A stretch of DNA of 52,141 nt from a virus. Where the stretch lies: the IMG/VR virus record IMGVR_UViG_3300031957_000416, positions 1 to 52,141 of that record. The stretch is one strand, 5' to 3'. The notes beneath the pieces are model-generated. The model saw only the letters and a program-made list of their open reading frames with translations. It did not search any database and had not been told where the DNA came from. Positions 1 to 52,141 of the stretch are shown here, piece after piece (positions within the stretch are counted from its first letter, which is position 1; every line of letters starts with the position of its first letter). A program made the position numbers and the translations under genes.

Positions 1-90
1 GTTACCGTCTTTGATGGTTAGACCATCAATGGTTACACCGTTCGCGGATGTCTGTTCGCTGATCGTGTCTACTTTTATTTCACTTGTCAT
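1..90 (-). CDS. Tail fibre protein, N-terminal fragment (cut by window edge)
   Basis: The ATG at 88-90 opens a frame that runs off position 1 after 30 codons (MTSEIKVDTISEQ..., ending ...TIKDGN). Openings of this kind (K-V-D-T-I-S-E followed by G-V-T-I-D-G) are common at the N-terminus of repeat-built marine phage fibres. The gene lies 12 bases downstream of the 103-408 gene, in the same direction. It is probably the start of the fibre gene whose C-terminal part fills 50410-52141 at the other end of the window. A direct join does not keep frame, so sequence is missing in between. Identity as a fibre start is likely; the link across the ends is inferred. Confidence 0.7.
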   Translation of the reverse strand, partial: MTSEIKVDTISEQTSANGVTIDGLTIKDGN

Positions 91-102
91 AATAGTTTAT
101 CC

Positions 103-408
103 TTACTCTACGTCTTTAACATTCGATAATTGGCTATTTGTTTTTAAATCTGCATATGCAAGTTTAACAGGATTGTCTGTTGCATCTAAACTGTAGTCAA
201 TTTTAAAATGATCTACATGGCGATTAGATATACGCATAGTTCCTTCTTTATCTGCATCATCACGAGTTGCTTTATCTTTGTAAATTACAACATCGTAGAC
301 TAGCTTCCAATCATCATCCATTTTTTTGACATATGTAGACATCACTCTAACGTACGCATCTGTTAATGCTATACCATCGTGAGTTGTCATATTTGCTGTT
401 ATTGCCAT
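103..408 (-). CDS. Hypothetical protein in fibre cluster (101 aa)
   Basis: This 101-residue soluble protein (MAITANMTTHDGIALTDAYV...) has no signal peptide or membrane segment and alternates polar and aromatic residues as in a small beta-rich domain. An AGGAG ribosome site precedes its ATG. It lies between two fibre genes (419-2185 upstream, and the truncated fibre starting at 90). The 50112-50408 gene, downstream of the other fibre part, has a similar size, place and general character (MAVTKEW...). A structural, fibre-associated role fits the position; no family is recognised. Confidence 0.7.
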   Translation of the reverse strand: MAITANMTTHDGIALTDAYVRVMSTYVKKMDDDWKLVYDVVIYKDKATRDDADKEGTMRISNRHVDHFKIDYSLDATDNPVKLAYADLKTNSQLSNVKDVE

Positions 409-418
409 TGTGTTCTCC

Positions 419-2185
419 TTAGTTTAATAACTGTATTTCTTCTTCTGTTAATAGTTTATCAGCTTCTTCTTTACCAATAGTTTTTTCTGCTAGTTTATAA
501 AATGCACTAGCAAGTTTTTGATGTTTTTCATACTGTTGCCAAATGGCACCGTTATGTAATCTACTCATTCCTGTCCAGTTTACAAAGCTAGTAGCATTAC
601 CATCTTCATCTTTACCAATAAGTCTAGCTTTAACTAAATCATCTTTATTGTATTGTACAAATTTATCAAATTTAGAATTTATAACACCTTGCATATGAGA
701 TAAATCATAAGCACGAATTAATTGAGCATCTTCGTAAGCATCGTAAGTGCCAACAGTTGCTGATTGATTACTAAATATTTCACCATCACCTTTAAAAATA
801 ACTTGCGCTTGATCAGAGGTTCTAAAAGAAGCAATGTTATCATCAGCACCTGGGCCAGTAACACTTGACCCATCTTTTAATCTAGTATCAACACCCCAAA
901 CAGATGTAGCAGCTAAAGATTCTGCTGTATTTGATCCAGTTGCACAGGCTACATGCCTGAATGCAGTAGCAGTTTCTGATAGCGTTGTTAAATTTAAAGC
1001 ACCACCACCATCGCTATTTTTTAACATTTTAACATAAGTATCTGTTTCAGCTATGGCAGTCATTCCATGTGCAATATCAGAAGATTTTAAACTTAAGATG
1101 TTACTATCACTCGCTCCTTGATTTATGCAAAGTCCACCATCAGAAACATCAGGTGATGATTCCAAAATACCAACTTTACCACCATCTGTAATTCTAATTT
1201 TTTCAGTACCAGCAGTAACTAACGTAAGTGTGTCAGTTGTTGGTCTAGTCATTCCTGTATTAGTATCGCTATGAAACGAATAAGTTGGAGCAGAAACCGC
1301 ACCAGCTGTGGCTGTGATTTGACCTCCAACTGTTAATGTTGAAACAGGAACTGAATAAGCTATTCCTACTCTATCATTACCACCATCAACGAATAGCATA
1401 TGACCAACACCATTAGATTCTACTCGGAAGTCTAGGTCTACTGAATCTTCATTAAAGACAGCTTCTGTTGCATTGATTTTTAATCTGTTTCTTTCAGTAC
1501 CAGCAACAAAAGATTTTAAATCTATAAAAGTATCTTCTGATCCATTTGAAGCATCTTGTATTCCTGCTTCTAAAGTAACAAAAGATGTTACATTTCCACC
1601 ATCATCATCTGCATCAAATCTAATTCTACCAATTACGTCACCATCAGCAGGACTGCCTGAGTTTCTAAATAAATTTAAAACTGGTCCAGCATTAGCATCA
1701 GCATCAGTTGATACTAATGATAGTGTGTCTGTGTTGTCAGCAGTTGTAATTGTAGAAGCTGCCGTTGCAGTGAATGCACCTGTAATGTCAACACCAGTAG
1801 AAGTGGTTTCTAATTTTGTACTATTATTATGTTTTATTAATAAAGAACCACCTAATGTATATCTAAGCCCCTCGTGTCCATCAGCTACTCTTTTTAATGT
1901 AATTTTATCTCCATTAGACCTAATATCAAAATCACCTGTACCATTGTCATCTATGTATGAGTTAGAACCATCGTGATAAATTTGTAAATCTGATCCTGCT
2001 CCAAACAAAGCTTTTGAATTGTCACCTAGTTTTACATCGTGATTAAAAGTAGCTGTGCCAGCATCTGACATGTCAAGTATTAATGCAGATACTTCACTAC
2101 CTCCATCATTACCTTTAATAGTTATATCACCATCACTTGTGGTGTTTTTAATTATACCGTTAACGCCATCTATCTCTGTACTCAT
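419..2185 (-). CDS. Tail fibre / receptor-binding protein (588 aa)
   Basis: The protein is built from short beta-strand repeats with G-S-D-L-Q-I-Y-H-D-G and N-S-Y-I-D-D-N-G-T-G-D-F motifs around residues 50-90 and many T-T/A-S segments, as in phage fibre shafts. The last ~110 residues change to a charged, helix-rich domain (D-A-Y-E-D-A-Q-L-I-R-A-Y-D) ending ...EEEIQLLN, a terminal domain often seen in marine phage fibres in place of an S74 chaperone. Its start overlaps the stop of the 60-aa upstream gene by 4 bases. It presumably sits at the tail tip and contacts the host surface; the receptor cannot be read from the sequence. Confidence 0.85.
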   Translation of the reverse strand: MSTEIDGVNGIIKNTTSDGDITIKGNDGGSEVSALILDMSDAGTATFNHDVKLGDNSKALFGAGSDLQIYHDGSNSYIDDNGTGDFDIRSNGDKITLKRVADGHEGLRYTLGGSLLIKHNNSTKLETTSTGVDITGAFTATAASTITTADNTDTLSLVSTDADANAGPVLNLFRNSGSPADGDVIGRIRFDADDDGGNVTSFVTLEAGIQDASNGSEDTFIDLKSFVAGTERNRLKINATEAVFNEDSVDLDFRVESNGVGHMLFVDGGNDRVGIAYSVPVSTLTVGGQITATAGAVSAPTYSFHSDTNTGMTRPTTDTLTLVTAGTEKIRITDGGKVGILESSPDVSDGGLCINQGASDSNILSLKSSDIAHGMTAIAETDTYVKMLKNSDGGGALNLTTLSETATAFRHVACATGSNTAESLAATSVWGVDTRLKDGSSVTGPGADDNIASFRTSDQAQVIFKGDGEIFSNQSATVGTYDAYEDAQLIRAYDLSHMQGVINSKFDKFVQYNKDDLVKARLIGKDEDGNATSFVNWTGMSRLHNGAIWQQYEKHQKLASAFYKLAEKTIGKEEADKLLTEEEIQLLN

Positions 2186-2364
2186 ATAACCGCCACTACG
2201 CCTGTAATAGTTACTATAGCGTTAAATGTAATTGGTCCTGCAAGCACTGCATGTCCAACCACTTGATTTACGTCTACTATTGCATCATGTTCAGGTATTA
2301 CCTCAGATGCAGGTCCGCCTGAACCTATAAATAGTGGACCCCCTACTTCTTCTTGATATGCCAT
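2182..2364 (-). CDS. Hypothetical small structural protein (60 aa)
   Basis: A 60-residue protein with a Gly/Pro-rich N-terminal third (G-G-P-L-F-I-G-S-G-G-P-A) and a hydrophobic beta-prone C-terminus. AAGGAG lies just before its ATG. It overlaps the following fibre gene by 4 bases, which suggests coupled translation. The hydrophobic stretch is too interrupted to call a membrane helix with confidence. Its place in the fibre cluster suggests a small tail or fibre accessory protein, but no family is recognised. Confidence 0.65.
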   Translation of the reverse strand: MAYQEEVGGPLFIGSGGPASEVIPEHDAIVDVNQVVGHAVLAGPITFNAIVTITGVVAVI

Positions 2365-2374
2365 ATTATTCTCC

Positions 2375-2701
2375 TTAAGAACTAATTGTATCTACTCTAC
2401 TTAGCCAACAATCAAATGCATCAGCTGTTCCAGCTTGTGCCTTTAATACATCTCCACTTTGTAATACTACTTTAGAACCACCTTGAACTACTTCAATTGA
2501 TGAACTAGCTGGCACACTTACACCTTTTATTAAGTATCTTGTAGTGGAACCACCTTCAGATACAAATACATCTAATGTGGCTGTGGTTGTTAGAATATTA
2601 GCAAAACGAAGACCTACTACAGCGTCATCACTATCAGCTGTAACTATAGTAGTAGCAGAGTTTGTAATTCTCTGTCCATTTGATTCAAAGTCTTGTGCCA
2701 T
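2375..2701 (-). CDS. Hypothetical fibre-cluster protein (108 aa)
   Basis: A 108-residue protein with beta-rich, Ser/Thr/Val-rich composition, no signal peptide and no membrane span. The central part (L-D-V-F-V-S-E-G-G-S-T-T-R-Y-L-I, then V-P-A-S-S-S-I-E-V-V) looks like a small beta-sandwich of the kind found in minor phage structural proteins. A clear GGAG ribosome site precedes the ATG. It is the first gene after the promoter at 2751-2778, so it heads a fibre transcript with the genes that follow at 2182-2364, 419-2185 and 103-408. Function unknown; virion component inferred from position. Confidence 0.7.
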   Translation of the reverse strand: MAQDFESNGQRITNSATTIVTADSDDAVVGLRFANILTTTATLDVFVSEGGSTTRYLIKGVSVPASSSIEVVQGGSKVVLQSGDVLKAQAGTADAFDCWLSRVDTISS

Positions 2702-2750
2702 GTTTTCTCCTTATTAATTAAAAAATGTAAATAAAACAGTCCTTTATTAT

Positions 2751-2778
2751 ATTATACATTCCCCTGTGTGTTTGTCAA
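2751..2778 (-). promoter_or_regulatory. Sigma70-type promoter for the distal fibre genes
   Basis: On the minus strand TTGACA (2773-2778) and TATAAT (2751-2756) both match consensus, with a 16-base spacer. The predicted start near 2744 lies about 43 bases before the ATG of the 108-aa gene at 2701. This is the only gene-free gap (2702-2790) in the fibre cluster, and it would give fibre genes an extra, host-polymerase-driven transcript. Consensus and position are seen; activity is inferred. Confidence 0.7.
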
Positions 2779-2790
2779 TCTTTTTTTATA

Positions 2791-4782
2791 CTATAATGCG
2801 ATCGCCATCGCTACTGCAAAGCCTGGTGAAGCATATAAAGTATCTGTAGATGTACCATTAATAGTTACAGCGTCAGCTTCAAGAGTACCATCTATATCTG
2901 CATCTCCAGATATATCTAAACTAGATGCCTCAATCTCACCACTTGCTTTAAATATTACATTATCTCCACCAGATACTTCAAAGATAATTTGATTGTCTGT
3001 ACCAAATTTAATTCTATTATCTGCATCTCTACCTATCTCTAAACTTGTATTAACTACTGAAGTAATGCCTGTCTGTGCTGCATCTACTGCTAATGTAACC
3101 GTATTTGAAGAAGCACTAGAAGCAAGTCCTGTACCACCAGCAACAGTTAATGTTTCACTATCAAGATCAATTGCAATAGTACCACTATCAGTTGTTATAT
3201 CTAAATCTTCTGCAGTAATTTGAGTATCTACATATGCTTTTACAGATTGCTGTGTTGGGACTAATGTAGCAGAGTTACTGCTCATATCATCTTCATCAAC
3301 AAATGCTGTAATAGTTATAGAGCCATCTGATAAACTACCATAAGTAACTGTGCCTGTAGTTGTTATTGCAGATGATCCATTATCTATAGATCCAAATCCT
3401 GAAGTAATTGATCCACTATTTAGTGCACCTACTGTTGTTGCTGCAGTAGTAACAAGATTAGGCATTGCTGTAATTTCATCATCAAAGTATGCAGCTAAAT
3501 CTGTAACTGCAACTTGAACCATAGTGCCGTTATCATTTAAGACAACTCTATCAGCATCTGCAACAGTAGTAGAAGTAGCTGATGTGCCACCATCTACAAT
3601 ATTTAACTCAGCAGCTGTAGCATCAACTGCAGCTAGTTTTGTAAAGTCTGCTTGTACTAAACCAGATACACCATCAAGTAAGTTAAGTTCTGTAGCTGTT
3701 GAAGTTACTGTTGTGCCATTAATAGATAAAGCATCTGTCTCTAAAGTACCGTCAATATCTGCATTACCTGATACATCTAATGATCCTGCATCTAACTCTC
3801 CAGTTAATGTTATGTTTCTAAATGATCCAATATCTTTATTAGAATCTACAACAACTGCTTTAGATGCTGCTACAGTTCCTGCAGTTACACCATCAATAGT
3901 TTCTAATTCTGCTTCATTAATATTTGCAGAACCAATAACAAAGCTAGTACCAGTAATTGCTGTACCTGTTATGGCACCTGCACTAGACCCACCAATAGTT
4001 ACACCATCAAGTGTACCCCCATTAATATCTGCAGTATCTGCAACTAGAGCATCAGTTGTTACTGTACCATCAAAGAATGCATCTTTAAATTCTACAGAAC
4101 TTGTACCTAAATCAATATCGTTATCTGTTGATGGAACAATTGCACCATTAGTAAATGTTACTTGATTAGCACCACCAGCTGCTACTGTAATAACATCAGA
4201 GCCACTAAATGTAATACTTGTGTCTGTATCTGCGTCTCCACTAATTGAATCTAATTGTATATTACCAGCATTGGTAAAGTTAGAATCACTTAGATCAAAT
4301 GTTCCTGTAACGTCTAGATTACCGCCAACTGATAGATTGCCTGATACATCTACTGCACCATTAATATCTACTGTAGTAGCTGCTATCTGTATTTCTGTAT
4401 CTGCTACTAGGTCTAGCTGACCATCTGCAGATGAGTGAATATATATTGCTGTGTCTCTAAATTGTACTTTCTCTGTGCTAGCTATTAACAGATCATCAGA
4501 AAACTCAAAGTAATCTTCATCTTCTTTCCATGTTAATACACCATCATTACTATTTGCATTAAATGTAATTGCTATGTCTGTATCTGCATTAGTACCAAAT
4601 GTTAGTGTATTACTAAATAATTTAGATATAGGCCCACCATCTCCAGCAGTACTGCCATCGTGTGTGTGACCTGTTGATACATTAAACGCTGCTAGTATCG
4701 CATTAAACTCATCATTAGTATGAGCTGCGGTAATAGTATCGCCATCACTGTATGAGCTTTGTCTAGCTGAATATACTGCCAT
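2791..4782 (-). CDS. Tail fibre protein with modular shaft repeats (663 aa)
   Basis: The N-terminus (A-H-T-N-D-E-F-N-A-I, then H-T-H-D-G near residue 38) is typical of virion-attached marine phage fibres. The shaft contains repeated modules such as D-I-D-G-T-L-E-[TA]-D-A (twice) and E-L-N-[IL]-[VL]-D-G (several times), interspersed with S-I-T-F-S-G and S-S-V-E-F-K-D motifs. The protein ends abruptly in a small hydrophobic tail (T-L-Y-A-S-P-G-F-A-V-A-M-A) without a recognisable chaperone or receptor domain, so the tip may be supplied by the next fibre genes. It overlaps the 515-aa upstream gene by one base. Confidence 0.85.
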   Translation of the reverse strand: MAVYSARQSSYSDGDTITAAHTNDEFNAILAAFNVSTGHTHDGSTAGDGGPISKLFSNTLTFGTNADTDIAITFNANSNDGVLTWKEDEDYFEFSDDLLIASTEKVQFRDTAIYIHSSADGQLDLVADTEIQIAATTVDINGAVDVSGNLSVGGNLDVTGTFDLSDSNFTNAGNIQLDSISGDADTDTSITFSGSDVITVAAGGANQVTFTNGAIVPSTDNDIDLGTSSVEFKDAFFDGTVTTDALVADTADINGGTLDGVTIGGSSAGAITGTAITGTSFVIGSANINEAELETIDGVTAGTVAASKAVVVDSNKDIGSFRNITLTGELDAGSLDVSGNADIDGTLETDALSINGTTVTSTATELNLLDGVSGLVQADFTKLAAVDATAAELNIVDGGTSATSTTVADADRVVLNDNGTMVQVAVTDLAAYFDDEITAMPNLVTTAATTVGALNSGSITSGFGSIDNGSSAITTTGTVTYGSLSDGSITITAFVDEDDMSSNSATLVPTQQSVKAYVDTQITAEDLDITTDSGTIAIDLDSETLTVAGGTGLASSASSNTVTLAVDAAQTGITSVVNTSLEIGRDADNRIKFGTDNQIIFEVSGGDNVIFKASGEIEASSLDISGDADIDGTLEADAVTINGTSTDTLYASPGFAVAMAIAL

Positions 4783-6329
4783 TATCTTCTTCCTCCTGGG
4801 ACAAATTCTAATTCAAAACCTTTTAAACTTATTGGGGGGTTTGTGCTATCGTCTGTAACTTTTAAAGCAACTGTAAACCCTGAACCCACAACGTGTTGCC
4901 TTACTAGTGGTATACCTGACTGTCCATAAACAGATGTATTATAAACTCCAGTTCCATATAATGCAGGTACGTTACCTGTTGTTATTGGGACTGATGCAGG
5001 TTGTGGTGTAGTGCTTGCATCAAAATCATATCTAACTTGTAAGTTAGCATCCACTGCACCTTCGTTAGTATAGTTAACGATAACTCTTTGCATATTTTTT
5101 CTTATGCCTGGATCTCCCATTGTTAAATCAGGAGATCTATATCTTCCTGGTATAGACGCTGTTGTAGCAGATCTGGTAAATTCATTTCCAGATTCTTGTT
5201 GGTATACATAACCATCATACCCACCACTAACAACAGTTTCTGTATTACTTATAAAATCAGAATCAGTAGACGATACTTTTAACCCATTTATATCTGCATA
5301 CTCATAACCAAGCTGCCCTGTATTTGGATTAGTTTTAATTACTCCTATAATACCTTTTGATCCTGATTCTGCACCAGTTGTTACTGGATAAAATAATCTA
5401 TATTGTGATTTATTTCTAATAACTAAAGATGTAATATTATCTAAAGTTATATCATCAATACGTTGTTGTATTTGTTTAGATATAGTTCCTAATTCTACGT
5501 CACCAATTCTTTCTGTACCAGCAATAGTTCTTAAACCATCTGGTGCTAAATATATAATATCACCACCAAGCTCTTGTATAGACCCACCATCAACACATCC
5601 TATTTTTCTTGTAACAGGTGCTATTGCAAAATCACTTAATGATGTTCCTACTAATTTAAATATTTTATCTTGTCCAAATATAAACAGTGCATCTCTAAAT
5701 ACTTTTATGCCTTTTATTTCTGTATCTACTTTAATAACACCGCCACCATTACCTGAAGTAAAATCATTGGTTTGAAACGGACCCATAAAACTAAGCTGTT
5801 GTTTATTACTAGAATCTCCTGCAAAAAATATATGATTCTTAAATATTTCAACAAATTTAAAATTAGCTGTACCACTAGCATTAACAACTGATGCAGAAAA
5901 TGCAGAGGTTAGTAACTGTGGGTTTGATGTTCCTGTACATATAACTATTCTATCAGTACCATCAAAATTAAATTTTCTAAATGTATAGTTATCTGTTGGT
6001 GTACCTAAACCTGTTATAGTAGAAGTCCAACTTCCTGATCCAGTAGCTGCTCTGTGTATACTACCACCTCTACCTGCTAATACAGAACTACCAAATATAG
6101 CTGACATTACAACTCTTTCAGTTGATGCAGATACTTGCGGTACAATATTAGAATTCCACTTAGTTGTTCCTAATATTTTTTTATAGCCACCTTTAACGTC
6201 TGGCTCAAAGTTTTGTAATACTTTTGTTTCTCCAGGCTGATATGAAAATGAGTCTTTGTTTAAAACTAACCCTCCTCCACAGCCAAATACAAAAGGCGAT
6301 ATCTGTGAGGTATCAGCCACTAATAGCAC
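4782..6329 (-). CDS. Putative tail nozzle / DNA-stabilisation protein (515 aa)
   Basis: A 515-residue protein of repeating beta-blade character. Early landmarks are G-G-G-L-V-L-N-K-D and L-Q-N-F-E-P-D-V-K-G-G-Y. The middle has repeated hydrophobic strands (I-I-Y-L-A-P-D-G-L-R, G-G-Y-D-G-Y-V-Y). This pattern and the gene order (after the adaptor, before the fibres) fit the beta-propeller nozzle proteins of podoviruses, such as T7 gp12 or P22 gp10 in role. It overlaps the adaptor gene by 17 bases. Assignment rests on architecture and synteny, not a signature motif. Confidence 0.6.
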   Translation of the reverse strand: MLLVADTSQISPFVFGCGGGLVLNKDSFSYQPGETKVLQNFEPDVKGGYKKILGTTKWNSNIVPQVSASTERVVMSAIFGSSVLAGRGGSIHRAATGSGSWTSTITGLGTPTDNYTFRKFNFDGTDRIVICTGTSNPQLLTSAFSASVVNASGTANFKFVEIFKNHIFFAGDSSNKQQLSFMGPFQTNDFTSGNGGGVIKVDTEIKGIKVFRDALFIFGQDKIFKLVGTSLSDFAIAPVTRKIGCVDGGSIQELGGDIIYLAPDGLRTIAGTERIGDVELGTISKQIQQRIDDITLDNITSLVIRNKSQYRLFYPVTTGAESGSKGIIGVIKTNPNTGQLGYEYADINGLKVSSTDSDFISNTETVVSGGYDGYVYQQESGNEFTRSATTASIPGRYRSPDLTMGDPGIRKNMQRVIVNYTNEGAVDANLQVRYDFDASTTPQPASVPITTGNVPALYGTGVYNTSVYGQSGIPLVRQHVVGSGFTVALKVTDDSTNPPISLKGFELEFVPGGRR

Positions 6330-7404
6330 CTCTTCTATTATATCCTAGATTAACTCTAGTATCTAACATTTCAGTAGGTGTATTAATTAATTCTATTCTC
6401 ATTCTTTTAACACCTTCTCTATAATCCCTATCAGCAAACTGTGTAAACTGTGGATCAGATCTAAGATTATAAATATAATATTTTGCTCTTGCTACAACTA
6501 CATCATGAAATCTTGCAGGTATGTCTGGTGTATCTGTAGCACCAGATAAATCAGAATGAGTTTTCCAATATTCATAATTTATAGTATAGCCATCTGAATC
6601 AGGAACTCTATATAAACCAAACTTATCATCCTGTGTTCTAAATACATAATCAGGCGTTCCATAATGATCACTATTATTAGTTTGTGCAGTAGTTAAAAAT
6701 CTTCTTCTGTAATCATCATATGTTATATATATTAATTTTTTAGGTGGTAAATCTTCAGATACTTTTGCAAAATCTACATCTAAATTATTTGAGTCATCAT
6801 TATCTAATGTAATATGAGATGTAGAAGCTGTTGCTGTAAATGTAGTATCTAATATTTTACCATCTCCAAAATCTGATACAGTAACTGTAGTATTTAAATT
6901 TTGTGTTCCAGCAGCTGATGTTCCTACTTGTACTTTTAAACTAGAGCCACTAGATGATGTATCCATTACTCTAACTTGTACTCTATAAGATCTATTTTTT
7001 ACGGTAGATAAACTAGCAGAAGCTGCTGCTGCATTTAATCTTAATCTACCATTACCTCCAGAATTATACGCTGGTGATCCCGATACTGTTGACCAATTAG
7101 TTATGTTACTATCAAATGTAGAATTAGTAACTAATTCTGTTGGTACTAAATAAAAAGATTCAAAATCAACTGACCTGTAATCAGTAGGTAAATCGTATTC
7201 TTTTTGTCCAGCAAATGTTCCTTGAGTTTTATCACTATGTAACCAAGGCCACTCTAACTCTGATGAATATACATCTCGTAATGCTTTATTAACTACATCT
7301 TTAGTAGTTGTTTGAATACCACTACTATTAGTAAATGTCGATGAAGTAAGTTGAACTTCATTAAGTTCTGCTAATACTGCATTTGTGAGTTGTAGGTAAT
7401 TCAT
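6313..7404 (-). CDS. Head-to-tail adaptor (gp4/gp11-like) with an inserted beta-sandwich
   Basis: The N-terminal ~90 residues (helical; A-L-R-D-V-Y-S-S-E-L-E-W-P-W, then Y-D-L-P-T-D-Y-R) and residues 218-363 (Y-I-T-Y-D-D-Y-R-R-R, then I-P-A-R-F-H-D-V-V-V-A-R-A) match the general pattern of podovirus adaptor or tail-tube-A proteins, which are usually near 200 residues. Between them, about 91-217, lies a Ser/Thr-rich beta domain starting N-S-T-F-D-S-N-I-T-N-W, the usual opening of carbohydrate-binding jellyroll (CBM4/9-like) domains. So the adaptor carries an extra surface domain. Adaptor call fairly sure; CBM-like call is from pattern only. Confidence 0.65.
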   Translation of the reverse strand: MNYLQLTNAVLAELNEVQLTSSTFTNSSGIQTTTKDVVNKALRDVYSSELEWPWLHSDKTQGTFAGQKEYDLPTDYRSVDFESFYLVPTELVTNSTFDSNITNWSTVSGSPAYNSGGNGRLRLNAAAASASLSTVKNRSYRVQVRVMDTSSSGSSLKVQVGTSAAGTQNLNTTVTVSDFGDGKILDTTFTATASTSHITLDNDDSNNLDVDFAKVSEDLPPKKLIYITYDDYRRRFLTTAQTNNSDHYGTPDYVFRTQDDKFGLYRVPDSDGYTINYEYWKTHSDLSGATDTPDIPARFHDVVVARAKYYIYNLRSDPQFTQFADRDYREGVKRMRIELINTPTEMLDTRVNLGYNRRGAISG

Positions 7405-7405
7405 A

Positions 7406-7582
7406 CTAATCCTTTAATAGTTCTAATATCTTATCTAATTTTTTATCTTGTTCTAATACTTTTTTTTCTAATTCTTTTAAAGACTCTAAACTTGCTGCTT
7501 GTCCGCCAAGATTTCTTCTTGTTTGTCCTGTTGATGCGTTTGTTTTTTTTCTTAAATCAATAATTCCCATATATTTTTCCAT
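7406..7582 (-). CDS. Small coiled-coil protein (58 aa)
   Basis: Reading from the ATG at 7580-7582 gives 58 codons (MEKYMGIIDLRKK... ending ...LELLKD). The C-terminal half has leucine/isoleucine heptads (L-E-S-L-K-E-L-E-K-K-V-L, then K-L-D-K-I-L-E-L-L) typical of a coiled coil. A second ATG at 7568-7570, with GGA just upstream, is an alternative start giving 54 residues. It lies between the head and adaptor genes, directly after a terminator hairpin. Oligomeric structural or assembly factor is a guess. Confidence 0.6.
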   Translation of the reverse strand: MEKYMGIIDLRKKTNASTGQTRRNLGGQAASLESLKELEKKVLEQDKKLDKILELLKD

Positions 7583-7584
7583 TT

Positions 7585-7608
7585 AAAAGAAGGGGGCAAA
7601 TGCCCCCC
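7585..7608 (-). terminator. Rho-independent terminator after the capsid genes
   Basis: GGGGGCA (7592-7598) pairs with TGCCCCC (7601-7607), giving a very GC-rich stem with a 2-4 base loop. Reading on the minus strand it is followed by TCTTTT. It sits 13 bases after the stop of the 158-aa head protein, so it would reduce transcription past the abundant capsid proteins into the tail genes. The hairpin is seen in sequence; the extent of termination is inferred. Confidence 0.75.
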
Positions 7609-7620
7609 TCTAGTTAGTTA

Positions 7621-8097
7621 TTACACTGCTGTGTCATGTTGTGTAGATGTATTTCTATCATCTTCATCAACACCAGATACGTCACAAAGTAAAGCAAAAA
7701 CACGGATCTTACCCGCACTTGAAGCTGCACTTAATACTAATACGTCAAGAGTATCTGCACTTGCAACTATAGTTCTAGCTGTAGCTGTCGGTGCAGAGAA
7801 ACCTGTAGCGTTAGTATCTCCGTCAACATATCTATCAACGTCTCCACCTGTGATACCTAAATCAAGTGTAACTGAGCTTGATAGTGCAGTAAGCACTTCA
7901 ATACCAGCTTCCAAGACTAGAGTTTCAGCAGGAATATCTAGTACTCTTAGAACATCATTTTGTGCTGCTCCAGAGTCACCATTTATTGCTGAGACATCGA
8001 TTGTATTTTCCACCAAATAAGGAGTCCTAATTCCAGCACTCAATTTTGATGGGTGCCCAGCTGTTCCGCCAGGACCTGTCACATTATATGTAGCCAT
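7621..8097 (-). CDS. Putative head decoration / minor capsid protein (158 aa)
   Basis: A 158-residue protein, Ala/Val/Thr-rich and beta-prone, with no membrane span or cysteine cluster apart from one Cys near the C-terminus. An AGGAG site precedes the ATG. It is transcribed directly after the major capsid gene (11-base gap) and is followed by a strong terminator, as expected for a highly expressed head protein. The N-terminus (N-V-T-G-P-G-G-T-A-G-H-P) and mid-protein I-P-A-E-T-L-V-L-E fit a small coat-associated protein. No family is firmly recognised. Confidence 0.55.
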   Translation of the reverse strand: MATYNVTGPGGTAGHPSKLSAGIRTPYLVENTIDVSAINGDSGAAQNDVLRVLDIPAETLVLEAGIEVLTALSSSVTLDLGITGGDVDRYVDGDTNATGFSAPTATARTIVASADTLDVLVLSAASSAGKIRVFALLCDVSGVDEDDRNTSTQHDTAV

Positions 8098-8108
8098 AAT
8101 TATTCTCC

Positions 8109-9026
8109 TTAGTCAATTAAAATGTGTTCTGCGATCAAAGCGTCTGATCTTAGAACTTTTCTGCCAAAGACATGTAAGCCTCTAACAACATCAGCAAATG
8201 ATTCTGTGTCTCTTACAACTTCCATTTTTGCAATATGGTTAGCAGTTGCAGTAGAAGACATGTGTCCAGAAAGCACTTTGAAGTAGTTAGATGTGCTTGA
8301 TGCAGCAAAGTTATTAGTTTGATACATAGTGAAGTTATGGATTTTTCCATTGTACACTTGACCATTTCTTAGTGGTCCAGCGGCTCCAGTAGTATCAGCC
8401 ATTAATTTACTGTTGGCTTTACCTAGTTCTTCATAGAAGTCAGGGCTTGCTAGAAACCATCTTCCTTCCATTGGAACATCAGCAGAGTCCAATCTTTTAG
8501 CGTGATTTGCGATTACGTTAATTGGGTCAATTTCAGGTGAACCAGCTAGAGACGTACCTTCTGCGTACGTTCCAACATCTTGTCCAGATCCATCTGATCC
8601 AACTGTAGTTCCTGCACCACTAAACATCGCAGCAATGATATTCTGATCATATGCATTTTTTAGAGCGTATGCACCAGATGATGATGCAACAGACTCAAAA
8701 TTCACATGAGAATGTCTTTCTTCGATATCATCCACTTTAAATGCAAAAGCATTTGCTTGGTCAACAACCAAAGTAATTTGATCGTCTGCAAGTTCTTGTG
8801 TATTGATAACGGAGCCACGAGTGTAACTAGCTACAGTAACCACGGGTTCTTTGATAATTCTTACCGTGTCACCAAAATTTTCAATTTCTCCAGCATAGTC
8901 GGTGTTTGTAATATCTTCAACAACCGAAGCCGTACGGAAAAACTTTTGAACCTTCTGGCTATATATTTCAGGTATGAAGTTATCATTAGGCAGGTTAGCG
9001 TAACCTGCTGCTCTTGATACTGCCAT
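8109..9026 (-). CDS. Major capsid protein (HK97-fold type, 305 aa)
   Basis: Length (305), position directly after the scaffold gene, and content support the major coat protein. The N-terminal arm (F-I-P-E-I-Y-S-Q-K-V-Q-K-F-F-R) leads to a segment like the E-loop (F-G-D-T-V-R-I-I-K-E-P). It is followed by D-D-I-E-E-R-H near the helix with H-V-N-F-E-S, a common pattern in podovirus coats. A good AGGAG site precedes the ATG. Codon choice has somewhat more C-ending codons than neighbours, as expected for the most expressed gene. The fold is inferred from pattern. Confidence 0.9.
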   Translation of the reverse strand: MAVSRAAGYANLPNDNFIPEIYSQKVQKFFRTASVVEDITNTDYAGEIENFGDTVRIIKEPVVTVASYTRGSVINTQELADDQITLVVDQANAFAFKVDDIEERHSHVNFESVASSSGAYALKNAYDQNIIAAMFSGAGTTVGSDGSGQDVGTYAEGTSLAGSPEIDPINVIANHAKRLDSADVPMEGRWFLASPDFYEELGKANSKLMADTTGAAGPLRNGQVYNGKIHNFTMYQTNNFAASSTSNYFKVLSGHMSSTATANHIAKMEVVRDTESFADVVRGLHVFGRKVLRSDALIAEHILID

Positions 9027-9051
9027 AATTATTCTCCTTTATAGCGTTAAG

Positions 9052-9939
9052 TTAAAGTTGATTTTTTATACGACCTTCTCTTCTTGCTTGCATAATTTCT
9101 TTTTCATACTTATCAAACTCCGCAGGTTTTAACCTTGAAATTTCACTAGTAGTCCAAATTTTCTTTTCAGCTACGTTTATTTGATTTCCCTTTTTAGTAG
9201 CAGTTACTGCTTTAGCGGCATCTTTCTTTTTAGATTCAGATTTAGATTTTGTTTTAGCAATACCTGCATCCATCTTATAAAGATCAATAGCCCTTGCAGC
9301 TAAGTCTGCATTATCTGGGTTATCATATAACCATCCTTGAATTGTTGCGTCTTGTTTCGATGCCCAGTCATGAAAATTATCTGTGGCACGAATTTCTGCA
9401 AAATCAGGATGTCGTTTTAAAAGTTCAACTTCTGCTTTTTCTTTAGCAATTTGTACTTGCTGTCCTTGCAAAAATTGAAATTTCTCTTCAAGTTTTTTAG
9501 CACGTTCATCCGCTTGGTTCAAAGCAACTGATTGTATAACATCGTATACTTCAGGATACTTTTGTCTCCACTCTTCAAGTTCATTAGGATCTTTAGGTGG
9601 AAGCATTTTATTAGTACTCTGCTCTATCTGAGTTTTTAACTTTGTAACTTCGTTCTTATGACTGCTTAAAGTTTTGTCGTAATGGCGTTTAAGATCATCA
9701 TAACGTTTCTTAAAAGCCTTTTCCTCGGCTGTTACAGGGCGTTCTTCAGGAGTAGCCTCTTCTTGGGTGTCCTGTTGTTCGGTAGCTGTACCAGTATCCT
9801 TATCATCGAGATCTCTTCTGTACTTATTTTGATAAGGTGTAGGCTCAAGTATTTCCTCTACTTGATCCTGTTCAACTTCAGTTTCTTCTATTTGTTCTTC
9901 TATAGATTCTTCTAAAGCCTCTTGTGTTTCTTCAACCAT
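9052..9939 (-). CDS. Capsid scaffolding protein (295 aa)
   Basis: The N-terminal ~100 residues are extremely acidic (E-E-S-I-E-E-Q-I-E-E-T-E, many E/Q). They are followed by a long charged coiled coil (residues ~80-190: R-Y-D-D-L-K-R-H-Y-D-K-T-L, then K-L-K-T-Q-I-E) and a basic C-terminus (K-T-K-S-K-S-E-S-K-K-K, ending R-R-E-G-R-I-K-N-Q). Acidic coil plus basic, coat-binding tail is the classic podovirus scaffold layout. The gene immediately precedes the major capsid gene in transcription order. Function call rests on composition and synteny. Confidence 0.85.
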   Translation of the reverse strand: MVEETQEALEESIEEQIEETEVEQDQVEEILEPTPYQNKYRRDLDDKDTGTATEQQDTQEEATPEERPVTAEEKAFKKRYDDLKRHYDKTLSSHKNEVTKLKTQIEQSTNKMLPPKDPNELEEWRQKYPEVYDVIQSVALNQADERAKKLEEKFQFLQGQQVQIAKEKAEVELLKRHPDFAEIRATDNFHDWASKQDATIQGWLYDNPDNADLAARAIDLYKMDAGIAKTKSKSESKKKDAAKAVTATKKGNQINVAEKKIWTTSEISRLKPAEFDKYEKEIMQARREGRIKNQL

Positions 9940-9991
9940 ATTGTCCTCCTAGTTGAGTTGGGTGCCTTATGGGAAGGGTAGCCCTCGTGTG

Positions 9992-10441
9992 CTAGACCAT
10001 GCCTGTTGGCATAGGTCCAGGTGGCACGTTAGTTTGTGGTGCACCTTGTGGTGCTCCGCCTAATCCACCTTGTGGTGAACTAGGAATCTCTTGTTGTCCT
10101 TTTGAAGCAAAATCTTGTCCCATCATTGAAACAGAATCTTCAATAGTTTCTGCAGGATATGCACTTGCAACTACAGAAACTGGAATATTTACAGTAGGTT
10201 CTTCTGGACCTATATCATTAAGTGCACCAGCAATTTCTGGACCAAATAATTCAGCCAATGCTTGCTTTAAGCCTGGAGTTAAATGCTGTTCTAAAATTTG
10301 CATAGTTCCTTCAGACGCATTTTGTAGTACTCTATTAAATTCTTCAGGGTTAATGTTTATACCTGCAGTAGGTGCCATTTCTTGTTCTGGCATCGTAGCC
10401 TGTTCAGGTGCCATCATTCCTTGTGGGGGCATCATTGCCAT
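9992..10441 (-). CDS. Met/Pro/Gln-rich protein upstream of scaffold (149 aa)
   Basis: A low-complexity protein: the N-terminus (M-M-P-P-Q-G-M-M-A-P-E-Q) and C-terminus (G-A-P-Q-G-A-P-Q-T-N-V-P) are Pro/Gly/Gln/Met-rich. The middle (about 28-105) is folded-looking and acidic (L-Q-N-A-S-E-G-T-M-Q-I-L-E-Q, A-L-A-E-L-F-G-P-E-I). It sits between the Hint-domain gene and the scaffold gene, with a one-base overlap to the former. Small proteins of this composition are common next to portals of marine podoviruses. The role is unknown; a head-assembly factor is plausible. Confidence 0.6.
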   Translation of the reverse strand: MAMMPPQGMMAPEQATMPEQEMAPTAGININPEEFNRVLQNASEGTMQILEQHLTPGLKQALAELFGPEIAGALNDIGPEEPTVNIPVSVVASAYPAETIEDSVSMMGQDFASKGQQEIPSSPQGGLGGAPQGAPQTNVPPGPMPTGMV

Positions 10442-12033
10442 TATGCTTCTCCTCTTAATTTTTTATTTAAATTCTGTTTTACTTTTTCAAAATATGGTGC
10501 CCAATCATCATCAGATCCTGTTTCAAAGTCTCCAAATTCTATATCATGAATCCATATTCTATTGTTAGAAGTTTTAAATGTATATACAGGTTCTACTCTA
10601 TCAGTAAGAATTCCATGCTTACTATCTTCTACTTCAATAAATTGATTATCTTCTATTACCCAGTGTGATCCAGAAACTAATACGCCTTTGTAGTTATAAA
10701 TATTTTGTGGCATAAATTCCATTTTAGCCTGTACAATACCGCCTCTAGTTTCTTCACCAATTTCAATACTTGTAATTTCTTTTGTAGTGCCATCAGCCAT
10801 TTGAACAGCAGTGCCTTCAACGAAACATCCTGATGGACCTCCGCCTCCTTGGCCTCCTTGACCACTACCTCCATCTCCTTTACTAGAACTTGGATCTCTA
10901 AATGATTTTGCCTCTGTTCTTTGTTGATCTGTCATAGAACCTGCACCTGATTGTGGCCCAGTTGGTCCACTTGGTGTACTTGATGTACTTGTGTCTTTAT
11001 CTTGACCACCTTGATCAGATTTTTTAGTTTTTACAGGTTTTACATTTCCAAATCTATCTGTATAAGTAACTACGCCTTTGTAGTTGCCTGTTTTAGGATC
11101 ATATCCATATCCAACTAATCCTGAAGCAACTTGATCGTTTATTTCTTTTTGTTTGTCTGCTGCTTTTTTAGCTAATTCTCTTTCTACTTCTCGTCTTCTT
11201 TCAAGTTCATCTAATAGTGCTTTTTCTCTTGCTGCCTCTGCTGCTTTTTCTGCTGCCTCTGCCTCTTCGCCTTCTCTTCTTTCAGTTATACTGCCACTAA
11301 ATAAATCAGTAGATAATGCACCTACATCTTGCGGTGTAGTAGCACCAGGTTGTGTAGGCCTTCTAGTAGGTACCATACCACTACTATCTAGTATATTAGA
11401 AAAGGCATCAGATAAATATCCTGGAATATTTTTATCTTCTGCCAATGCTTCTATTTGACTAGTGCTTAATCCTTTAGCGATAGTTCCATCTTCAATTTGA
11501 TCTTTAATTTTTTGTTCTGCTTTTTCTTGGTTAGCTTGATTTAAGAATCCTAAACCAGCACCTAAAAGTGGATTTACACCAGACAATACTTTTCCAAAAA
11601 CAAAATTTGCAACTTTAGCCCCTGTTCCTGGATAAGCAGTTGACATTAGTCCTTCTAAACTATTAGGATCTACAGTATTACCTGCATTAAATCCTCCTGC
11701 TCCTCCTTGAAAGTTTGAACTATAGGGATTATTTTCTCCGCCACCACGTTCAGTAATGGACATTTGAGTAGTTGTAGTTGTATCTTCACCTGTATCTTCA
11801 TCTGTATCATCATCTGTATCATCTGATGTTACAGGATCAACATCTAGTTCTGTTATAGGAGTAGTTAACATTTTTTGTAGATCTACTCCATCAGTAGAGG
11901 CAGACACTATTGGAGTATACTCATATTTTATTTTATATACTCCAGTAGTTGGATCTTGTTTTAACACTTGTTTATATGTAGGTAACCTACCTGTCCTAGG
12001 GTCTATCGAAGGTGGTGTATCATATAAAGCCAT
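10441..12033 (-). CDS. Virion-region protein with C-terminal Hint (intein-like) domain (530 aa)
   Basis: Residues 1-400 are low complexity: an Asp/Thr-rich stretch (residues ~95-115), an Ala/Glu/Arg helix (~265-300) and a Gly/Ser/Gln-rich linker. Residues 403-530 look like a Hint domain: Cys403-F-V-E-G-T-A-V-Q-M-A-D-G opening, G-S-H-W-V block at ~454-458, and a last block I-W-I-H-D-I-E-F-G-D near 491-500. Hint domains can cleave at their leading Cys. No following Asn-Cys/Ser splice junction is visible, so cleavage rather than splicing would be expected. It lies between portal and scaffold. Hint call is good; activity is inferred. Confidence 0.7.
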   Translation of the reverse strand: MALYDTPPSIDPRTGRLPTYKQVLKQDPTTGVYKIKYEYTPIVSASTDGVDLQKMLTTPITELDVDPVTSDDTDDDTDEDTGEDTTTTTQMSITERGGGENNPYSSNFQGGAGGFNAGNTVDPNSLEGLMSTAYPGTGAKVANFVFGKVLSGVNPLLGAGLGFLNQANQEKAEQKIKDQIEDGTIAKGLSTSQIEALAEDKNIPGYLSDAFSNILDSSGMVPTRRPTQPGATTPQDVGALSTDLFSGSITERREGEEAEAAEKAAEAAREKALLDELERRREVERELAKKAADKQKEINDQVASGLVGYGYDPKTGNYKGVVTYTDRFGNVKPVKTKKSDQGGQDKDTSTSSTPSGPTGPQSGAGSMTDQQRTEAKSFRDPSSSKGDGGSGQGGQGGGGPSGCFVEGTAVQMADGTTKEITSIEIGEETRGGIVQAKMEFMPQNIYNYKGVLVSGSHWVIEDNQFIEVEDSKHGILTDRVEPVYTFKTSNNRIWIHDIEFGDFETGSDDDWAPYFEKVKQNLNKKLRGEA

Positions 12034-12258
12034 TTAAAAAAATCTCCTACTTTTACTATCTTTCTTGTCCAGTTGCTGTTCTAGGTGCAACAGGTGGCGT
12101 AGAGAACTGATCTTCCCCTGGCTGCGGAACAGCTCCTGCTCCGATGTTGCCACCTCCAACTCCCGTTGCGTCTGCTGGATTTGCACCTGGAGGTATTCCT
12201 TGAGCACCTCCCATATTTTCTTGTTGTTGATTAGTAGCTTGAGCTTGTTGATTTCCAT
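12034..12258 (-). CDS. Small coiled-coil protein overlapping the portal 3' end (74 aa)
   Basis: A second frame overlaps the last 203 bases of the portal gene and extends 22 bases past it. It encodes a convincing amphipathic protein (W-E-V-L-K-E-Y-L-Q-V-Q-I, then E-L-F-R-S-Q-G-K-I-S-S-L-R). In the same bases the portal frame encodes only Gly/Pro/Ala/Gln-rich low complexity. Short proteins with the pattern E-x-x-R-x-Q-G-x-I-x-x-L-R follow portals in other podoviruses, as far as I recall. The following Hint gene begins one base after its stop. I think both frames are translated. Confidence 0.6.
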   Translation of the reverse strand: MEINKLKLLINNKKIWEVLKEYLQVQIQQTQRELEVATSEQELFRSQGKISSLRHLLHLEQQLDKKDSKSRRFF

Positions 12259-14200
12259 TTGTCATCCCCATTATTTTAGCAAATAGTTGTGCATGTTCAG
12301 GGTCATTAATTAATTGATCAGGATCAATATCTAATGACTTTGCAATTTCTTTTAATATAGAATGCCATCTTACAAACGGTGCAATATTAGGATTATTTGC
12401 TGTTTGCATAAATGTCATTAATCTTTGTGATCTAACTTCTTTTTGCATCAGAGATGATGTACCTCTTGCTTTAACTTCTAGATCACCTTTAATTGGTTCT
12501 ACATCAGAATTAAATTGCATATTCCATGCGAATAAAGTATCACCAAGGGGTTTCAGTAAATAGTCGTCTATATTTTTTACTACTGTTTTAATACTTAATG
12601 CAGCTGCTCCCATAAGCATTGACATACCTGCAGCTGTTCTTGTTGTTGATTGAACACCAGTTGCACCATGTGAATACGATGGTATACCTGTTGATTCATC
12701 TGCAAGTTGTCTAAACTTATCAAACATCATTAAATTTTCTGGTGCTGTATTAGGAAACTTTAATCCGTTAATTGCAGTTCCTGTTACACCAGACTGTCTT
12801 CTAAATATTTTACCAGGATGTATTGACATATCTTGTCCTGGTACTAATTGTGTTTCGTCTATATCAAATACTAAGTTACCTGCTAATGCTAAATTATCAA
12901 TAGCCATTCTTGCATGGCCATTCATTACCATCTGTGCATCTTCCATATTTTCTGGTATACCTACACCAAAAAATTGATATGGATTTATTTCATATGGGCA
13001 TACATGAAATGGTATTCTTTCAGGAGTAAATGGATTTAGTACTAATCGTAAAACATGTCCGTTACATATCCATGCATTTATTTGAACTTCATCTAACTCT
13101 TCAAAGTCTTCATCAAGTTCTAAGCCTGCTTGTTCTGCAAGGGCTGTATCCATTGTTCCCCAGTATTCGTATATCTCATACCTTTGTTTTTTAAGATCAT
13201 CAACATTTTCTCTATCAAGCAGCGCAGTTTCAAAACCTCTAACTTCATAGTTTGCACCCATTCTTAAACATTCTCTTATAGCTTCTTTTCTAAAGTATGG
13301 TCTGTTTTTTAAATCTCTTAATTGTGCTCTATTTAAAGAATGTCTTTGAATTACATAATCACAATCTTCTATGCTTGTAGCATCAGGGTCTGGATAAAAA
13401 TCCCAAAGACTTACAGCTTCTAGTTTTGGTACAGATTTGACTGATGGGTTATACATAGACTCTCCACTTTCTTCGTCTTTATCCCATCTATGTAAAGTTT
13501 TATCATGTGTAAATGGACCTTTAAGAACTCCAGTACCAAGTAAAACCATTTCAAACAATACATGCCGTAGCATAGTAATTGCAGAAGTTTCTTCTAGCTG
13601 ATCATGTATTAGCTTTTGTAAATTTTCTGCAGCTTCTCTTGCTGGCTCTATCTGTTCTATCTGAGGAGACTGTGGAGAAGGTCCCTCAACAAAATTTAAA
13701 CCTTCATATTCTTTTGATAAGCCTCTTAATAAATCACTTGTTGTTGTGCCAGGAGCCATTTCTTTTCCATCTCCTGGAAATCCATACAGATCTACTACGT
13801 TATCTTCTTCTTCTTCAGGTTCATTATCTTGTTTAGTTCTTGCATATTCTGCAATACCATCAGGTACAGTTGTAGGTTCTATTCCAATAGGAAATTTTCC
13901 TGTTGAAAATAAAACTTCTATCAGTTGTCCAAAAGCAGCTAGAACTTTAGTTTTAGTTATTTTAACAAAGACTCTTGATTTCTCTTTTTCAGTAAAAGAC
14001 ATATCAGAACCATACAAACCTCTATAGTTTCTATATGCTCTTAGCCAACGACTTTCATCAAAAAGTCTAGCGTCTTCTGCCCTAAAAAATCTTTCTTTAA
14101 CTAATCCTTGAAGACTTGAAAAATCTTCATAACTATCTTCTTTTTCTTCTGGCTCTCCTAGTCCCAGAACTGTATCATCTGGGTTGTTTACATCAGCCAT
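12056..14200 (-). CDS. Portal protein (714 aa)
   Basis: A 714-residue podovirus-type portal. The N-terminus has F-D-E-S-R-W-L-R-A-Y-R-N-Y-R-G-L-Y-G, a usual portal opening. The central region has a conserved-looking W-D-F-Y-P-D-P block (near residue 258) and the P-F-H-V-C-P-Y / N-P-Y-Q-F-F-G-V-G-I-P-E stretch near 395-415. The helical domain follows (S-T-T-R-T-A-A-G-M-S near 518), and the tail is Gly/Pro/Gln-rich. It lies after the terminase genes in transcription order. Twelve copies form the DNA channel at one capsid vertex. Confidence 0.9.
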   Translation of the reverse strand: MADVNNPDDTVLGLGEPEEKEDSYEDFSSLQGLVKERFFRAEDARLFDESRWLRAYRNYRGLYGSDMSFTEKEKSRVFVKITKTKVLAAFGQLIEVLFSTGKFPIGIEPTTVPDGIAEYARTKQDNEPEEEEDNVVDLYGFPGDGKEMAPGTTTSDLLRGLSKEYEGLNFVEGPSPQSPQIEQIEPAREAAENLQKLIHDQLEETSAITMLRHVLFEMVLLGTGVLKGPFTHDKTLHRWDKDEESGESMYNPSVKSVPKLEAVSLWDFYPDPDATSIEDCDYVIQRHSLNRAQLRDLKNRPYFRKEAIRECLRMGANYEVRGFETALLDRENVDDLKKQRYEIYEYWGTMDTALAEQAGLELDEDFEELDEVQINAWICNGHVLRLVLNPFTPERIPFHVCPYEINPYQFFGVGIPENMEDAQMVMNGHARMAIDNLALAGNLVFDIDETQLVPGQDMSIHPGKIFRRQSGVTGTAINGLKFPNTAPENLMMFDKFRQLADESTGIPSYSHGATGVQSTTRTAAGMSMLMGAAALSIKTVVKNIDDYLLKPLGDTLFAWNMQFNSDVEPIKGDLEVKARGTSSLMQKEVRSQRLMTFMQTANNPNIAPFVRWHSILKEIAKSLDIDPDQLINDPEHAQLFAKIMGMTNGNQQAQATNQQQENMGGAQGIPPGANPADATGVGGGNIGAGAVPQPGEDQFSTPPVAPRTATGQER

Positions 14201-14209
14201 TTAAATACC

Positions 14210-14392
14210 TTAGTAATCTCTTTCATCAGCTAGTGAAAAAATCTTGCCGTCAACCGTATTAGTTTTCACTTTTGGTGCATCAACATTTTCTCCACCTACT
14301 TCATCAGCAGGAAGGTTCATAGGATCGTTACCAGTTTTTGCACTAGGAACTTCGTCTAAATCACCTTGCTTATATTTTTTCATGATGTCCAT
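14210..14392 (-). CDS. Hypothetical acidic protein (60 aa)
   Basis: A 60-residue hydrophilic protein (MDIMKKYKQGDLDEVPSAKT...) without hydrophobic core, cysteines or membrane segment, so probably unfolded alone. It has a reasonable ribosome site (GGAG upstream) and sits between the HExxH protein (1-base gap) and the portal (9-base gap), fully consistent with the packed late operon. Nothing in it points to a function. Confidence 0.6.
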   Translation of the reverse strand: MDIMKKYKQGDLDEVPSAKTGNDPMNLPADEVGGENVDAPKVKTNTVDGKIFSLADERDY

Positions 14393-14393
14393 G

Positions 14394-14762
14394 TTATTTC
14401 TCCTTATGTTTAGTTTTTGATAGTGACTCTTGTATAAATTTTAAGAGCCATGGATTATCTCGTAAGACAATATGTATTTGGTTAGCCAATGTATTTGTAA
14501 CAACTTCTTCTTTATCTTCATCTGATAATGGATTAGATTTAGTTGTAAGCCCACCAACGTAACAACACGCATGTAATACTTCATGAATTACTGTATTTAA
14601 TAAATCGTGTCGTTCTAAATTTGTATTTATTTGTATTTTATTTTCTCTTTGCAAATAATGACCATAGCAATCTGTAAGATTATCTGTTCTAAAATCTGCA
14701 TCTTTTAATTCAATAGTTAGATCTTGAAATCCAACTCTTAATTTTTTTCCATCTATATCCAT
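14394..14762 (-). CDS. Putative small zinc metallopeptidase (HExxH, 122 aa)
   Basis: The motif T-V-I-H60-E61-V-L-H64-A-C-C matches the HExxH zinc-binding and catalytic signature. It is preceded by a strand-like N-K-I-Q-I-N-T-N-L and followed ~20 residues later by an acidic helix (D-K-E-E-V-V-T-N, residues 83-90) that could give the third ligand. This is the minimal layout of compact ImmA/IrrE- or SprT-like gluzincins. The gene overlaps the large terminase by one base and precedes the portal, so it is expressed with head genes. Substrate unknown: head maturation or a host protein are both possible. Motif is seen; protease activity inferred. Confidence 0.65.
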   Translation of the reverse strand: MDIDGKKLRVGFQDLTIELKDADFRTDNLTDCYGHYLQRENKIQINTNLERHDLLNTVIHEVLHACCYVGGLTTKSNPLSDEDKEEVVTNTLANQIHIVLRDNPWLLKFIQESLSKTKHKEK

Positions 14763-16378
14763 TAGTATCCAAACATCCTATCTGCTGGTGTATATTGTTT
14801 ATTAGAATTAAAACTTGATAAGCCAATTCCGTGTGGATTAATGGGGCGAGACATGCATCCATATCTTAGTGCATCGTAAGCATGATCTTCTGCGTGCGTA
14901 TCAACATCTTCTGGATTGTTTTTATCGCATGGTAAAAGTGGTAGTGTTCGTATTAAGTTAACACAGTTGTTAAAAATAAATAACGATGGTTTAGCTTCAT
15001 TATTTTTTTCTCTAACAGATAGTCGTTTGTGTATTTCCAGTTTACCGTTGATACGACTTCTTGGTGATCTATCCGATGGTCTCCATCTACATCCTGTGTT
15101 GATCATCGTTTCTGCAATACTTGGACCAACATCACCTCTTCGTGCCCAAGTACTTGAATCTAGAACTCCATATCTTATATATTCTTTATGTTCTAAATCT
15201 AAAACTTGTTGTGCAAATAAATCTGCTGTAACTTTTTTTGTGTACAATTCTCTATAGATATATAAATTATTATCAAAATCTATAGCAAACCATAATACAC
15301 AAGCAGGTGAAGAATATCCCCAGTCACATGCTCTAAACTTATGCCAGTTTCTAGGTAGTTCAAATGGTTCTAAAACATGAACCGCTTTGTTAAACTCTGG
15401 GAAAGCTGCATCTTCATACGCTCCCCAATCTCCATCTAGAAATTGTTTTCTTTGCACTTCAGGCAAAGAAGCTAGCATAATATAATAATCCTCTGTTTGC
15501 ATCAGATATGGATTATCTTGTAACTTAGCTGGTATAAATCTTCTTGTTATCTTTTTATTACCAACTGGAGTTTGTATATCAATATCAAACTTTGTATTAG
15601 GCACCGCTGGATCTACAAACATTTCTTTTACCCAAGTAGATCCTACATTTCCCGGGTTACCTGTTGCTCTCATAAACACTGGTATATCTGGATCAACTGA
15701 TCTAAGAGATGATCTTAGAAAGTTATAGATATCAGGAGTTGAATATTGTGGTAACTCATCAATTCCAATCCATGTATAAGACTGACCTTGATATCTAAGT
15801 GCGTCAGTAGTGTTTTCAGCATATCCAAATTCTATTTTAGCACCTGATGGAAATCTCCATTCTTTTTCCTGCTCTCTCCATTTAGCTCCAGGAAACGCTT
15901 TTGGATACAATTGTTGAGAATGATTTATTAAATCTCTCAACTCAGGCATAGAACGTCTAATCAATAGTGCTCTATGTTTTTGCCTATCACAATATCGTAG
16001 TGGATCAATAAGCATTGCATATGACTTACCACCACCTCTTGCTCCACCATAAAATACTTCACGTTCAGATGCTGCTAAGAACTGTGTTTGAGGCCCTTCA
16101 TTTGGTTTAAAGATTACTTCTTGTTCTTTAACAGCCTCTTTTACATTTGGTGGAACGTTATCTAATTCTTCTTCAACAAATATATTTTCTTTATTCTCTA
16201 ATATATTATCAGCTTTTTGTATAGCTTCTTTTTTATTTTTTAATTTCTTTTGTGCATTATGATAATTATCTTTTGCTTTTTGTACTTGTTTAGCTATATC
16301 ACTAATGCTAGCCTTTGCTGATCTTTTTGCTTTAGCTACTTTTTTCTTTTTAGGTTTAGGCGGTAGAACATCATTCAC
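14762..16378 (-). CDS. terL: Terminase large subunit (538 aa)
   Basis: The packaging motor and nuclease. Residues 1-90 are a Lys-rich, helical extension. The ATPase has a Walker A G-G-A-R-G-G-G-K-S (111-119), Walker B W-I-G-I-D-E (203-208, D207/E208 catalytic) and a coupling motif A-T-G-N-P-G (238-243). The RNase-H-like nuclease follows, with D352 in C-D-W-G-Y-S-S-P and D407 in V-L-D-S-S. Length is normal apart from the basic N-terminal extension. It overlaps the small DNA-binding gene upstream by 8 bases and the HExxH gene downstream by one. Confidence 0.95.
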   Translation of the reverse strand: MNDVLPPKPKKKKVAKAKRSAKASISDIAKQVQKAKDNYHNAQKKLKNKKEAIQKADNILENKENIFVEEELDNVPPNVKEAVKEQEVIFKPNEGPQTQFLAASEREVFYGGARGGGKSYAMLIDPLRYCDRQKHRALLIRRSMPELRDLINHSQQLYPKAFPGAKWREQEKEWRFPSGAKIEFGYAENTTDALRYQGQSYTWIGIDELPQYSTPDIYNFLRSSLRSVDPDIPVFMRATGNPGNVGSTWVKEMFVDPAVPNTKFDIDIQTPVGNKKITRRFIPAKLQDNPYLMQTEDYYIMLASLPEVQRKQFLDGDWGAYEDAAFPEFNKAVHVLEPFELPRNWHKFRACDWGYSSPACVLWFAIDFDNNLYIYRELYTKKVTADLFAQQVLDLEHKEYIRYGVLDSSTWARRGDVGPSIAETMINTGCRWRPSDRSPRSRINGKLEIHKRLSVREKNNEAKPSLFIFNNCVNLIRTLPLLPCDKNNPEDVDTHAEDHAYDALRYGCMSRPINPHGIGLSSFNSNKQYTPADRMFGY

Positions 16379-16604
16379 TTCTTGATAGCACCTTTCTTAA
16401 ACCTGGAGCAGAAATATATCTGCCTGTTTTTCTTTGCATCCATCCAGCAACTTCTCGATAGGAACAACTTTTAATATAATTTTTTGCCTGTTCTATAGCT
16501 TCAAGTTCTTCTGGAATTGGCTCTAATACTTTATCATCCTCTTCATTAACTTTATAACCAAAAGGAATTGTTCTTGATACTCTTTTTTTAAGTCCTAGTG
16601 TCAT
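16371..16604 (-). CDS. Small helix-turn-helix protein, recombinase-associated type (77 aa)
   Basis: The pattern I-P-F-G-Y-K-V (16-22), then P-I-P-E-E-L-E-A-I, then S-Y-R-E-V-A-G-W-M with G-R-Y-I-S-A-P-G-L-R-K-V-L resembles the DNA-binding segment after the catalytic domain of large serine recombinases. No catalytic domain is present. It is flanked by the two terminase genes, overlapping the small subunit by 4 bases and the large by 8. Here it most likely binds phage DNA in packaging or regulation, not recombination. The HTH reading is good; role inferred. Confidence 0.65.
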   Translation of the reverse strand: MTLGLKKRVSRTIPFGYKVNEEDDKVLEPIPEELEAIEQAKNYIKSCSYREVAGWMQRKTGRYISAPGLRKVLSRSE

Positions 16605-16984
16605 GCTTCTTTTGGTGGTAGTATGAATATCCCGTGTGCAACTTTTGCATTAATATCTATTTTTTCTTTTTTAACTAGTCCTACTCTATCTAATATTTGT
16701 TTAGCTGCTTCCATTCTAATATTAGCACCAGGTATAGATCCATCATCATCAATTGCATTGGCCATGCTAATTGCAGCTTTGGGTGAATGTGCTGCTAATA
16801 CCATTTCGGCACGTTCTATGATTTGGTCTTTTAAACCTTGTACCACTTTTGGATATGAGGTGGGAGCATAGCCAGCAATTTCAGCTGCTGTTCTTGGCTC
16901 ACCATTGGCCTCACCAAATAAAGCAGATAGAAATAGTTTTTGCTTCTCAGTTAATTCTGTACTTTCTTTTTTATCTAGAAGCAT
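16601..16984 (-). CDS. Terminase small subunit (127 aa)
   Basis: The N-terminal L-T-E-K-Q-K-L-F-L-S-A-L with E-P-R-T-A-A-E-I-A-G-Y (residues 11-43) is a typical small-terminase helix-turn-helix opening. The middle forms the oligomerisation helices (R-M-E-A-A-K-Q-I-L-D-R-V-G), and the C-terminus is short and basic. The size and place just upstream of the large subunit fit. It would form the ring that recognises phage DNA for packaging. The AT-rich start has a weak ribosome site, and TAA/ATG spacing to the 40-aa gene upstream is 7 bases. Confidence 0.8.
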   Translation of the reverse strand: MLLDKKESTELTEKQKLFLSALFGEANGEPRTAAEIAGYAPTSYPKVVQGLKDQIIERAEMVLAAHSPKAAISMANAIDDDGSIPGANIRMEAAKQILDRVGLVKKEKIDINAKVAHGIFILPPKEA

Positions 16985-16991
16985 TTATTAA

Positions 16992-17114
16992 TTAAAATAT
17001 ATTTATTAAAATAACTATTGCAATAATTACAATTCCTGCAGCTTTAGCATAATCCACGATTTCCCATGTTTTATATCCCATAGCCCAGTTAACTATTGAT
17101 TTTATTTTTTCCAT
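16992..17114 (-). CDS. Single-pass membrane microprotein (40 aa)
   Basis: The ATG at 17112-17114, preceded by AGGAGATAAT, opens a 40-codon frame. The N-terminal half is polar (M-E-K-I-K-S-I-V-N-W-A-M) and the C-terminal half is one hydrophobic helix (A-A-G-I-V-I-I-A-I-V-I-L-I-N-I-F). It is tightly packed between neighbours. A small inner-membrane protein, perhaps a holin-like or superinfection factor, would fit; there is no family evidence. Confidence 0.6.
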   Translation of the reverse strand: MEKIKSIVNWAMGYKTWEIVDYAKAAGIVIIAIVILINIF

Positions 17115-17124
17115 ATTATCTCCT

Positions 17125-17391
17125 TTAGCAATTCCATGCTCTTAATGATTTATTAATTCTACTATTAGGGTCATTAGCTGTTTTTTTAGAAGTTAACTTT
17201 TTCTTCATACCCTTCATTCTTGCACAAAAAGACGCTCTTCTTTTATTTCCTACCTTTTTACTAGGTGCTTTAAGATTACGTTTCTTTCCTGTTTTAGTTT
17301 TTCCTTTATTATAAGACGCACGACCTTTAGCATTTAATCCACCTTTAGGATTCTTGCCTTCTTTTCTCTGCCATGCTGGGGTCTTTGCCAT
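17125..17391 (-). CDS. Conserved basic marine-phage protein (88 aa, DUF6321-like)
   Basis: A strongly basic protein: W-Q-R-K-E-G-K-N-P-K-G-G-L-N near the start, S-F-C-A-R-M-K-G-M-K-K-K in the middle, and N-D-P-N-S-R-I-N-K-S-L-R-A-W at the end. I recall this exact arrangement from many marine phages as DUF6321 (from memory, not checked). A nucleic-acid- or capsid-binding role would fit the charge. Its start overlaps the upstream stop by one base. Possibly packaged with DNA; function not known. Confidence 0.75.
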   Translation of the reverse strand: MAKTPAWQRKEGKNPKGGLNAKGRASYNKGKTKTGKKRNLKAPSKKVGNKRRASFCARMKGMKKKLTSKKTANDPNSRINKSLRAWNC

Positions 17392-17639
17392 TATGAAAAC
17401 TTTCTATACTTTCTTACTTTATTTGCAATACTTTTTGGCTGTTTAGAAACTTGTTTACCTTTTGCTTTAGCCTTTCGTTTTGCTTTTGTGGTCGCAGCAT
17501 ATTCTGATGATGATAATGCTTTAATAGCCTTTTCAGGAAGATAGCGTTCACCAGTTACAGAAGATTTTTTCCCTGACTTAGTTCGCCACTTTTGTTTACC
17601 CCATGCTTTTAAACTTCTTTGACTTTTTTTTAGTGCCAT
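17391..17639 (-). CDS. Basic conserved protein, C-terminal-half type (82 aa)
   Basis: Residues 12-45 (W-G-K-Q-K-W-R-T-K-S-G-K, then T-G-E-R-Y-L-P-E-K-A-I-K-A-L-S) and K-Q-P-K-S-I-A-N-K-V-R-K-Y match, from memory, the second half of a basic protein widespread in marine phages and large algal viruses (DUF5872-like). The first half of that family resembles the separate 59-aa gene at 17730-17909. So this appears to be one half of a split protein. Its start lies inside the 3' end of the EF-hand-like gene at 17596-17730. Confidence 0.7.
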   Translation of the reverse strand: MALKKSQRSLKAWGKQKWRTKSGKKSSVTGERYLPEKAIKALSSSEYAATTKAKRKAKAKGKQVSKQPKSIANKVRKYRKFS

Positions 17640-17730
17640 TTTTTTTCTTTTTCTTTAATAATTTAAAGTCTATTTTTGAAATTTTACCATCTTTATTTTT
17701 ATCTAATTTCTTTTGATTACCTTTAAGCAT
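17596..17730 (-). CDS. EF-hand-like microprotein (44 aa)
   Basis: From the ATG at 17728-17730, with AGGAGG upstream, 44 codons are open. Residues 10-21 read D-K-N-K-D-G-K-I-S-K-I-D, which fits the calcium-binding EF-hand loop (acidic or polar at loop positions 1, 3, 5, Gly at 6, Ile at 8, Asp at 12). The rest is Lys-rich and overlaps the next gene by 44 bases. A single EF hand usually works as a dimer. Loop match is clear; calcium binding untested. Confidence 0.55.
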   Translation of the reverse strand: MLKGNQKKLDKNKDGKISKIDFKLLKKKKKNGTKKKSKKFKSMG

Positions 17731-17909
17731 TATTTATATCCTCCTCCTGCTTTTTTATATGCTTTAGCTAGTGCCTGTGCCTTACGAGCAGACCACTTAC
17801 CAGCAGCTGTGCCATGAGAGGCTTGTGCTTTAATTCTATTGAATATACGTTTTCTTTTTCCAGGCTGTGTATAATTGCCTGCTTTATTTACTGTGCTTTT
17901 CTTCGCCAT
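17730..17909 (-). CDS. Basic conserved protein, N-terminal-half type (59 aa)
   Basis: From the ATG at 17907-17909 a 59-codon frame ends in TAATG, sharing one base with the start of the EF-hand gene. The segment G-K-W-S-A-R-K-A-Q-A-L-A-K-A-Y and terminal K-K-A-G-G-G-Y-K match my memory of the first half of the DUF5872-like family, whose second half resembles 17391-17639. High Lys/Arg content suggests nucleic-acid binding. Confidence 0.6.
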   Translation of the reverse strand: MAKKSTVNKAGNYTQPGKRKRIFNRIKAQASHGTAAGKWSARKAQALAKAYKKAGGGYK

Positions 17910-18084
17910 TATTTAGCCTATTATAAAAATCATCTAATGCATTATGCTCGCAGTTTGAACATTTACATACAGAACATTGTCCTCCATTACTACAATGGCA
18001 ACTATGTTCGCAGTGTTTACACATTAGGTCTATTTTCTTTTTTGATTTGTCTTGCTCTTCGGGTAGATCTTGATCTAATTGCAT
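17884..18084 (-). CDS. Cysteine-rich zinc-cluster protein (66 aa)
   Basis: Eight of the residues between about 22 and 46 are Cys (C-K-H-C-E-H-S-C-H-C, then C-S-V-C-K-C-S-N-C) interspersed with His, which suggests one or two zinc sites. Flanks are charged (D-L-P-E-E-Q-D-K-S-K-K-K at the start; R-L-N-N-G-E-E-K-H-S-K at the end). AAGGAG precedes the ATG. It overlaps the next gene by 26 bases. Nucleic-acid or protein binding via zinc is the natural reading; no family known to me. Confidence 0.7.
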   Translation of the reverse strand: MQLDQDLPEEQDKSKKKIDLMCKHCEHSCHCSNGGQCSVCKCSNCEHNALDDFYNRLNNGEEKHSK

Positions 18085-18139
18085 GGGCTTGCTCCTTAGA
18101 CTTTTTATTAAGTAAATCTGCTAGTTGTGCAAATGTCAT
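18017..18139 (-). CDS. Small basic protein, overlapping (40 aa)
   Basis: ATG at 18137-18139 (a second ATG directly upstream at 18140-18142) opens 40 codons: MTFAQLADLLNKKSKEQ..., then H-A-I-R-S-R-S-T-R-R-A-R-Q-I-K-K. The amphipathic N-terminal helix and Arg-rich tail look protein-like. The gene overlaps the Cys-rich gene by 68 bases and lacks a good ribosome site. Kept because similar short proteins occur here in related phages as I recall them; moderate doubt. Confidence 0.45.
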   Translation of the reverse strand: MTFAQLADLLNKKSKEQAHAIRSRSTRRARQIKKENRPNV

Positions 18140-18185
18140 CATGATATTACTATTAGTAAACCTTTTGTTTTTTTATTTGATTTTT

Positions 18186-18269
18186 TTACTTTTTTTTTCC
18201 GTTTTTTTTCATCGGCTTTTTATTTTTCATATTCTTTTTATTCTTTGCAGTTTTTTTCATTCCTCGCAT
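18186..18269 (-). CDS. Lysine-rich microprotein (27 aa)
   Basis: The ATG at 18267-18269 has AGGAG six bases upstream and opens 27 codons (MRGMKKTAKNKKNMKNKK...), with about half the residues Lys. It overlaps the end of the 178-aa gene by 13 bases. Such a composition suits binding to DNA or acidic virion proteins. Very short, so coding status rests on the ribosome site and the surrounding run of similar basic microproteins. Confidence 0.45.
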   Translation of the reverse strand: MRGMKKTAKNKKNMKNKKPMKKNGKKK

Positions 18270-18793
18270 AATAGTCTCCTATAAGTTTTACGTTTATTTA
18301 CTGTGGATTCATAGTAGTCTTGTGGCCAAGATTTATAGAATCCTATTTTATTTAAGTTAGAACTTGCTTTTTCTAACTCTTCGAATGGCTGAATAAGCAC
18401 CATAAGAAACTCGTTGTCTGATTCCCAGTCTGTATTCTCTAAAAACTCTACAGGTTCAAGGTTATCGCCTGGGTGTGATGCCATCAGGTATATATCCTGT
18501 GGCACAAATACATGGTTTAGTGCATGAACATAGCTATCTAGCTCGTCTGCTGTTACTTCTAAGTCTGGACATGCTACAATACAGATCTTTTTACCAGATT
18601 CTGTAAACTTATTACATTGGTTTACAACTGTTTGTAGTAATTTTTCCCCAGATTCCTCTACAACTATGTTAACTTGCCCAGATATCCTAGCTTTTTTAGC
18701 ATAAGGACATACAGGTTTGTCTCCTAACTCTTTGTTTGGCAGTTCTAAGAAGTCTTTTGACCAGGATATGATGTCTTCTTCAATTGTTCGCAC
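18257..18793 (-). CDS. Conserved hypothetical protein (178 aa, faint DUF1415 resemblance)
   Basis: The likely start is the GTG at 18791-18793; no in-frame ATG lies nearby. Residues 1-45 (I-S-W-S-K-D-F-L-E-L-P, then V-C-P-Y-A-K-K-A-R-I-S-G-Q-V) recall the W...CPFAK...GQV signature of DUF1415 proteins, and the H-A-L-N-H-V-F, L-M-A-S-H-P-G-D segments (about 90-107) could be a second conserved block. It is the first large gene of the leftward late block. The function of DUF1415 itself is unknown, so this gives no role. Soluble, no membrane segments. Confidence 0.6.
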   Translation of the reverse strand: MRTIEEDIISWSKDFLELPNKELGDKPVCPYAKKARISGQVNIVVEESGEKLLQTVVNQCNKFTESGKKICIVACPDLEVTADELDSYVHALNHVFVPQDIYLMASHPGDNLEPVEFLENTDWESDNEFLMVLIQPFEELEKASSNLNKIGFYKSWPQDYYESTVNKRKTYRRLLCEE

Positions 18794-18906
18794 TGGTTAT
18801 CGTTAGTTTTTTTAGATTTTTTCCTAAATATACTGTTAAAATGGTCTTCATCAAAGTGATGATAATGGCTCGGTCGCCAATAACTCTTAAATGTTCTTAT
18901 TGCCAT
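18745..18906 (-). CDS. Small His/Arg-rich protein (53 aa)
   Basis: The ATG at 18904-18906 opens 53 codons (MAIRTFKSYWRPSHYHHFDE...), with a His-rich S-H-Y-H-H-F-D-E-D-H-F stretch and a Lys-rich tail. It is the first frame downstream of the minus-strand promoter at 19004-19032 and overlaps the following gene by 49 bases. No clear ribosome site is present, so it may be weakly translated or not real. No family recognised. Confidence 0.45.
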   Translation of the reverse strand: MAIRTFKSYWRPSHYHHFDEDHFNSIFRKKSKKTNDNQCEQLKKTSYPGQKTS

Positions 18907-18929
18907 ACAAAAAATTCGTTAAATATCAT

Positions 18930-18992
18930 GTAGTTACCGTGAATGTCCATGGTTTTATAATGTTTTATTGTGTGTGACCCTTTGGTAACTAC
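18930..18992 (-). promoter_or_regulatory. Inverted repeat in the leader of the leftward transcript
   Basis: GTAGTTACC (18930-18938) and GGTAACTAC (18984-18992) form a perfect 9-bp inverted repeat around a 45-base loop. It lies just downstream of the minus promoter and before the first gene, so the leader RNA could fold into a long hairpin that encloses a possible 17-codon upstream frame starting with the ATG whose complement is 18949-18951. Repeat seen; effect unknown. Confidence 0.55.
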
Positions 18993-19003
18993 TAATTATA
19001 TAT

Positions 19004-19032
19004 ATTATACACACAGATAGCGATTCTGTCAA
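19004..19032 (-). promoter_or_regulatory. Perfect-consensus sigma70 promoter, leftward
   Basis: On the minus strand TTGACA (19027-19032), a 17-base spacer and TATAAT (19004-19009) match the bacterial consensus exactly. The start would be near 18997, about 90 bases before the 53-aa gene. It is the evident promoter for the leftward small-gene, terminase and head block. It lies back to back with the rightward promoter, the two -35 boxes separated by 19 bases. Confidence 0.85.
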
Positions 19033-19051
19033 TACATTTTTTATTTTTTTA

Positions 19052-19080
19052 TTGACAAAATCGAAATAGGGGTGTATAAT
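19052..19080 (+). promoter_or_regulatory. Perfect-consensus sigma70 promoter, rightward
   Basis: TTGACA (19052-19057), 17-base spacer, TATAAT (19075-19080): a full consensus match. The next real gene in this direction starts only at 20864; what lies immediately downstream is a structured stretch with no sizeable plus-strand gene and then a minus-strand gene. So it would make a noncoding or antisense RNA unless it reads through to 20864. Mirror partner of the leftward promoter at 19004-19032. Confidence 0.85.
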
Positions 19081-19305
19081 GGTATTAGGGCCTCCCCCCA
19101 GGGCCTTATATGTATTACATAATGACCTATTAGGGACTCCTATGTGGAGGTGGGACCCCTACAGAGTCCATACTAATGTGGCCACCAAAGTGGTTTACAT
19201 AGATTTATAGTAATTTTCCAGCAATGGCGTATAGGATATATAGGGTACCCCCCCTGGCAACCTGCATGGTACACCTAAGTTTTTGAAATGTATATCTTTT
19301 TGATC

Positions 19306-19322
19306 TATATCAAGCTGATATA
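19306..19322. promoter_or_regulatory. 17-bp palindromic operator-like site, copy 1
   Basis: TATATCA-AGC-TGATATA is a 7+7 inverted repeat. The same site with one central change (TATATCA-ATC-TGATATA), followed by the same AGG, occurs at 20691-20707. The two copies bracket the orphan gene 19583-20512. Such paired palindromes are typical of repressor or initiator binding sites; the binder is unknown. Confidence 0.55.
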
Positions 19323-19530
19323 GGTGGGGACTATAAGAATAAATTTAAAATACTATTAAGAATTCTTTTATGGTTAATATAATTTTAGAAGTGAGGGCAT
19401 ACATTGAGGCGTATCTATTGAGTGAATTGTAAACCACTTAATAAAACTTTAATGGGTGGACATGGGTGTATCTATGAAAGTTTTTGGTAGGGTGTCTTTA
19501 ATGGTGAGGCCAAAAAAATTAGGCATAAAA

Positions 19531-19562
19531 AAAGAGCCATCAAAATTAATCAATGGCTCTTT
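19531..19562 (-). terminator. Terminator after the orphan minus-strand gene
   Basis: AAAGAGCCAT (19531-19540) pairs perfectly with ATGGCTCTTT (19553-19562) around a 12-base AT-rich loop. On the minus strand the hairpin runs into TTTTTTT, making a good rho-independent terminator 20 bases after the stop of the 309-aa gene. In the plus direction only TTTAATT follows, so it would stop rightward transcripts weakly. Confidence 0.85.
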
Positions 19563-19582
19563 AATTGTTAGTTAATTAATGG

Positions 19583-20512
19583 CTAAGCAACTTGAGAATG
19601 TTCCTCAATTCCACCATCGACAACTGGTGCTTTGTTATAATCATTAATGGTGTTTCTTAAATTTCTAAACACTTTTAAATGATCGGCTTTCAACTTCTCA
19701 TCAACTTGAACAGTCGTATTGTTCTCATCATCTTGATCAAAGTTATTCTCATCATTGACATAGTTAACCATTGCAGAAAAGAAGTTCACCATCTTTTGAT
19801 TGTGTGATAATGCTTCTTTTATCTCATCAAGATCAATTAAAGTTTTTTCTGCAAGTTCATCATATTTAAATGATATCTCTTTGTTGCCTTGCTTCTGCTC
19901 TTTTTTGCTAGGCACTTTAATAAAACTATTTAATAGTTTATTAAATGTGTCCTCATTGATTGACTCAATTTTTCTTAGCAATGATTTTTGCCTTGTCGCT
20001 TCTGATTCAATTCCAAAAATTCTATTGTAAACTTTTGGAATCTCTTTTAATGGTTGCCTTGCGTGTGCTGGTGTAAAATCATCTTTTACATTTGCATATT
20101 CACTGACGACAACAAAGACATTATTTCTAAAATAAAAATAAGGGCTATCTGCACTATTTCTATTTTTTGTATTGTCCTCGTCATTTTCTTTGTAGTACCA
20201 TACAAGAGAAATCAAAATTGCATTTGATACATTATTTTCAAAAGTGGTGTTTCTCTCACTTGTAATGATACCATCATCGTTTTTAGTTTCTCCCTCATAC
20301 TCAGCAAGAGAAAAAATTCTCTCTTTTAAAGTATCAGTTTCTATACTATTGCCTCTATACTCGGTATTGAGCCATGACAGTATAAGAGTTGCAAAGTCAT
20401 TGATCGTTTGAGCACTTGTGCTCTTTTGTGTATCTATCAAATTCTTTTTTGCGAATTTTGATAGTGCCATTTCATTTTTAGCATTTTCTTTTCTAATGTC
20501 TATTGTAGTCAT
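19583..20512 (-). CDS. Orphan gene, unknown function (309 aa)
   Basis: A soluble, highly charged protein (many D, E, N, K), helical in the first 130 residues with a F-A-T-L-I-L-S-W-L-N and A-I-L-I-S-L-V-W-Y-Y segment. A Lys/Glu hinge lies near 205-215 (S-K-K-E-Q-K-Q-G-N-K-E), and the tail is acidic. No enzyme motif, cysteine cluster or HTH is obvious. It stands alone on the minus strand between the two divergent blocks, with its own terminator, and is bracketed by two copies of the 17-bp palindrome. A regulator, replication initiator or host-takeover protein would fit the place, but nothing in the sequence decides. Confidence 0.75.
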   Translation of the reverse strand: MTTIDIRKENAKNEMALSKFAKKNLIDTQKSTSAQTINDFATLILSWLNTEYRGNSIETDTLKERIFSLAEYEGETKNDDGIITSERNTTFENNVSNAILISLVWYYKENDEDNTKNRNSADSPYFYFRNNVFVVVSEYANVKDDFTPAHARQPLKEIPKVYNRIFGIESEATRQKSLLRKIESINEDTFNKLLNSFIKVPSKKEQKQGNKEISFKYDELAEKTLIDLDEIKEALSHNQKMVNFFSAMVNYVNDENNFDQDDENNTTVQVDEKLKADHLKVFRNLRNTINDYNKAPVVDGGIEEHSQVA

Positions 20513-20629
20513 TTAGTTTTCTTTTCTTGAAAGTTCTATTTATAAAAAATATTTGATTCAAACAACTTTCAAAATTTCAAATCAAATCATTATTAAAAGT
20601 ATCAAAGTTTTTAAAATTAATCAAGTCAT

Positions 20630-20683
20630 TGATTTCATTAAATATTACTTGCTGACATCAGCACAATTTATTCAATGAAATCA
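20630..20683. repeat. Nested inverted repeats (possible origin or cruciform)
   Basis: An outer pair TGATTTCATT (20630-20639) / AATGAAATCA (20674-20683), perfect over 10 bp, encloses a perfect inner palindrome TGCTGA-CA-TCAGCA (20650-20663). It lies in the 351-base gene-free stretch 20513-20863, in very AT-rich DNA just upstream of a 17-bp palindrome and the early promoter. Nested repeats in such a place suggest an initiator or repressor site. The rest of the stretch (20513-20629) holds only AT-rich DNA with TTTGAAA-type half repeats. Confidence 0.5.
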
Positions 20684-20690
20684 GTAGACA

Positions 20691-20707
20691 TATATCAATC
20701 TGATATA
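20691..20707. promoter_or_regulatory. 17-bp palindromic operator-like site, copy 2
   Basis: TATATCA-ATC-TGATATA followed by AGG, the partner of the copy at 19306-19322, differing in one central base. It lies ~90 bases upstream of the early promoter at 20799-20827 and just downstream of the nested inverted repeats. Confidence 0.55.
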
Positions 20708-20766
20708 GGCAGCGATGCAGGTCGCAGGTTGTAATTTAATTGGCAATAATATGTCCTTGATACGAT

Positions 20767-20781
20767 AGCTCCTTTGGAGCT
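20767..20781. repeat. Small perfect hairpin upstream of the early promoter
   Basis: AGCTCC-TTT-GGAGCT forms a 6-bp stem with a 3-base loop. It ends 17 bases before the -35 box of the early promoter. No U-run follows, so a terminator is unlikely; a protein site or a processing signal is possible. Confidence 0.4.
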
Positions 20782-20798
20782 CTAGGGCCTGGCTGTGT

Positions 20799-20827
20799 TT
20801 GACTCCAGGACCTGGCGGTTGTATACT
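20799..20827 (+). promoter_or_regulatory. Main early promoter, rightward
   Basis: TTGACT (20799-20804), a 17-base spacer and TATACT (20822-20827) give a near-consensus sigma70 promoter; each box has one change. The start near 20834 gives a ~30-base leader with AAGGAG (20853-20858) before the ATG at 20864. It faces the whole early and replication block and is the obvious source of its first transcripts. Confidence 0.85.
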
Positions 20828-20836
20828 TAAAGTATA
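20805..20836. promoter_or_regulatory. Two palindromes overlapping the early promoter
   Basis: CCAGG-A-CCTGG (20805-20815) is a perfect palindrome inside the promoter spacer, and TATACTT-A-AAGTATA (20822-20836) is a perfect palindrome starting at the -10 box. Another CCTGG lies at 20788-20792, so three CCWGG words surround the -35. A bound protein would block polymerase, so these are strong operator candidates. CCWGG is also the Dcm methylation site; the phage carries a C5-cytosine methyltransferase of unknown specificity. Confidence 0.55.
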
Positions 20837-20863
20837 TCAACAACTCAAATCAAAGGAGACATT

Positions 20864-21148
20864 ATGAGTTCAAACAAAAAACTAAACACTTGTCCAGACT
20901 GTCAAGGTAATGGACATCACAAATACTTTACTGACATTTCTCAGAATAAAACGGCTACTACTTTATGTGAGACCTGCGATGGTCAAACTGTTTTATCTGA
21001 TTCAAGATATGTAAAGTTTACAGAAGAAGATAAGATACAAGCTGAAGCAAGATGGCTTGCAGTACACAAACCAAGAGCTAGAAAAACTCTACACATATCT
21101 ACTGTAATTGAAAACATTATGAAAGACTTACAGCGAGGTAATGACTAA
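20864..21148 (+). CDS. DnaJ-type zinc-module protein, first early gene (94 aa)
   Basis: Residues 10-38 contain C10-P-D-C13-Q-G-N-G and C35-E-T-C38-D-G, the C-x2-C-x-G-x-G repeats of DnaJ zinc fingers. The geometry (3, 22 and 3 residues between successive cysteines) is identical to the module inserted in this phage's DNA polymerase (C303, C306, C328, C331). The remainder is basic and helical (A-R-W-L-A-V-H-K-P-R-A-R-K). It is the first gene after the main early promoter, with AAGGAG at ideal distance. Zinc binding very likely; role unknown, possibly a partner or rival of the polymerase module. Confidence 0.75.
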   Translation: MSSNKKLNTCPDCQGNGHHKYFTDISQNKTATTLCETCDGQTVLSDSRYVKFTEEDKIQAEARWLAVHKPRARKTLHISTVIENIMKDLQRGND

Positions 21149-21261
21149 TGCCAGCGATAGTAGAAGTTTTATTAGTCGCTGCCTTTGGACTATCTCTATT
21201 AGTTCTGGCAGGTTTTGTGTTAATACAATTAATAGATCACTTTGGAGGTAACCATGAGTAA
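21148..21261 (+). CDS. Single-pass membrane microprotein (37 aa)
   Basis: The ATG at 21148-21150 overlaps the preceding stop (TAATG), suggesting coupled translation. The 37-residue product is one hydrophobic helix (V-L-L-V-A-A-F-G-L-S-L-L-V-L-A-G) with a polar end (D-H-F-G-G-N-H-E). It overlaps the next start by 8 bases. Early membrane microproteins in phages often alter the host envelope or exclude other phages; no direct evidence here. Confidence 0.6.
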   Translation: MPAIVEVLLVAAFGLSLLVLAGFVLIQLIDHFGGNHE

Positions 21262-21475
21262 AGAATCAAGGTCAGCGAGAAGAGCTATGAAACTTTTCTT
21301 TTCTGAAAAGGCAAGGAAAAGAAGATATGCTATGAACAGAAGAAGAATATTAAACTGTTGCAAAGCTGTGAGAACTGCCAAGCATTCAGATATGACAATC
21401 TTCTGGCTTAACCATGTGCAATACTTTCTAAAGAAAAGAAGGATCATTGGAACTAAGATGGAGGTGATTAAATGA
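21254..21475 (+). CDS. Small strongly basic early protein (73 aa)
   Basis: The start chosen is the ATG at 21254-21256, with GGAGG seven bases upstream. A TTG 12 bases earlier would overlap more and has no ribosome site. The protein is Arg/Lys-rich (S-A-R-R-A-M-K-L-F-F, K-A-R-K-R-R-Y-A-M-N-R-R-R-I-L) with a small hydrophobic segment (M-T-I-F-W-L-N-H-V). It probably binds nucleic acid or a host enzyme. No family recognised. Confidence 0.65.
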   Translation: MSKESRSARRAMKLFFSEKARKRRYAMNRRRILNCCKAVRTAKHSDMTIFWLNHVQYFLKKRRIIGTKMEVIK

Positions 21476-21531
21476 TTGATGCAGAAACACTAGCAGTTAT
21501 CATAAACTTTATATTTGCTTTTATTATATGA
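21472..21531 (+). CDS. Hydrophobic 19-residue peptide
   Basis: GGAGGTGATTAA leads to the ATG at 21472-21474. The frame has 19 codons, mostly hydrophobic (L-A-V-I-I-N-F-I-F-A-F-I-I), and its TGA overlaps the ATG of the next gene. It may be a tiny membrane peptide or simply a translational-coupling device for the 61-aa gene. Confidence 0.35.
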   Translation: MIDAETLAVIINFIFAFII

Positions 21532-21713
21532 TAGAAGTAGAGCCAATTACTTTTGAGTGGAATGACAATCATTCTAGATCAGAGAACTTTGATACTTGGT
21601 TGAGACGAACTAACCGAGAGCATAGAAACTATAAAGAGATAGAGTATACAAAAGAAGAAGGTTTAAAAATCTTTGATAAGCTCTATCCAGTTGGAGCTTT
21701 GTACCCAGCTTAA
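21528..21713 (+). CDS. Hypothetical early protein (61 aa)
   Basis: A 61-residue acidic protein with aromatic-rich core (P-I-T-F-E-W-N-D-N-H, then F-D-T-W-L-R-R-T-N-R-E-H) and an amphipathic C-terminal helix (E-E-G-L-K-I-F-D-K-L-Y). It overlaps the 19-codon frame as ATGA. No family recognised. It ends 80 bases before the next gene, and the gap is filled by a structured leader. Confidence 0.6.
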   Translation: MIEVEPITFEWNDNHSRSENFDTWLRRTNREHRNYKEIEYTKEEGLKIFDKLYPVGALYPA

Positions 21714-21731
21714 CATATTCCGTAAGGGATC

Positions 21732-21780
21732 CTACCTCTAGTCGTCTCCAAACTCTAGGGGTAGTGTAAACATTTGGAGA
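21732..21780 (+). promoter_or_regulatory. Pseudoknot-type leader (candidate riboswitch or translational switch)
   Basis: CTACCTCTAG (21732-21741) pairs with CTAGGGGTAG (21755-21764), 10 bp with one G-U. The 13-base loop contains TCTCCAAA (21745-21752), which is perfectly complementary to TTTGGAGA (21773-21780). That segment is part of the purine-rich tract before the ATG at 21794. Together they make an H-type pseudoknot that could hide the ribosome site. I do not recognise a known riboswitch class. Pairings are seen; ligand or protein control is inferred. Confidence 0.55.
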
Positions 21781-21793
21781 GAGAGGATAAGTT

Positions 21794-21967
21794 ATGTACC
21801 TTGTAGTTGAAGAGATACACTATCAAGCAATAGATGAAAAACATTATTATGTTAGATTTTCTGATGCTGATATGGTTAGATGCCAGGCCTGGCTAGATAC
21901 TAAAAAAAGTTTAGAAGAAGTAGAAGGCGATAAAAAAAATTACGCTATATTTTCAACAGCGTCTTAA
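21794..21967 (+). CDS. Hypothetical protein under structured leader (57 aa)
   Basis: The ATG at 21794-21796 has GAGAGG at seven bases and opens 57 codons (MYLVVEEIHYQAIDEKHYYV...). The product looks like a small alpha/beta domain: two strands (Y-L-V-V-E-E-I, H-Y-Y-V-R-F), a helix (D-A-D-M-V-R-C-Q-A-W-L) and an end strand (N-Y-A-I-F-S). It is the last gene before a strong terminator. Its place behind a pseudoknot-like leader suggests controlled expression. No family known. Confidence 0.65.
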   Translation: MYLVVEEIHYQAIDEKHYYVRFSDADMVRCQAWLDTKKSLEEVEGDKKNYAIFSTAS

Positions 21968-21985
21968 AAATACTCCCCCCTAATA

Positions 21986-22021
21986 AAAACCCCACTAGGA
22001 ATTATCTTAGTGGGGTTTTTT
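21986..22021. terminator. Strong bidirectional terminator
   Basis: CCCCACTA (21990-21997) pairs with TAGTGGGG (22008-22015) around a 10-base loop, flanked by AAAAA on the left and TTTTTT on the right. It ends the first early transcript (plus) and, through the A-run, the converging orphan gene at 22113-23138 (minus). Confidence 0.9.
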
Positions 22022-22112
22022 GTGGCTGTTATGGTGTCCCAACATTTAACAGACTGCCGAAATTCTGCACCACATTTATCTGACTACCAGCCGAACTCGT
22101 CATCTGGATTCA

Positions 22113-23138
22113 TCAAGCAGTACCAGACATGCCATGCAACACGATTACATTCGGCACTTCTTGTGGTGTGTCATCAATACCATCTAAGGCATTGTTTAAC
22201 TTATTGATTCTGAACTGTGCTTGAGGTGTCAATGCAAGGGCAGTATTGTTTCCTGCTCCTCTTATCTGTGCCTCAATAGGTTTCATCATCTTACCAAGTG
22301 GAGACTCAAGTAGCCCTTCAACACTTCGTATCTTAGATAGTATGCCACGCACATCATTGTAGTAGCCTTGTCGTTCCTCTTGTAGATTATCCAAAGCTGC
22401 CGACATTCTATCGCAAAGTATCTTCTCTTGTTTGATAGTGTTGAAATCCCCAGCATCGTAAACAGCCAAGCCTTGAGTATGACATTCATAATTTAATCTG
22501 ATACAAACATTTGAATTGAAGTTATCGACAACCCAATTACTGTATGCTTCATGACTTTCCATTTTTCTGTCATAATCTCGTTGCCTACTCCAACCCATGT
22601 TTTGATACTCGACACTTCTCTGCATACCGATACCATTTTCTTTCAAGTAATCATGATTGATTAGCTCAAATGTTCTTCTGTCTGGGTAAGTATTAAACCT
22701 AGCAGTAGCTTCTTCTCTATCCATACCATCTGCGTCTTGCGATACAAGATTAAAATGAATGCATTGATCCAGATGAAATATACTTCTATTATAATAGACG
22801 CTACTCCTACCATCAAATGTACTTTTAAATGAGTCATTCTCTTTATCCTTGAAGTCCTCAAGTTTCAGGTCAGATACTTGTTTGTTATGAGGCAGTCCTG
22901 TGGTGTTCCACCTATTTCTATCGCTTATCTCACGCATAGCATTCACTTGATCTTGAGGTGTGTGTGCTGTGATATAACGATTTGCCACATTATACGCATT
23001 GCGATACGCATTTTCCCATTGACTTTTATTTGTGTCATAGGTTTCTTTGTAGTCGCTTGGTAGACTGTGGATAGTTTTCAAAGCATGTGGGAGAATTACA
23101 TTCTCTTTGATGTCTTTGTCTATCAGTGTTTTTGCCAT
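22113..23138 (-). CDS. Orphan minus-strand gene within the early block (341 aa)
   Basis: A soluble 341-residue protein rich in N, Y, R and D, with alternating helices and polar loops (R-N-A-Y-N-V-A-N-R-Y, N-Y-E-C-H-T-Q-G-L-A-V-Y-D). A likely coiled segment lies at ~245-285 (M-S-A-A-L-D-N-L-Q-E-E-R), and the tail is P/V-rich. No catalytic motif stands out. It has its own promoter (23174-23202), a good AGGAG site and shares the terminator at 21986-22021. It is therefore an independent cassette, reversed relative to its neighbours, as in accessory (moron-type) genes. Function unknown. Confidence 0.8.
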   Translation of the reverse strand: MAKTLIDKDIKENVILPHALKTIHSLPSDYKETYDTNKSQWENAYRNAYNVANRYITAHTPQDQVNAMREISDRNRWNTTGLPHNKQVSDLKLEDFKDKENDSFKSTFDGRSSVYYNRSIFHLDQCIHFNLVSQDADGMDREEATARFNTYPDRRTFELINHDYLKENGIGMQRSVEYQNMGWSRQRDYDRKMESHEAYSNWVVDNFNSNVCIRLNYECHTQGLAVYDAGDFNTIKQEKILCDRMSAALDNLQEERQGYYNDVRGILSKIRSVEGLLESPLGKMMKPIEAQIRGAGNNTALALTPQAQFRINKLNNALDGIDDTPQEVPNVIVLHGMSGTA

Positions 23139-23173
23139 ATGTTTACTCCTTTTGTTGGCGTTGATATAGTTTT

Positions 23174-23202
23174 AGTATATGGTGTTCGTGTGTGTGAGTC
23201 AA
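23174..23202 (-). promoter_or_regulatory. Promoter of the orphan 341-aa gene
   Basis: On the minus strand TTGACT (23197-23202), 17-base spacer, TATACT (23174-23179). The two boxes are the same as those of the early promoter at 20799-20827, and the -10 is embedded in an AT-rich partial palindrome (GATATAGTTTTAGTATATG). Start near 23167, ~29 bases before the ATG at 23138. It stands back to back with the rightward promoter at 23221-23248. Confidence 0.8.
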
Positions 23203-23220
23203 GTGGGTGTGCGTAAGTGT

Positions 23221-23248
23221 TTGACATATATAGATAATTATATATACT
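23221..23248 (+). promoter_or_regulatory. Second early promoter, rightward
   Basis: TTGACA (23221-23226), a 16-base spacer and TATACT (23243-23248). The expected start, near 23255, falls on the ATG of the 46-aa frame, which has no ribosome site, so that message could be leaderless. It feeds the zinc-protein, methyltransferase and replication genes beyond the upstream terminator. The -35 boxes of this divergent pair are 18 bases apart, close to the 19 of the 19-kb pair. Confidence 0.75.
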
Positions 23249-23254
23249 AAGGGT

Positions 23255-23395
23255 ATGACTACAAACTTTTACAACAAACCTCACCCCTTTTGGATTGACC
23301 TAGCAGAAAAAAGAAAAGCTAGTACAAAAAAAAGAAAAGAGGCTTGGCGTAAATCAAAACAAAAAAGGAGACTACATGACACAAGAGCTAGATAA
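23255..23395 (+). CDS. Small basic protein, possibly leaderless (46 aa)
   Basis: The ATG at 23255-23257 opens 46 codons (MTTNFYNKPHPFWIDLAEKR...), ending in a Lys/Arg-rich tail (K-K-R-K-E-A-W-R-K-S-K-Q-K-R-R). There is no ribosome site, and the promoter upstream predicts a start at or next to the ATG. It overlaps the next gene by 20 bases. The aromatic-proline N-terminus and basic tail look like a real small DNA- or RNA-binding protein. Confidence 0.5.
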   Translation: MTTNFYNKPHPFWIDLAEKRKASTKKRKEAWRKSKQKRRLHDTRAR

Positions 23396-23900
23396 AAATG
23401 GCAGACCAAAAATTTACTGCAAGAACTGTGGTAAACGAATGGCACATACAATAAATCAACAATACTATGGAACTGATGGGTACGAACACTACTGGTATTA
23501 TCAACTACAAGATAGAGGTGAAGTGTTTGACAACAGAGCTGAAGCAGAACTGTTCCTTCAAAGATTACTTAATGAAGGATACATGAACCGAAGGTATCAC
23601 CCAGCCAGGCCTTTAAAAATAGACACGCTAGAGCCATACAATTCAGGCGGTAGGACTATGTATTACGTAGAATACAGTAGGTATATATGTGAGCCAGTAG
23701 ACTATCAGTTTCATTCACAGTCTTGTATGCTAGAGTTTCTACAACGACCAGACATAATGTCACAGATACTTCCTATCATTGAGGCTAACAAAGCCGAACC
23801 TATCATACCTGTGAGGCAACCAAGAAAAAAAAGAGAAGTTAAGATAGACCTACCAGACTATGACTCTATGGCTAAGAGGTTAGGAAACCTACCAGTATGA
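23376..23900 (+). CDS. Zinc-finger-like hypothetical protein (174 aa)
   Basis: An N-terminal Y-C-K-N-C-G-K-R-M knuckle (residues 14-22) and a later Y-I-C-E ... F-H-S-Q-S-C (about 110-124) could jointly bind zinc. The middle is aromatic-rich (Y-E-H-Y-W-Y-Y-Q-L, R-Y-H-P-A-R-P-L). The C-terminal part is basic then acidic (R-Q-P-R-K-K-R-E, D-L-P-D-Y-D). An AGGAG site precedes the ATG. Probably nucleic-acid binding; no family recognised. Confidence 0.65.
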   Translation: MTQELDKNGRPKIYCKNCGKRMAHTINQQYYGTDGYEHYWYYQLQDRGEVFDNRAEAELFLQRLLNEGYMNRRYHPARPLKIDTLEPYNSGGRTMYYVEYSRYICEPVDYQFHSQSCMLEFLQRPDIMSQILPIIEANKAEPIIPVRQPRKKREVKIDLPDYDSMAKRLGNLPV

Positions 23901-24070
23901 GTACAAAGATATGTAAAACATGTGGTGTTGAATTTAGTATCAACAAATGGCAGACAACAAAAGTTTATTGTAATGATGGTTGCAAACCTACCTTTAGACC
24001 TAATCGAGGAAAACCTCGTGGACGACCTAAAGATGAGTGGAAAGAATCATTTAAACGATATGGTATATAG
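23897..24070 (+). CDS. Zinc-ribbon plus AT-hook protein (57 aa)
   Basis: The ATG overlaps the preceding stop (ATGA). Residues 6-9 (C-K-T-C) and 25-29 (C-N-D-G-C) form a four-cysteine ribbon. Residues 37-47 read R-G-K-P-R-G-R-P-K-D-E, a textbook AT-hook (core P-R-G-R-P) that binds the minor groove of AT-rich DNA. Small, basic and early: a DNA-binding regulator of phage or host is likely. Confidence 0.65.
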   Translation: MSTKICKTCGVEFSINKWQTTKVYCNDGCKPTFRPNRGKPRGRPKDEWKESFKRYGI

Positions 24071-24099
24071 AACCCCCCTCGGAGCCACAGGTTCTTATA
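24065..24099 (+). repeat. Intergenic hairpin
   Basis: AGAACC (24069-24074) pairs with GGTTCT (24090-24095), extended by TATA/TATA with a one-base bulge, and the loop holds a second small CTC-G-GAG stem. No U-run follows, so it is not an ordinary terminator. It separates the AT-hook gene from the 178-aa gene and may be an RNA processing or stability element. Confidence 0.4.
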
Positions 24100-24139
24100 G
24101 CATGGATTCAAATTAAAGTCAAATAAAAAAGGAGATAAA

Positions 24140-24676
24140 ATGAATATATTTTTTTTAGATAAATTACCAGAGAAGTCAGCAGAGATGTTGTGTGACAAGC
24201 ATGTACCTAAGATGTTACTTGAGACATGCCAGATGTTATCAACTGCGTATCAACGACACATGGGAGAACATGAAGAGCTCTACAAATCAGCATACCCTAA
24301 ACACCCTATGACAATATGGGTTGGAGATTCTCAAGCAAACTTTGATTGGTCATTTGATCACGCAGTAGAGATATCAAAGCAGTACGATAAGAGATTTAAA
24401 AAAGAACACAAGTCAAAGAAAATACTCCAAGTCTTAGCGAGAGAATACATATTAGATACTATAAAAATTCCAGACATAGGATTTACTGAACCACCACAAT
24501 GTATGCCAGACACTTACAAATGTGATGACTATGTAAAAGCATATAGAGATTACTATTGGAATGATAAAGATTACTTTGCCAAATGGGACAAAGGTGTTGA
24601 TATGCCTGATTGGTGGTGGGATAGAATGCTAGGCATAAAGATAAAGCTAGTTGACACAAACAAACAAATCGCCTAG
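24140..24676 (+). CDS. Pyrimidine-dimer-glycosylase-like conserved phage protein (178 aa)
   Basis: The N-terminus M-N-I-F-F-L-D, then C-D-K-H-V-P-K-M-L-L-E-T-C-Q-M-L (residues 18-33), H-P-M-T-I-W-V (55-61) and the later P-Q-C-M-P-D-T-Y-K-C-D-D and Y-R-D-Y-Y block match a protein family common in marine phages. I recall it annotated as pyrimidine dimer DNA glycosylase. If right, it would start repair of UV-damaged DNA. Catalytic residues cannot be fixed by eye, so family membership is moderately sure and enzyme activity less so. Strong AGGAG site. Confidence 0.6.
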   Translation: MNIFFLDKLPEKSAEMLCDKHVPKMLLETCQMLSTAYQRHMGEHEELYKSAYPKHPMTIWVGDSQANFDWSFDHAVEISKQYDKRFKKEHKSKKILQVLAREYILDTIKIPDIGFTEPPQCMPDTYKCDDYVKAYRDYYWNDKDYFAKWDKGVDMPDWWWDRMLGIKIKLVDTNKQIA

Positions 24677-24685
24677 GATAATAGT

Positions 24686-25366
24686 ATGAAAAAAAATTAC
24701 TCACAAGTATCTTTAGATAAGATTAAAAACGGTCACACCATCTACACAAAGACTATCAAGGTGGTGGAGTTCTATCCATACAAAGCTCTTAAACCTGTTA
24801 TCAATAAGAAGTTAGGTAAGAAGGTGAGCAAGGGTATGCACAAGGATAGGCCTATATTCACATTAACGTTAGAGGAGAGGGCTACATGCCCTCGTACTTG
24901 TGGGCATTGGGATGATTGTTATGGCAACAACATGCCCTTTGCTCACAGGATATCTCATGGCAACGGGCTAGTTCACAAGCTATACACAGATCTCACAGAG
25001 ATACAGAAGAAGCATGAGAAGTTTCTTGTAAGACTTCATGTACTTGGAGATTTCTATTCAGTAGATTATGTACAGTTTTGGGAGAGATGTCTTGATAAAT
25101 TTCCTGGGCTTGCTATCTGGGGATACACACATTGGCACCCAGGTACAGACATAGGAGATGAGATTAAGAGAATACGCACAGCACAATGGGATAGATTCTC
25201 AATACGATTTTCAGATTATACCAGAGATATACTATCAGCTAACTCAGAAGAGATAGCAGAGAAAGGTGTAGTATGTCCAGAACAGACAGGCAAAGCCAAG
25301 AGCTGTGCCGACTGCGGTCTGTGTTGGTCCATGAAGAAGCAATCAGTTATATTTAAAACACATTGA
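24686..25366 (+). CDS. GP88-like cysteine-rich conserved phage protein (226 aa)
   Basis: Cysteines group as C-P-R-T-C-G-H-W-D-D-C (about 68-78) and, near the C-terminus, C-P-E-Q-T-G-K-A-K-S-C-A-D-C-G-L-C. A conserved-looking core R-L-H-V-L-G-D-F-Y-S-V-D-Y (about 117-129) lies between. This layout fits phage GP88-like/DUF proteins of unknown function. The two Cys groups could hold a metal or Fe-S cluster. It ends at 25366, within the -35 box of the promoter at 25363-25391. Confidence 0.6.
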   Translation: MKKNYSQVSLDKIKNGHTIYTKTIKVVEFYPYKALKPVINKKLGKKVSKGMHKDRPIFTLTLEERATCPRTCGHWDDCYGNNMPFAHRISHGNGLVHKLYTDLTEIQKKHEKFLVRLHVLGDFYSVDYVQFWERCLDKFPGLAIWGYTHWHPGTDIGDEIKRIRTAQWDRFSIRFSDYTRDILSANSEEIAEKGVVCPEQTGKAKSCADCGLCWSMKKQSVIFKTH

Positions 25367-25391
25367 CATAGGCATATGATTGTGCTAATAT
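25363..25391 (+). promoter_or_regulatory. Promoter of a short structured RNA
   Basis: TTGACA (25363-25368), a 17-base spacer and TAATAT (25386-25391). The -35 overlaps the last codons of the 226-aa gene. The start would be near 25398, followed by two hairpins and a U-run within 100 bases. Confidence 0.7.
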
Positions 25392-25397
25392 AAGATA

Positions 25398-25498
25398 TTC
25401 CAAGACACTGAGACTATGTATGCACACGCTTCTCAGATGAGGATAGAGAGAGGTGGGAACGGCTATACTAGTTAGCCTATAAACCTCTCTCACTTTTT
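25398..25498 (+). ncRNA. Candidate small RNA or attenuator leader (~100 nt)
   Basis: Starting at the predicted promoter start, hairpin 1 is CTGAGA (25408-25413) / TCTCAG (25431-25436). Hairpin 2 has an outer stem GAGAGAGGT (25446-25454) / ACCTCTCTC (25483-25491) and an inner stem GGCTA (25461-25465) / TAGCC (25473-25477). TTTTT follows at 25494-25498. Promoter, two stems and terminator in 136 bases form a self-contained unit: either a phage small RNA or a leader controlling 25520 onward. No frame of note lies inside. Confidence 0.6.
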
Positions 25499-25519
25499 AA
25501 TAACAACAAGGAGGCAGAA

Positions 25520-25846
25520 ATGCAACGACTAAAACGACAGACCTTTTCAGATCAGTTACATAAAATTGTAGGTTCTAAAATATTCTCTGCAAAGTTCACA
25601 AAGAAGAACGGAGAAGATAGAGTTATGAACTGCATGTTAGGTGTAAAGAAACATCTGAGAGGTGGAGATAGAACGACTAAGAAAGAAGAGTTTATGATTG
25701 TATGGGATACTATGAAGCAAGAGTATCGCAACATCAACCTTCAAACTTTAGATTGGATTAAGTTTAATGGCAAACTATATACTGTTAAGCTCCAGTATAG
25801 AGGCAACCAAATAAAATTAATACCTGCAGAGGATATAGCAGAATGA
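25520..25846 (+). CDS. Conserved small beta-rich phage protein (108 aa)
   Basis: An AAGGAGG site leads to the ATG. The protein begins F-S-D-Q-L-H-K-I-V-G-S-K-I-F-S-A-K-F and continues N-C-M-L-G-V-K-K-H-L-R-G-G, then strand-rich W-I-K-F-N-G-K-L-Y-T-V-K-L. This pattern recurs in marine and other lytic phages as I recall, as a small protein without known role; an SH3-like nucleic-acid-binding fold is plausible. It is the first gene after the hairpin unit at 25398-25498 and overlaps the next gene by 4 bases. Confidence 0.65.
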   Translation: MQRLKRQTFSDQLHKIVGSKIFSAKFTKKNGEDRVMNCMLGVKKHLRGGDRTTKKEEFMIVWDTMKQEYRNINLQTLDWIKFNGKLYTVKLQYRGNQIKLIPAEDIAE

Positions 25847-26067
25847 GTAGGCAACCAGCAGATAGACTCCTTCAAGGGCGTTACGTCTTTGAAGGTGTGC
25901 CTAACACAGATGAAGGAGAAGAGTTCTTTCAGAATGTTAGGAAGTATCTTAACAGTCGTACTACTGATAGAGTAGTAAGAAGATGGAGAGGTCAAGGCAA
26001 CTGGCGTCATTCTATTAATGGTGATGAAGCTGATAGCTTTGTTATATATATAGATGAAAGGCAGTAG
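25843..26067 (+). CDS. Hypothetical early protein (74 aa)
   Basis: A 74-residue, Arg-rich soluble protein (R-L-L-Q-G-R-Y-V-F-E-G, then R-V-V-R-R-W-R-G-Q-G-N-W-R) ending in an acidic strand (S-F-V-I-Y-I-D-E). It overlaps the preceding gene as ATGA. Its composition suggests RNA or DNA contact, but no motif is recognised. Confidence 0.65.
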   Translation: MSRQPADRLLQGRYVFEGVPNTDEGEEFFQNVRKYLNSRTTDRVVRRWRGQGNWRHSINGDEADSFVIYIDERQ

Positions 26068-26284
26068 CCCACAATCTGTAGATTGTTTTTACAGAAATAT
26101 GTATAACTATTACAAGGAAGGGCACGAGAGAGATATGGCTAAAAAAAAGAAAGAAGAAGATTGGTGGGATACTCATCTAATTATAGATGGTGTAGATGAA
26201 GCAACTGCAAAGCAGATAAAAAACAAACTCAAGAAGAAACTAGAAAAGGAATTGACTCGAACAAATGGTAAAACCCAAAGCTAG
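26054..26284 (+). CDS. Small Lys/Glu-rich protein (76 aa; start uncertain)
   Basis: The longest frame starts at 26054. A better ribosome-site-like tract (GAGAGAG) lies before the in-frame ATG at 26135, which would give 49 residues beginning M-A-K-K-K-K-E-E-D-W-W. The C-terminal part is a charged helix (A-K-Q-I-K-N-K-L-K-K-K-L-E-K-E-L). It overlaps the methyltransferase start by 20 bases. No function can be assigned. Confidence 0.5.
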   Translation: MKGSSPQSVDCFYRNMYNYYKEGHERDMAKKKKEEDWWDTHLIIDGVDEATAKQIKNKLKKKLEKELTRTNGKTQS

Positions 26285-27347
26285 CTATAGTGGTAGTGTT
26301 CGTGTCAGGGAGCAGGTTAGTAGTCGTGCCTGCTCCCAAACTAAACTTACAACAATAGATTTATTTTCAGGCATAGGCGGATTCGCACTAGGCTTAGAAG
26401 GAACAGGATACTTTGAAACTATACAGTTTGTAGAGATGGATAAGTTCTGTCAAAAAGTATTAACTAAAAACTTTAAAGGAGTACCAATACATGAAGATGT
26501 CAAAACCTACAATCCCCCAACAGCTGACGTTGTCGTTGGAGGATTCCCTTGTCAAGGATTCTCAGTTGCAGGAAAAAGAAAAGGCACAAGTGATGACCGC
26601 TATCTCTGGCCAGAGATGTTACGAGTCATTAGAGAAGCAAAACCGAGGTGGGTTATTGGAGAAAATGTGCGAGGAATTATTAACATCGAAGACGGCATGG
26701 TATTCAAACAAGTGCACTCTGACTTGGAAGAAGAAGGCTTCCAAACAAAATGTTTCGTACTTCCAGCTGCTAGCGTCAACGCACCGCACCAAAGATACAG
26801 AACGTTCTTCATCGGACAAAGTATGGAGAACTCCAGACGCCCATTGCAGTCGAGGAGCATCAAGCAAGAAGAGAATGAAAAAGAAAATAAAGGAGGGACT
26901 GCCCATAAGTCTGAACGATCAGGTAGCACACGAGAAGATGTTGTGGCCAACAGCGACAACAGATACAACAGACAGGAAGAAGAAGTATGCACAAGGGGGA
27001 ACACCTCTAAGCCTGGCAGTGAAGATGTGGAGAACTCCTCAAGCATCAGATCACAAGAACATGGACACGGCAAATCAAGTGATGTTATCAACTCAAGTCA
27101 AGATGTTTCAGACACCTACAACGAGAATACACAAGGACAGTGGCAAGGGGAAGTGCGAAGTGAACAGGAAGTCTCCTACGTTAGCGATGCAAGCTGGTGG
27201 GAGTTTGAACCCCAGGTGGGTAGAGTGGCTAATGGGATTCCCGATAGATCACACAGACTTAAATCATTAGGTAATGCCGTAGTACCACAGTTAATATATC
27301 AATTAGGAAAAGCTATAGGAGTTGCGGAAGGACTTGACAAGAAATAA
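26265..27347 (+). CDS. C5-cytosine DNA methyltransferase (360 aa)
   Basis: Motif I D-L-F-S-G-I-G-G (32-39, AdoMet binding), motif IV P-C-Q (95-97, catalytic C96) within G-G-F-P-C-Q-G-F-S-V-A-G-K, motif VI E-N-V (133-135), motif VIII Q-R-Y-R (176-179) and the last motif G-N-A-V-V-P-Q (336-342) are all present, so it should methylate cytosine C5 using AdoMet. The target-recognition region (187-310) is polar and has repeated V-[AEI]-N-S words. No restriction enzyme is adjacent: defence evasion or gene control are likely roles. The gene looks less AT-rich than its neighbours, a sign of separate origin. Confidence 0.9.
   Translation: MVKPKASYSGSVRVREQVSSRACSQTKLTTIDLFSGIGGFALGLEGTGYFETIQFVEMDKFCQKVLTKNFKGVPIHEDVKTYNPPTADVVVGGFPCQGFSVAGKRKGTSDDRYLWPEMLRVIREAKPRWVIGENVRGIINIEDGMVFKQVHSDLEEEGFQTKCFVLPAASVNAPHQRYRTFFIGQSMENSRRPLQSRSIKQEENEKENKGGTAHKSERSGSTREDVVANSDNRYNRQEEEVCTRGNTSKPGSEDVENSSSIRSQEHGHGKSSDVINSSQDVSDTYNENTQGQWQGEVRSEQEVSYVSDASWWEFEPQVGRVANGIPDRSHRLKSLGNAVVPQLIYQLGKAIGVAEGLDKK
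26491..27270 (+). CDS. Overlapping frame inside the methyltransferase gene, W-x-T-P repeat type (259 aa)
   Basis: A 259-codon frame lies entirely inside the methyltransferase gene, shifted by one base. Its product has T-W-K-K-K-A-S-K (78-85), four spaced W/F-x-T-[PA] motifs (at 111, 151, 179, 205) and ends L-N-P-R-W-V-E-W-L-M-G-F-P. I recall phage proteins with exactly these features, often called hypothetical or methyltransferase-associated. Each W-x-T-P is the frame-shifted reading of a V-x-N/D-S word in the methyltransferase. No clear ribosome site was found, and the region is also open on the minus strand, so translation is uncertain. Confidence 0.4.
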   Translation: MKMSKPTIPQQLTLSLEDSLVKDSQLQEKEKAQVMTAISGQRCYESLEKQNRGGLLEKMCEELLTSKTAWYSNKCTLTWKKKASKQNVSYFQLLASTHRTKDTERSSSDKVWRTPDAHCSRGASSKKRMKKKIKEGLPISLNDQVAHEKMLWPTATTDTTDRKKKYAQGGTPLSLAVKMWRTPQASDHKNMDTANQVMLSTQVKMFQTPTTRIHKDSGKGKCEVNRKSPTLAMQAGGSLNPRWVEWLMGFPIDHTDLNH

Positions 27348-27362
27348 CATTTGTGTTATAGA
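27334..27362 (+). promoter_or_regulatory. Possible promoter before the primase gene
   Basis: TTGACA (27334-27339), 17-base spacer, TATAGA (27357-27362). The predicted start coincides with the ATG at 27369, which lacks a ribosome site, so a leaderless primase message is possible. The -10 is imperfect (four of six), so this is less sure than the other promoters. Confidence 0.45.
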
Positions 27363-27368
27363 CCTTAT

Positions 27369-28166
27369 ATGAACTACCTAGATCAAATAAATATTATAAA
27401 AGATTTGTGTGTAGATGAAGGGCATTCCATAAGAATGGATTGCCCTTTTTGTATGCGTAACAATACTTTTTCTATATCCAAAGAGAACTCAAAAGTTTTA
27501 TGGTATTGTTTCTCTGCGTCTTGTGATGCAAAAGGATCTTACAATACAGAAAAAACTATGCATGATATACAGCAATACTTACATAGACCTGTAGATAATA
27601 TAGATATTTCATTTACTGTGCCAAGAAATTTTACATCTCCACATTCAAACGATAGATGTTTAAAGTATTTAAGAGATAACAATTCTTTTACTGCAATGTA
27701 TCGTAACATGGTAGATATTATGTATGATCCTGCAAGAGATAGAATTGTATTCATGATAAAAGATGGAGATGGCAAAACAATTGGTGGCGTAGGCAGAGCT
27801 TTAAAATCTATAACATTACCTAAGTGGTATGTGTATGGAAGTAGATCGTACCCTTTTATTTGTGGCAAAGGATCTACGGCAGTTGTTGTAGAGGATTGTG
27901 CGTCAGCTTGTGCAGTAGGAATAGATGAGAACTATTCAGGAGTTGCACTTATGGGTACCAGTTTACCAACAGAGTATATAGATATACTTCAAGACAAGTT
28001 TGATAATATCATAGTAGCTCTTGATAGAGATGCAACATCAAAGGCATTTGACATTGCCAAAGAATTAGGGTATAGATCTAAGAGTAAGGTGGTCATTTTA
28101 GAAGATGACTTAAAATATTTTGAACCCCAAAAGATAAGAGAGATGTTATGCAAGAACGACAGCTAA
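27369..28166 (+). CDS. DNA primase (zinc ribbon plus TOPRIM, 265 aa)
   Basis: The ATG at 27369 is preferred to an upstream TTG. The N-terminal C25-P-F-C28 with C47 and C52 forms the zinc ribbon that reads the primer template. The TOPRIM core follows: V-V-V-E175-D and A-L-D219-R-D221, the metal-binding Glu and DxD. This corresponds to the primase half of T7 gp4. Here the helicase is a separate gene that overlaps by 19 bases, so the pair is probably made and used together. Small, complete. Confidence 0.85.
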   Translation: MNYLDQINIIKDLCVDEGHSIRMDCPFCMRNNTFSISKENSKVLWYCFSASCDAKGSYNTEKTMHDIQQYLHRPVDNIDISFTVPRNFTSPHSNDRCLKYLRDNNSFTAMYRNMVDIMYDPARDRIVFMIKDGDGKTIGGVGRALKSITLPKWYVYGSRSYPFICGKGSTAVVVEDCASACAVGIDENYSGVALMGTSLPTEYIDILQDKFDNIIVALDRDATSKAFDIAKELGYRSKSKVVILEDDLKYFEPQKIREMLCKNDS

Positions 28167-29356
28167 TTAAATTACTACTCAAAAAAAATTTTTATGAAAA
28201 GAATAAAGGTAAAGTATCTAAGACTACATTTAGTAATGGATTAGGAAACTTTTTTTCTACAATAGAAAGAGCACATCATGATTATGAAGATGATCTAACT
28301 ATAGATGATCTTATAAATTTACATACAGAAAAGTATAATCCTGCACTTACAAGGGCAGCTAAATTAAACTTTGAAACTTTAGTACAAGAGATAAAGAAAG
28401 AGCAAGAGCCTAACGCAGCAGTTGCTTCAGATATTATTGAAGCTGTACATAAAAGAAACTTAGCACACAAAGTTGCAGTTATAGCTACAGATATATTTAA
28501 CGGACAAGACAAATCTTTTAATGAAATCAAACAGTTATTAGATGGCACAGAAGAAGAAGCAGATGAGCACCAATCAGTTACGGAAGATATACCAGAGCTT
28601 ATAGACTCATTAGATATACAAACTAAATTTCAATTTAACCTACCAAGTTTACAAGAACAAGTTCCAGGTATTGGACCTGGCAATTTAGTTATTGTGTTTG
28701 CAAGGCCAGAGTCAGGTAAGACTGCGTTCTGGGTTAATCTTGTTGGTGGGCTACAAGGTTTTGCATCGCAAGGTGCGAAAGTCTGTGCATTAATAAATGA
28801 AGAACCTGCAGTCCGTACTCAGATGAGAGTCATCAATGCACATACAGGCATGACAAAAGATGAGATAATAGATAATATGGATTTAGCAAAAGAAAAATGG
28901 AAGGAGATAAAAGATAATGTTAAACTTTTGGACACTGTTGATTGGACTATTGATGATGTCGATAGTTTTTGTAAGCATCACAGGCCCGATATACTTGTCA
29001 TTGACCAGCTAGATAAAGTTAATATGTCTGGTAATTTTACTAGAACAGATGAGAAACTTAGAGCTGTATACACAGGGGCAAGAGAGATAGCTAAACGACA
29101 CGAGTGTTGCGTGGTAGCAATATCACAAGCATCAGCAGATGCACATGGTAAGACCAGAATATCATTTGATATGATGGAGAACTCAAAGACAGGTAAAGCT
29201 GCAGAGGCAGATTTAATTATAGGGATAGGTAAGCACGGCACTTTAGATTCCTTGGATACTACTAGGGTTATGTGCATAAGTAAGAATAAGATATCTGGAT
29301 ATCATGGAGAGATTACTTGTAACATTGAGCCACAACTATCGAGGTACAGAGTATGA
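28148..29356 (+). CDS. Replicative DnaB/gp4-type helicase (402 aa)
   Basis: The RecA-like core has Walker A A-R-P-E-S-G-K-T (185-192), an E-E-P-A-V-R motif (218-223), Walker B D-I-L-V-I-D-Q (281-287) and the sensor A-I-S-Q-A-S (324-329). The Walker A carries P-E in place of more usual G/A residues but keeps G-K-T. The N-terminal 150 residues are helical and acidic. A hexameric 5'-3' helicase opening the fork for the family A polymerase is expected. It overlaps primase upstream and the PP-loop gene downstream by 4 bases. Confidence 0.9.
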   Translation: MQERQLIKLLLKKNFYEKNKGKVSKTTFSNGLGNFFSTIERAHHDYEDDLTIDDLINLHTEKYNPALTRAAKLNFETLVQEIKKEQEPNAAVASDIIEAVHKRNLAHKVAVIATDIFNGQDKSFNEIKQLLDGTEEEADEHQSVTEDIPELIDSLDIQTKFQFNLPSLQEQVPGIGPGNLVIVFARPESGKTAFWVNLVGGLQGFASQGAKVCALINEEPAVRTQMRVINAHTGMTKDEIIDNMDLAKEKWKEIKDNVKLLDTVDWTIDDVDSFCKHHRPDILVIDQLDKVNMSGNFTRTDEKLRAVYTGAREIAKRHECCVVAISQASADAHGKTRISFDMMENSKTGKAAEADLIIGIGKHGTLDSLDTTRVMCISKNKISGYHGEITCNIEPQLSRYRV

Positions 29357-30153
29357 AAAAGCTAACAGTAATATCATTGGGTGCAGGAGTACAATCAAGT
29401 ACCATGGCACTAATGGCAAATAATGGCCTCATAGATCCTATGCCTACCTGTGCTATTTTTGCAGACACACAAAATGAACCCAAATATATATATGAATACT
29501 TAGAGTATCTAAAGGGCATATTAAAGTTTCCTGTGTACACAGTAACAAAAGGAAACATAAAAGAGGACATGCTAAAGCCCACTACTGGAGGTTATACCTT
29601 TCCTACTGCACCTTTCTATACTCTAAAGAATGGAAAGAAAGGCATGGTCATGCGGCAGTGCACAAATGACTACAAGATTCAAGTTATAAGAAAAAAAATT
29701 AGGGATCTTTTAGGGCTAAAAAGATATCAGCATGTAAAAAAAGATATGTTTGTTGAGCAATGGATAGGCATATCTACAGATGAAATTGCCAGAAAAAAAC
29801 CAGCCAGAGACAAGTTCATAACTAACAGATGGCCTCTTCTTGAAGAGACAATGAATAGGCAAGATTGCATTGATTGGATGAAAGAGCATGGGTATAAAAT
29901 GCCAGAGAAAAGTGCATGTAATATGTGCCCATTTCATGATGACAAATACTGGGCTAACCTTAAAAAGAATCACCCTGAAGAATTTGCTGACGCTGTTGAT
30001 ACAGATACCAAAGTAAGAAATCTTGGAAGAGATAAAGATGCAGAACTATTTATACATAAAACTTGCAAGCCACTATCTGAGGTTAAATTTGACACGGAAG
30101 AAGACCAATTAGATATGTTTGATAATGCCTGCGAGGGTATGTGCGGAGTTTAA
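29353..30153 (+). CDS. PP-loop ATPase, PAPS-reductase-like (266 aa)
   Basis: The N-terminal S-L-G-A-G-V-Q-S-S-T (8-17) is the PP-loop that binds and splits ATP in PAPS reductases and N-type ATP pyrophosphatases. A-I-F-A-D-T-Q (34-40) is the usual following strand. Cysteine pairs occur at C-N-M-C-P-F (~190) and near the C-terminus (C-E-G-M-C). A true assimilatory reductase would need the C-terminal E-C-G-x-H motif, which I do not see. A base- or backbone-modifying thiolation or activation enzyme is as likely. It lies between helicase and polymerase. Confidence 0.7.
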   Translation: MKKLTVISLGAGVQSSTMALMANNGLIDPMPTCAIFADTQNEPKYIYEYLEYLKGILKFPVYTVTKGNIKEDMLKPTTGGYTFPTAPFYTLKNGKKGMVMRQCTNDYKIQVIRKKIRDLLGLKRYQHVKKDMFVEQWIGISTDEIARKKPARDKFITNRWPLLEETMNRQDCIDWMKEHGYKMPEKSACNMCPFHDDKYWANLKKNHPEEFADAVDTDTKVRNLGRDKDAELFIHKTCKPLSEVKFDTEEDQLDMFDNACEGMCGV

Positions 30154-30335
30154 TAGAAAGTTTAATAGACGTTGGCAGTGGCTTCTTACTTGCAACTGCA
30201 TTGCAGTTACTAATTTTCCCCTTCTTTGGTCTATACCCTAGTTTGACTGATAGTGCAGGTATTGCTATAACATTTACATGCATATCTATATTAAGATCCT
30301 GGATGTGGAGATTAATTTTTAGGAGAATAAAATGA
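30141..30335 (+). CDS. Two-segment membrane protein (64 aa, DUF7220-like)
   Basis: The start is a GTG at 30141 with GAGG five bases upstream, overlapping the PP-loop gene. Two hydrophobic segments (F-L-L-A-T-A-L-Q-L-L-I-F-P-F-F, then I-A-I-T-F-T-C-I-S-I-L) are joined by a short polar loop, and the C-terminus is basic (R-S-W-M-W-R-L-I-F-R-R-I-K). The pattern fits small phage membrane proteins of the DUF7220 type, as I recall them. Function unknown. Confidence 0.65.
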   Translation: MRSLIESLIDVGSGFLLATALQLLIFPFFGLYPSLTDSAGIAITFTCISILRSWMWRLIFRRIK

Positions 30336-32395
30336 TTACAGTATTAGACGTAGAAACTAGCTTTCAAATTAAAGATGGTGGCAAGGTAGATCCTTTACCA
30401 TTCAATCCAAATAATTGCCTGGTTAGTATCGGTGTTAATGACGAGTACTATTTTTTTAATCACAACCATAATAGCTTTGACATACAGGCTAATCATAAGG
30501 CAGTTCAAGATATTCTTGATAGGACTAAACTGTTAGTTGGTCACAATATTAAGTTTGATTTAGTATGGCTACTTGAATCTGGATTTAAGTATGATGGCAG
30601 ATTGTATGATACAATGATAGGTGAGTATGTATTATTACGAGGCTTGCGTAAGCCACTATCTCTAAAAGAGATATGTAAACGTAGAAGTATAGCACAAAAA
30701 TCTGATGCTGTAGATCAGTACATGAAAGACAAAATATCATTTGAAGATATACCTGTGGATATCATAGAGGAATATGGAAGACAGGATGTGGTATCCACTA
30801 GAGCTCTGTTTGATTCTCAGATGGCAGATTTTAAAAAAGAAAATAATAGATGCCTTCTTAAATCTGTAAAGATGATGGGAGAGTTTTTACCTGTGCTTGC
30901 AGACATGGAGATGAATGGTATAAACATTGACCTAGAGTCCCTTGATTCTGTGGAGCAACAGTTCAAAGAAGAGTTTGGATTACTTGCACAGCAGATAAAG
31001 AAAATAATATGGGAGAAGATGGGGGATACACCAATCAACCCATCAAGCACTGAGCAACTATCGTGGCTAATATACTCAAGAAAAGTTGTCGATAAAAAGA
31101 GATGGACTAATGACTTTAACATAGGCATAGATAAATTTACCAAGAGAAAAAAGAAACGGCCAACATTATCAAAGTCAAAGTTTAGGGATATGATAATGGC
31201 TAATACAGAAGTCATAAAAAAAACTACAGCGTCTCAGTGCAGTAGGTGTTCTGGTAAAGGCCTTATAAGAAGATACAAAGTTAATGGAGATCCTTACAAA
31301 AACTTAAGTAAGTGTGACGCATGTGATGGCGGCACTCTTTACTTAAAACTTAGCAGAACTGCAGGCTTTAATCAGTTTCCTATTGGTGTATCCGAAGTTG
31401 CAGAAGGTGGGTTTAAAACAGATAGGGATACCTTGAGACGATTGTCAATGAGAGCACAAGGAGATCTTAAAGAGTTTGTTGATCTTATCATCAGATACAA
31501 TGCAATTGATACATATCTAAATACATTTGTAAATGGTATGAGAGATCATGTAAATGCAGATAGCATACTCCATCCTAAGTTTATGCAATGCGTTACAGCA
31601 ACAGCAAGGCTATCCAGCAGAGATCCTAATTTCCAAAACCAACCCCGGGGAAATACTTTTCCAATAAGAAAAGTTATATCATCCAGGTTTAAGGGTGGTA
31701 AGATTATGGAGATAGACTTCTCACAACTAGAGTTTAGAACTGCTGTGTTCCTAGCACAAGACAAGCAAGGCATGAAAGATATTGATGATGGTGTTGATGT
31801 TCACCAGTTTACTGCTGACACCATAGGAGTTTCACGACAAGAGGCAAAGGCACATACCTTTAAACCTTTGTATGGTGGCATGTCAGGAACAGAAGATGAG
31901 AAAAGATACTACAAAGCATTTCTTGAGAAGTACAAAGACATAGCTAACTGGCATGAGAATTTACAGAGTAATGCCATACAATATAAAAAGATTAAGATAC
32001 CATCAGGTCGTGAGTATTCTTTTCCTTATGCACAGAGGCAAGCCTGGGGTGGATCTAGTTACTCTACACAGATTAAGAACTATCCTGTGCAGGGTTTTGC
32101 TACAGCAGACATAGTTCCTATAGCCTGCATTAATGCATATAAAATGATGAAAGAAAATAAAGTAAAGAGCTTACTAATAAATACTGTACATGACTCCATA
32201 GTAGTTGACGCACATCCAGATGAGTTTAAACTTATGACTTCTATTCTAGACAAGGCCACTGCTGGAGTTACAGATTATCTCTATGATGTGTACAATATAG
32301 AGTTTAATGTGCCACTTGACACTGAGTTAAAAATGGGGGATAATTGGTTAGATATGGACGAAGTAAATTTAAAAAAAGAAAGGATAGTCTTATGA
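30332..32395 (+). CDS. Family A DNA polymerase with inserted DnaJ-like zinc module (687 aa)
   Basis: The 3'-5' exonuclease has D6/E8 (L-D-V-E-T), D76 (H-N-I-K-F-D) and D152 (Y-G-R-Q-D). Polymerase motif A is D462-F-S-Q-L-E-F, motif B R502-x3-K506-x3-F510-x3-Y514-G, motif C V-H-D621-S-I. F510 corresponds to E. coli Pol I Phe762. At 303-331, between exonuclease and palm, sits C303-S-R-C306-S-G-K-G ... C328-D-A-C331-D-G, a DnaJ-like zinc module. This matches the insertion reported for SAR116 phage HMO-2011. All catalytic residues are intact; this is the phage replicase. Confidence 0.95.
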   Translation: MITVLDVETSFQIKDGGKVDPLPFNPNNCLVSIGVNDEYYFFNHNHNSFDIQANHKAVQDILDRTKLLVGHNIKFDLVWLLESGFKYDGRLYDTMIGEYVLLRGLRKPLSLKEICKRRSIAQKSDAVDQYMKDKISFEDIPVDIIEEYGRQDVVSTRALFDSQMADFKKENNRCLLKSVKMMGEFLPVLADMEMNGINIDLESLDSVEQQFKEEFGLLAQQIKKIIWEKMGDTPINPSSTEQLSWLIYSRKVVDKKRWTNDFNIGIDKFTKRKKKRPTLSKSKFRDMIMANTEVIKKTTASQCSRCSGKGLIRRYKVNGDPYKNLSKCDACDGGTLYLKLSRTAGFNQFPIGVSEVAEGGFKTDRDTLRRLSMRAQGDLKEFVDLIIRYNAIDTYLNTFVNGMRDHVNADSILHPKFMQCVTATARLSSRDPNFQNQPRGNTFPIRKVISSRFKGGKIMEIDFSQLEFRTAVFLAQDKQGMKDIDDGVDVHQFTADTIGVSRQEAKAHTFKPLYGGMSGTEDEKRYYKAFLEKYKDIANWHENLQSNAIQYKKIKIPSGREYSFPYAQRQAWGGSSYSTQIKNYPVQGFATADIVPIACINAYKMMKENKVKSLLINTVHDSIVVDAHPDEFKLMTSILDKATAGVTDYLYDVYNIEFNVPLDTELKMGDNWLDMDEVNLKKERIVL

Positions 32396-32484
32396 AAAAA
32401 TTTGAACGGTTTACACTTAGTTTATTTGATTTGCTAGTATTTGTGGCAATATTTGTTTTAGTTATTATTAATATAATTGCTTGA
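32392..32484 (+). CDS. Membrane microprotein after the polymerase (30 aa)
   Basis: The ATG overlaps the polymerase stop (ATGA), so it would be translated by coupling. The product is one hydrophobic helix (L-L-V-F-V-A-I-F-V-L-V-I-I-N-I-I-A) after a short basic start (M-K-K-F-E-R-F). Its role is unknown. Confidence 0.5.
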   Translation: MKKFERFTLSLFDLLVFVAIFVLVIINIIA

Positions 32485-32517
32485 CATTTTTTATAAATTA
32501 TGATAATAAGGAGCATT

Positions 32518-32718
32518 ATGTCAAAAATCTTAAAAGCATTAACTGATCGCTATACTGCACAAATATCAGAAGCAAAAGCAGTACTAGAAATCTATGTAAA
32601 TAAATCTGTTGGTATTGGAGAACATCCCCAGCATATTGACGAGGTAGATAAATTAGTACAGAAGATAGCAGCTGCTAAAGAAAACCTTATGGTGATCAAT
32701 GAAATACAAGATATATAA
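32518..32718 (+). CDS. Small helical protein (66 aa)
   Basis: The start is the ATG at 32518 with AAGGAG six bases upstream; an ATG 18 bases earlier lies before the ribosome site. Two amphipathic helices (L-K-A-L-T-D-R-Y-T-A-Q-I and V-D-K-L-V-Q-K-I-A-A-A-K-E-N-L) suggest a helical hairpin that dimerises. It sits between polymerase and the putative ssDNA-binding protein. No family known. Confidence 0.65.
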   Translation: MSKILKALTDRYTAQISEAKAVLEIYVNKSVGIGEHPQHIDEVDKLVQKIAAAKENLMVINEIQDI

Positions 32719-32742
32719 ATCAACAAAAAGGAGGACAATGTG

Positions 32743-33591
32743 ATGTCTAACAATGAAGTGGCTAACATAGACGGTCTATCGCAAGATCAGATCATGTCTA
32801 TGATTGGCCAAGAGAAATCTTCTACTGGCAACTTCTTACCGAAGCTAGCCATAAATAGATTTCCAGAAAACGATGATGGTGCGGAAGTGCCAGTAGGATC
32901 ATACGGTGTGTATGTTCCTGAACTAGATAGTTACGCTTATGGAAAGCCAGTAACTTTTAGACCATTCATGAATGCATATCAGTATATGAAGTACGATGCA
33001 GACAAGAATGAATACAGCAACAGAAGTATAATCTTTAAGTCTTGGAAAGATGAGGCTATAGATATACAAGGTGGCGTGAGATGTGGTAAGATACCAGCAA
33101 AAGAACTTGCTAATATTTCTGATGAAGAAAGAATGAAACAGAAAGCGATAAAGTGTTATCGTTTAGTTTATGGTTTAGTTTCTTTTAAAGGTACAGTGCC
33201 AGGAGGAGACACAACAGAAGTAAAAGACTTACCTGTGTTGTGGAAAGTAACAGGCAGTAACTTTAAACCTGTTGGAGAGGCTATAGAAAGTCTTAGACGC
33301 AGAGGTAAAGTAATGTTTAATCACACACTTGAACTTAAAACTATGAAGAAGAAAGCAGGCAGTAATGTATTCTATGTCTCTAATATATCAGTCAATCCAG
33401 AAGAGGTTACGTTCACTGATAAAGAAAAAGAAATTCTCTTATCTTTTCAAGATGTTATCAATACTGAGAACGAAGAAATAGTAGAGCTCTGGCGTGCTGC
33501 TAAGAAGGCATCTCCTAGTACAGCGGATGCAAAAATCATAGAAGTAGCAGACGATCTAGAAGGCGATCCAGCGGAGATACTTGCTTCGTGA
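32743..33591 (+). CDS. Putative ssDNA-binding or recombination-associated protein (282 aa)
   Basis: The ATG at 32743 is chosen; a GTG directly before it is equally near the GGAGG. The protein has a beta-rich middle (P-V-G-S-Y-G-V-Y-V-P, G-L-V-S-F-K-G-T-V, N-H-T-L-E-L-K-T-M) and an acidic C-terminus (V-A-D-D-L-E-G-D-P), a layout shared with phage ssDNA-binding proteins. Position between polymerase and exonuclease fits. There is no signature motif, so the call is from architecture and context. Confidence 0.5.
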   Translation: MSNNEVANIDGLSQDQIMSMIGQEKSSTGNFLPKLAINRFPENDDGAEVPVGSYGVYVPELDSYAYGKPVTFRPFMNAYQYMKYDADKNEYSNRSIIFKSWKDEAIDIQGGVRCGKIPAKELANISDEERMKQKAIKCYRLVYGLVSFKGTVPGGDTTEVKDLPVLWKVTGSNFKPVGEAIESLRRRGKVMFNHTLELKTMKKKAGSNVFYVSNISVNPEEVTFTDKEKEILLSFQDVINTENEEIVELWRAAKKASPSTADAKIIEVADDLEGDPAEILAS

Positions 33592-34481
33592 GTTCAGACA
33601 TCCTAGAAAAAGTTAGGGTGTTTCTTGAGGCCGCATCGAAGGATGCGGTTGAGGTATCCGATGATTTGATTGACCAGTTTGGTAAGGCTTGTGCTGATTC
33701 ATTCCGCAAGCAATTTACTGACCAAAGAAAAAAAGAGTTTGGTCTTAGGGCATCAAACATCGGAAGACCTTTATGTCAACTGCAAATGGAAAAGAAAGGT
33801 GTTAAAGGAGAGTCACAGCCATATAATTTTAAGATGAGAAATTTTTTTGGTGACTTAGTAGAGCAAGCTGCTATGATAATTATGAAAGCATCTGGAGTAG
33901 AGATACAATCAGAGCAGACAAAGACAGAATATAAACTTGATGGCACAAGTGTAAATGGCACACTTGATGTAGAGATTGAAGATAAAGTATGGGATATTAA
34001 AAGTGCATCTCCCTGGTCATTCACTAATAAGTTTGGAGAGAACGGTGGGTTCCATGCAGTAGCAGATGATGATCTGTTTGGATACCTAGCACAGGGCTAT
34101 ATGTATGCAGAGGCTAGACAAAAACCATTTGGTGGGTGGATAGTAATTAATAAATCTACAGGAGAGTGGGTGCTAACAGAGGCACCAATAGCTGATGATG
34201 AGTATAAAGAAAAAGCAATTAGTGATATTGACAATAATATAAGAGCTATAACTTTAGACAAAGAATTTAAAAGATGTTTCAAAGATGAAGATGAGTACTT
34301 TAGAAAGCAGAAGACAGGTAATAAAGTTCTAGGTACGGCATGTAGTTTCTGCCCTTACAAGTTTCCTTGTTGGGGAGAAAACTTGCAGATGCTGCCACAA
34401 CAGCAATCGCAAGCTAAAAACCCTAAATGGGTTTGGTATACTAAGGTTAATAATCCTAGGGTAGAGGACTATGACTCCTAG
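33588..34481 (+). CDS. PD-(D/E)xK exonuclease with Cas4/AddB-type cysteines (297 aa)
   Basis: The start is GTG, overlapping the previous stop. The nuclease core has G-T-L-D127 then W-D136-I-K138 and Q169-G-Y-M-Y173, the usual D, (D/E)xK and QxxxY motifs of RecB-family nucleases. Four cysteines, C63 before the core and C252-x2-C255-x5-C261 after it, are placed as in Cas4 and AddB, where they hold a 4Fe-4S cluster. The enzyme probably processes DNA ends in recombination or host DNA breakdown. It overlaps the following nuclease gene by 11 bases. Confidence 0.8.
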   Translation: MSSDILEKVRVFLEAASKDAVEVSDDLIDQFGKACADSFRKQFTDQRKKEFGLRASNIGRPLCQLQMEKKGVKGESQPYNFKMRNFFGDLVEQAAMIIMKASGVEIQSEQTKTEYKLDGTSVNGTLDVEIEDKVWDIKSASPWSFTNKFGENGGFHAVADDDLFGYLAQGYMYAEARQKPFGGWIVINKSTGEWVLTEAPIADDEYKEKAISDIDNNIRAITLDKEFKRCFKDEDEYFRKQKTGNKVLGTACSFCPYKFPCWGENLQMLPQQQSQAKNPKWVWYTKVNNPRVEDYDS

Positions 34482-34830
34482 TATACGCAGTAGAAAAGCC
34501 AAGGGGCGAAGGCTTCAAAACTGGGTTAGGGACGCACTACTTGGTGCGTTCCCTAGCTTAAAGGTAGACACAGATGTATGGTGTGCTATCATGGGAGAGT
34601 CTGGTATAGACATCAAGCTCTCTGAAAAAGCCCAAAGGTTATTCCCATTCTCTATTGAATGTAAGAATAAGGAAACTTGGAAAGGATTGTATGATGCTTA
34701 TGACCAATCAATTTCAAATTCTAAACTAGAACCTGCCGTAGTTTTAAAAATGAATGGCAGGAAACCCCTTATAGTACTTGACTGTATGTCATTTATAGGT
34801 ATTATAAAAGAAACAAACAAAGGAGAATAA
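34471..34830 (+). CDS. Holliday-junction-resolvase-like endonuclease (119 aa)
   Basis: The motif G-I-D47-I then I-E63-C-K65-N is a PD-(D/E)xK nuclease active site. Preceding R-S-R-K-A-K-G-R-R-L-Q-N-W-V is a basic helix, as in small archaeal-type or phage resolvases. The length (119) is normal for such enzymes. Placed just after the exonuclease, it could resolve branched DNA before packaging, like T7 endonuclease I. Nuclease call is fairly sure; substrate is inferred. Confidence 0.7.
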   Translation: MTPSIRSRKAKGRRLQNWVRDALLGAFPSLKVDTDVWCAIMGESGIDIKLSEKAQRLFPFSIECKNKETWKGLYDAYDQSISNSKLEPAVVLKMNGRKPLIVLDCMSFIGIIKETNKGE

Positions 34831-34831
34831 A

Positions 34832-35014
34832 ATGGTAACATTTCCAAAAGATATAACTGACGAAGAGATAGAACTTATGTCAGAGAAAATACAAGAAGAG
34901 CAACAGCAAGCTATTGATGAGCTTAGATTCAAAAGAAAAAAACTTAAAGAGACTGGGGTTCCAGATGATGATGATAGTATCGTTGGCATTGATGAACTTA
35001 TGCATAACATATAA
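34832..35014 (+). CDS. Acidic coiled-coil protein (60 aa)
   Basis: A 60-residue acidic protein with one long helix (E-E-I-E-L-M-S-E-K-I-Q-E-E-Q-Q-Q-A) and an Asp-rich end (V-P-D-D-D-D-S-I). AAAGGAG precedes the ATG. It shares its last base with the next start. Function unknown. Confidence 0.6.
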   Translation: MVTFPKDITDEEIELMSEKIQEEQQQAIDELRFKRKKLKETGVPDDDDSIVGIDELMHNI

Positions 35015-35319
35015 TGGATAAAGATAATTTAAAAGGTTTTGATTTTCTAAATACAGTTTCTGTAGTTATAAGCCCTCATGAAAATGGTTTTGTCTGTGGC
35101 ATTGTGGATCCTAAAGATCCAGCAGATAATGACATATGTTCTATAATAGGAAAAGGACTTATTAGATATGTTACGGAACATCCAGAAGTTATCTATCAAG
35201 AGGGGCTTCTTGAAATGGCAGAAAAAGAAAGCAAAGATAGAAGAGAGTCTAATATCTTTGATGATGATGATAATGTTGTAGACATACTTAATTTTTTAAA
35301 CAAAAAGGATTTACATTAA
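35014..35319 (+). CDS. Hypothetical protein (101 aa)
   Basis: A 101-residue soluble acidic protein. The first part looks beta-rich (S-V-V-I-S-P-H, F-V-C-G-I-V-D-P), followed by helices and a Asp-rich stretch (F-D-D-D-D-N-V-V-D). Stop and start overlap with both neighbours by one base, indicating coupled translation in the replication operon. No family recognised. Confidence 0.65.
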   Translation: MDKDNLKGFDFLNTVSVVISPHENGFVCGIVDPKDPADNDICSIIGKGLIRYVTEHPEVIYQEGLLEMAEKESKDRRESNIFDDDDNVVDILNFLNKKDLH

Positions 35320-36059
35320 TGACAACACATTTAGTAATAGGAGACCCCCATTGTACACCACATGCTAGTAATGAGAGGTTTACTTGGGCAGGTAGAATGG
35401 CTAAAGATTTAAAGGTAGATAAAGTAATTTGTATGGGGGACTTTGCAAGTATGGACTCTATGTCTAGCTACGATAAAAAGAAAAAGTCGTTTGAGGGTAG
35501 GCGATATAAAAAAGATATAGAGCATACACATGATGCACTACAAAAGTTTAATGATGGTATAGGTAAGCATGATGCAGAGATGCATATGTTATTGGGTAAT
35601 CATGAAGATCGTATACTTCGTATGGTAGAAGATAATCCAGAACTTGAAGGGCACATGACTATAGATGATCTAAAGTATCCAGAGTATGGGTGGCACACAT
35701 ATGACTATAGATATCCTGCTGTAATTGATGGAGTATACTACTCACATAATTTTCCTAGTGGTGTTATGGGTACAGCTATCTCTGGAGAGAACATGGCTAG
35801 AGCTCTAGTAAATAAAAACAAAGTATCATCTACTGTTGGGCATTCACATCTATTAGATTATGCTATTGCGTCTAAGCCATCTGGTAAAAAGATAATGGGA
35901 TTATCTGCAGGCTGTTACTTAACTCATAGAGAAGCATATGCATACAATACACAGAGGCTATGGTGGAGTGGACTTATAGTTAAACGTAATGTAAAAGGTG
36001 GAGAGTATGATATTGAAACTGTAAATATCCAGGAGGTAAAGAAAAGATATGGCAGATGA
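35319..36059 (+). CDS. Calcineurin-type metallophosphoesterase (246 aa)
   Basis: The signature is complete: G-D9-P-H11 (motif I), G-D41-F (motif II), G-N94-H95-E-D (motif III), S-H143-N-F (motif IV) and G-H174?-S-H (G-H-S-H ending near 177, motif V). Two metal ions, such as Mn or Fe, are expected. Phage relatives remove phosphate from nucleotides, DNA ends or proteins, and the substrate cannot be read here. Its stop overlaps the DUF3310 gene by 11 bases. Confidence 0.85.
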   Translation: MTTHLVIGDPHCTPHASNERFTWAGRMAKDLKVDKVICMGDFASMDSMSSYDKKKKSFEGRRYKKDIEHTHDALQKFNDGIGKHDAEMHMLLGNHEDRILRMVEDNPELEGHMTIDDLKYPEYGWHTYDYRYPAVIDGVYYSHNFPSGVMGTAISGENMARALVNKNKVSSTVGHSHLLDYAIASKPSGKKIMGLSAGCYLTHREAYAYNTQRLWWSGLIVKRNVKGGEYDIETVNIQEVKKRYGR

Positions 36060-36273
36060 TGTAAATTTTCCAGAGCACTACAGACAATCCAATACAGAGA
36101 CCATTGAACTAATCAAAGAATCAATGACTACTGAAGAGTTTCATGGATATCTAAAGGGTGCATGTATGAAGTACATGGCCAGGTATAAGTATAAAGGTAA
36201 CCCTGTGCAGGATCTTGAAAAGGCACAGTGGTATTTAAAAAGATTAATACACGAGGTAGAGTGCAATGATTAA
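36049..36273 (+). CDS. DUF3310 protein, T7 gp1.7-like (74 aa)
   Basis: The sequence follows the DUF3310 pattern: V-N-F-P-E-H-Y (5-11), E-T-I-E-L-I, then F-H-G-Y-L-K-G-A-C-M-K-Y-M-A-R-Y-K-Y-K-G, and a final L-E-K-A-Q-W-Y-L-K-R-L-I. This domain forms most of T7 gp1.7, a nucleotide kinase. A role in nucleotide metabolism is therefore plausible but not shown. It lies beside the phosphoesterase and the AdoMetDC-like gene. Confidence 0.85.
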   Translation: MADDVNFPEHYRQSNTETIELIKESMTTEEFHGYLKGACMKYMARYKYKGNPVQDLEKAQWYLKRLIHEVECND

Positions 36274-36661
36274 GCCAGACCATAAGCATTTATTAATAAA
36301 TGCCACAATAAATAAATTTCCCAATGAGAATGAGGGAGATATCGTTGAAAATTTTATGACAAGTTTAGTTGAGGATATAGATATGAAGGTAGCTAAAGGT
36401 CCTATATCATCTTGGGTAAGTGACTTAGGAAATGTAGGTTGGACATCTGCTATACTATTAAAGACAAGCCATGCATCTATGCACATATGGAACGAGTGGG
36501 GTATACTTCAAGCAGACCTATACTCATGTAAAGAGTTTGATAAATCTTTAGTCATTAATAAAATTAAGAATACTTTTGATGCAACTAAGATAAAGTATAG
36601 ATTACTAGATAGAAATGGAGGTATAAACGATGAAGAGGGACTAAAAATACAGGAATGGTGA
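36266..36661 (+). CDS. S-adenosylmethionine-decarboxylase-like protein (131 aa)
   Basis: H-L-L-I-N-A near the start and T-S68-H-A-S-M-H73-I-W ... L-Y-S-C88 match the pyruvoyl AdoMet decarboxylases. The spacing Ser-5-His-20-Cys equals Thermotoga SpeD (Ser63, His68, Cys83). Ser68 would become the pyruvoyl group after self-cleavage. The residue before it is Thr instead of the usual Glu, which could alter processing. Products would serve polyamine synthesis, or the enzyme could drain AdoMet. It overlaps the DUF3310 gene by 8 bases. Confidence 0.75.
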   Translation: MIKPDHKHLLINATINKFPNENEGDIVENFMTSLVEDIDMKVAKGPISSWVSDLGNVGWTSAILLKTSHASMHIWNEWGILQADLYSCKEFDKSLVINKIKNTFDATKIKYRLLDRNGGINDEEGLKIQEW

Positions 36662-36756
36662 TTAAACGGCCATATCTTAACACACAGCAGAAAGTGGGTC
36701 AGTCTGGGGTGTTAGTATTAGAAGACCTAAATGTTTGTATATTTGAGGATATATGA
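36655..36756 (+). CDS. Small hypothetical protein (33 aa)
   Basis: The ATG at 36655 overlaps the end of the AdoMetDC-like gene by 7 bases; 33 codons follow (MVIKRPYLNTQQKVGQSGVL...). It ends in a hydrophobic-acidic strand (L-V-L-E-D-L-N-V-C-I-F-E-D). AGG just before the ATG may serve as ribosome site. Short, so coding status rests on packing and overlap. Confidence 0.4.
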   Translation: MVIKRPYLNTQQKVGQSGVLVLEDLNVCIFEDI

Positions 36757-36785
36757 AAGAAAAATTTAAAAAAACAGGAGATAAA

Positions 36786-36995
36786 ATGTCAGAGAAACAG
36801 CAAGAGCAACAGTTAGTTGAGAAACACTACATCATATCTGGATCACAGGTTCAGAGCATACTTCGCTACCTATTTACAAGACCATATGGAGAAGTAGTAC
36901 AAGGTATTGAAGTGCTATCACGAGGATTAAGAGAACTTGATCCGAATGTAGGTGCAGACTTTGTAGCGAAACCTGCAGATGATGCAAAAGAATAA
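36786..36995 (+). CDS. Small helical protein (69 aa)
   Basis: The start at 36786 is preferred because AGGAGATAAA lies directly upstream; an ATG 33 bases earlier overlaps the preceding frame as ATGA. The protein has a Gln/Glu-rich start (E-K-Q-Q-E-Q-Q-L-V-E) and a folded-looking middle (V-Q-S-I-L-R-Y-L-F-T-R-P-Y-G-E-V). The end is Ala/Asp-rich. Function unknown. Confidence 0.6.
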   Translation: MSEKQQEQQLVEKHYIISGSQVQSILRYLFTRPYGEVVQGIEVLSRGLRELDPNVGADFVAKPADDAKE

Positions 36996-37206
36996 TTCAC
37001 AACTTTTTAGAATGGATGTTAATCTGACTGACTCTAGTCAGATAGCAATAAGCCTGGACTACATTTCGCCAGATAAGATAAAAGAAAGCCTAGAAGACAT
37101 AGACGAAATTTTTTATGCTAACTTATTGGCAAGTGTAGTTAGGCATTGTATCGAGAATACAATGAAACTAAATGGTGATATAAGACAAATCATAGAAAGG
37201 ATATAA
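36979..37206 (+). CDS. Small hypothetical protein (75 aa)
   Basis: A 75-residue soluble protein. An N-terminal strand pair (F-R-M-D-V-N-L-T, I-A-I-S-L-D-Y-I) is followed by helices (L-L-A-S-V-V-R-H-C-I-E-N-T). It overlaps the previous gene by 17 bases and the next start by one base, as normal for this block. No family recognised. Confidence 0.6.
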   Translation: MMQKNNSQLFRMDVNLTDSSQIAISLDYISPDKIKESLEDIDEIFYANLLASVVRHCIENTMKLNGDIRQIIERI

Positions 37207-37589
37207 TGAATAACGTGGCAAGAGCAGAAGTCCCAATGAGAATGAGAAGCATTACTGTAAGAATGAGAATTGATGACAGGAGAGTACTAGCAATAGTAGA
37301 CTATACCATGTCGCCAACAGGCATAAGCCCAATGGCTGTATGGATTAAGGTAAGACCCACCGAGTCTACTCTGGATAGAGAACTTAGAGCTTCAGGTAAG
37401 ATGATGTCTTTACTATTACAGTATGGGTGTAGTTTTAAAGAGATAGCAGAAACTCTAACTAAAGATTCTATAGTTGGAGCTGCCGTTACTTATCTTCATA
37501 AAAATCTTGAGAGTATATTAGCTGGGCAACAAGGGGATAAGGTTCCTAATTTAAATACGGATCCGTACAAAATTAAGGATGTGGGTTAG
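37206..37589 (+). CDS. Possible TSCPD-domain protein (127 aa)
   Basis: Segments S-P-M-A-V-W-I-K-V (about 41-49), then S-G-K-M-M-S-L-L-L-Q-Y-G-C-S-F-K-E-I and a late A-V-T-Y-L-H-K-N-L-E-S-I-L recall the TSCPD domain found at the end of B12-dependent ribonucleotide reductases. That domain also occurs as a free protein in phages. The T-S-C-P core itself is not visible. It is the last rightward gene and meets the leftward block with no gap. Confidence 0.45.
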   Translation: MNNVARAEVPMRMRSITVRMRIDDRRVLAIVDYTMSPTGISPMAVWIKVRPTESTLDRELRASGKMMSLLLQYGCSFKEIAETLTKDSIVGAAVTYLHKNLESILAGQQGDKVPNLNTDPYKIKDVG

Positions 37590-37775
37590 TTACTTTCGTA
37601 GTATATGGTATATAAACTTAATGCTCTTTTTAAGAAACTTCTTAATCAAAAACTTTCCAATACGGACAGGAATAAGGATAGGAGCAGCCAGAATATCAAA
37701 GCAAAGAATACCAATATCCACTCCCGTATCAATCGTATTGTCTGCATTAGCTTGCTTCCTTAACCATTTTTTCAT
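37590..37775 (-). CDS. Small membrane protein at the end of the leftward block (61 aa)
   Basis: The start chosen is the ATG at 37775, overlapping the stop region of the lysozyme gene by spacing of one base (TGATATG). The product has a basic start (M-K-K-W-L-R-K-Q), one hydrophobic segment (I-G-I-L-C-F-D-I-L-A-A-P-I-L-I-P-V) and a Lys-rich amphipathic tail (F-L-I-K-K-F-L-K-K-S-I-K-F). Beside a lysozyme gene this could be a lysis helper, but there is no motif to prove it. Confidence 0.6.
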   Translation of the reverse strand: MKKWLRKQANADNTIDTGVDIGILCFDILAAPILIPVRIGKFLIKKFLKKSIKFIYHILRK

Positions 37776-37776
37776 A

Positions 37777-39456
37777 TCACGCTTCTGGTAAAATTCTAGG
37801 ACCAAACTCTTCAACTAAATCTTCTCTTCTTTTATCGGCATCAGCATACGGATCTCGATCCATATATCTTTTTTTAGCATCTTCAAAATCTTCATCGTCA
37901 TATTGTAAACTTTGCATATCAAAAAAGGCTCTGTATCTATTATAAAGTTCTTCTGATTCTTTTTCTATTTCTTCTTTAGTTGGAATGTAGTCTTGTCCTT
38001 TTTTTTGCTTAATAGAATATTCTGGCATCACATCTGCATAAGTATCAAAGAAGTAATCTATATCTATACCATAAGGTGATTCTGAATCTGCCAATTTACT
38101 AGGATCAAATGGTTCTTTATCTAAATCTTCTGTTGGTCTATGTACTATAGACTCAGTCTTAGGTTCTGGTGCACCCCCAACTGGTGGCCTTTCACCTTTT
38201 GGAAGTAAAAAATTAAGTATACCTTCAAGCCCAGAGGGTTTGTCTGGAGTTGCTGGACTTCTAAAAAGAAATCCTGCTGGTTCTGCCTTACCTATCTCTA
38301 CATTTTTTGCACCCTTTTCTGCTTTTCTTATTGGCTTCTCTACTAAAGATGCCTTTGCCATACCATCAAAAAAGAAGTCATTAAAACTTTTATTTCTACC
38401 AGTTAATGGTTTAGGTTTATCCGAACCTGCAGGTGTAAAGACTCTCTTGTACTCATTCATCATAGTCTTTTCATCTCCAGCAAATAGTGCTGCTGTAAAC
38501 TTAGGAAATTTTTTAAGCCCTCCTAAATTAAATTGAAAATCTAAAAGCATTTGTTTACGCCTATCATCAAGATTTATAAAGTCTTTACCAAAGGTTTTAG
38601 AAAGTTGTGTGTATGCTTTTCCTAAATCTTTTTTTAATATATCATTAGCTTGTTCTATTGTTAAATTGTCTAGATCATAGCCATAAACACTGTTAGCTTT
38701 TATCTCTTTATCTGTAAGTTTATGCCCATAGCCTATAGTGTCAGTCCCACCTTCAGCAGACTTATGTCTTAGCTTAGATTTATTACCACGATATAGCTGA
38801 TTGTTTTCTACAATTTTCATGTAGTTTAAAAACTTTTCATCTTCTTCAGCCCTATCAATTGTTACAAACTCATCTTTAGTTTTTGTAGCCATTGGTGCTC
38901 TTGATCTTTCAACTGGATTTTCATTTTCTTTAAATCTTGGCTCACTTAGATCTGGACGCACTTCCATAAGGCCACTTGTAGTTTTAGCGTCTAATATACT
39001 AACCTTTCCCTCTCCAGTTGGAACTATAAGTTCTGCACCTTTTTCTCCAACAAGTATTGGTCCGCTTACTTCTTTATCTTTAACTCCTTTAGCTGCGTAT
39101 TCCACAGGTCTCATTACTAAGCCTTCACCTTGAGGAGTTTCTCTTTCTGCACGTTCCCCAACTTGTTTTTCTTTTGTTAATTCTTCAGATGATTTAACTG
39201 TTTCATTAGTTTCTGCCACCATAGATCTTGATTGTTTTTGTATATTTTGCATCATGTTAAATACCTGATTCTTATCTACTACATAGTCAGGCTGTGGAGT
39301 TTCCGATAAACTTTTTTGTGTTTCAATATTTGGAGACGCATCTAAAACGTTTGTAGAAGGTGCCATAATACTACTACCAACAGGAGTTGGTTGAACCAAA
39401 CTCTTATCTAAATCTCTTTGGCTAAATATTTTTTTAGGTGCTAGTGTATCTACCAT
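37777..39456 (-). CDS. Virion protein with GH24-type lysozyme domain (559 aa)
   Basis: Residues ~207-365 resemble T4-type lysozyme: V-E217-N-N (catalytic Glu candidate), then E-G-G-T-D-T240-I-G-Y-G-H-K-L-T, the hallmark of GH24 muramidases, and the later L-L-D-F-Q-F-N-L-G. Before it, P-I-L-V-G-E-K-G-A-E-L-I-V-P (133-146) is a motif common in tape-measure or internal virion proteins. Flanks are polar, Pro/Glu-rich. So a peptidoglycan enzyme carried in or on the particle, for entry, is more likely than a plain endolysin; no separate endolysin is evident, so it may do both. Confidence 0.75.
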   Translation of the reverse strand: MVDTLAPKKIFSQRDLDKSLVQPTPVGSSIMAPSTNVLDASPNIETQKSLSETPQPDYVVDKNQVFNMMQNIQKQSRSMVAETNETVKSSEELTKEKQVGERAERETPQGEGLVMRPVEYAAKGVKDKEVSGPILVGEKGAELIVPTGEGKVSILDAKTTSGLMEVRPDLSEPRFKENENPVERSRAPMATKTKDEFVTIDRAEEDEKFLNYMKIVENNQLYRGNKSKLRHKSAEGGTDTIGYGHKLTDKEIKANSVYGYDLDNLTIEQANDILKKDLGKAYTQLSKTFGKDFINLDDRRKQMLLDFQFNLGGLKKFPKFTAALFAGDEKTMMNEYKRVFTPAGSDKPKPLTGRNKSFNDFFFDGMAKASLVEKPIRKAEKGAKNVEIGKAEPAGFLFRSPATPDKPSGLEGILNFLLPKGERPPVGGAPEPKTESIVHRPTEDLDKEPFDPSKLADSESPYGIDIDYFFDTYADVMPEYSIKQKKGQDYIPTKEEIEKESEELYNRYRAFFDMQSLQYDDEDFEDAKKRYMDRDPYADADKRREDLVEEFGPRILPEA

Positions 39457-39462
39457 ATATTT

Positions 39463-39687
39463 TCATTCCTCTATAATTTTTTTAATTTTTAATCTTCCCA
39501 TATCTTCATATACTTCTGCTTTTACTTCTTTGCAACTCATGTATATGCCTTCTTGATCTTCCCCTATATTACGAGATATAACACGTTTTTGCTTAAGGCA
39601 ATCACTAAGACCATCAGTCGGCACCATTTCTACGGTTGAGCCGTTCTGTATCATCAGTATTGCAAATACAACTTTAATGGTTTCCAT
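39463..39687 (-). CDS. Small secreted-type protein (74 aa)
   Basis: A hydrophobic start (I-K-V-V-F-A-I-L-M-I) could be a signal or membrane anchor. Two cysteines follow (D-C-L-K-Q, S-C-K-E-V), which could form a periplasmic disulfide, and the C-terminus is charged (M-G-R-L-K-I-K-K-I-I-E). It overlaps the upstream membrane gene by 14 bases. Placement among membrane proteins near the lysozyme gene suggests lysis or envelope function. Confidence 0.65.
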   Translation of the reverse strand: METIKVVFAILMIQNGSTVEMVPTDGLSDCLKQKRVISRNIGEDQEGIYMSCKEVKAEVYEDMGRLKIKKIIEE

Positions 39688-40057
39688 TTGTTTTTGCCTC
39701 CAAGTCTATTAATCGTTCTTCGTGGAATTGTATAACCATGTCGTTCTTTAGTATCATAGGTATCTCTGATTCCATCTGTTCTTTTAGTTTATCTACATTC
39801 TCACCCAGGTATTCCACCAACATGTAGAGCTCTTGGACTTGTGGACTGACCATGCCCCCTTTGGGGACAGAATCAATAAAAGCATTTGCAGCTTCTAAAT
39901 CTTTAGACATCAGTCTTAAATCTGATTCTATACTATTAAGTCTTTCAATGACACCAAAGGCGAACCAAGCACCCACAAGCAAACTGCCAATAATAGTGAG
40001 TAAGTTACGTACTGGCATCGAGACGGAGGTGTTTTCATTTATGTCTAATCTTTTCAT
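39674..40057 (-). CDS. Membrane-anchored coiled-coil protein (127 aa)
   Basis: One membrane segment (L-L-T-I-I-G-S-L-L-V-G-A-W-F-A-F) at residues ~19-36 is followed by a coil (I-E-R-L-N-S-I-E-S-D-L-R-L-M). A short break (S-V-P-K-G-G) and a second helix (Y-L-G-E-N-V-D-K-L-K-E-Q-M) complete it. This type II anchor plus periplasmic coil is the outline of an Rz-like (inner spanin) protein, though size and order alone do not prove it. It overlaps neighbours by 4 and 14 bases. Confidence 0.55.
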   Translation of the reverse strand: MKRLDINENTSVSMPVRNLLTIIGSLLVGAWFAFGVIERLNSIESDLRLMSKDLEAANAFIDSVPKGGMVSPQVQELYMLVEYLGENVDKLKEQMESEIPMILKNDMVIQFHEERLIDLEAKTNGNH

Positions 40058-40284
40058 ACTTCATCTAATTCTACAAATTTACCTTCACAAAAATATTCAA
40101 ATGATTGCATTGACATTCCATCTACGTTTCTAAATTTTAATAGTAGACTGTCTACCAATGTAACTTTATTATCAAATAAATATTGCTGACAAGCATCTTT
40201 AGAAATAAAATGCATGTCTTGAAGATGAGTATTTCTGGTTTCTTCTCCTCCATACCACATCATTACTGTTAATACCCAGATCAT
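40054..40284 (-). CDS. Small protein with N-terminal hydrophobic segment (76 aa)
   Basis: The start (M-I-W-V-L-T-V-M-M-W-Y) is hydrophobic enough for export or anchoring. The rest is polar with two cysteines (D-A-C-Q-Q-Y, Y-F-C-E-G) and acidic ends (F-V-E-L-D-E-V). Overlaps both neighbours by 4 bases. Like the 74-aa gene at 39463, it may act in the envelope; no family known. Confidence 0.6.
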   Translation of the reverse strand: MIWVLTVMMWYGGEETRNTHLQDMHFISKDACQQYLFDNKVTLVDSLLLKFRNVDGMSMQSFEYFCEGKFVELDEV

Positions 40285-40712
40285 TTTTTAACTAATGATC
40301 CACCAAAGTATAGGCCTATAATAGCCGACACTAAATTAGTATCTAGCGGTGTAATGACTATACCCCTATGAGCCATAGGCACCCACTGCATAACATCCTT
40401 ACCTTCAAAGAATAAAAACCCAGGTTTAAATTCTGTATACCCAACAATAACCTGTGCTTGTGGATCTATTAAAGGTAGTATCTTAGGTAAGACAACAATA
40501 GCAAAGATAGCAGTTAGTGCTATAATTCTTCTTGTCCATTGAAATCCTACATTCTCATATTCCCTTGCTTCTTTAAATGCTTCAGTTTGTACTTCAGCCC
40601 TTTGTATAAGAAGTTTTTGTTCAGCTTGTTTAGCTTTAATGGACTGACTCCATATAGACATCACTCCTCCTAGGACTGTAGACCCTAGCATAGTAATCAT
40701 TTCAAATGGCAT
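40281..40712 (-). CDS. Holin-like membrane protein (143 aa)
   Basis: Three hydrophobic stretches are visible: M-L-G-S-T-V-L-G-G-V-M-S-I-W (about 7-20), I-I-A-L-T-A-I-F-A-I-V-V-L-P (about 63-76) and the C-terminal L-V-S-A-I-I-G-L-Y-F-G-G. Between the first two lies a charged helix (K-A-K-Q-A-E-Q-K-L-L-I-Q-R-A-E), and W-T-R-R precedes the second. This resembles the three-segment holin family known from gene-transfer agents and marine phages (Holin_3TM). Pore formation at lysis is inferred from that similarity. Confidence 0.6.
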   Translation of the reverse strand: MPFEMITMLGSTVLGGVMSIWSQSIKAKQAEQKLLIQRAEVQTEAFKEAREYENVGFQWTRRIIALTAIFAIVVLPKILPLIDPQAQVIVGYTEFKPGFLFFEGKDVMQWVPMAHRGIVITPLDTNLVSAIIGLYFGGSLVKK

Positions 40713-40723
40713 TGCTTTCTCCT

Positions 40724-43700
40724 CTATTTTGAACCTGGCGGATATGCCAGTATAATATTATTGTTGTGTAAAACTGATCTTATAAAATCATCTCGTGTCA
40801 TATTGTGTCTATCACCATATGCTTTTAATCTACCTAAAACTGTATTGCTCATAGTCTCCATTCTATTAGTGACTTTCTCTATAAACTGGTCTTGAGTATA
40901 TCCTAAATCCATAGCACTATCTGTGTAGAACATTATATTATCATATAAACCATCATAACCATCAGATGCAGCTGCAGTAACTAAAGCATTAATTTTATCT
41001 TTTTGGTTCATACTTATTTTTGTACTTTGCCATATACTTTTTAATATAATAGACTCCTCAAATGTACGACCACCTAAATACCTAGCCCAAAAACCTCCAA
41101 TGTCCCTTTCAATTTGCCCTCTCATATTTTTATATGGATTGGTAACAACATATTTTCCTTCTTTAAATTGAAAATACATACCTCTTTCATCTGTAACGTC
41201 TCTTGGAACTTTTGATTCTTTTTCAAATCCTGGTATCACAGAGAACATAGCCTCTCCTGATACTCCAGAAAATCTTCTTTCAACATCTGCTAGTAATACA
41301 GTTGGCATTGATGACTTTAAAAACTTGTACATATCAACGTCACTGTATGTTCCTGTAGCAGCTTTCATTACTACGTTAAATGCATTACCTATAACACCCT
41401 CATTTGTTTTTGATGTCATACCAAACAAAGCATCTAATGTTGGTAAACTAAATATATCTCCAGGACCAAGTCCTGGTGCAGCTAGTGTAGACGATACGTC
41501 AACACCTAGTATTCCAGATGGCAATCCAAACTTTTGCTCTGGTGCTATGTCTAATTTTAATACTGTTTCAGTATACTCTGGTATTCTATACTGACTAGGG
41601 TTATCTACTTTAGCAGCTTTTAATCCAAACTGAACGCCATCATTCATTTTTCTTAGTAGGTAATCTACTTGGTTTACTCCCATAATACCAAATAATCCTG
41701 CTGTCATAATCATACTTGTAGCATGCATTAGTAAAGGACTAGCAGCTTCAAATGATTTAGGATTTTTTGCCCATGTTCTAGCGTACTGTGCAACTTGACC
41801 ATAATAGTTATGCTGAAATGTTTTAAATAAACCAAACAAAGATCCAATAGTTCCCAATCCTTGGTGAGTATACATCATAGGCCTATTAGTAAAATTATAC
41901 TCAACCATCATATTATCTGTCATCCACTTTGCAGTGTTAAACATATTCTGTTTACCATTAGTTACATCATATTTGCCACTTTTTAAGAAAGAATAGTTCA
42001 TGGCTAGTGCTGTCAATCTACTGTGCCTCTCTGCTATCTCTGATAATCTTTTACCAGTTGCACGTTCAAACATTTTATTAACCATAGACTCAGTAACGGT
42101 TACTATTCTTTCACCTGTTCGTGTGTCTAAGCCAAACTCTTTTAAAAACTTTGTGTCAATAGTACCAGTTCTTAATGCATCTACTACTAATTCTCTAAAC
42201 TCTTTTGTAGGTTTAAATGGAAGATATGATCCCTCAACTACAGCCTTACCTACATCTCCTTTAATTCCATATTCTACTTTCATAAATTGAAGTCGTTGCA
42301 TACCCATTTGATATGGCTGAACTATCTGAGAGTATAAGAATCTTGGGTTAAAAAATAGTAATGCCTTATGTAATGTAAATGAGTTAGCTACCTGTATTGC
42401 TTTTTGAAAAGTATTAGGACTTGAAAACTTTTTAAATATACCAGAGTCTGCTATAGTTTCAATAAGTTTATCTCCTTTTTTAGCAATAAAACTAGCATCT
42501 CTACCAAAAGCATTGTCTACATATTTTTTAGCAAACGTAACTTGTTGCGGTATTAGGTCATTAAATGCACTTCTTCCAGATACTACAGGATCTACTTGTG
42601 CTCTAAATCTTATAGCTTCTGCTGATCTAACTGCACCATCAACATAACCTATGTATGCTTCTGTAAATTCTTCTATTAGTCTACGGCCTTCTTTGCCTGT
42701 ACCTGCGTATCCACCAACATCTTTTCTTGCTACTTTTCTTGCACCAAACCCTCTTGTAGCATTATAATCTTTTTGAGATTGTTTTAGTAGTGTTGCAATC
42801 TCTGGATTTTTTTTGTCCCACAATCTAATAGACTCATCAAAAGATAAATTCATATTTTCTCTTTTGCCACCAACAGCTAAATCAGATTTTAACTCATAGT
42901 TAACTTCATAATTTTTATATTCAGGATTCTTTTTTATAAAAGTATCAAATACACCATACACTTCTTTTTCTGTTTTACCAGCTATAGCATGCACAACGTT
43001 GCCATCTTTACCTGGTTCTTTAATATATAACCTATGTCTGCCTATCCAAGTCCTAGGAAAATAGTTAGGACGTTCTGGTATAATGGTAGCCCCAACTTCA
43101 GGGTTTTGCGTTACAGCTTTATTGTGATATATTCTAGCTTCTGCAAGACCTTTATCTAGATTTTTTATAATTCCTATTTCGTTTGCAGAAAGTTTATATA
43201 AACGTTTCATTTCTTTATAATTCATTTGATATTTAAATGAGCCATCATCTCTCTTAGAAAGTAATTCTTGTTCTATTTTTTCTTTACTTGCCTTTTTACC
43301 AACTGCTTTTTTTGCTAAACTTTGCATTAGAACTTCACGTTCTACCATTGCATTAATTATTTTAGTAGCAGATTCAATACCTTTTTCTTTACCTCTTTCT
43401 TTTAGTAACTGTTCAAACTGAGTCCAAGCACCATCTTTACTCTTAAATGTTTGTATCTTACCAATAATATTTCCAAAGTTATATAGTACACCACCTTGAA
43501 ATATTCCAGGATTTTCTTCAATAAACTTCATTTTATCTGGCTTATAAGATGGATCTATTAGTCTTCTATATAGAATATCATCTTTACCTGCTTCAATAGC
43601 ACGTTGTGTATTTTTAACACCAGTTGTTACAAATCTTAAGAATGCATTTTTAGATGGATCTCCTGCAAGTTTAGCAGGCAATCCAAATGTTTCTACAAAA

Positions 43701-45688
43701 CTTAATATTTTACCAGTAGTTCCTTTAACATTACCAGTAAGATCTACTTCAATAGGTTTGCCATCTTTGTCTAACTTAAAGCCTGTTCTTTCTGCATTTA
43801 GTAAAGTATCTTCTAATTGTCTATAGTGTTTTATTGGTGATTCACCTGGATCAGGCCTTAGATTAATACTAGCAACTGCAAGTCTGGCTATATGTTTTTG
43901 TACTTTATCTATAGATTTTTTGTATATTGTAAGTCTTTTAGTTAATTGTGATTCTTTTTTAGTTTTTAATTCTAGTGCTTTTGGTAAAAGTCCTTTAGCC
44001 CAAGCATCTCCTTTTTTTCTAGACTTAGCAATCTTTTGTATTTGACTTAATTTAATCTCTACCTTTGCACCATCTCCTAAAAACTTTAACCCATGAGTTT
44101 TTGCAAGATCTCTAGCTATACTTACATTTTCTGCAGCTACTCTACTGTTACTACTTCTAGCCTCTAATGATAAATTAAGATCTTCAAATGATGTTTTAGG
44201 TTTTTTTACTTCTGGTGTTTTTCTAATTGGTACAATATTTTTAGTTCTAGCATTGATATGAAATGTCATATCTAAATATTTGCCATCAAGTATAACTTGA
44301 TCTCTAGGTATAGTTACTCTTTCTGTAGCTTCTTTTTCACCTTTTGAAACATCAAGATTTTCTTTCTTTGTTTCTGGCTTTACTCTCTTAAACGGTATTA
44401 AATTTCTGCCTTCTTCTATAGCACGTTTAGTTGCTTTACTTGGTATAAGTAATTCAACATTGCCAGTATCTGGCATTACTTTATCACGCTTATCTCTTTT
44501 AGTTAATTCTTTTTTAGATAGCTCAGTAAATTCAAATGGTATTGGCTCAGTCTCTCTGTGATATCCTTTTCCATTACCTTTTATAAAAGTAAATAAAGTT
44601 TCAGAATGTGCTGTTAATCTTCCAGCATCATTTCTTAGTGAAGCATAAGCAGGCGTTAATGTTAGAGTCTCTTTAGGAGGAGCAGTAAATGCACCTTCAC
44701 CTGGCTTTTTTAATCCTATCATAGGGCCAGCAAATCCTAATCCTGCTAATGTGATAGCACCAGATATAACTTCTGTTGCACCACCACCATGCATCTTAGC
44801 AGAAGCTGCACCAATAGCACCTAATGCTACAGATCGTGTTGCCCAACCAGGTAGCATACCTACACTACCAAATGCAGCACCTTCAATAGTTCCTAATGCT
44901 GTATTAGTAAATACTTTTTCCCAAGGCTGTTCATATGATCCTAAAAATCCCACAGTACCAAATGCAAGAGCAGAACCACCAACAACTGCACCAGGGATTC
45001 CAACTGCAGCTAGACCAGCTATAGCACCAGCTGTATAGGCACCATACTCAGCTATCATTATAGGAGCACCAGCAAATCCTGCAACAACTTGTTCTGCTAT
45101 TGTATCAGGTACAAAGTCTTGACCTAAGTTAAACATATGTTGAGGGCCAAGAGTTTCTGCTGTGTCTCTTAGATAATCTTCTGCACTGTCTATTCCTGCC
45201 AATGTGTGAAATGCAAAACTCTTTAATGAGTTTTCATCTAACGATTTCTTAAACTTTTCTTTTTCAAGTATCTTTTGTTTTAAAACTTCTCTTTCTGCAT
45301 ATGTACCTTGATTAGTATCTATAGCAATATTTTCACCATTAACATAATCAAACTTCCATTGATCAGGATTAGCACCTAGTTTTTCTAGTGTGTAATCTGC
45401 AAGAGCATCTGTCCATCCAGGTATACCACTAAGATTATATACTGCACCTGACAGTGCACTTGAGAATCCATACTTTGCAGCTTTACCTAATTCTGTAGTT
45501 TTAGGCTCTTCAACAAATGGTATATAGTCTAAATTTAATTTTTCTTGTATAGTACCAGCATCATCACTCCAGTAGTTAACCTTTTCTGGCACACCAAACT
45601 GATATCCCGGGACATTATACAATATCCTGTTATCACGTTCCTCAAGAGGTACCTCAGTGATACTCTTAATTTTACCATATTCAGCCAT
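40724..45688 (-). CDS. Giant internal virion / DNA-ejection protein (1654 aa)
   Basis: The largest gene in the window. Residues ~190-345 are Gly/Ala-rich and hydrophobic (A-G-A-I-A-G-L-A-A-V-G-I-P-G-A, then G-A-I-T-L-A-G-L-G-F), able to form membrane helices. A long charged helical middle follows, and the C-terminal third has aromatic, membrane-near segments (F-N-P-R-F-L-Y-S-Q-I-V). Such size and layout suit the ejected core proteins of podoviruses (T7 gp16 in role). No lytic transglycosylase signature is evident. It lies directly after the 639-aa protein (3-base gap). Confidence 0.75.
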   Translation of the reverse strand: MAEYGKIKSITEVPLEERDNRILYNVPGYQFGVPEKVNYWSDDAGTIQEKLNLDYIPFVEEPKTTELGKAAKYGFSSALSGAVYNLSGIPGWTDALADYTLEKLGANPDQWKFDYVNGENIAIDTNQGTYAEREVLKQKILEKEKFKKSLDENSLKSFAFHTLAGIDSAEDYLRDTAETLGPQHMFNLGQDFVPDTIAEQVVAGFAGAPIMIAEYGAYTAGAIAGLAAVGIPGAVVGGSALAFGTVGFLGSYEQPWEKVFTNTALGTIEGAAFGSVGMLPGWATRSVALGAIGAASAKMHGGGATEVISGAITLAGLGFAGPMIGLKKPGEGAFTAPPKETLTLTPAYASLRNDAGRLTAHSETLFTFIKGNGKGYHRETEPIPFEFTELSKKELTKRDKRDKVMPDTGNVELLIPSKATKRAIEEGRNLIPFKRVKPETKKENLDVSKGEKEATERVTIPRDQVILDGKYLDMTFHINARTKNIVPIRKTPEVKKPKTSFEDLNLSLEARSSNSRVAAENVSIARDLAKTHGLKFLGDGAKVEIKLSQIQKIAKSRKKGDAWAKGLLPKALELKTKKESQLTKRLTIYKKSIDKVQKHIARLAVASINLRPDPGESPIKHYRQLEDTLLNAERTGFKLDKDGKPIEVDLTGNVKGTTGKILSFVETFGLPAKLAGDPSKNAFLRFVTTGVKNTQRAIEAGKDDILYRRLIDPSYKPDKMKFIEENPGIFQGGVLYNFGNIIGKIQTFKSKDGAWTQFEQLLKERGKEKGIESATKIINAMVEREVLMQSLAKKAVGKKASKEKIEQELLSKRDDGSFKYQMNYKEMKRLYKLSANEIGIIKNLDKGLAEARIYHNKAVTQNPEVGATIIPERPNYFPRTWIGRHRLYIKEPGKDGNVVHAIAGKTEKEVYGVFDTFIKKNPEYKNYEVNYELKSDLAVGGKRENMNLSFDESIRLWDKKNPEIATLLKQSQKDYNATRGFGARKVARKDVGGYAGTGKEGRRLIEEFTEAYIGYVDGAVRSAEAIRFRAQVDPVVSGRSAFNDLIPQQVTFAKKYVDNAFGRDASFIAKKGDKLIETIADSGIFKKFSSPNTFQKAIQVANSFTLHKALLFFNPRFLYSQIVQPYQMGMQRLQFMKVEYGIKGDVGKAVVEGSYLPFKPTKEFRELVVDALRTGTIDTKFLKEFGLDTRTGERIVTVTESMVNKMFERATGKRLSEIAERHSRLTALAMNYSFLKSGKYDVTNGKQNMFNTAKWMTDNMMVEYNFTNRPMMYTHQGLGTIGSLFGLFKTFQHNYYGQVAQYARTWAKNPKSFEAASPLLMHATSMIMTAGLFGIMGVNQVDYLLRKMNDGVQFGLKAAKVDNPSQYRIPEYTETVLKLDIAPEQKFGLPSGILGVDVSSTLAAPGLGPGDIFSLPTLDALFGMTSKTNEGVIGNAFNVVMKAATGTYSDVDMYKFLKSSMPTVLLADVERRFSGVSGEAMFSVIPGFEKESKVPRDVTDERGMYFQFKEGKYVVTNPYKNMRGQIERDIGGFWARYLGGRTFEESIILKSIWQSTKISMNQKDKINALVTAAASDGYDGLYDNIMFYTDSAMDLGYTQDQFIEKVTNRMETMSNTVLGRLKAYGDRHNMTRDDFIRSVLHNNNIILAYPPGSK

Positions 45689-45691
45689 ATA

Positions 45692-47611
45692 CTACTCTGT
45701 ATCTTTAGCTTGTGCTAAGAATTTTTTTATTTTAGGTAGTTGTCGTTTAAAGTCTTTTATATTTTTATTGTAGAATCTTAAGTCTTCTCCATACTGCCCC
45801 TCTAAACTTTGCTCATCCTCTGGATAATTTTCTTTTTTTGGTACATCAAATGAATTAACAAATGACTCCCAAGCTCCCATATTTTCTGAAGCCCAAGATA
45901 ATAACTCTGGGTTTGGCTCTTCTGTGTTTCTAACGTTAAGTTTAGAAGGTGGTAAGAACTCTTCATAGTTATCTCTATTTATAGAAGTAGGTATTACATC
46001 AGGATCTTCTGCTTTCTTTTTATTGTACACTTCAAATTCTTCTTGTGACATATTTAAGAATGGCTGAATAGCTTCCATGCCACCAGATGAGTTTACTATT
46101 TCCTGTTTAAGCAGGTCACGATTATTTGGACTCATGCCAGAGAATACTCCAGAATCTCCTCCAACTAATTGTTTACTGCCATCAGGAGAATATATACCAA
46201 ATAAATCTCTAGCATCTACAATATTAATTGTTTCATAAATATCTTTTGGATTTACAATTTGTAATCCCCCATCAGGTAATACTTGTGGATTAATAGATCC
46301 TGTTATTTGTTTTTCTGTAAAAGGTGCTTCTGGGTTATCTCTAACATCTACAAGAACTTTTACATTTAATCTAGGATCATCTCCAGGATTTTTAAATTGA
46401 CCAAATAAATCATAGTAACCTTGATTTCTATATTCAGCAATTGCAGTCTCTCTGTACCTACTTACAACATCGTCATATAGTGTTTTATTTGTAATTTCTG
46501 TTCCGCCAACATCTATAGAACCTTCAGGATCTTTATTGTATCTATTAATGATTTGAGTATCAGGATTAAGAGGATCTCTTGATAATTCAGAGATCATATT
46601 ATTTGTATAATCTAAAACTGCTCTATCTAATGTACTTAAAGCATTCATGACACTGTTTTGAGATATACGTCCTTCAGCCCTTGCTATATCAATAGCTTCT
46701 CCAATAGTAGACACATTAGGAGATTGTAGCATCATAGTTTGTGCAGTCTGTAGCTGATAGCTAAATTTATATTTTTCTCTTAATAGATCTGCCTGTGCGC
46801 CCATTCCTGGTACAGCGTTAAATGCTGCCATATCTAAATCTTGTTTAGTTAACCTTGGAACCCAGTTTACTGTCTGTGCCATTTTAGTTAAATTCATACT
46901 AGGCAGATCGTCCATTGTAGCTTTATCTACAATATCATTTATGTTTGTTAAAAATTGTTCTTGGCTTACTCTTCCCTCTGTATATTCAGGTGAATCAAAT
47001 GCACTTTCACTAACAACCCCAGGTTGCACAAAATCTTGTACAAATAATTTACTAGCGTTCTCTCCAGTTAAATTAGCAAGGCCTGTGTTAACTTGTTTAT
47101 TATAGGTATCTCTTTGTTGTTTTATTATGTCTCCTACAGTGGCACCTTGTCCATAAACTTCATATATACTTTTTATTTCTTTAGTATCTCCTGTTATATC
47201 TCCAGCTGGAGCAAACTGTTGATTTGCACCTTCTCCTGTTATGTCCCCAGATAAACCTGTAAGCAGGTAACTGTCTATTAAATTTTTTGCCTTACTTATA
47301 TCATTCATCTTGAATAAAGTAGGATTTTTAAAATATAATAAAGCTAAATCATCTTCTTTGTCAGCCCCATATTGACCTTTTAATAATTCATAATTATTTT
47401 TCATAGTGTCAAAGACATTATTTTTAATAGACTGCTGATCTCCTGTTTGCCTTCTAGCATCATTTACTGAATTAAGAACTAAGGTTGCTCCTGCTTGTTC
47501 TCCTTCAGCAATAAGATCTTCTTCAGTTTGCTTTTCTTTTTCTTGCCTTGCAAGTAAACTTCCAAGGGCACCTGTTGCAGCTGGTACTAGTAATCTTTTT
47601 AAATCAACCAT
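45692..47611 (-). CDS. Internal virion protein (639 aa)
   Basis: An Asn/Gln/Asp-rich, largely helical soluble protein. The N-terminus (L-L-V-P-A-A-T-G-A-L-G-S-L-L-A) has a weak hydrophobic helix, and a D-I-T-G-[ED]-G/T repeat lies near 114-140. Size and position between the small 172-aa protein and the giant protein fit a core protein ejected with the DNA (T7 gp15 in role). Start overlaps the previous stop by one base. Call rests on synteny and composition. Confidence 0.65.
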   Translation of the reverse strand: MVDLKRLLVPAATGALGSLLARQEKEKQTEEDLIAEGEQAGATLVLNSVNDARRQTGDQQSIKNNVFDTMKNNYELLKGQYGADKEDDLALLYFKNPTLFKMNDISKAKNLIDSYLLTGLSGDITGEGANQQFAPAGDITGDTKEIKSIYEVYGQGATVGDIIKQQRDTYNKQVNTGLANLTGENASKLFVQDFVQPGVVSESAFDSPEYTEGRVSQEQFLTNINDIVDKATMDDLPSMNLTKMAQTVNWVPRLTKQDLDMAAFNAVPGMGAQADLLREKYKFSYQLQTAQTMMLQSPNVSTIGEAIDIARAEGRISQNSVMNALSTLDRAVLDYTNNMISELSRDPLNPDTQIINRYNKDPEGSIDVGGTEITNKTLYDDVVSRYRETAIAEYRNQGYYDLFGQFKNPGDDPRLNVKVLVDVRDNPEAPFTEKQITGSINPQVLPDGGLQIVNPKDIYETINIVDARDLFGIYSPDGSKQLVGGDSGVFSGMSPNNRDLLKQEIVNSSGGMEAIQPFLNMSQEEFEVYNKKKAEDPDVIPTSINRDNYEEFLPPSKLNVRNTEEPNPELLSWASENMGAWESFVNSFDVPKKENYPEDEQSLEGQYGEDLRFYNKNIKDFKRQLPKIKKFLAQAKDTE

Positions 47612-48129
47612 TATTCATCCTCTTCTTGTGTTGGTCTTGACATTAAACTTTCAGTAGGCTCTTCTTCTTTTTCTTGTATTTCTTTTATTTTTCCAATATC
47701 TTTTTCTGTTCTCTCTGATAAAAATTTTATAAATTGTGCATCTGCCATTCCAACTTCAAAATCATTTTGTTCTGGATCTTCTGGTGTCATACTTAATCTC
47801 ATATTATCAACTTCTGCTATGGTGCCAATTGTTAATACAGCTTCTGTAACTAATCTTGTTAGTAAAAGAGCAACGTCAACTGTGTAGGCACCAGCTTGAA
47901 AGCCACCAAAAACTATAGTTCTTGCAACACCCTCAACAGGCAACCCTGCCTCAAGCATCATTATAATATTTTTTGTACTTTTATCGTTAAATATTTTATC
48001 CATGGTAGCATCAGCTGCCTCTTCAAATGAAGCATGCTGTGGTGGTTTTTCCCACGCCCATTTACCAGGCTCGTCTGTTAAAGATTGTCCAGGAATGGGG
48101 CTATTGAACTCATCGTATTCTGGCTCCAT
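47611..48129 (-). CDS. Hypothetical protein of the internal virion cluster (172 aa)
   Basis: An acidic 172-residue protein with one fairly hydrophobic stretch (T-I-V-F-G-G-F-Q-A-G-A-Y-T-V-D-V-A-L-L-L, around 72-91) that could be membrane-active. The termini are strongly acidic (K-E-I-Q-E-K-E-E-E-P-T-E near the end). It is packed between core-protein genes (1-base contacts on both sides). A small core or entry protein is plausible. Confidence 0.6.
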   Translation of the reverse strand: MEPEYDEFNSPIPGQSLTDEPGKWAWEKPPQHASFEEAADATMDKIFNDKSTKNIIMMLEAGLPVEGVARTIVFGGFQAGAYTVDVALLLTRLVTEAVLTIGTIAEVDNMRLSMTPEDPEQNDFEVGMADAQFIKFLSERTEKDIGKIKEIQEKEEEPTESLMSRPTQEEDE

Positions 48130-48130
48130 A

Positions 48131-48412
48131 TTATCCTCTCCTTGTAGTTGCTCTTGCTTCTGCTAAAGCTCTTTTAAAAATACCGTTATATTTATTGTAC
48201 ACTACATCATATGTAGTTGTAACTCTTGCTGTTGGTGCTTTTGTTTGAGTAGCTGCTGACATTTTTGATGTTGCTACAGGTACTCTACCTCTTAATCTTT
48301 TAATTTTTGAACTTATAGCGTCATCAGCTTCATCTCTAGTTAAATAGTCATAGCCATATTCAAGGCCTTTCATTATAGTGTCACCATCAATATTAATTCC
48401 AAATAAATTCAT
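48131..48412 (-). CDS. Small basic protein of the internal virion cluster (93 aa)
   Basis: A 93-residue protein, acidic in the first third (Y-L-T-R-D-E-A-D-D-A-I) and basic after it (I-K-R-L-R-G-R-V-P-V-A). The rest is Thr/Ala-rich with a helical end (F-K-R-A-L-A-E-A-R-A-T). It follows the 443-aa Ala/Gln-rich protein by 15 bases, with GGAG before its ATG. Unknown; virion location inferred from place. Confidence 0.6.
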   Translation of the reverse strand: MNLFGINIDGDTIMKGLEYGYDYLTRDEADDAISSKIKRLRGRVPVATSKMSAATQTKAPTARVTTTYDVVYNKYNGIFKRALAEARATTRRG

Positions 48413-48427
48413 ATATGTCTCCTATTA

Positions 48428-49759
48428 TTATTTTTCCCACATTCCTAAAGCAAAAGCCCCAAGAAATTCTAATAGTCTATCTTCACTTTGCTTATCCATA
48501 ATATCAAATGTTGTTGATCTTTCCATAGCAGCAACTGCTAAATTGTGAGATCTATTTCTATCATTTTCAGCAGTAGAGTTAGCCCATGATGCCTCATCTC
48601 TCCACTGTTGCCATAGAGCATTCATTGAGTAGTTTGATATATCTAAAACTGCTTGTGCGTTAGCTTGATTAGCCGCATTAGTTGCTGCAGTGTTTGCTGT
48701 ATTTATTGCACGTCTCCATTCAACATTACTTTGATCTACTATTCTTTGATTCTCTACATTAAATCTTTGTCTTTGATCTTTTAATTGGGCATTAAAAACT
48801 TCTTTTTGTTGTGCTCTACCAGCATTAGCTTCATTAACTGCTGTTGCATTATTTGCATTTAATGCATTAGCCTTATTAATTTCTGTTTTATTAAACTGTT
48901 GCATTGCATCAAATCTTTTTGCATTTGATTCTTTTATTGACGCATTTAAATTTGAAAAGAATTGATCAGTTTGTTGTTGGTTAGTAGCATTAAATTGTCT
49001 AGAAGCATTATTAGCAGCCTGATCTGATAATAAAAATTGTTGCTTTAATTGTGCATTAGTTAGGGATGCCTGTTGTTTATTACTAAGATTTGCCATATCC
49101 AATTGAAAATAATTTTGAGCATTTGTTATCATTGCCTGCTGTCTATTATTTAAATTTTGGAATATCATATCCTTATAAGTAGCTGCATCAGCTGCTGCTA
49201 TTTGTGTAGATGCTCTAAGAACACCTTCAGCCACTGCATCTGCTGCTATAGTACTAGCAGATAATCCTCTTTGTGCCATAGCTGCCATAGCCATTTTTTG
49301 AGCACCTCTAGCAAATGCAGGCAATGGTGTACCTGCAGCTAAAGCACTCTCAATATCTTGAGTAATGTCTTCTAACTGTCCTTGAACTGTTGCTTGTTTT
49401 GTAATTGATCCTGATGCTCCAGCAGCTGGTTGAGTTAAATTTGCCTGTTGTGCTGGTGTCATTTGTGGTGCAGTAGTGGCACCTAATGCTGCTGTATAGG
49501 TTTGTGCGGTAGGCTGAGTAACAGCCCCTACTGTTTGTGTTGCAGCTGTAGTTGGAGCAGCTTGAGTAACAACGCCTGCAGTTTGTGCAGTTGCTTGTGG
49601 TGCAGTAGCAGGAGCACCAGCAGTTTTCATTGTTTCGCCTGTGCCTACATTCTGTGCTTGTACTTGTACTTCAGCACCAGAAGGAAGCTGTGGTTTATTT
49701 ACTTGACCACCTATAACTTTCTGTATAGCTTGCGATTGTTGTGATACCTTTGTAGCCAT
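48428..49759 (-). CDS. Ala/Gln/Asn-rich helical internal core protein (443 aa)
   Basis: Residues 1-130 are low complexity Gln/Thr/Ala/Pro (A-P-A-T-A-P-Q-A-T-A-Q-T). Residues ~130-420 form long Ala/Asn/Gln-rich helices (N-L-N-N-R-Q-Q-A-M-I-T-N-A, N-A-A-N-Q-A-N-A-Q-A-V) with repeated Q-F-N-x-x-x motifs. This composition is common in the first internal core protein of podoviruses, T7 gp14 in role. It shares a TAATG junction with the 47-aa gene upstream. Confidence 0.65.
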   Translation of the reverse strand: MATKVSQQSQAIQKVIGGQVNKPQLPSGAEVQVQAQNVGTGETMKTAGAPATAPQATAQTAGVVTQAAPTTAATQTVGAVTQPTAQTYTAALGATTAPQMTPAQQANLTQPAAGASGSITKQATVQGQLEDITQDIESALAAGTPLPAFARGAQKMAMAAMAQRGLSASTIAADAVAEGVLRASTQIAAADAATYKDMIFQNLNNRQQAMITNAQNYFQLDMANLSNKQQASLTNAQLKQQFLLSDQAANNASRQFNATNQQQTDQFFSNLNASIKESNAKRFDAMQQFNKTEINKANALNANNATAVNEANAGRAQQKEVFNAQLKDQRQRFNVENQRIVDQSNVEWRRAINTANTAATNAANQANAQAVLDISNYSMNALWQQWRDEASWANSTAENDRNRSHNLAVAAMERSTTFDIMDKQSEDRLLEFLGAFALGMWEK

Positions 49760-49902
49760 TATCTTCTCTTTCCTTGTCCTCTATACTTTTTAAAACTTGC
49801 TTTCTTTTTTTTATTCATAGTACTTTTAATAGGATTACGACCTATTGAAGTTCCTTTTTGTATTCGTATGTGTTCAGTATGGGACTTCCATTTTTTTGCC
49901 AT
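49759..49902 (-). CDS. Small basic protein (47 aa)
   Basis: From the ATG at 49900-49902, 47 codons are open (MAKKWKSHTEHIRIQKGTSI...), with a highly basic tail (N-K-K-K-K-A-S-F-K-K-Y-R-G-Q-G-K-R-R). Its stop overlaps the next ATG (TAATG). It resembles in style the run of basic microproteins at 17.1-18.3 kb. Nucleic-acid or virion binding is plausible. Confidence 0.55.
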   Translation of the reverse strand: MAKKWKSHTEHIRIQKGTSIGRNPIKSTMNKKKKASFKKYRGQGKRR

Positions 49903-49903
49903 A

Positions 49904-50107
49904 CTATATTAAACTTCTAACTATAAGATAACACATCTGGGCAAAAACAGTTCCGCCTACTACCCATATAAATTTTGATAGTCTATCAATATCTTGAGAC
50001 ATGTGTTCAAGATGGTTATCTTTTATAGTGTCTATTTTTTGATGAATTAATTTTAAATCACCTTCTATACGAATGATGGCTTCTTTGTTTTCTTGCTCAG
50101 CTGACAT
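49904..50107 (-). CDS. XhlA-like coiled-coil membrane protein (67 aa)
   Basis: Residues 1-45 are a helical coil with regular hydrophobics (A-I-I-R-I-E-G-D-L-K-L-I-H-Q-K-I). Residues ~46-65 form one membrane segment (F-I-W-V-V-G-G-T-V-F-A-Q-M-C-Y). This is the layout of XhlA-type hemolysin or holin-associated proteins, and a possible second lysis component. It lies between the 47-aa gene and a fibre-linked gene. Family from pattern only. Confidence 0.6.
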   Translation of the reverse strand: MSAEQENKEAIIRIEGDLKLIHQKIDTIKDNHLEHMSQDIDRLSKFIWVVGGTVFAQMCYLIVRSLI

Positions 50108-50111
50108 TATA

Positions 50112-50408
50112 TTAACTTAGAGTGCTAACGTCAAAACTATTGTCAACTGTATCAGCTACTGGTGGGTTCTTGTATACGTTATGTTTTTTTGCAAACATAT
50201 CATCCCAATGTGCTTCATCCATAAGTGTCAACAATTCAGCTTTAGTATAGCTACCTGGTGCTTTAGATGGTACATCTATCTTTTCAGATTTTTTAAATGT
50301 ATGAGAAAAGTCACCGTCAGTATATTTATACTCAACCGACCATTCTGTTACATTGCCATCAGCATTTGTTTTAGGTTTAGCTGATACCCATTCTTTAGTT
50401 ACTGCCAT
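50112..50408 (-). CDS. Hypothetical fibre-linked protein (98 aa)
   Basis: A 98-residue soluble protein with a beta-rich first half (N-V-T-E-W-S-V-E-Y-K-Y, F-S-H-T-F-K-K) and a helical second (K-A-E-L-L-T-L-M-D-E-A-H-W). It directly follows the S74 fibre gene (1-base gap). The 103-408 gene occupies the same kind of place after another fibre. It may be a fibre chaperone or base protein; no family is recognised. Confidence 0.65.
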   Translation of the reverse strand: MAVTKEWVSAKPKTNADGNVTEWSVEYKYTDGDFSHTFKKSEKIDVPSKAPGSYTKAELLTLMDEAHWDDMFAKKHNVYKNPPVADTVDNSFDVSTLS

Positions 50409-50409
50409 T

Positions 50410-52141
50410 TTATTCTCCTTTTAGAGTATTTACTTCATTTTGTAGAGTTGTTACTTGTGCGGACAACTCTTGTACCGCTTTTATTAGTGGCATTACAAAA
50501 GCTTCTTTAGATAAAGTTTGTGTCTTTTCTTTACCTTCGTTATTTTCTCTTTCTTTCCAACCACCAAAATTATTTATATCATGCTTGTCCATAGCACTTT
50601 TAACTTCTTGAGCTATTAAACCATCAATTGTTACTGTAGTGTTCATTAAATTTTTATTTGGATTATGCTCAACCATAGTATTTGAAACTTCTTGAGATGC
50701 TTTCCAATTAAAAGTTACTGGTCTTAATTCATTAATAAAATCTAATGCTTTCCAATCAATATTAGTTATATTTGTTTTTAATCTTTCATCAGAACTTCTT
50801 GACCAGTTTGCATCAGCATCAAAATCATTTGTTACAACATTACTTGTTTTACCAAAAGAAAAGTCATTTGCTGATGCTGATATTTGAAAACCTATTGCAA
50901 TACCAAAATCTTGAGTTGCATCAGCTACATCAGAACCAGAACCAATACAAATATTTGCACTACCACTAGTTATACTAGCACCAGCATCAAGACCAAGTCC
51001 AACATTGTCTGTTCCAGCTAATACATTTGGTAAAGAGTTATAGCCAACAGTAGTATTATCACCACCTGTAGTTACATCTGTAAGTGCTTGATATCCGATA
51101 CCAGTGTTTTTATCACCTGAAGTTAAAGCGTCTAATGCAAAGCTACCTATTGCTATGTTGTATTCTCCACCAGCTATAGAAGAACCTAGTGAATAATTAC
51201 CAATACCTATGTTGTGATTTTCAGTATCGTAAACTCTACCAGCATCATAACCAATATGTATTGCACCACCACCTGTTGTTAATCCGTCACCAGCCCTGTG
51301 TCCTATAGCTGTAACATTTCCAGTTGTAAGTGCTGTACCAGCTTGATAACCCAAAGCAGTATTACCATCACCAGAAGTTAAAGCATCTAGTGAATAGTTA
51401 CCAATAGCTACATTGTATTCACCGCCAGCAACCGATCCACCTAGTGCATCAGTACCAATACCAAGGTTATGTGTTTCAGTATCAAAACCATCACCAGCAG
51501 CTCTACCAATCATTATATTGTTGGCACCAGTTGTTACTGACACTCCAGAAGATGAACCTATAAATACACTATCAGTAGCAGATGTTAAAGCTCTTGCTGC
51601 TTGGAAACCTACTACGGTATTATTATTTCCTGTCATAGTTCCTGTATCACAAGCATCCGCACCTAATATTAAATTATAACTTGCAGACGTTAGTGTTTTT
51701 GCAGCTGTGTGTCCAAGTATGGTGTTATCAATTCCTGTCGTTAATGCCGTTCCAGCTTGATAACCAACAGCTGTGTTATTAGCACCAGTGCTTGTTTCTA
51801 AAGCAGAAGAACCAATTGCTACACTGTTACTTGCTGTTTCATTAGAGTCTAATGCCCTTCTGCCTATTGCAACATTAAAATTTCCAGTAGTGTTTGTATC
51901 TAAAGCTCTATAACCAATTGCTACATTATAAGCACCTTCAGTATTTGCTTTTAAAGAATCGGTTCCAAGTCCTGTGTTTTCACTTCCTGTAGTAGTAGCA
52001 CTTCCAGCATTATATCCGACTGCTACATTGTTATCACCCGAAGTCAAAGCATCGAGTGAATTGTTACCAATAGCTACATTAAATTCACCACCAGCTACTG
52101 CTCCACCAAGAGCATCTAAACCAATAGCTAAATTGTGATTC
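50410..52141 (-). CDS. Tail fibre with adhesin-type repeats and S74 chaperone domain (C-terminal part; N-terminus outside window)
   Basis: The frame is open to the right edge (one extra base before the first full codon), so the start is missing; TTG at 52047 is only the first in-window start-like codon. The shaft has many G-x-x-[SA]-x-x-x-x-T-T/S-G and N-x-x-[IV]-G-x-x repeats, like head domains of trimeric adhesins. Residues from S-S-D-E-R-L-K to the end form a peptidase S74 intramolecular chaperone: S-S-D-E-R-L-K-T-N-I, then F-I-N-E-L-R-P-V-T-F and G-L-I-A-Q-E-V. It should trimerise and self-cleave at the Ser. Receptor binding is likely. Confidence 0.9.
   Translation of the reverse strand, partial: NHNLAIGLDALGGAVAGGEFNVAIGNNSLDALTSGDNNVAVGYNAGSATTTGSENTGLGTDSLKANTEGAYNVAIGYRALDTNTTGNFNVAIGRRALDSNETASNSVAIGSSALETSTGANNTAVGYQAGTALTTGIDNTILGHTAAKTLTSASYNLILGADACDTGTMTGNNNTVVGFQAARALTSATDSVFIGSSSGVSVTTGANNIMIGRAAGDGFDTETHNLGIGTDALGGSVAGGEYNVAIGNYSLDALTSGDGNTALGYQAGTALTTGNVTAIGHRAGDGLTTGGGAIHIGYDAGRVYDTENHNIGIGNYSLGSSIAGGEYNIAIGSFALDALTSGDKNTGIGYQALTDVTTGGDNTTVGYNSLPNVLAGTDNVGLGLDAGASITSGSANICIGSGSDVADATQDFGIAIGFQISASANDFSFGKTSNVVTNDFDADANWSRSSDERLKTNITNIDWKALDFINELRPVTFNWKASQEVSNTMVEHNPNKNLMNTTVTIDGLIAQEVKSAMDKHDINNFGGWKERENNEGKEKTQTLSKEAFVMPLIKAVQELSAQVTTLQNEVNTLKGE
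51115..52141 (-). repeat. Internal repeats of the fibre shaft
   Basis: A unit encoding [AS]-G-G-E-[YF]-N-x-A-I-G-x-x-x-L-D-A-L-T-S-G-D occurs three times: around 51115-51190, around 51370-51440 (about 250 bases away), and around 52035-52100 at the window edge. The copies are similar at DNA level, so they can recombine or confuse assembly. This may be why the sequence is broken here. Confidence 0.7.

Follow-up and report, generated by a model that had tools for sequence, protein, structure and literature searches.

Analysis of the window, the whole 52,141-nucleotide stretch of DNA in virus record IMGVR_UViG_3300031957_000416, located an H-type pseudoknot in the leader at 21714-21793 on the + strand, formed by a stem of 10 bp (S1) and a helix of 8 bp (S2) between its loop and downstream sequence, and preceded by a hairpin of 5 bp. 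Comparison with relatives indicates that the fold is real, an RNA pseudoknot of the + strand maintained by compensatory change, and by the tests run it would represent a new RNA family of the leader-pseudoknot kind lying outside the named families. The role proposed for it, given about an even chance of being correct, is that of a cis-acting translation-control RNA which would gate 30S loading on an accessory gene carried in a polycistronic phage mRNA.

The components of the element and its neighbours are collected in Table 1. An earlier sequence-only reading of this DNA had drawn the 10-bp stem S1 and a loop of eight bases exactly complementary to a stretch of the purine tract before the ATG at 21794, and all of these coordinates proved correct; the hairpin, which is separated from the S1 5' strand by a single C, was absent from that reading. 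The S2 3' strand is followed by a 13-nt tail (GAGAGGATAAGTT) leading up to the ATG, and the element occurs as a single copy in the window.

Table 1. Positions in the window of the leader components and of the features that flank them.
Feature	Position	Strand	Remarks
Upstream 61-aa ORF	21528-21713	+	TAA stop 21711..21713, one nt before element
5' hairpin ATTCC-GTAA-GGGAT	21717..21730	+	5 bp, 4-nt loop; most sequence-conserved part
S1 5' strand CTACCTCTAG	21732..21741	+	pairs with 21755-21764
L1 TCG	21742..21744	+	3-5 nt in relatives; only first T conserved
S2 5' strand TCTCCAAA	21745..21752	+	CUCC core in every S2 type
L2 CT	between S2 5' strand and S1 3' strand	+	
S1 3' strand CTAGGGGTAG	21755..21764	+	10 bp with CTACCTCTAG, one G-U
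L3 TGTAAACA	21765..21772	+	crosses S1; YGYAA conserved at L3 start
S2 3' strand TTTGGAGA	21773..21780	+	holds distal SD-like GGAG; end 13 nt before ATG
Proximal SD-like purine tract GAGAGGA	21781..21787	+	outside pseudoknot
57-aa acidic small-protein ORF	21794..21967	+	fast-diverging; no family match
Terminator-like hairpin CCCCACTAGG-AATTAT-CTTAGTGGGG plus T tract	21990..22021	.	read by eye; simple scan did not list it
Convergent 341-aa gene	22113-23138	-	

A scan for H-type pseudoknots, which covered the sequence preceding each ATG on either strand of the window and was accompanied by dinucleotide shuffles, confirmed the exceptional nature of the leader: an equal pseudoknot was recorded in none of 10,000 dinucleotide shuffles of its 80 nt, while shuffles of the whole window yielded a mean of 0.03 pseudoknots of such score, and none out of 60 contained one with as many G-C pairs. 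The nested-only folding energy of the leader was ordinary (z 0.27 and -0.12), and the signal is consequently that of the pseudoknot plus its covariation, not that of nested folding energy.

Relatives were sought in IMG/VR and one genome collection with protein and pattern queries, and the element was found in eight other contigs, or nine if a truncated copy (L107) is counted: 3300032084_000515, the leader of which is identical to that of the window, L003/L008, L004/L005, L042/L098, L045/L099, L097, L110 and L149. It was present in all seven records with a complete convergent 341-aa gene and just upstream of the small-protein gene in all eight records holding the small protein, so that the leader accompanies every small-protein homologue found in complete sequence. 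The element was not found in HTVC033P, HTVC104P, HTVC115P or other fetched records; against cultured phages, BLAST with the leader and tblastn with the small protein returned chance-level matches only, and the 341-aa neighbour had no match. A genome scan with the RNA pattern likewise gave no match. A wider RNA pattern also matched terminase and other coding sequence (ATTCCGTCAGGAATTCCTAGC...), and these matches were rejected for want of an S2; matches of the R1/R2 model in other phages (E 0.01-1) corresponded on inspection to coding or ordinary sequence. The known distribution of the element is narrow (nine contigs).

A structural alignment was made by hand with the structure in view, its few rows each being checked against the corresponding locus; MAFFT misaligned S2 in two rows (A7 and A9), and pair counts were therefore taken from equal-length rows padded with N. 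Within this alignment 99.4% of the cells were paired, a single cell out of 159 being unpaired, and two-sided changes were recorded at 11 of the 23 pairs overall (S1, 4/10; S2, 7/8). The covariation score was reached by none of 500 shuffles, and when partners were slid by 1-3 columns 30-55% were paired. Three unrelated types of S2 were encountered, all of them complementary (UCUCCAAA/UUUGGAGA, UUACUCCU/AGGAGUAA and ACUCCUGU/GCAGGAGU), with a CUCC:GGAG core common to every type in a shifted register. The replacement of S2 between groups A and B is a single evolutionary event; changes within the groups are independent of it, namely A-U to G-C and C-G to A-U in L003 and U-A to U-G in L110. Read on the + strand, the alignment shows four different G-U pairs but not a single A-C pair, which identifies that strand as the RNA. 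In the 5' hairpin four of the five pairs never vary and the variation is one-sided only (U-G/U-A), so that, the hairpin being near-invariant, its pairing is supported by that one change. Two coexisting H-type helices are thus kept by compensatory change: the relatives bear out the earlier proposal of an H-type pseudoknot at a ribosome-binding site, and a search for pairing lost without compensation, which yielded the one unpaired cell, also favours the fold.

The window belongs to a virus whose terminase shares 72% identity with its counterpart in Pelagibacter phage HTVC033P and approximately 50% with those of HMO-2011, HTVC103P/104P/115P and Roseobacter CRP phages, values which indicate an HMO-2011-type phage with HTVC033P as its nearest cultured relative; on this evidence the host is probably SAR11 (Pelagibacter). 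Small genes make up a short operon on the + strand, and towards its end lies the element, ahead of the convergent minus-strand 341-aa gene; the terminator-like hairpin stands between operon and gene. Among the relatives, the ORF preceding the element is of four different kinds, all of them ending no more than about 1 nt from where the element starts. No promoter-like site was present directly upstream of the leader, the nearest good one being at 20799-20827, and the leader is therefore probably situated inside a polycistronic mRNA.

The downstream product ranges from 57 to 83 aa across relatives and is acidic (pI 4.7-5.4), the 57-aa protein of the window having a predicted beta-beta-alpha-beta fold (pLDDT 92). 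The sequence-only reading had called the 57-aa protein unknown, in keeping with which no match was obtained with PHROG, Pfam or PADLOC, and fold searches with the predicted structure gave no informative match. Between the window and L004 the leader was 94% identical as against 63% for the coding nucleotides, with identities of 39% for the small protein, 82% for the upstream 61-aa gene and 66% for the 341-aa gene. Between L098 and L097 the equivalent values were 94% for the leader and 48% for the coding DNA, whereas L003 and L110 exhibited the reverse (leader, 64%; coding DNA, 80%). Such values indicate that leader types and protein types have been reshuffled between phages; in group B a second ORF follows that of the small protein. 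The gene behind the leader is thus one that evolves fast and is exchanged, as would suit an accessory function; a counter-defence role is offered as a guess.

The purine tract before the start codon consists of two Shine-Dalgarno (SD)-like motifs, and S2 pairs only the distal GGAG. In all seven leaders with an ORF the 3' end of S2 lies 12-16 nt from the AUG, leaving a usable proximal SD; in the window this motif, GAGAGGA, is outside S2 with a spacing of 6-7 nt to the ATG. The distal GGAG inside S2 pairs with the anti-SD at -6.4 to -6.9 kcal/mol, and the proximal motifs (GAGAGGA, AAAGGAU or UAGGAGA), situated 5-9 nt from the AUG, at -5.3 to -7.3 kcal/mol. The suggestion that the leader hides a ribosome site is consequently sustained only in part: the upstream GGAG is indeed paired by S2, but the ATG-proximal SD is free in the pseudoknot, so that the site is not simply hidden, its upstream half alone being taken up. 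The pseudoknot would accordingly stand at the margin of the 30S footprint. Estimates made by hand, in which a pseudoknot penalty of 8-10 kcal/mol was assumed, gave -22 to -28 kcal/mol for the pseudoknot, -16 to -18 for a hairpin of S2 only and -18 to -23 for S1 alone, rough values that favour the pseudoknot over either nested fold. An alternative OFF state, in which CCUC or CCUA of S1 would pair the proximal SD, could form in five out of six folded leaders; its registers differ between leaders, and it is weak in L004.

The proposed gating would operate as follows. The 5-bp hairpin directly after the upstream stop is succeeded by a pseudoknot holding, in its 3' strand, the upstream half of a doubled SD; with the pseudoknot folded, only the short AUG-adjacent SD tract would be free, and a 30S subunit could dock but would have to melt S2 to be accommodated, a requirement that would lower or gate expression of the accessory gene. 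Because the loops and S2 vary and the cargo is swapped, whatever opens or stabilises the fold is probably general, such as the ribosome and ribosomal protein S1, or a shared RNA-binding protein, from phage or host, that recognises the conserved hairpin, rather than a small molecule or the protein made by the downstream gene. Precedents may be seen, by analogy, in rpsO with ribosomal protein S1 (PMC3858243) and in small riboswitches whose pseudoknot overlaps part of the SD (PMC9410914). The rpsO (S15) pseudoknot of E. coli docks on the 30S platform and is melted by ribosomal protein S1 (PMC3858243), and resembles the present element in lying in the 30S footprint, in having a pairable SD and in needing to be melted for accommodation; however, part of its coding sequence takes part in the pairing, and S15 stabilises it (PMC3858243), whereas the S2 of the present element stops 12-16 nt short of the AUG, with no r-protein encoded. 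Two points count against gating: the freedom of the proximal SD, and the existence of a copy (L149) with no gene behind it, which suggests that the fold may serve something besides the downstream gene.

That copy comprises the hairpin, S1 and its own compensated third S2 type, followed directly by ATCCCCCCAATAAAAAA and a terminator, with no start codon. The contig (L149/L154) is PAMH01000014.1, filed as a Legionellales MAG. It is chimeric elsewhere, where Legionellales plasmid-like genes with a fused ORF (14444-15742) are joined to a window-type phage fragment, and its end keeps the phage gene order. If the copy is real, either the RNA persists with no gene behind it or that gene has recently been lost. 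Together with the stops adjoining the element, it keeps alive both a role at mRNA ends or in processing and a coupling to upstream termination. The main rival to gating, though an unlikely one, is accordingly an element, situated where the upstream operon ends, that serves mRNA processing or stability, or else a small RNA derived from the 3' UTR; for either, the downstream ORF would be optional: hairpin and pseudoknot would protect or define an RNA end, be it the upstream 3' UTR or the processed 5' end of the last gene. Four different gene contexts in which the element begins at the upstream stop codon, the copy consisting of element plus terminator, and T4 gene 32 mRNA, in which a pseudoknot in the leader occurs together with processing by RNase E at -71 (PMC3014915), are all in keeping with such a role. 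By contrast, seven of the eight distinct complete leaders have an ORF start 12-16 nt after S2 with a proximal SD, and the core of S2 is always an SD-like GGAG.

The same free proximal SD could belong to a translation enhancer or standby structure, with the pseudoknot recruiting the 30S subunit or ribosomal protein S1 so that the accessory gene is expressed more strongly, not less. Selections that prefer pseudoknots as ligands of ribosomal protein S1 or the ribosome, as quoted in PMC3858243, and standby translation of tisB, which requires a pseudoknot (PMC7708055), lend this alternative some plausibility; it is nonetheless considered rather unlikely, the SD paired by S2 being the better-matching one in group A (-6.4 as against -5.3 to -5.8 kcal/mol).

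Also of low probability is a regulatory cassette that does not depend on its cargo and is coupled to the upstream stop codon; through its RNA, an interchangeable accessory gene would receive a signal that the operon is being translated. A ribosome terminating on the preceding gene would cover the 5' hairpin and not S1; the accessory gene would possibly be one of counter-defence, and the RNA could act as a 3' element where no gene follows. If true, this would be a type of phage RNA switch not described before.

Control by the encoded protein fared poorly; the sequence-only reading had spoken of protein-controlled translational switches in general. A T4 gene 32-like operator, at which the small protein or another phage protein would bind the hairpin or pseudoknot and repress, is suggested by the phage setting and by the near-invariant 5' hairpin, which resembles a protein site. 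The T4-type element is likewise an H-type pseudoknot in the phage mRNA leader of one gene with a link to translation initiation, but it is situated some 67 nt upstream, the ribosome-binding site being covered by a long A+U-rich stretch and the ligand being the encoded SSB (PMC3014915), whereas the present pseudoknot abuts the SD, carries an extra 5' hairpin and precedes a 57-aa acidic protein with no PHROG or Pfam match. The charge of that protein and the reshuffling of protein types with leader types make autoregulation unlikely, and no RNA-binding family was matched; the operator reading as a whole is very unlikely.

Still less credible is a small-molecule riboswitch in the style of preQ1-I or SAM-II. 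Those riboswitches share the compact H-type fold and an S2 3' strand partly overlapping the SD, by which the preQ1 pseudoknot tunes 30S binding (PMC9410914), and a conserved YGYAA stands here at the start of L3. However, L1 is 3, 4 or 5 nt long and unconserved and S2 is replaced wholesale, neither ligand-binding loop nor S2 nucleotides being conserved, which makes a ligand pocket unlikely; furthermore, the downstream gene is not metabolic. A search with Rfam 15 (4227 families, including preQ1, SAM-II, SAM-V and Downstream-peptide) returned no match in the window at gathering thresholds and none in 21690-21830 at E<=10, in agreement with the earlier remark that no known RNA class could be recognised, and a literature search found no published description of such an element. 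The Downstream-peptide (glutamine-II) RNA is also a marine structured leader before short unknown ORFs (PMC2864571), but its Rfam model gives no match here; with respect to type III toxin-antitoxin systems, the element is single-copy with no tandem repeats and the protein lacks a ToxN-like family match. That the pseudoknot is a functionless chance product, a reading to which the ordinary nested energy and the few homologues might lend themselves, is negligibly probable in the face of the leader and window shuffles and of three independently compensated S2 types.

According to a 2010 review, viruses may offer no other pseudoknot used in translational autoregulation than that of T4-type gene 32 (PMC3014915). 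Translational pseudoknots are scarce in phage mRNAs, and the present element adds a case that covariation supports and Rfam lacks, from an abundant group of marine phages. The conserved leader marks an exchange site of small, fast-changing genes, and thereby offers a way of finding accessory genes, possibly ones involved in host takeover or counter-defence; the known spread of nine contigs limits this interest.

Several features elsewhere in the window were also recorded. The loop of the terminator between the convergent operons occurs in both orientations (AGGAATTATCTT and AAGATAATTCCT) among the window, L098 and L149, and contains GGAAT or ATTCC, as does the 5' hairpin of the element. A second, AT-rich H-type candidate at 20513-20588 on the minus strand (S1 ATTTGATTTGAA/TTTGAATCAAAT; S2 TTGAAAGTT/AACTTTCAA) precedes a 309-aa gene (19583-20512) and was equalled in 1 of 10,000 shuffles of its leader; despite this good score it was rejected, L042 and L107 keeping only part of S1 and not S2. 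The 226-aa protein coded at 24686-25363 matches Pfam GP88 and PHROG 2554 (unknown function), and a structural-cluster protein coded on the minus strand at 10441-12033 contains, as judged by eye, a Hint/intein-like stretch (CFVEGTAVQMADGTTKEITSIEIGEE...GSHWV).

Follow-up and report, generated by a model that had tools for sequence, protein, structure and literature searches.

In M.HhaI and M.HaeIII the recognition domain and motif IX of the C5-cytosine DNA methyltransferase are held in the same chain and frame. For EcoHK31I, Lee, Kam and Shaw reportedly found in 1995 that a different frame within the large gene encodes the small chain and that both chains are needed in vitro. M.EcoHK31I carries motifs I-VIII and X on its large chain and motif IX on its small chain, with the predicted recognition domain placed in the large subunit and not in the small one (PMC3404938). 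M.AquI also consists of two chains, split after motif VIII, with motif IX on the other chain (PMC3404938). A literature search for nested or overlapping phage methyltransferases found nothing relevant among the papers it covered. The phage locus described here very probably encodes a two-subunit C5-cytosine DNA methyltransferase from overlapping frames, in which target recognition and motif IX would reside on the nested subunit.

On the + strand of the window, by which we mean the whole stretch of DNA that was analysed (a virus record of 52,141 nucleotides), an outer open reading frame of 360 aa at 26265-27347 (alpha) contains a nested frame of 259 aa at 26491-27270 (beta), which starts with ATG and is offset by +1. 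The third frame, neither alpha's nor beta's, holds 23 stops. Alpha matches the profiles PF00145 (E 3e-50), phrog_363 (E 1e-76) and TIGR00675. Beta matches PHROG 1008 over residues 7-257 (E 2.6e-31) and had no match in Pfam and NCBIfam searches. The label of PHROG 1008, 'DNA methyltransferase', describes the host gene, whereas the family itself is the nested frame and is devoid of catalytic motifs. A first-pass annotation, made from the sequence alone, had described this 259-codon frame as lying wholly inside the 360-codon methyltransferase gene at +1, and the coordinates were confirmed. It had also placed four W/F-x-T-[PA] words over V/M-x-N/D-S/T words of the methyltransferase at residues 187, 227, 255 and 281, which is exactly what the two translations give: WRTP over MENSR (26824-26835), WPTA over VANSD (26944-26955), WRTP over VENSS (27028-27039) and FQTP over VSDTY (27106-27117). 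Its observation that the nested end lies over the end signature of alpha holds as well, with the motif-IX-like segment LNPRWVEWLMGFP (27205-27243) stacked on the alpha reading FEPQVGRVANGIPD; this segment overlaps the alpha signature EPQVGRVANGIP, and both frames are constrained there. The genes next downstream encode a primase, a DnaB-type helicase, a PAPS-reductase-like protein and a DNA polymerase, and from these replication-gene neighbours the enzyme would be an orphan phage methyltransferase. The PAPS-reductase-like gene (29353-30153) has counterparts a few genes from nested-type methyltransferases in L004 (2174-2848), L297 (3649-4350) and L298 (2928-3686), the latter two loci being related to each other, and the replication region of the window also holds a Cas4-domain exonuclease-like gene (33588-34481, PHROG 1990).

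Several hundred phages and prophages, spread over many bacterial phyla, share this arrangement. Full-length relatives of beta with about 33-35% identity were found by tblastn in Paenibacillus, Lacticaseibacillus and marine phages, a scan of viral contigs gave at least 589 relatives, and a scan of one genome per species gave 228. These two scans yielded 160 loci; with phage records added, 173 of 176 loci are fully nested at +1 and the other three partly so. Judged by the titles of their records, the loci from genomes include Bacillota, Bacteroidota, Synergistota, Pseudomonadota, Thermodesulfobacteriota and Actinomycetota, as well as Acidobacteriota, Chlorobiota, Elusimicrobiota, Spirochaetota, Verrucomicrobiota and Fibrobacterota. 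Across about 280 loci, which span phages, prophages and ten or more bacterial phyla, every convincing relative lies at +1 inside a methyltransferase and never alone. Conversely, the nested protein is present in 80/80 loci picked by the methyltransferase profile alone. Within the Pseudomonadota it was found in at least 16 of 299 genomes (the first nine candidates per genome being scored), and the convincing hits were all nested at +1. L283, the only match that is not nested, is marginal (E 7.8e-4) and was set aside as probable chance.

Alpha has the residues expected of a catalytic chain. The PCQ, ENV, R-x-R and GN-x-V-x-P residues are present in the aligned alpha proteins, invariant or nearly so, and the hallmark motifs I, IV (PCQ), VI (ENV), VIII and X of PF00145 are all found in alpha. 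The catalytic Pro-Cys-Gln of motif IV (residues 95-97, 26547-26555) is invariant in the alignment, as are E133 and N134 of the motif VI Glu-Asn-Val (residues 133-135, 26661-26669), with V135 nearly so, and the columns of motif X (G336 N337 A V V P341, 27270-27287), which begins where the nested frame stops. The canonical motif IX pattern, in what is a coarse test, occurs in 0/226 alpha proteins and in 10/30 control enzymes. The AlphaFold2 model of alpha is confident over motifs I-VIII and over the motif X helices, and residues 207-326 (26883-27242) are mostly below a pLDDT of 50; this stretch is predicted to be disordered, with no target-recognition fold, and to be mostly the out-of-frame shadow of beta, as the inverted phase of its substitutions also indicates. 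In addition, hmmsearch and Foldseek match alpha to M.HhaI over the large domain only. Alpha is thus modelled as having neither motif IX nor a folded target-recognition domain. The large chain of M.EcoHK31I (and of M.EaeI), two-polypeptide enzymes of Escherichia/Enterobacter, has the same content, namely motifs I-VIII and X without IX, and the small chain is reported to lie out of frame inside the large gene as in the present family. In M.EcoHK31I, however, the recognition domain is predicted on the large chain, whereas selection places the variable region here in the nested chain; that published placement, being a prediction, was not taken as a defining feature of the type. M.AquI differs in another respect, having X together with IX on its small chain, while the window keeps X on alpha. 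The present family probably works like M.EcoHK31I, a likeness drawn from the described organisation, and is a putative rather than a proved member of that type.

Beta, in turn, ends in a segment that resembles the motif absent from alpha, a likeness that the first-pass annotation had not noticed and which suggests two subunits of one enzyme. The C-terminal consensus of the nested family is LNPxWVEWLMGFPxGWTDL, and hhalign of the beta profile against single-chain enzymes gave its best alignment exactly on motif IX (LTPRECARLQGFPDSFR), a weak match of 17 columns (P 0.045). The variable middle of the protein mostly holds 1-7 W-x-T-P-like modules. AlphaFold2 modelled beta alone poorly (pLDDT 61.5, pTM 0.30), Foldseek found no solved fold for that model, and no solved structure was matched when the nested family was searched by sequence; as such, the term 'target-recognition domain' rests on position and selection. 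The placing of the segment just ahead of motif X, and a rearrangement in the relatives L072 and L115, favour its reading as motif IX. The prediction that beta carries motif IX and the recognition domain is supported rather than proved.

Here we propose that alpha would act as the catalytic subunit, contributing AdoMet binding, the catalytic Cys and motifs I-VIII and X, and that its stretch between VIII and X would be an unstructured linker, an out-of-frame reading through the beta gene by which the chain reaches motif X. Beta would have a ribosome-binding site of its own, be initiated separately at 26491 and supply the small domain, with the variable W-x-T-P modules reading the DNA target and motif IX packing the small domain onto alpha. 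The two chains, made from one mRNA, would then assemble into an active enzyme, an orphan phage methyltransferase encoded beside the replication genes. From sequence, we infer that beta would be expressed, would form a complex with alpha and would serve as its recognition subunit, and that activity would need both chains.

An alternative that keeps the nested gene real would give it another role, for example as a regulator, an anti-restriction factor or an endonuclease. The first ~110 residues of beta face motifs IV-VIII; they are more conserved than alpha alone would require and match nothing known, which would fit such a role. Still, we regard this alternative as unlikely, since alpha is without motif IX and without a folded recognition domain, the motif-IX-like segment that closes beta comes immediately ahead of motif X, no convincing match placed beta apart from alpha, and two relatives, L072 and L115, have motif X in the beta frame instead. 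In these two loci the outer frame ends just after motif VIII, and a single nested frame runs through W-x-T-P, LNPDWVEWLMGFP and then EPDIPRVA.G...R.NR.KCLGNAVVPQ, so that motif IX and the alpha-type pre-X signature with motif X (EP..RVA.G....RLK.LGNAVVPQ) stand in tandem. Read in the former outer frame, the DNA under motif IX still gives GGMADGFSNRLDG or GRMADGFPVRLDG, and nothing other than the W-x-T-P stretch remains between VIII and IX. The undone overlap of L072 and L115 thus keeps both readings, separately, and only these two relatives have a division like that of M.AquI, with IX and X together on the second chain.

If ribosomes passed from alpha into the nested frame by a programmed frameshift, one fused protein would unite motifs I-VIII with the W-x-T-P modules and motif IX in a single chain, and L072 and L115 do hold the later motifs in one frame. 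The region around the nested start makes such a shift quite improbable. A Shine-Dalgarno-like AAAGGAG (26475-26481) lies before the nested ATG with a 9-base spacer, and an in-frame TAA (26461-26463) stands just upstream of the start, with similar spacing in most relatives, where the in-frame stop lies a median of 3 residues before model position 1 and hence close upstream of a conserved start. A Shine-Dalgarno match of at least five bases precedes 43% of 217 nested starts, assigned automatically, versus 19% in synonymously shuffled genes and 9% before other ATGs within the gene. Moreover, the conserved N half of the nested protein lies opposite motifs IV-VIII, which a shift after VIII would not explain. 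Given the in-frame stop and the Shine-Dalgarno enrichment, beta is more likely to be translated by independent internal initiation than by an upstream frameshift.

That so long a frame is unlikely by chance, as the first-pass annotation had argued, was borne out by synonymous-codon shuffles of alpha with the protein held fixed, in which the nested frame of the window was open in 0/20,000 cases and contained a mean of 10.9 stops; a chance frame was rejected on this result. The same kind of shuffle, 20 per locus, was applied to 152 loci, none of which had been used to train the profiles. There were 0 nested-frame stops in the real genes versus 6.5 per gene in the shuffles, so that the stops scattered through relatives, which the first-pass annotation had named as evidence against a second gene, were absent from all 152 loci. 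The N half of beta scored 109 bits against 51 in the null and was above all 20 shuffles in 146/152 loci, and the C half scored 96 bits against 9 and was above the shuffles in 152/152. In the reverse shuffle, with the codons of the nested frame permuted, the outer frame gained ~8 stops per gene, which indicates that both frames are held open. A mistaken annotation, in which the nested frame would be no more than a by-product of codon usage and of the conservation of the methyltransferase, is therefore very improbable. Part of the N-terminal similarity of beta does derive from alpha, as the 51 bits in the null reveal, but openness and most of the score are destroyed by synonymous shuffles, change between motifs VIII and IX is concentrated at third positions of the nested frame, and 30 control C5-methyltransferases have 11-44 stops in the corresponding frame and no such protein. 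These computations show that the nested frame is an obligately nested gene for a conserved protein and that selection is shared out between the two frames.

How selection is divided was read from 29 independent pairs of relatives, counting changes per codon at alpha positions 1/2/3, with alpha positions 3 and 1 corresponding to beta positions 2 and 3, respectively. The rates were.073/.040/.308 before the overlap,.078/.040/.140 in the overlap with motifs IV-VIII,.266/.130/.137 between motifs VIII and IX and.111/.086/.300 past the nested stop, at the motif X end. Thus, conservation follows the outer frame before the overlap and again at motif X, both frames count over motifs IV-VIII, where synonymous change in the outer frame is roughly halved, and between VIII and IX conservation follows the nested frame, the methyltransferase frame being only kept open. 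Over the short motif IX segment the rates were.129/.036/.055, and this low change at all codon positions points to constraint on both readings. Between VIII and IX the nested frame was individually the conserved one in 26 of the 29 pairs, with one tie, and the window compared with its close relative L089 has 34/7/2 changes there at alpha positions 1/2/3. The alignment of these regions followed the outer protein, and misalignment in the variable stretch adds noise that would blur this pattern and not create it. A constraint on DNA or RNA, such as a structure or a recombination site without a second protein, would fit reduced synonymous change alone, but it deserves next to no credence, as a nucleotide element has no three-base rhythm and between VIII and IX the first positions of alpha, which are the third positions of beta, change at.266, near the upstream third-position rate of.308, with the other two at about half.

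The reduction in synonymous change that the first-pass annotation had suggested looking for is hence present, third positions of alpha having fallen from.308 upstream to.140 over IV-VIII and.137 over VIII-IX. Together with the open frames and the profile scores far above the shuffle nulls, this reduction in independent lineages strongly supports one of the two explanations offered there, a dual-coding gene. The other, that a frameshift of the target-recognition part of these enzymes gave rise to a W-x-T-P family, is unsupported as worded, as no standalone W-x-T-P family outside methyltransferase genes was found among the convincing hits of the phage, viral-contig and genome scans. The relation is closer to the opposite: it is the W-x-T-P frame whose protein is conserved between VIII and IX, and the 'V-x-N-S' words are mostly a shadow of W-x-T-P and not the other way round. 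A search for relatives had likewise been proposed, and its convincing matches were all in the +1 frame of a methyltransferase. The attribution of these features to standalone phage proteins did not hold, since every convincing relative is nested and the seemingly standalone records are nested frames annotated alone, which makes such proteins look standalone in databases. In Cronobacter phage JC01 and a Salmonella phage, for instance, the nested frame is annotated as 'DNA methyltransferase' and the outer gene is missing from the annotation. Escherichia coli prophages carry the nested type too, with the outer frame alone annotated in the 5 loci examined. Both frames are annotated in Paenibacillus larvae phage Shelly; the 'g55 internal gene' of Shelly and its relatives has the same nested position and full-length similarity to beta, and its annotators had noted that it lies inside the methyltransferase gene, giving its function only as 'DNA methyltransferase'.

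Several relatives have unusual arrangements of their own. In the record KT997847 (L003, 1519-2355) a short N-terminal methyltransferase piece is annotated, followed by the nested frame as methyltransferase; the outer frame continues in another phase, which may reflect a frameshift in the record. An E. coli prophage of strain PT62 (L334) holds two different nested-type methyltransferases ~2 kb apart (42-1028 and 3000-3737), and L086 (133-1952) has a tandem pair of such genes, the second apparently altered near motif X. The outer frame contains an internal stop in L335 (3000-3761) and L107 (2299-3279), with the nested frame broken in the former and open in the latter. The same nested-type locus occurs five times in one Roseovarius chromosome (L127 and L128-L131), which suggests several related prophages. 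A tree built on the catalytic part separates the nested-type enzymes from 23 Bacillota control enzymes by a branch with 100/100 support, which is compatible with one origin, with the proviso that the DNA used partly encodes the nested protein, so that the overlap itself could cause some of the clustering.

Long same-strand overlapping genes of prokaryotes are few and disputed, and the present one has several hundred relatives. As selection visibly shifts frame along the gene, the locus could be used as a benchmark. Beyond the window, we lean towards the view that these enzymes form a multi-phylum clade of phage and prophage C5-methyltransferases whose recognition subunit lies wholly out of frame in the catalytic gene, an old, wide and obligate nested pair in which the variable region annotated in hundreds of them would be a largely non-functional shadow and the W-x-T-P modules would be the specificity units. 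In many database methyltransferases the wrong frame would accordingly be taken for the specificity region, target prediction or testing from the outer protein alone would fail, and the annotated chain, when expressed alone, may be inactive.
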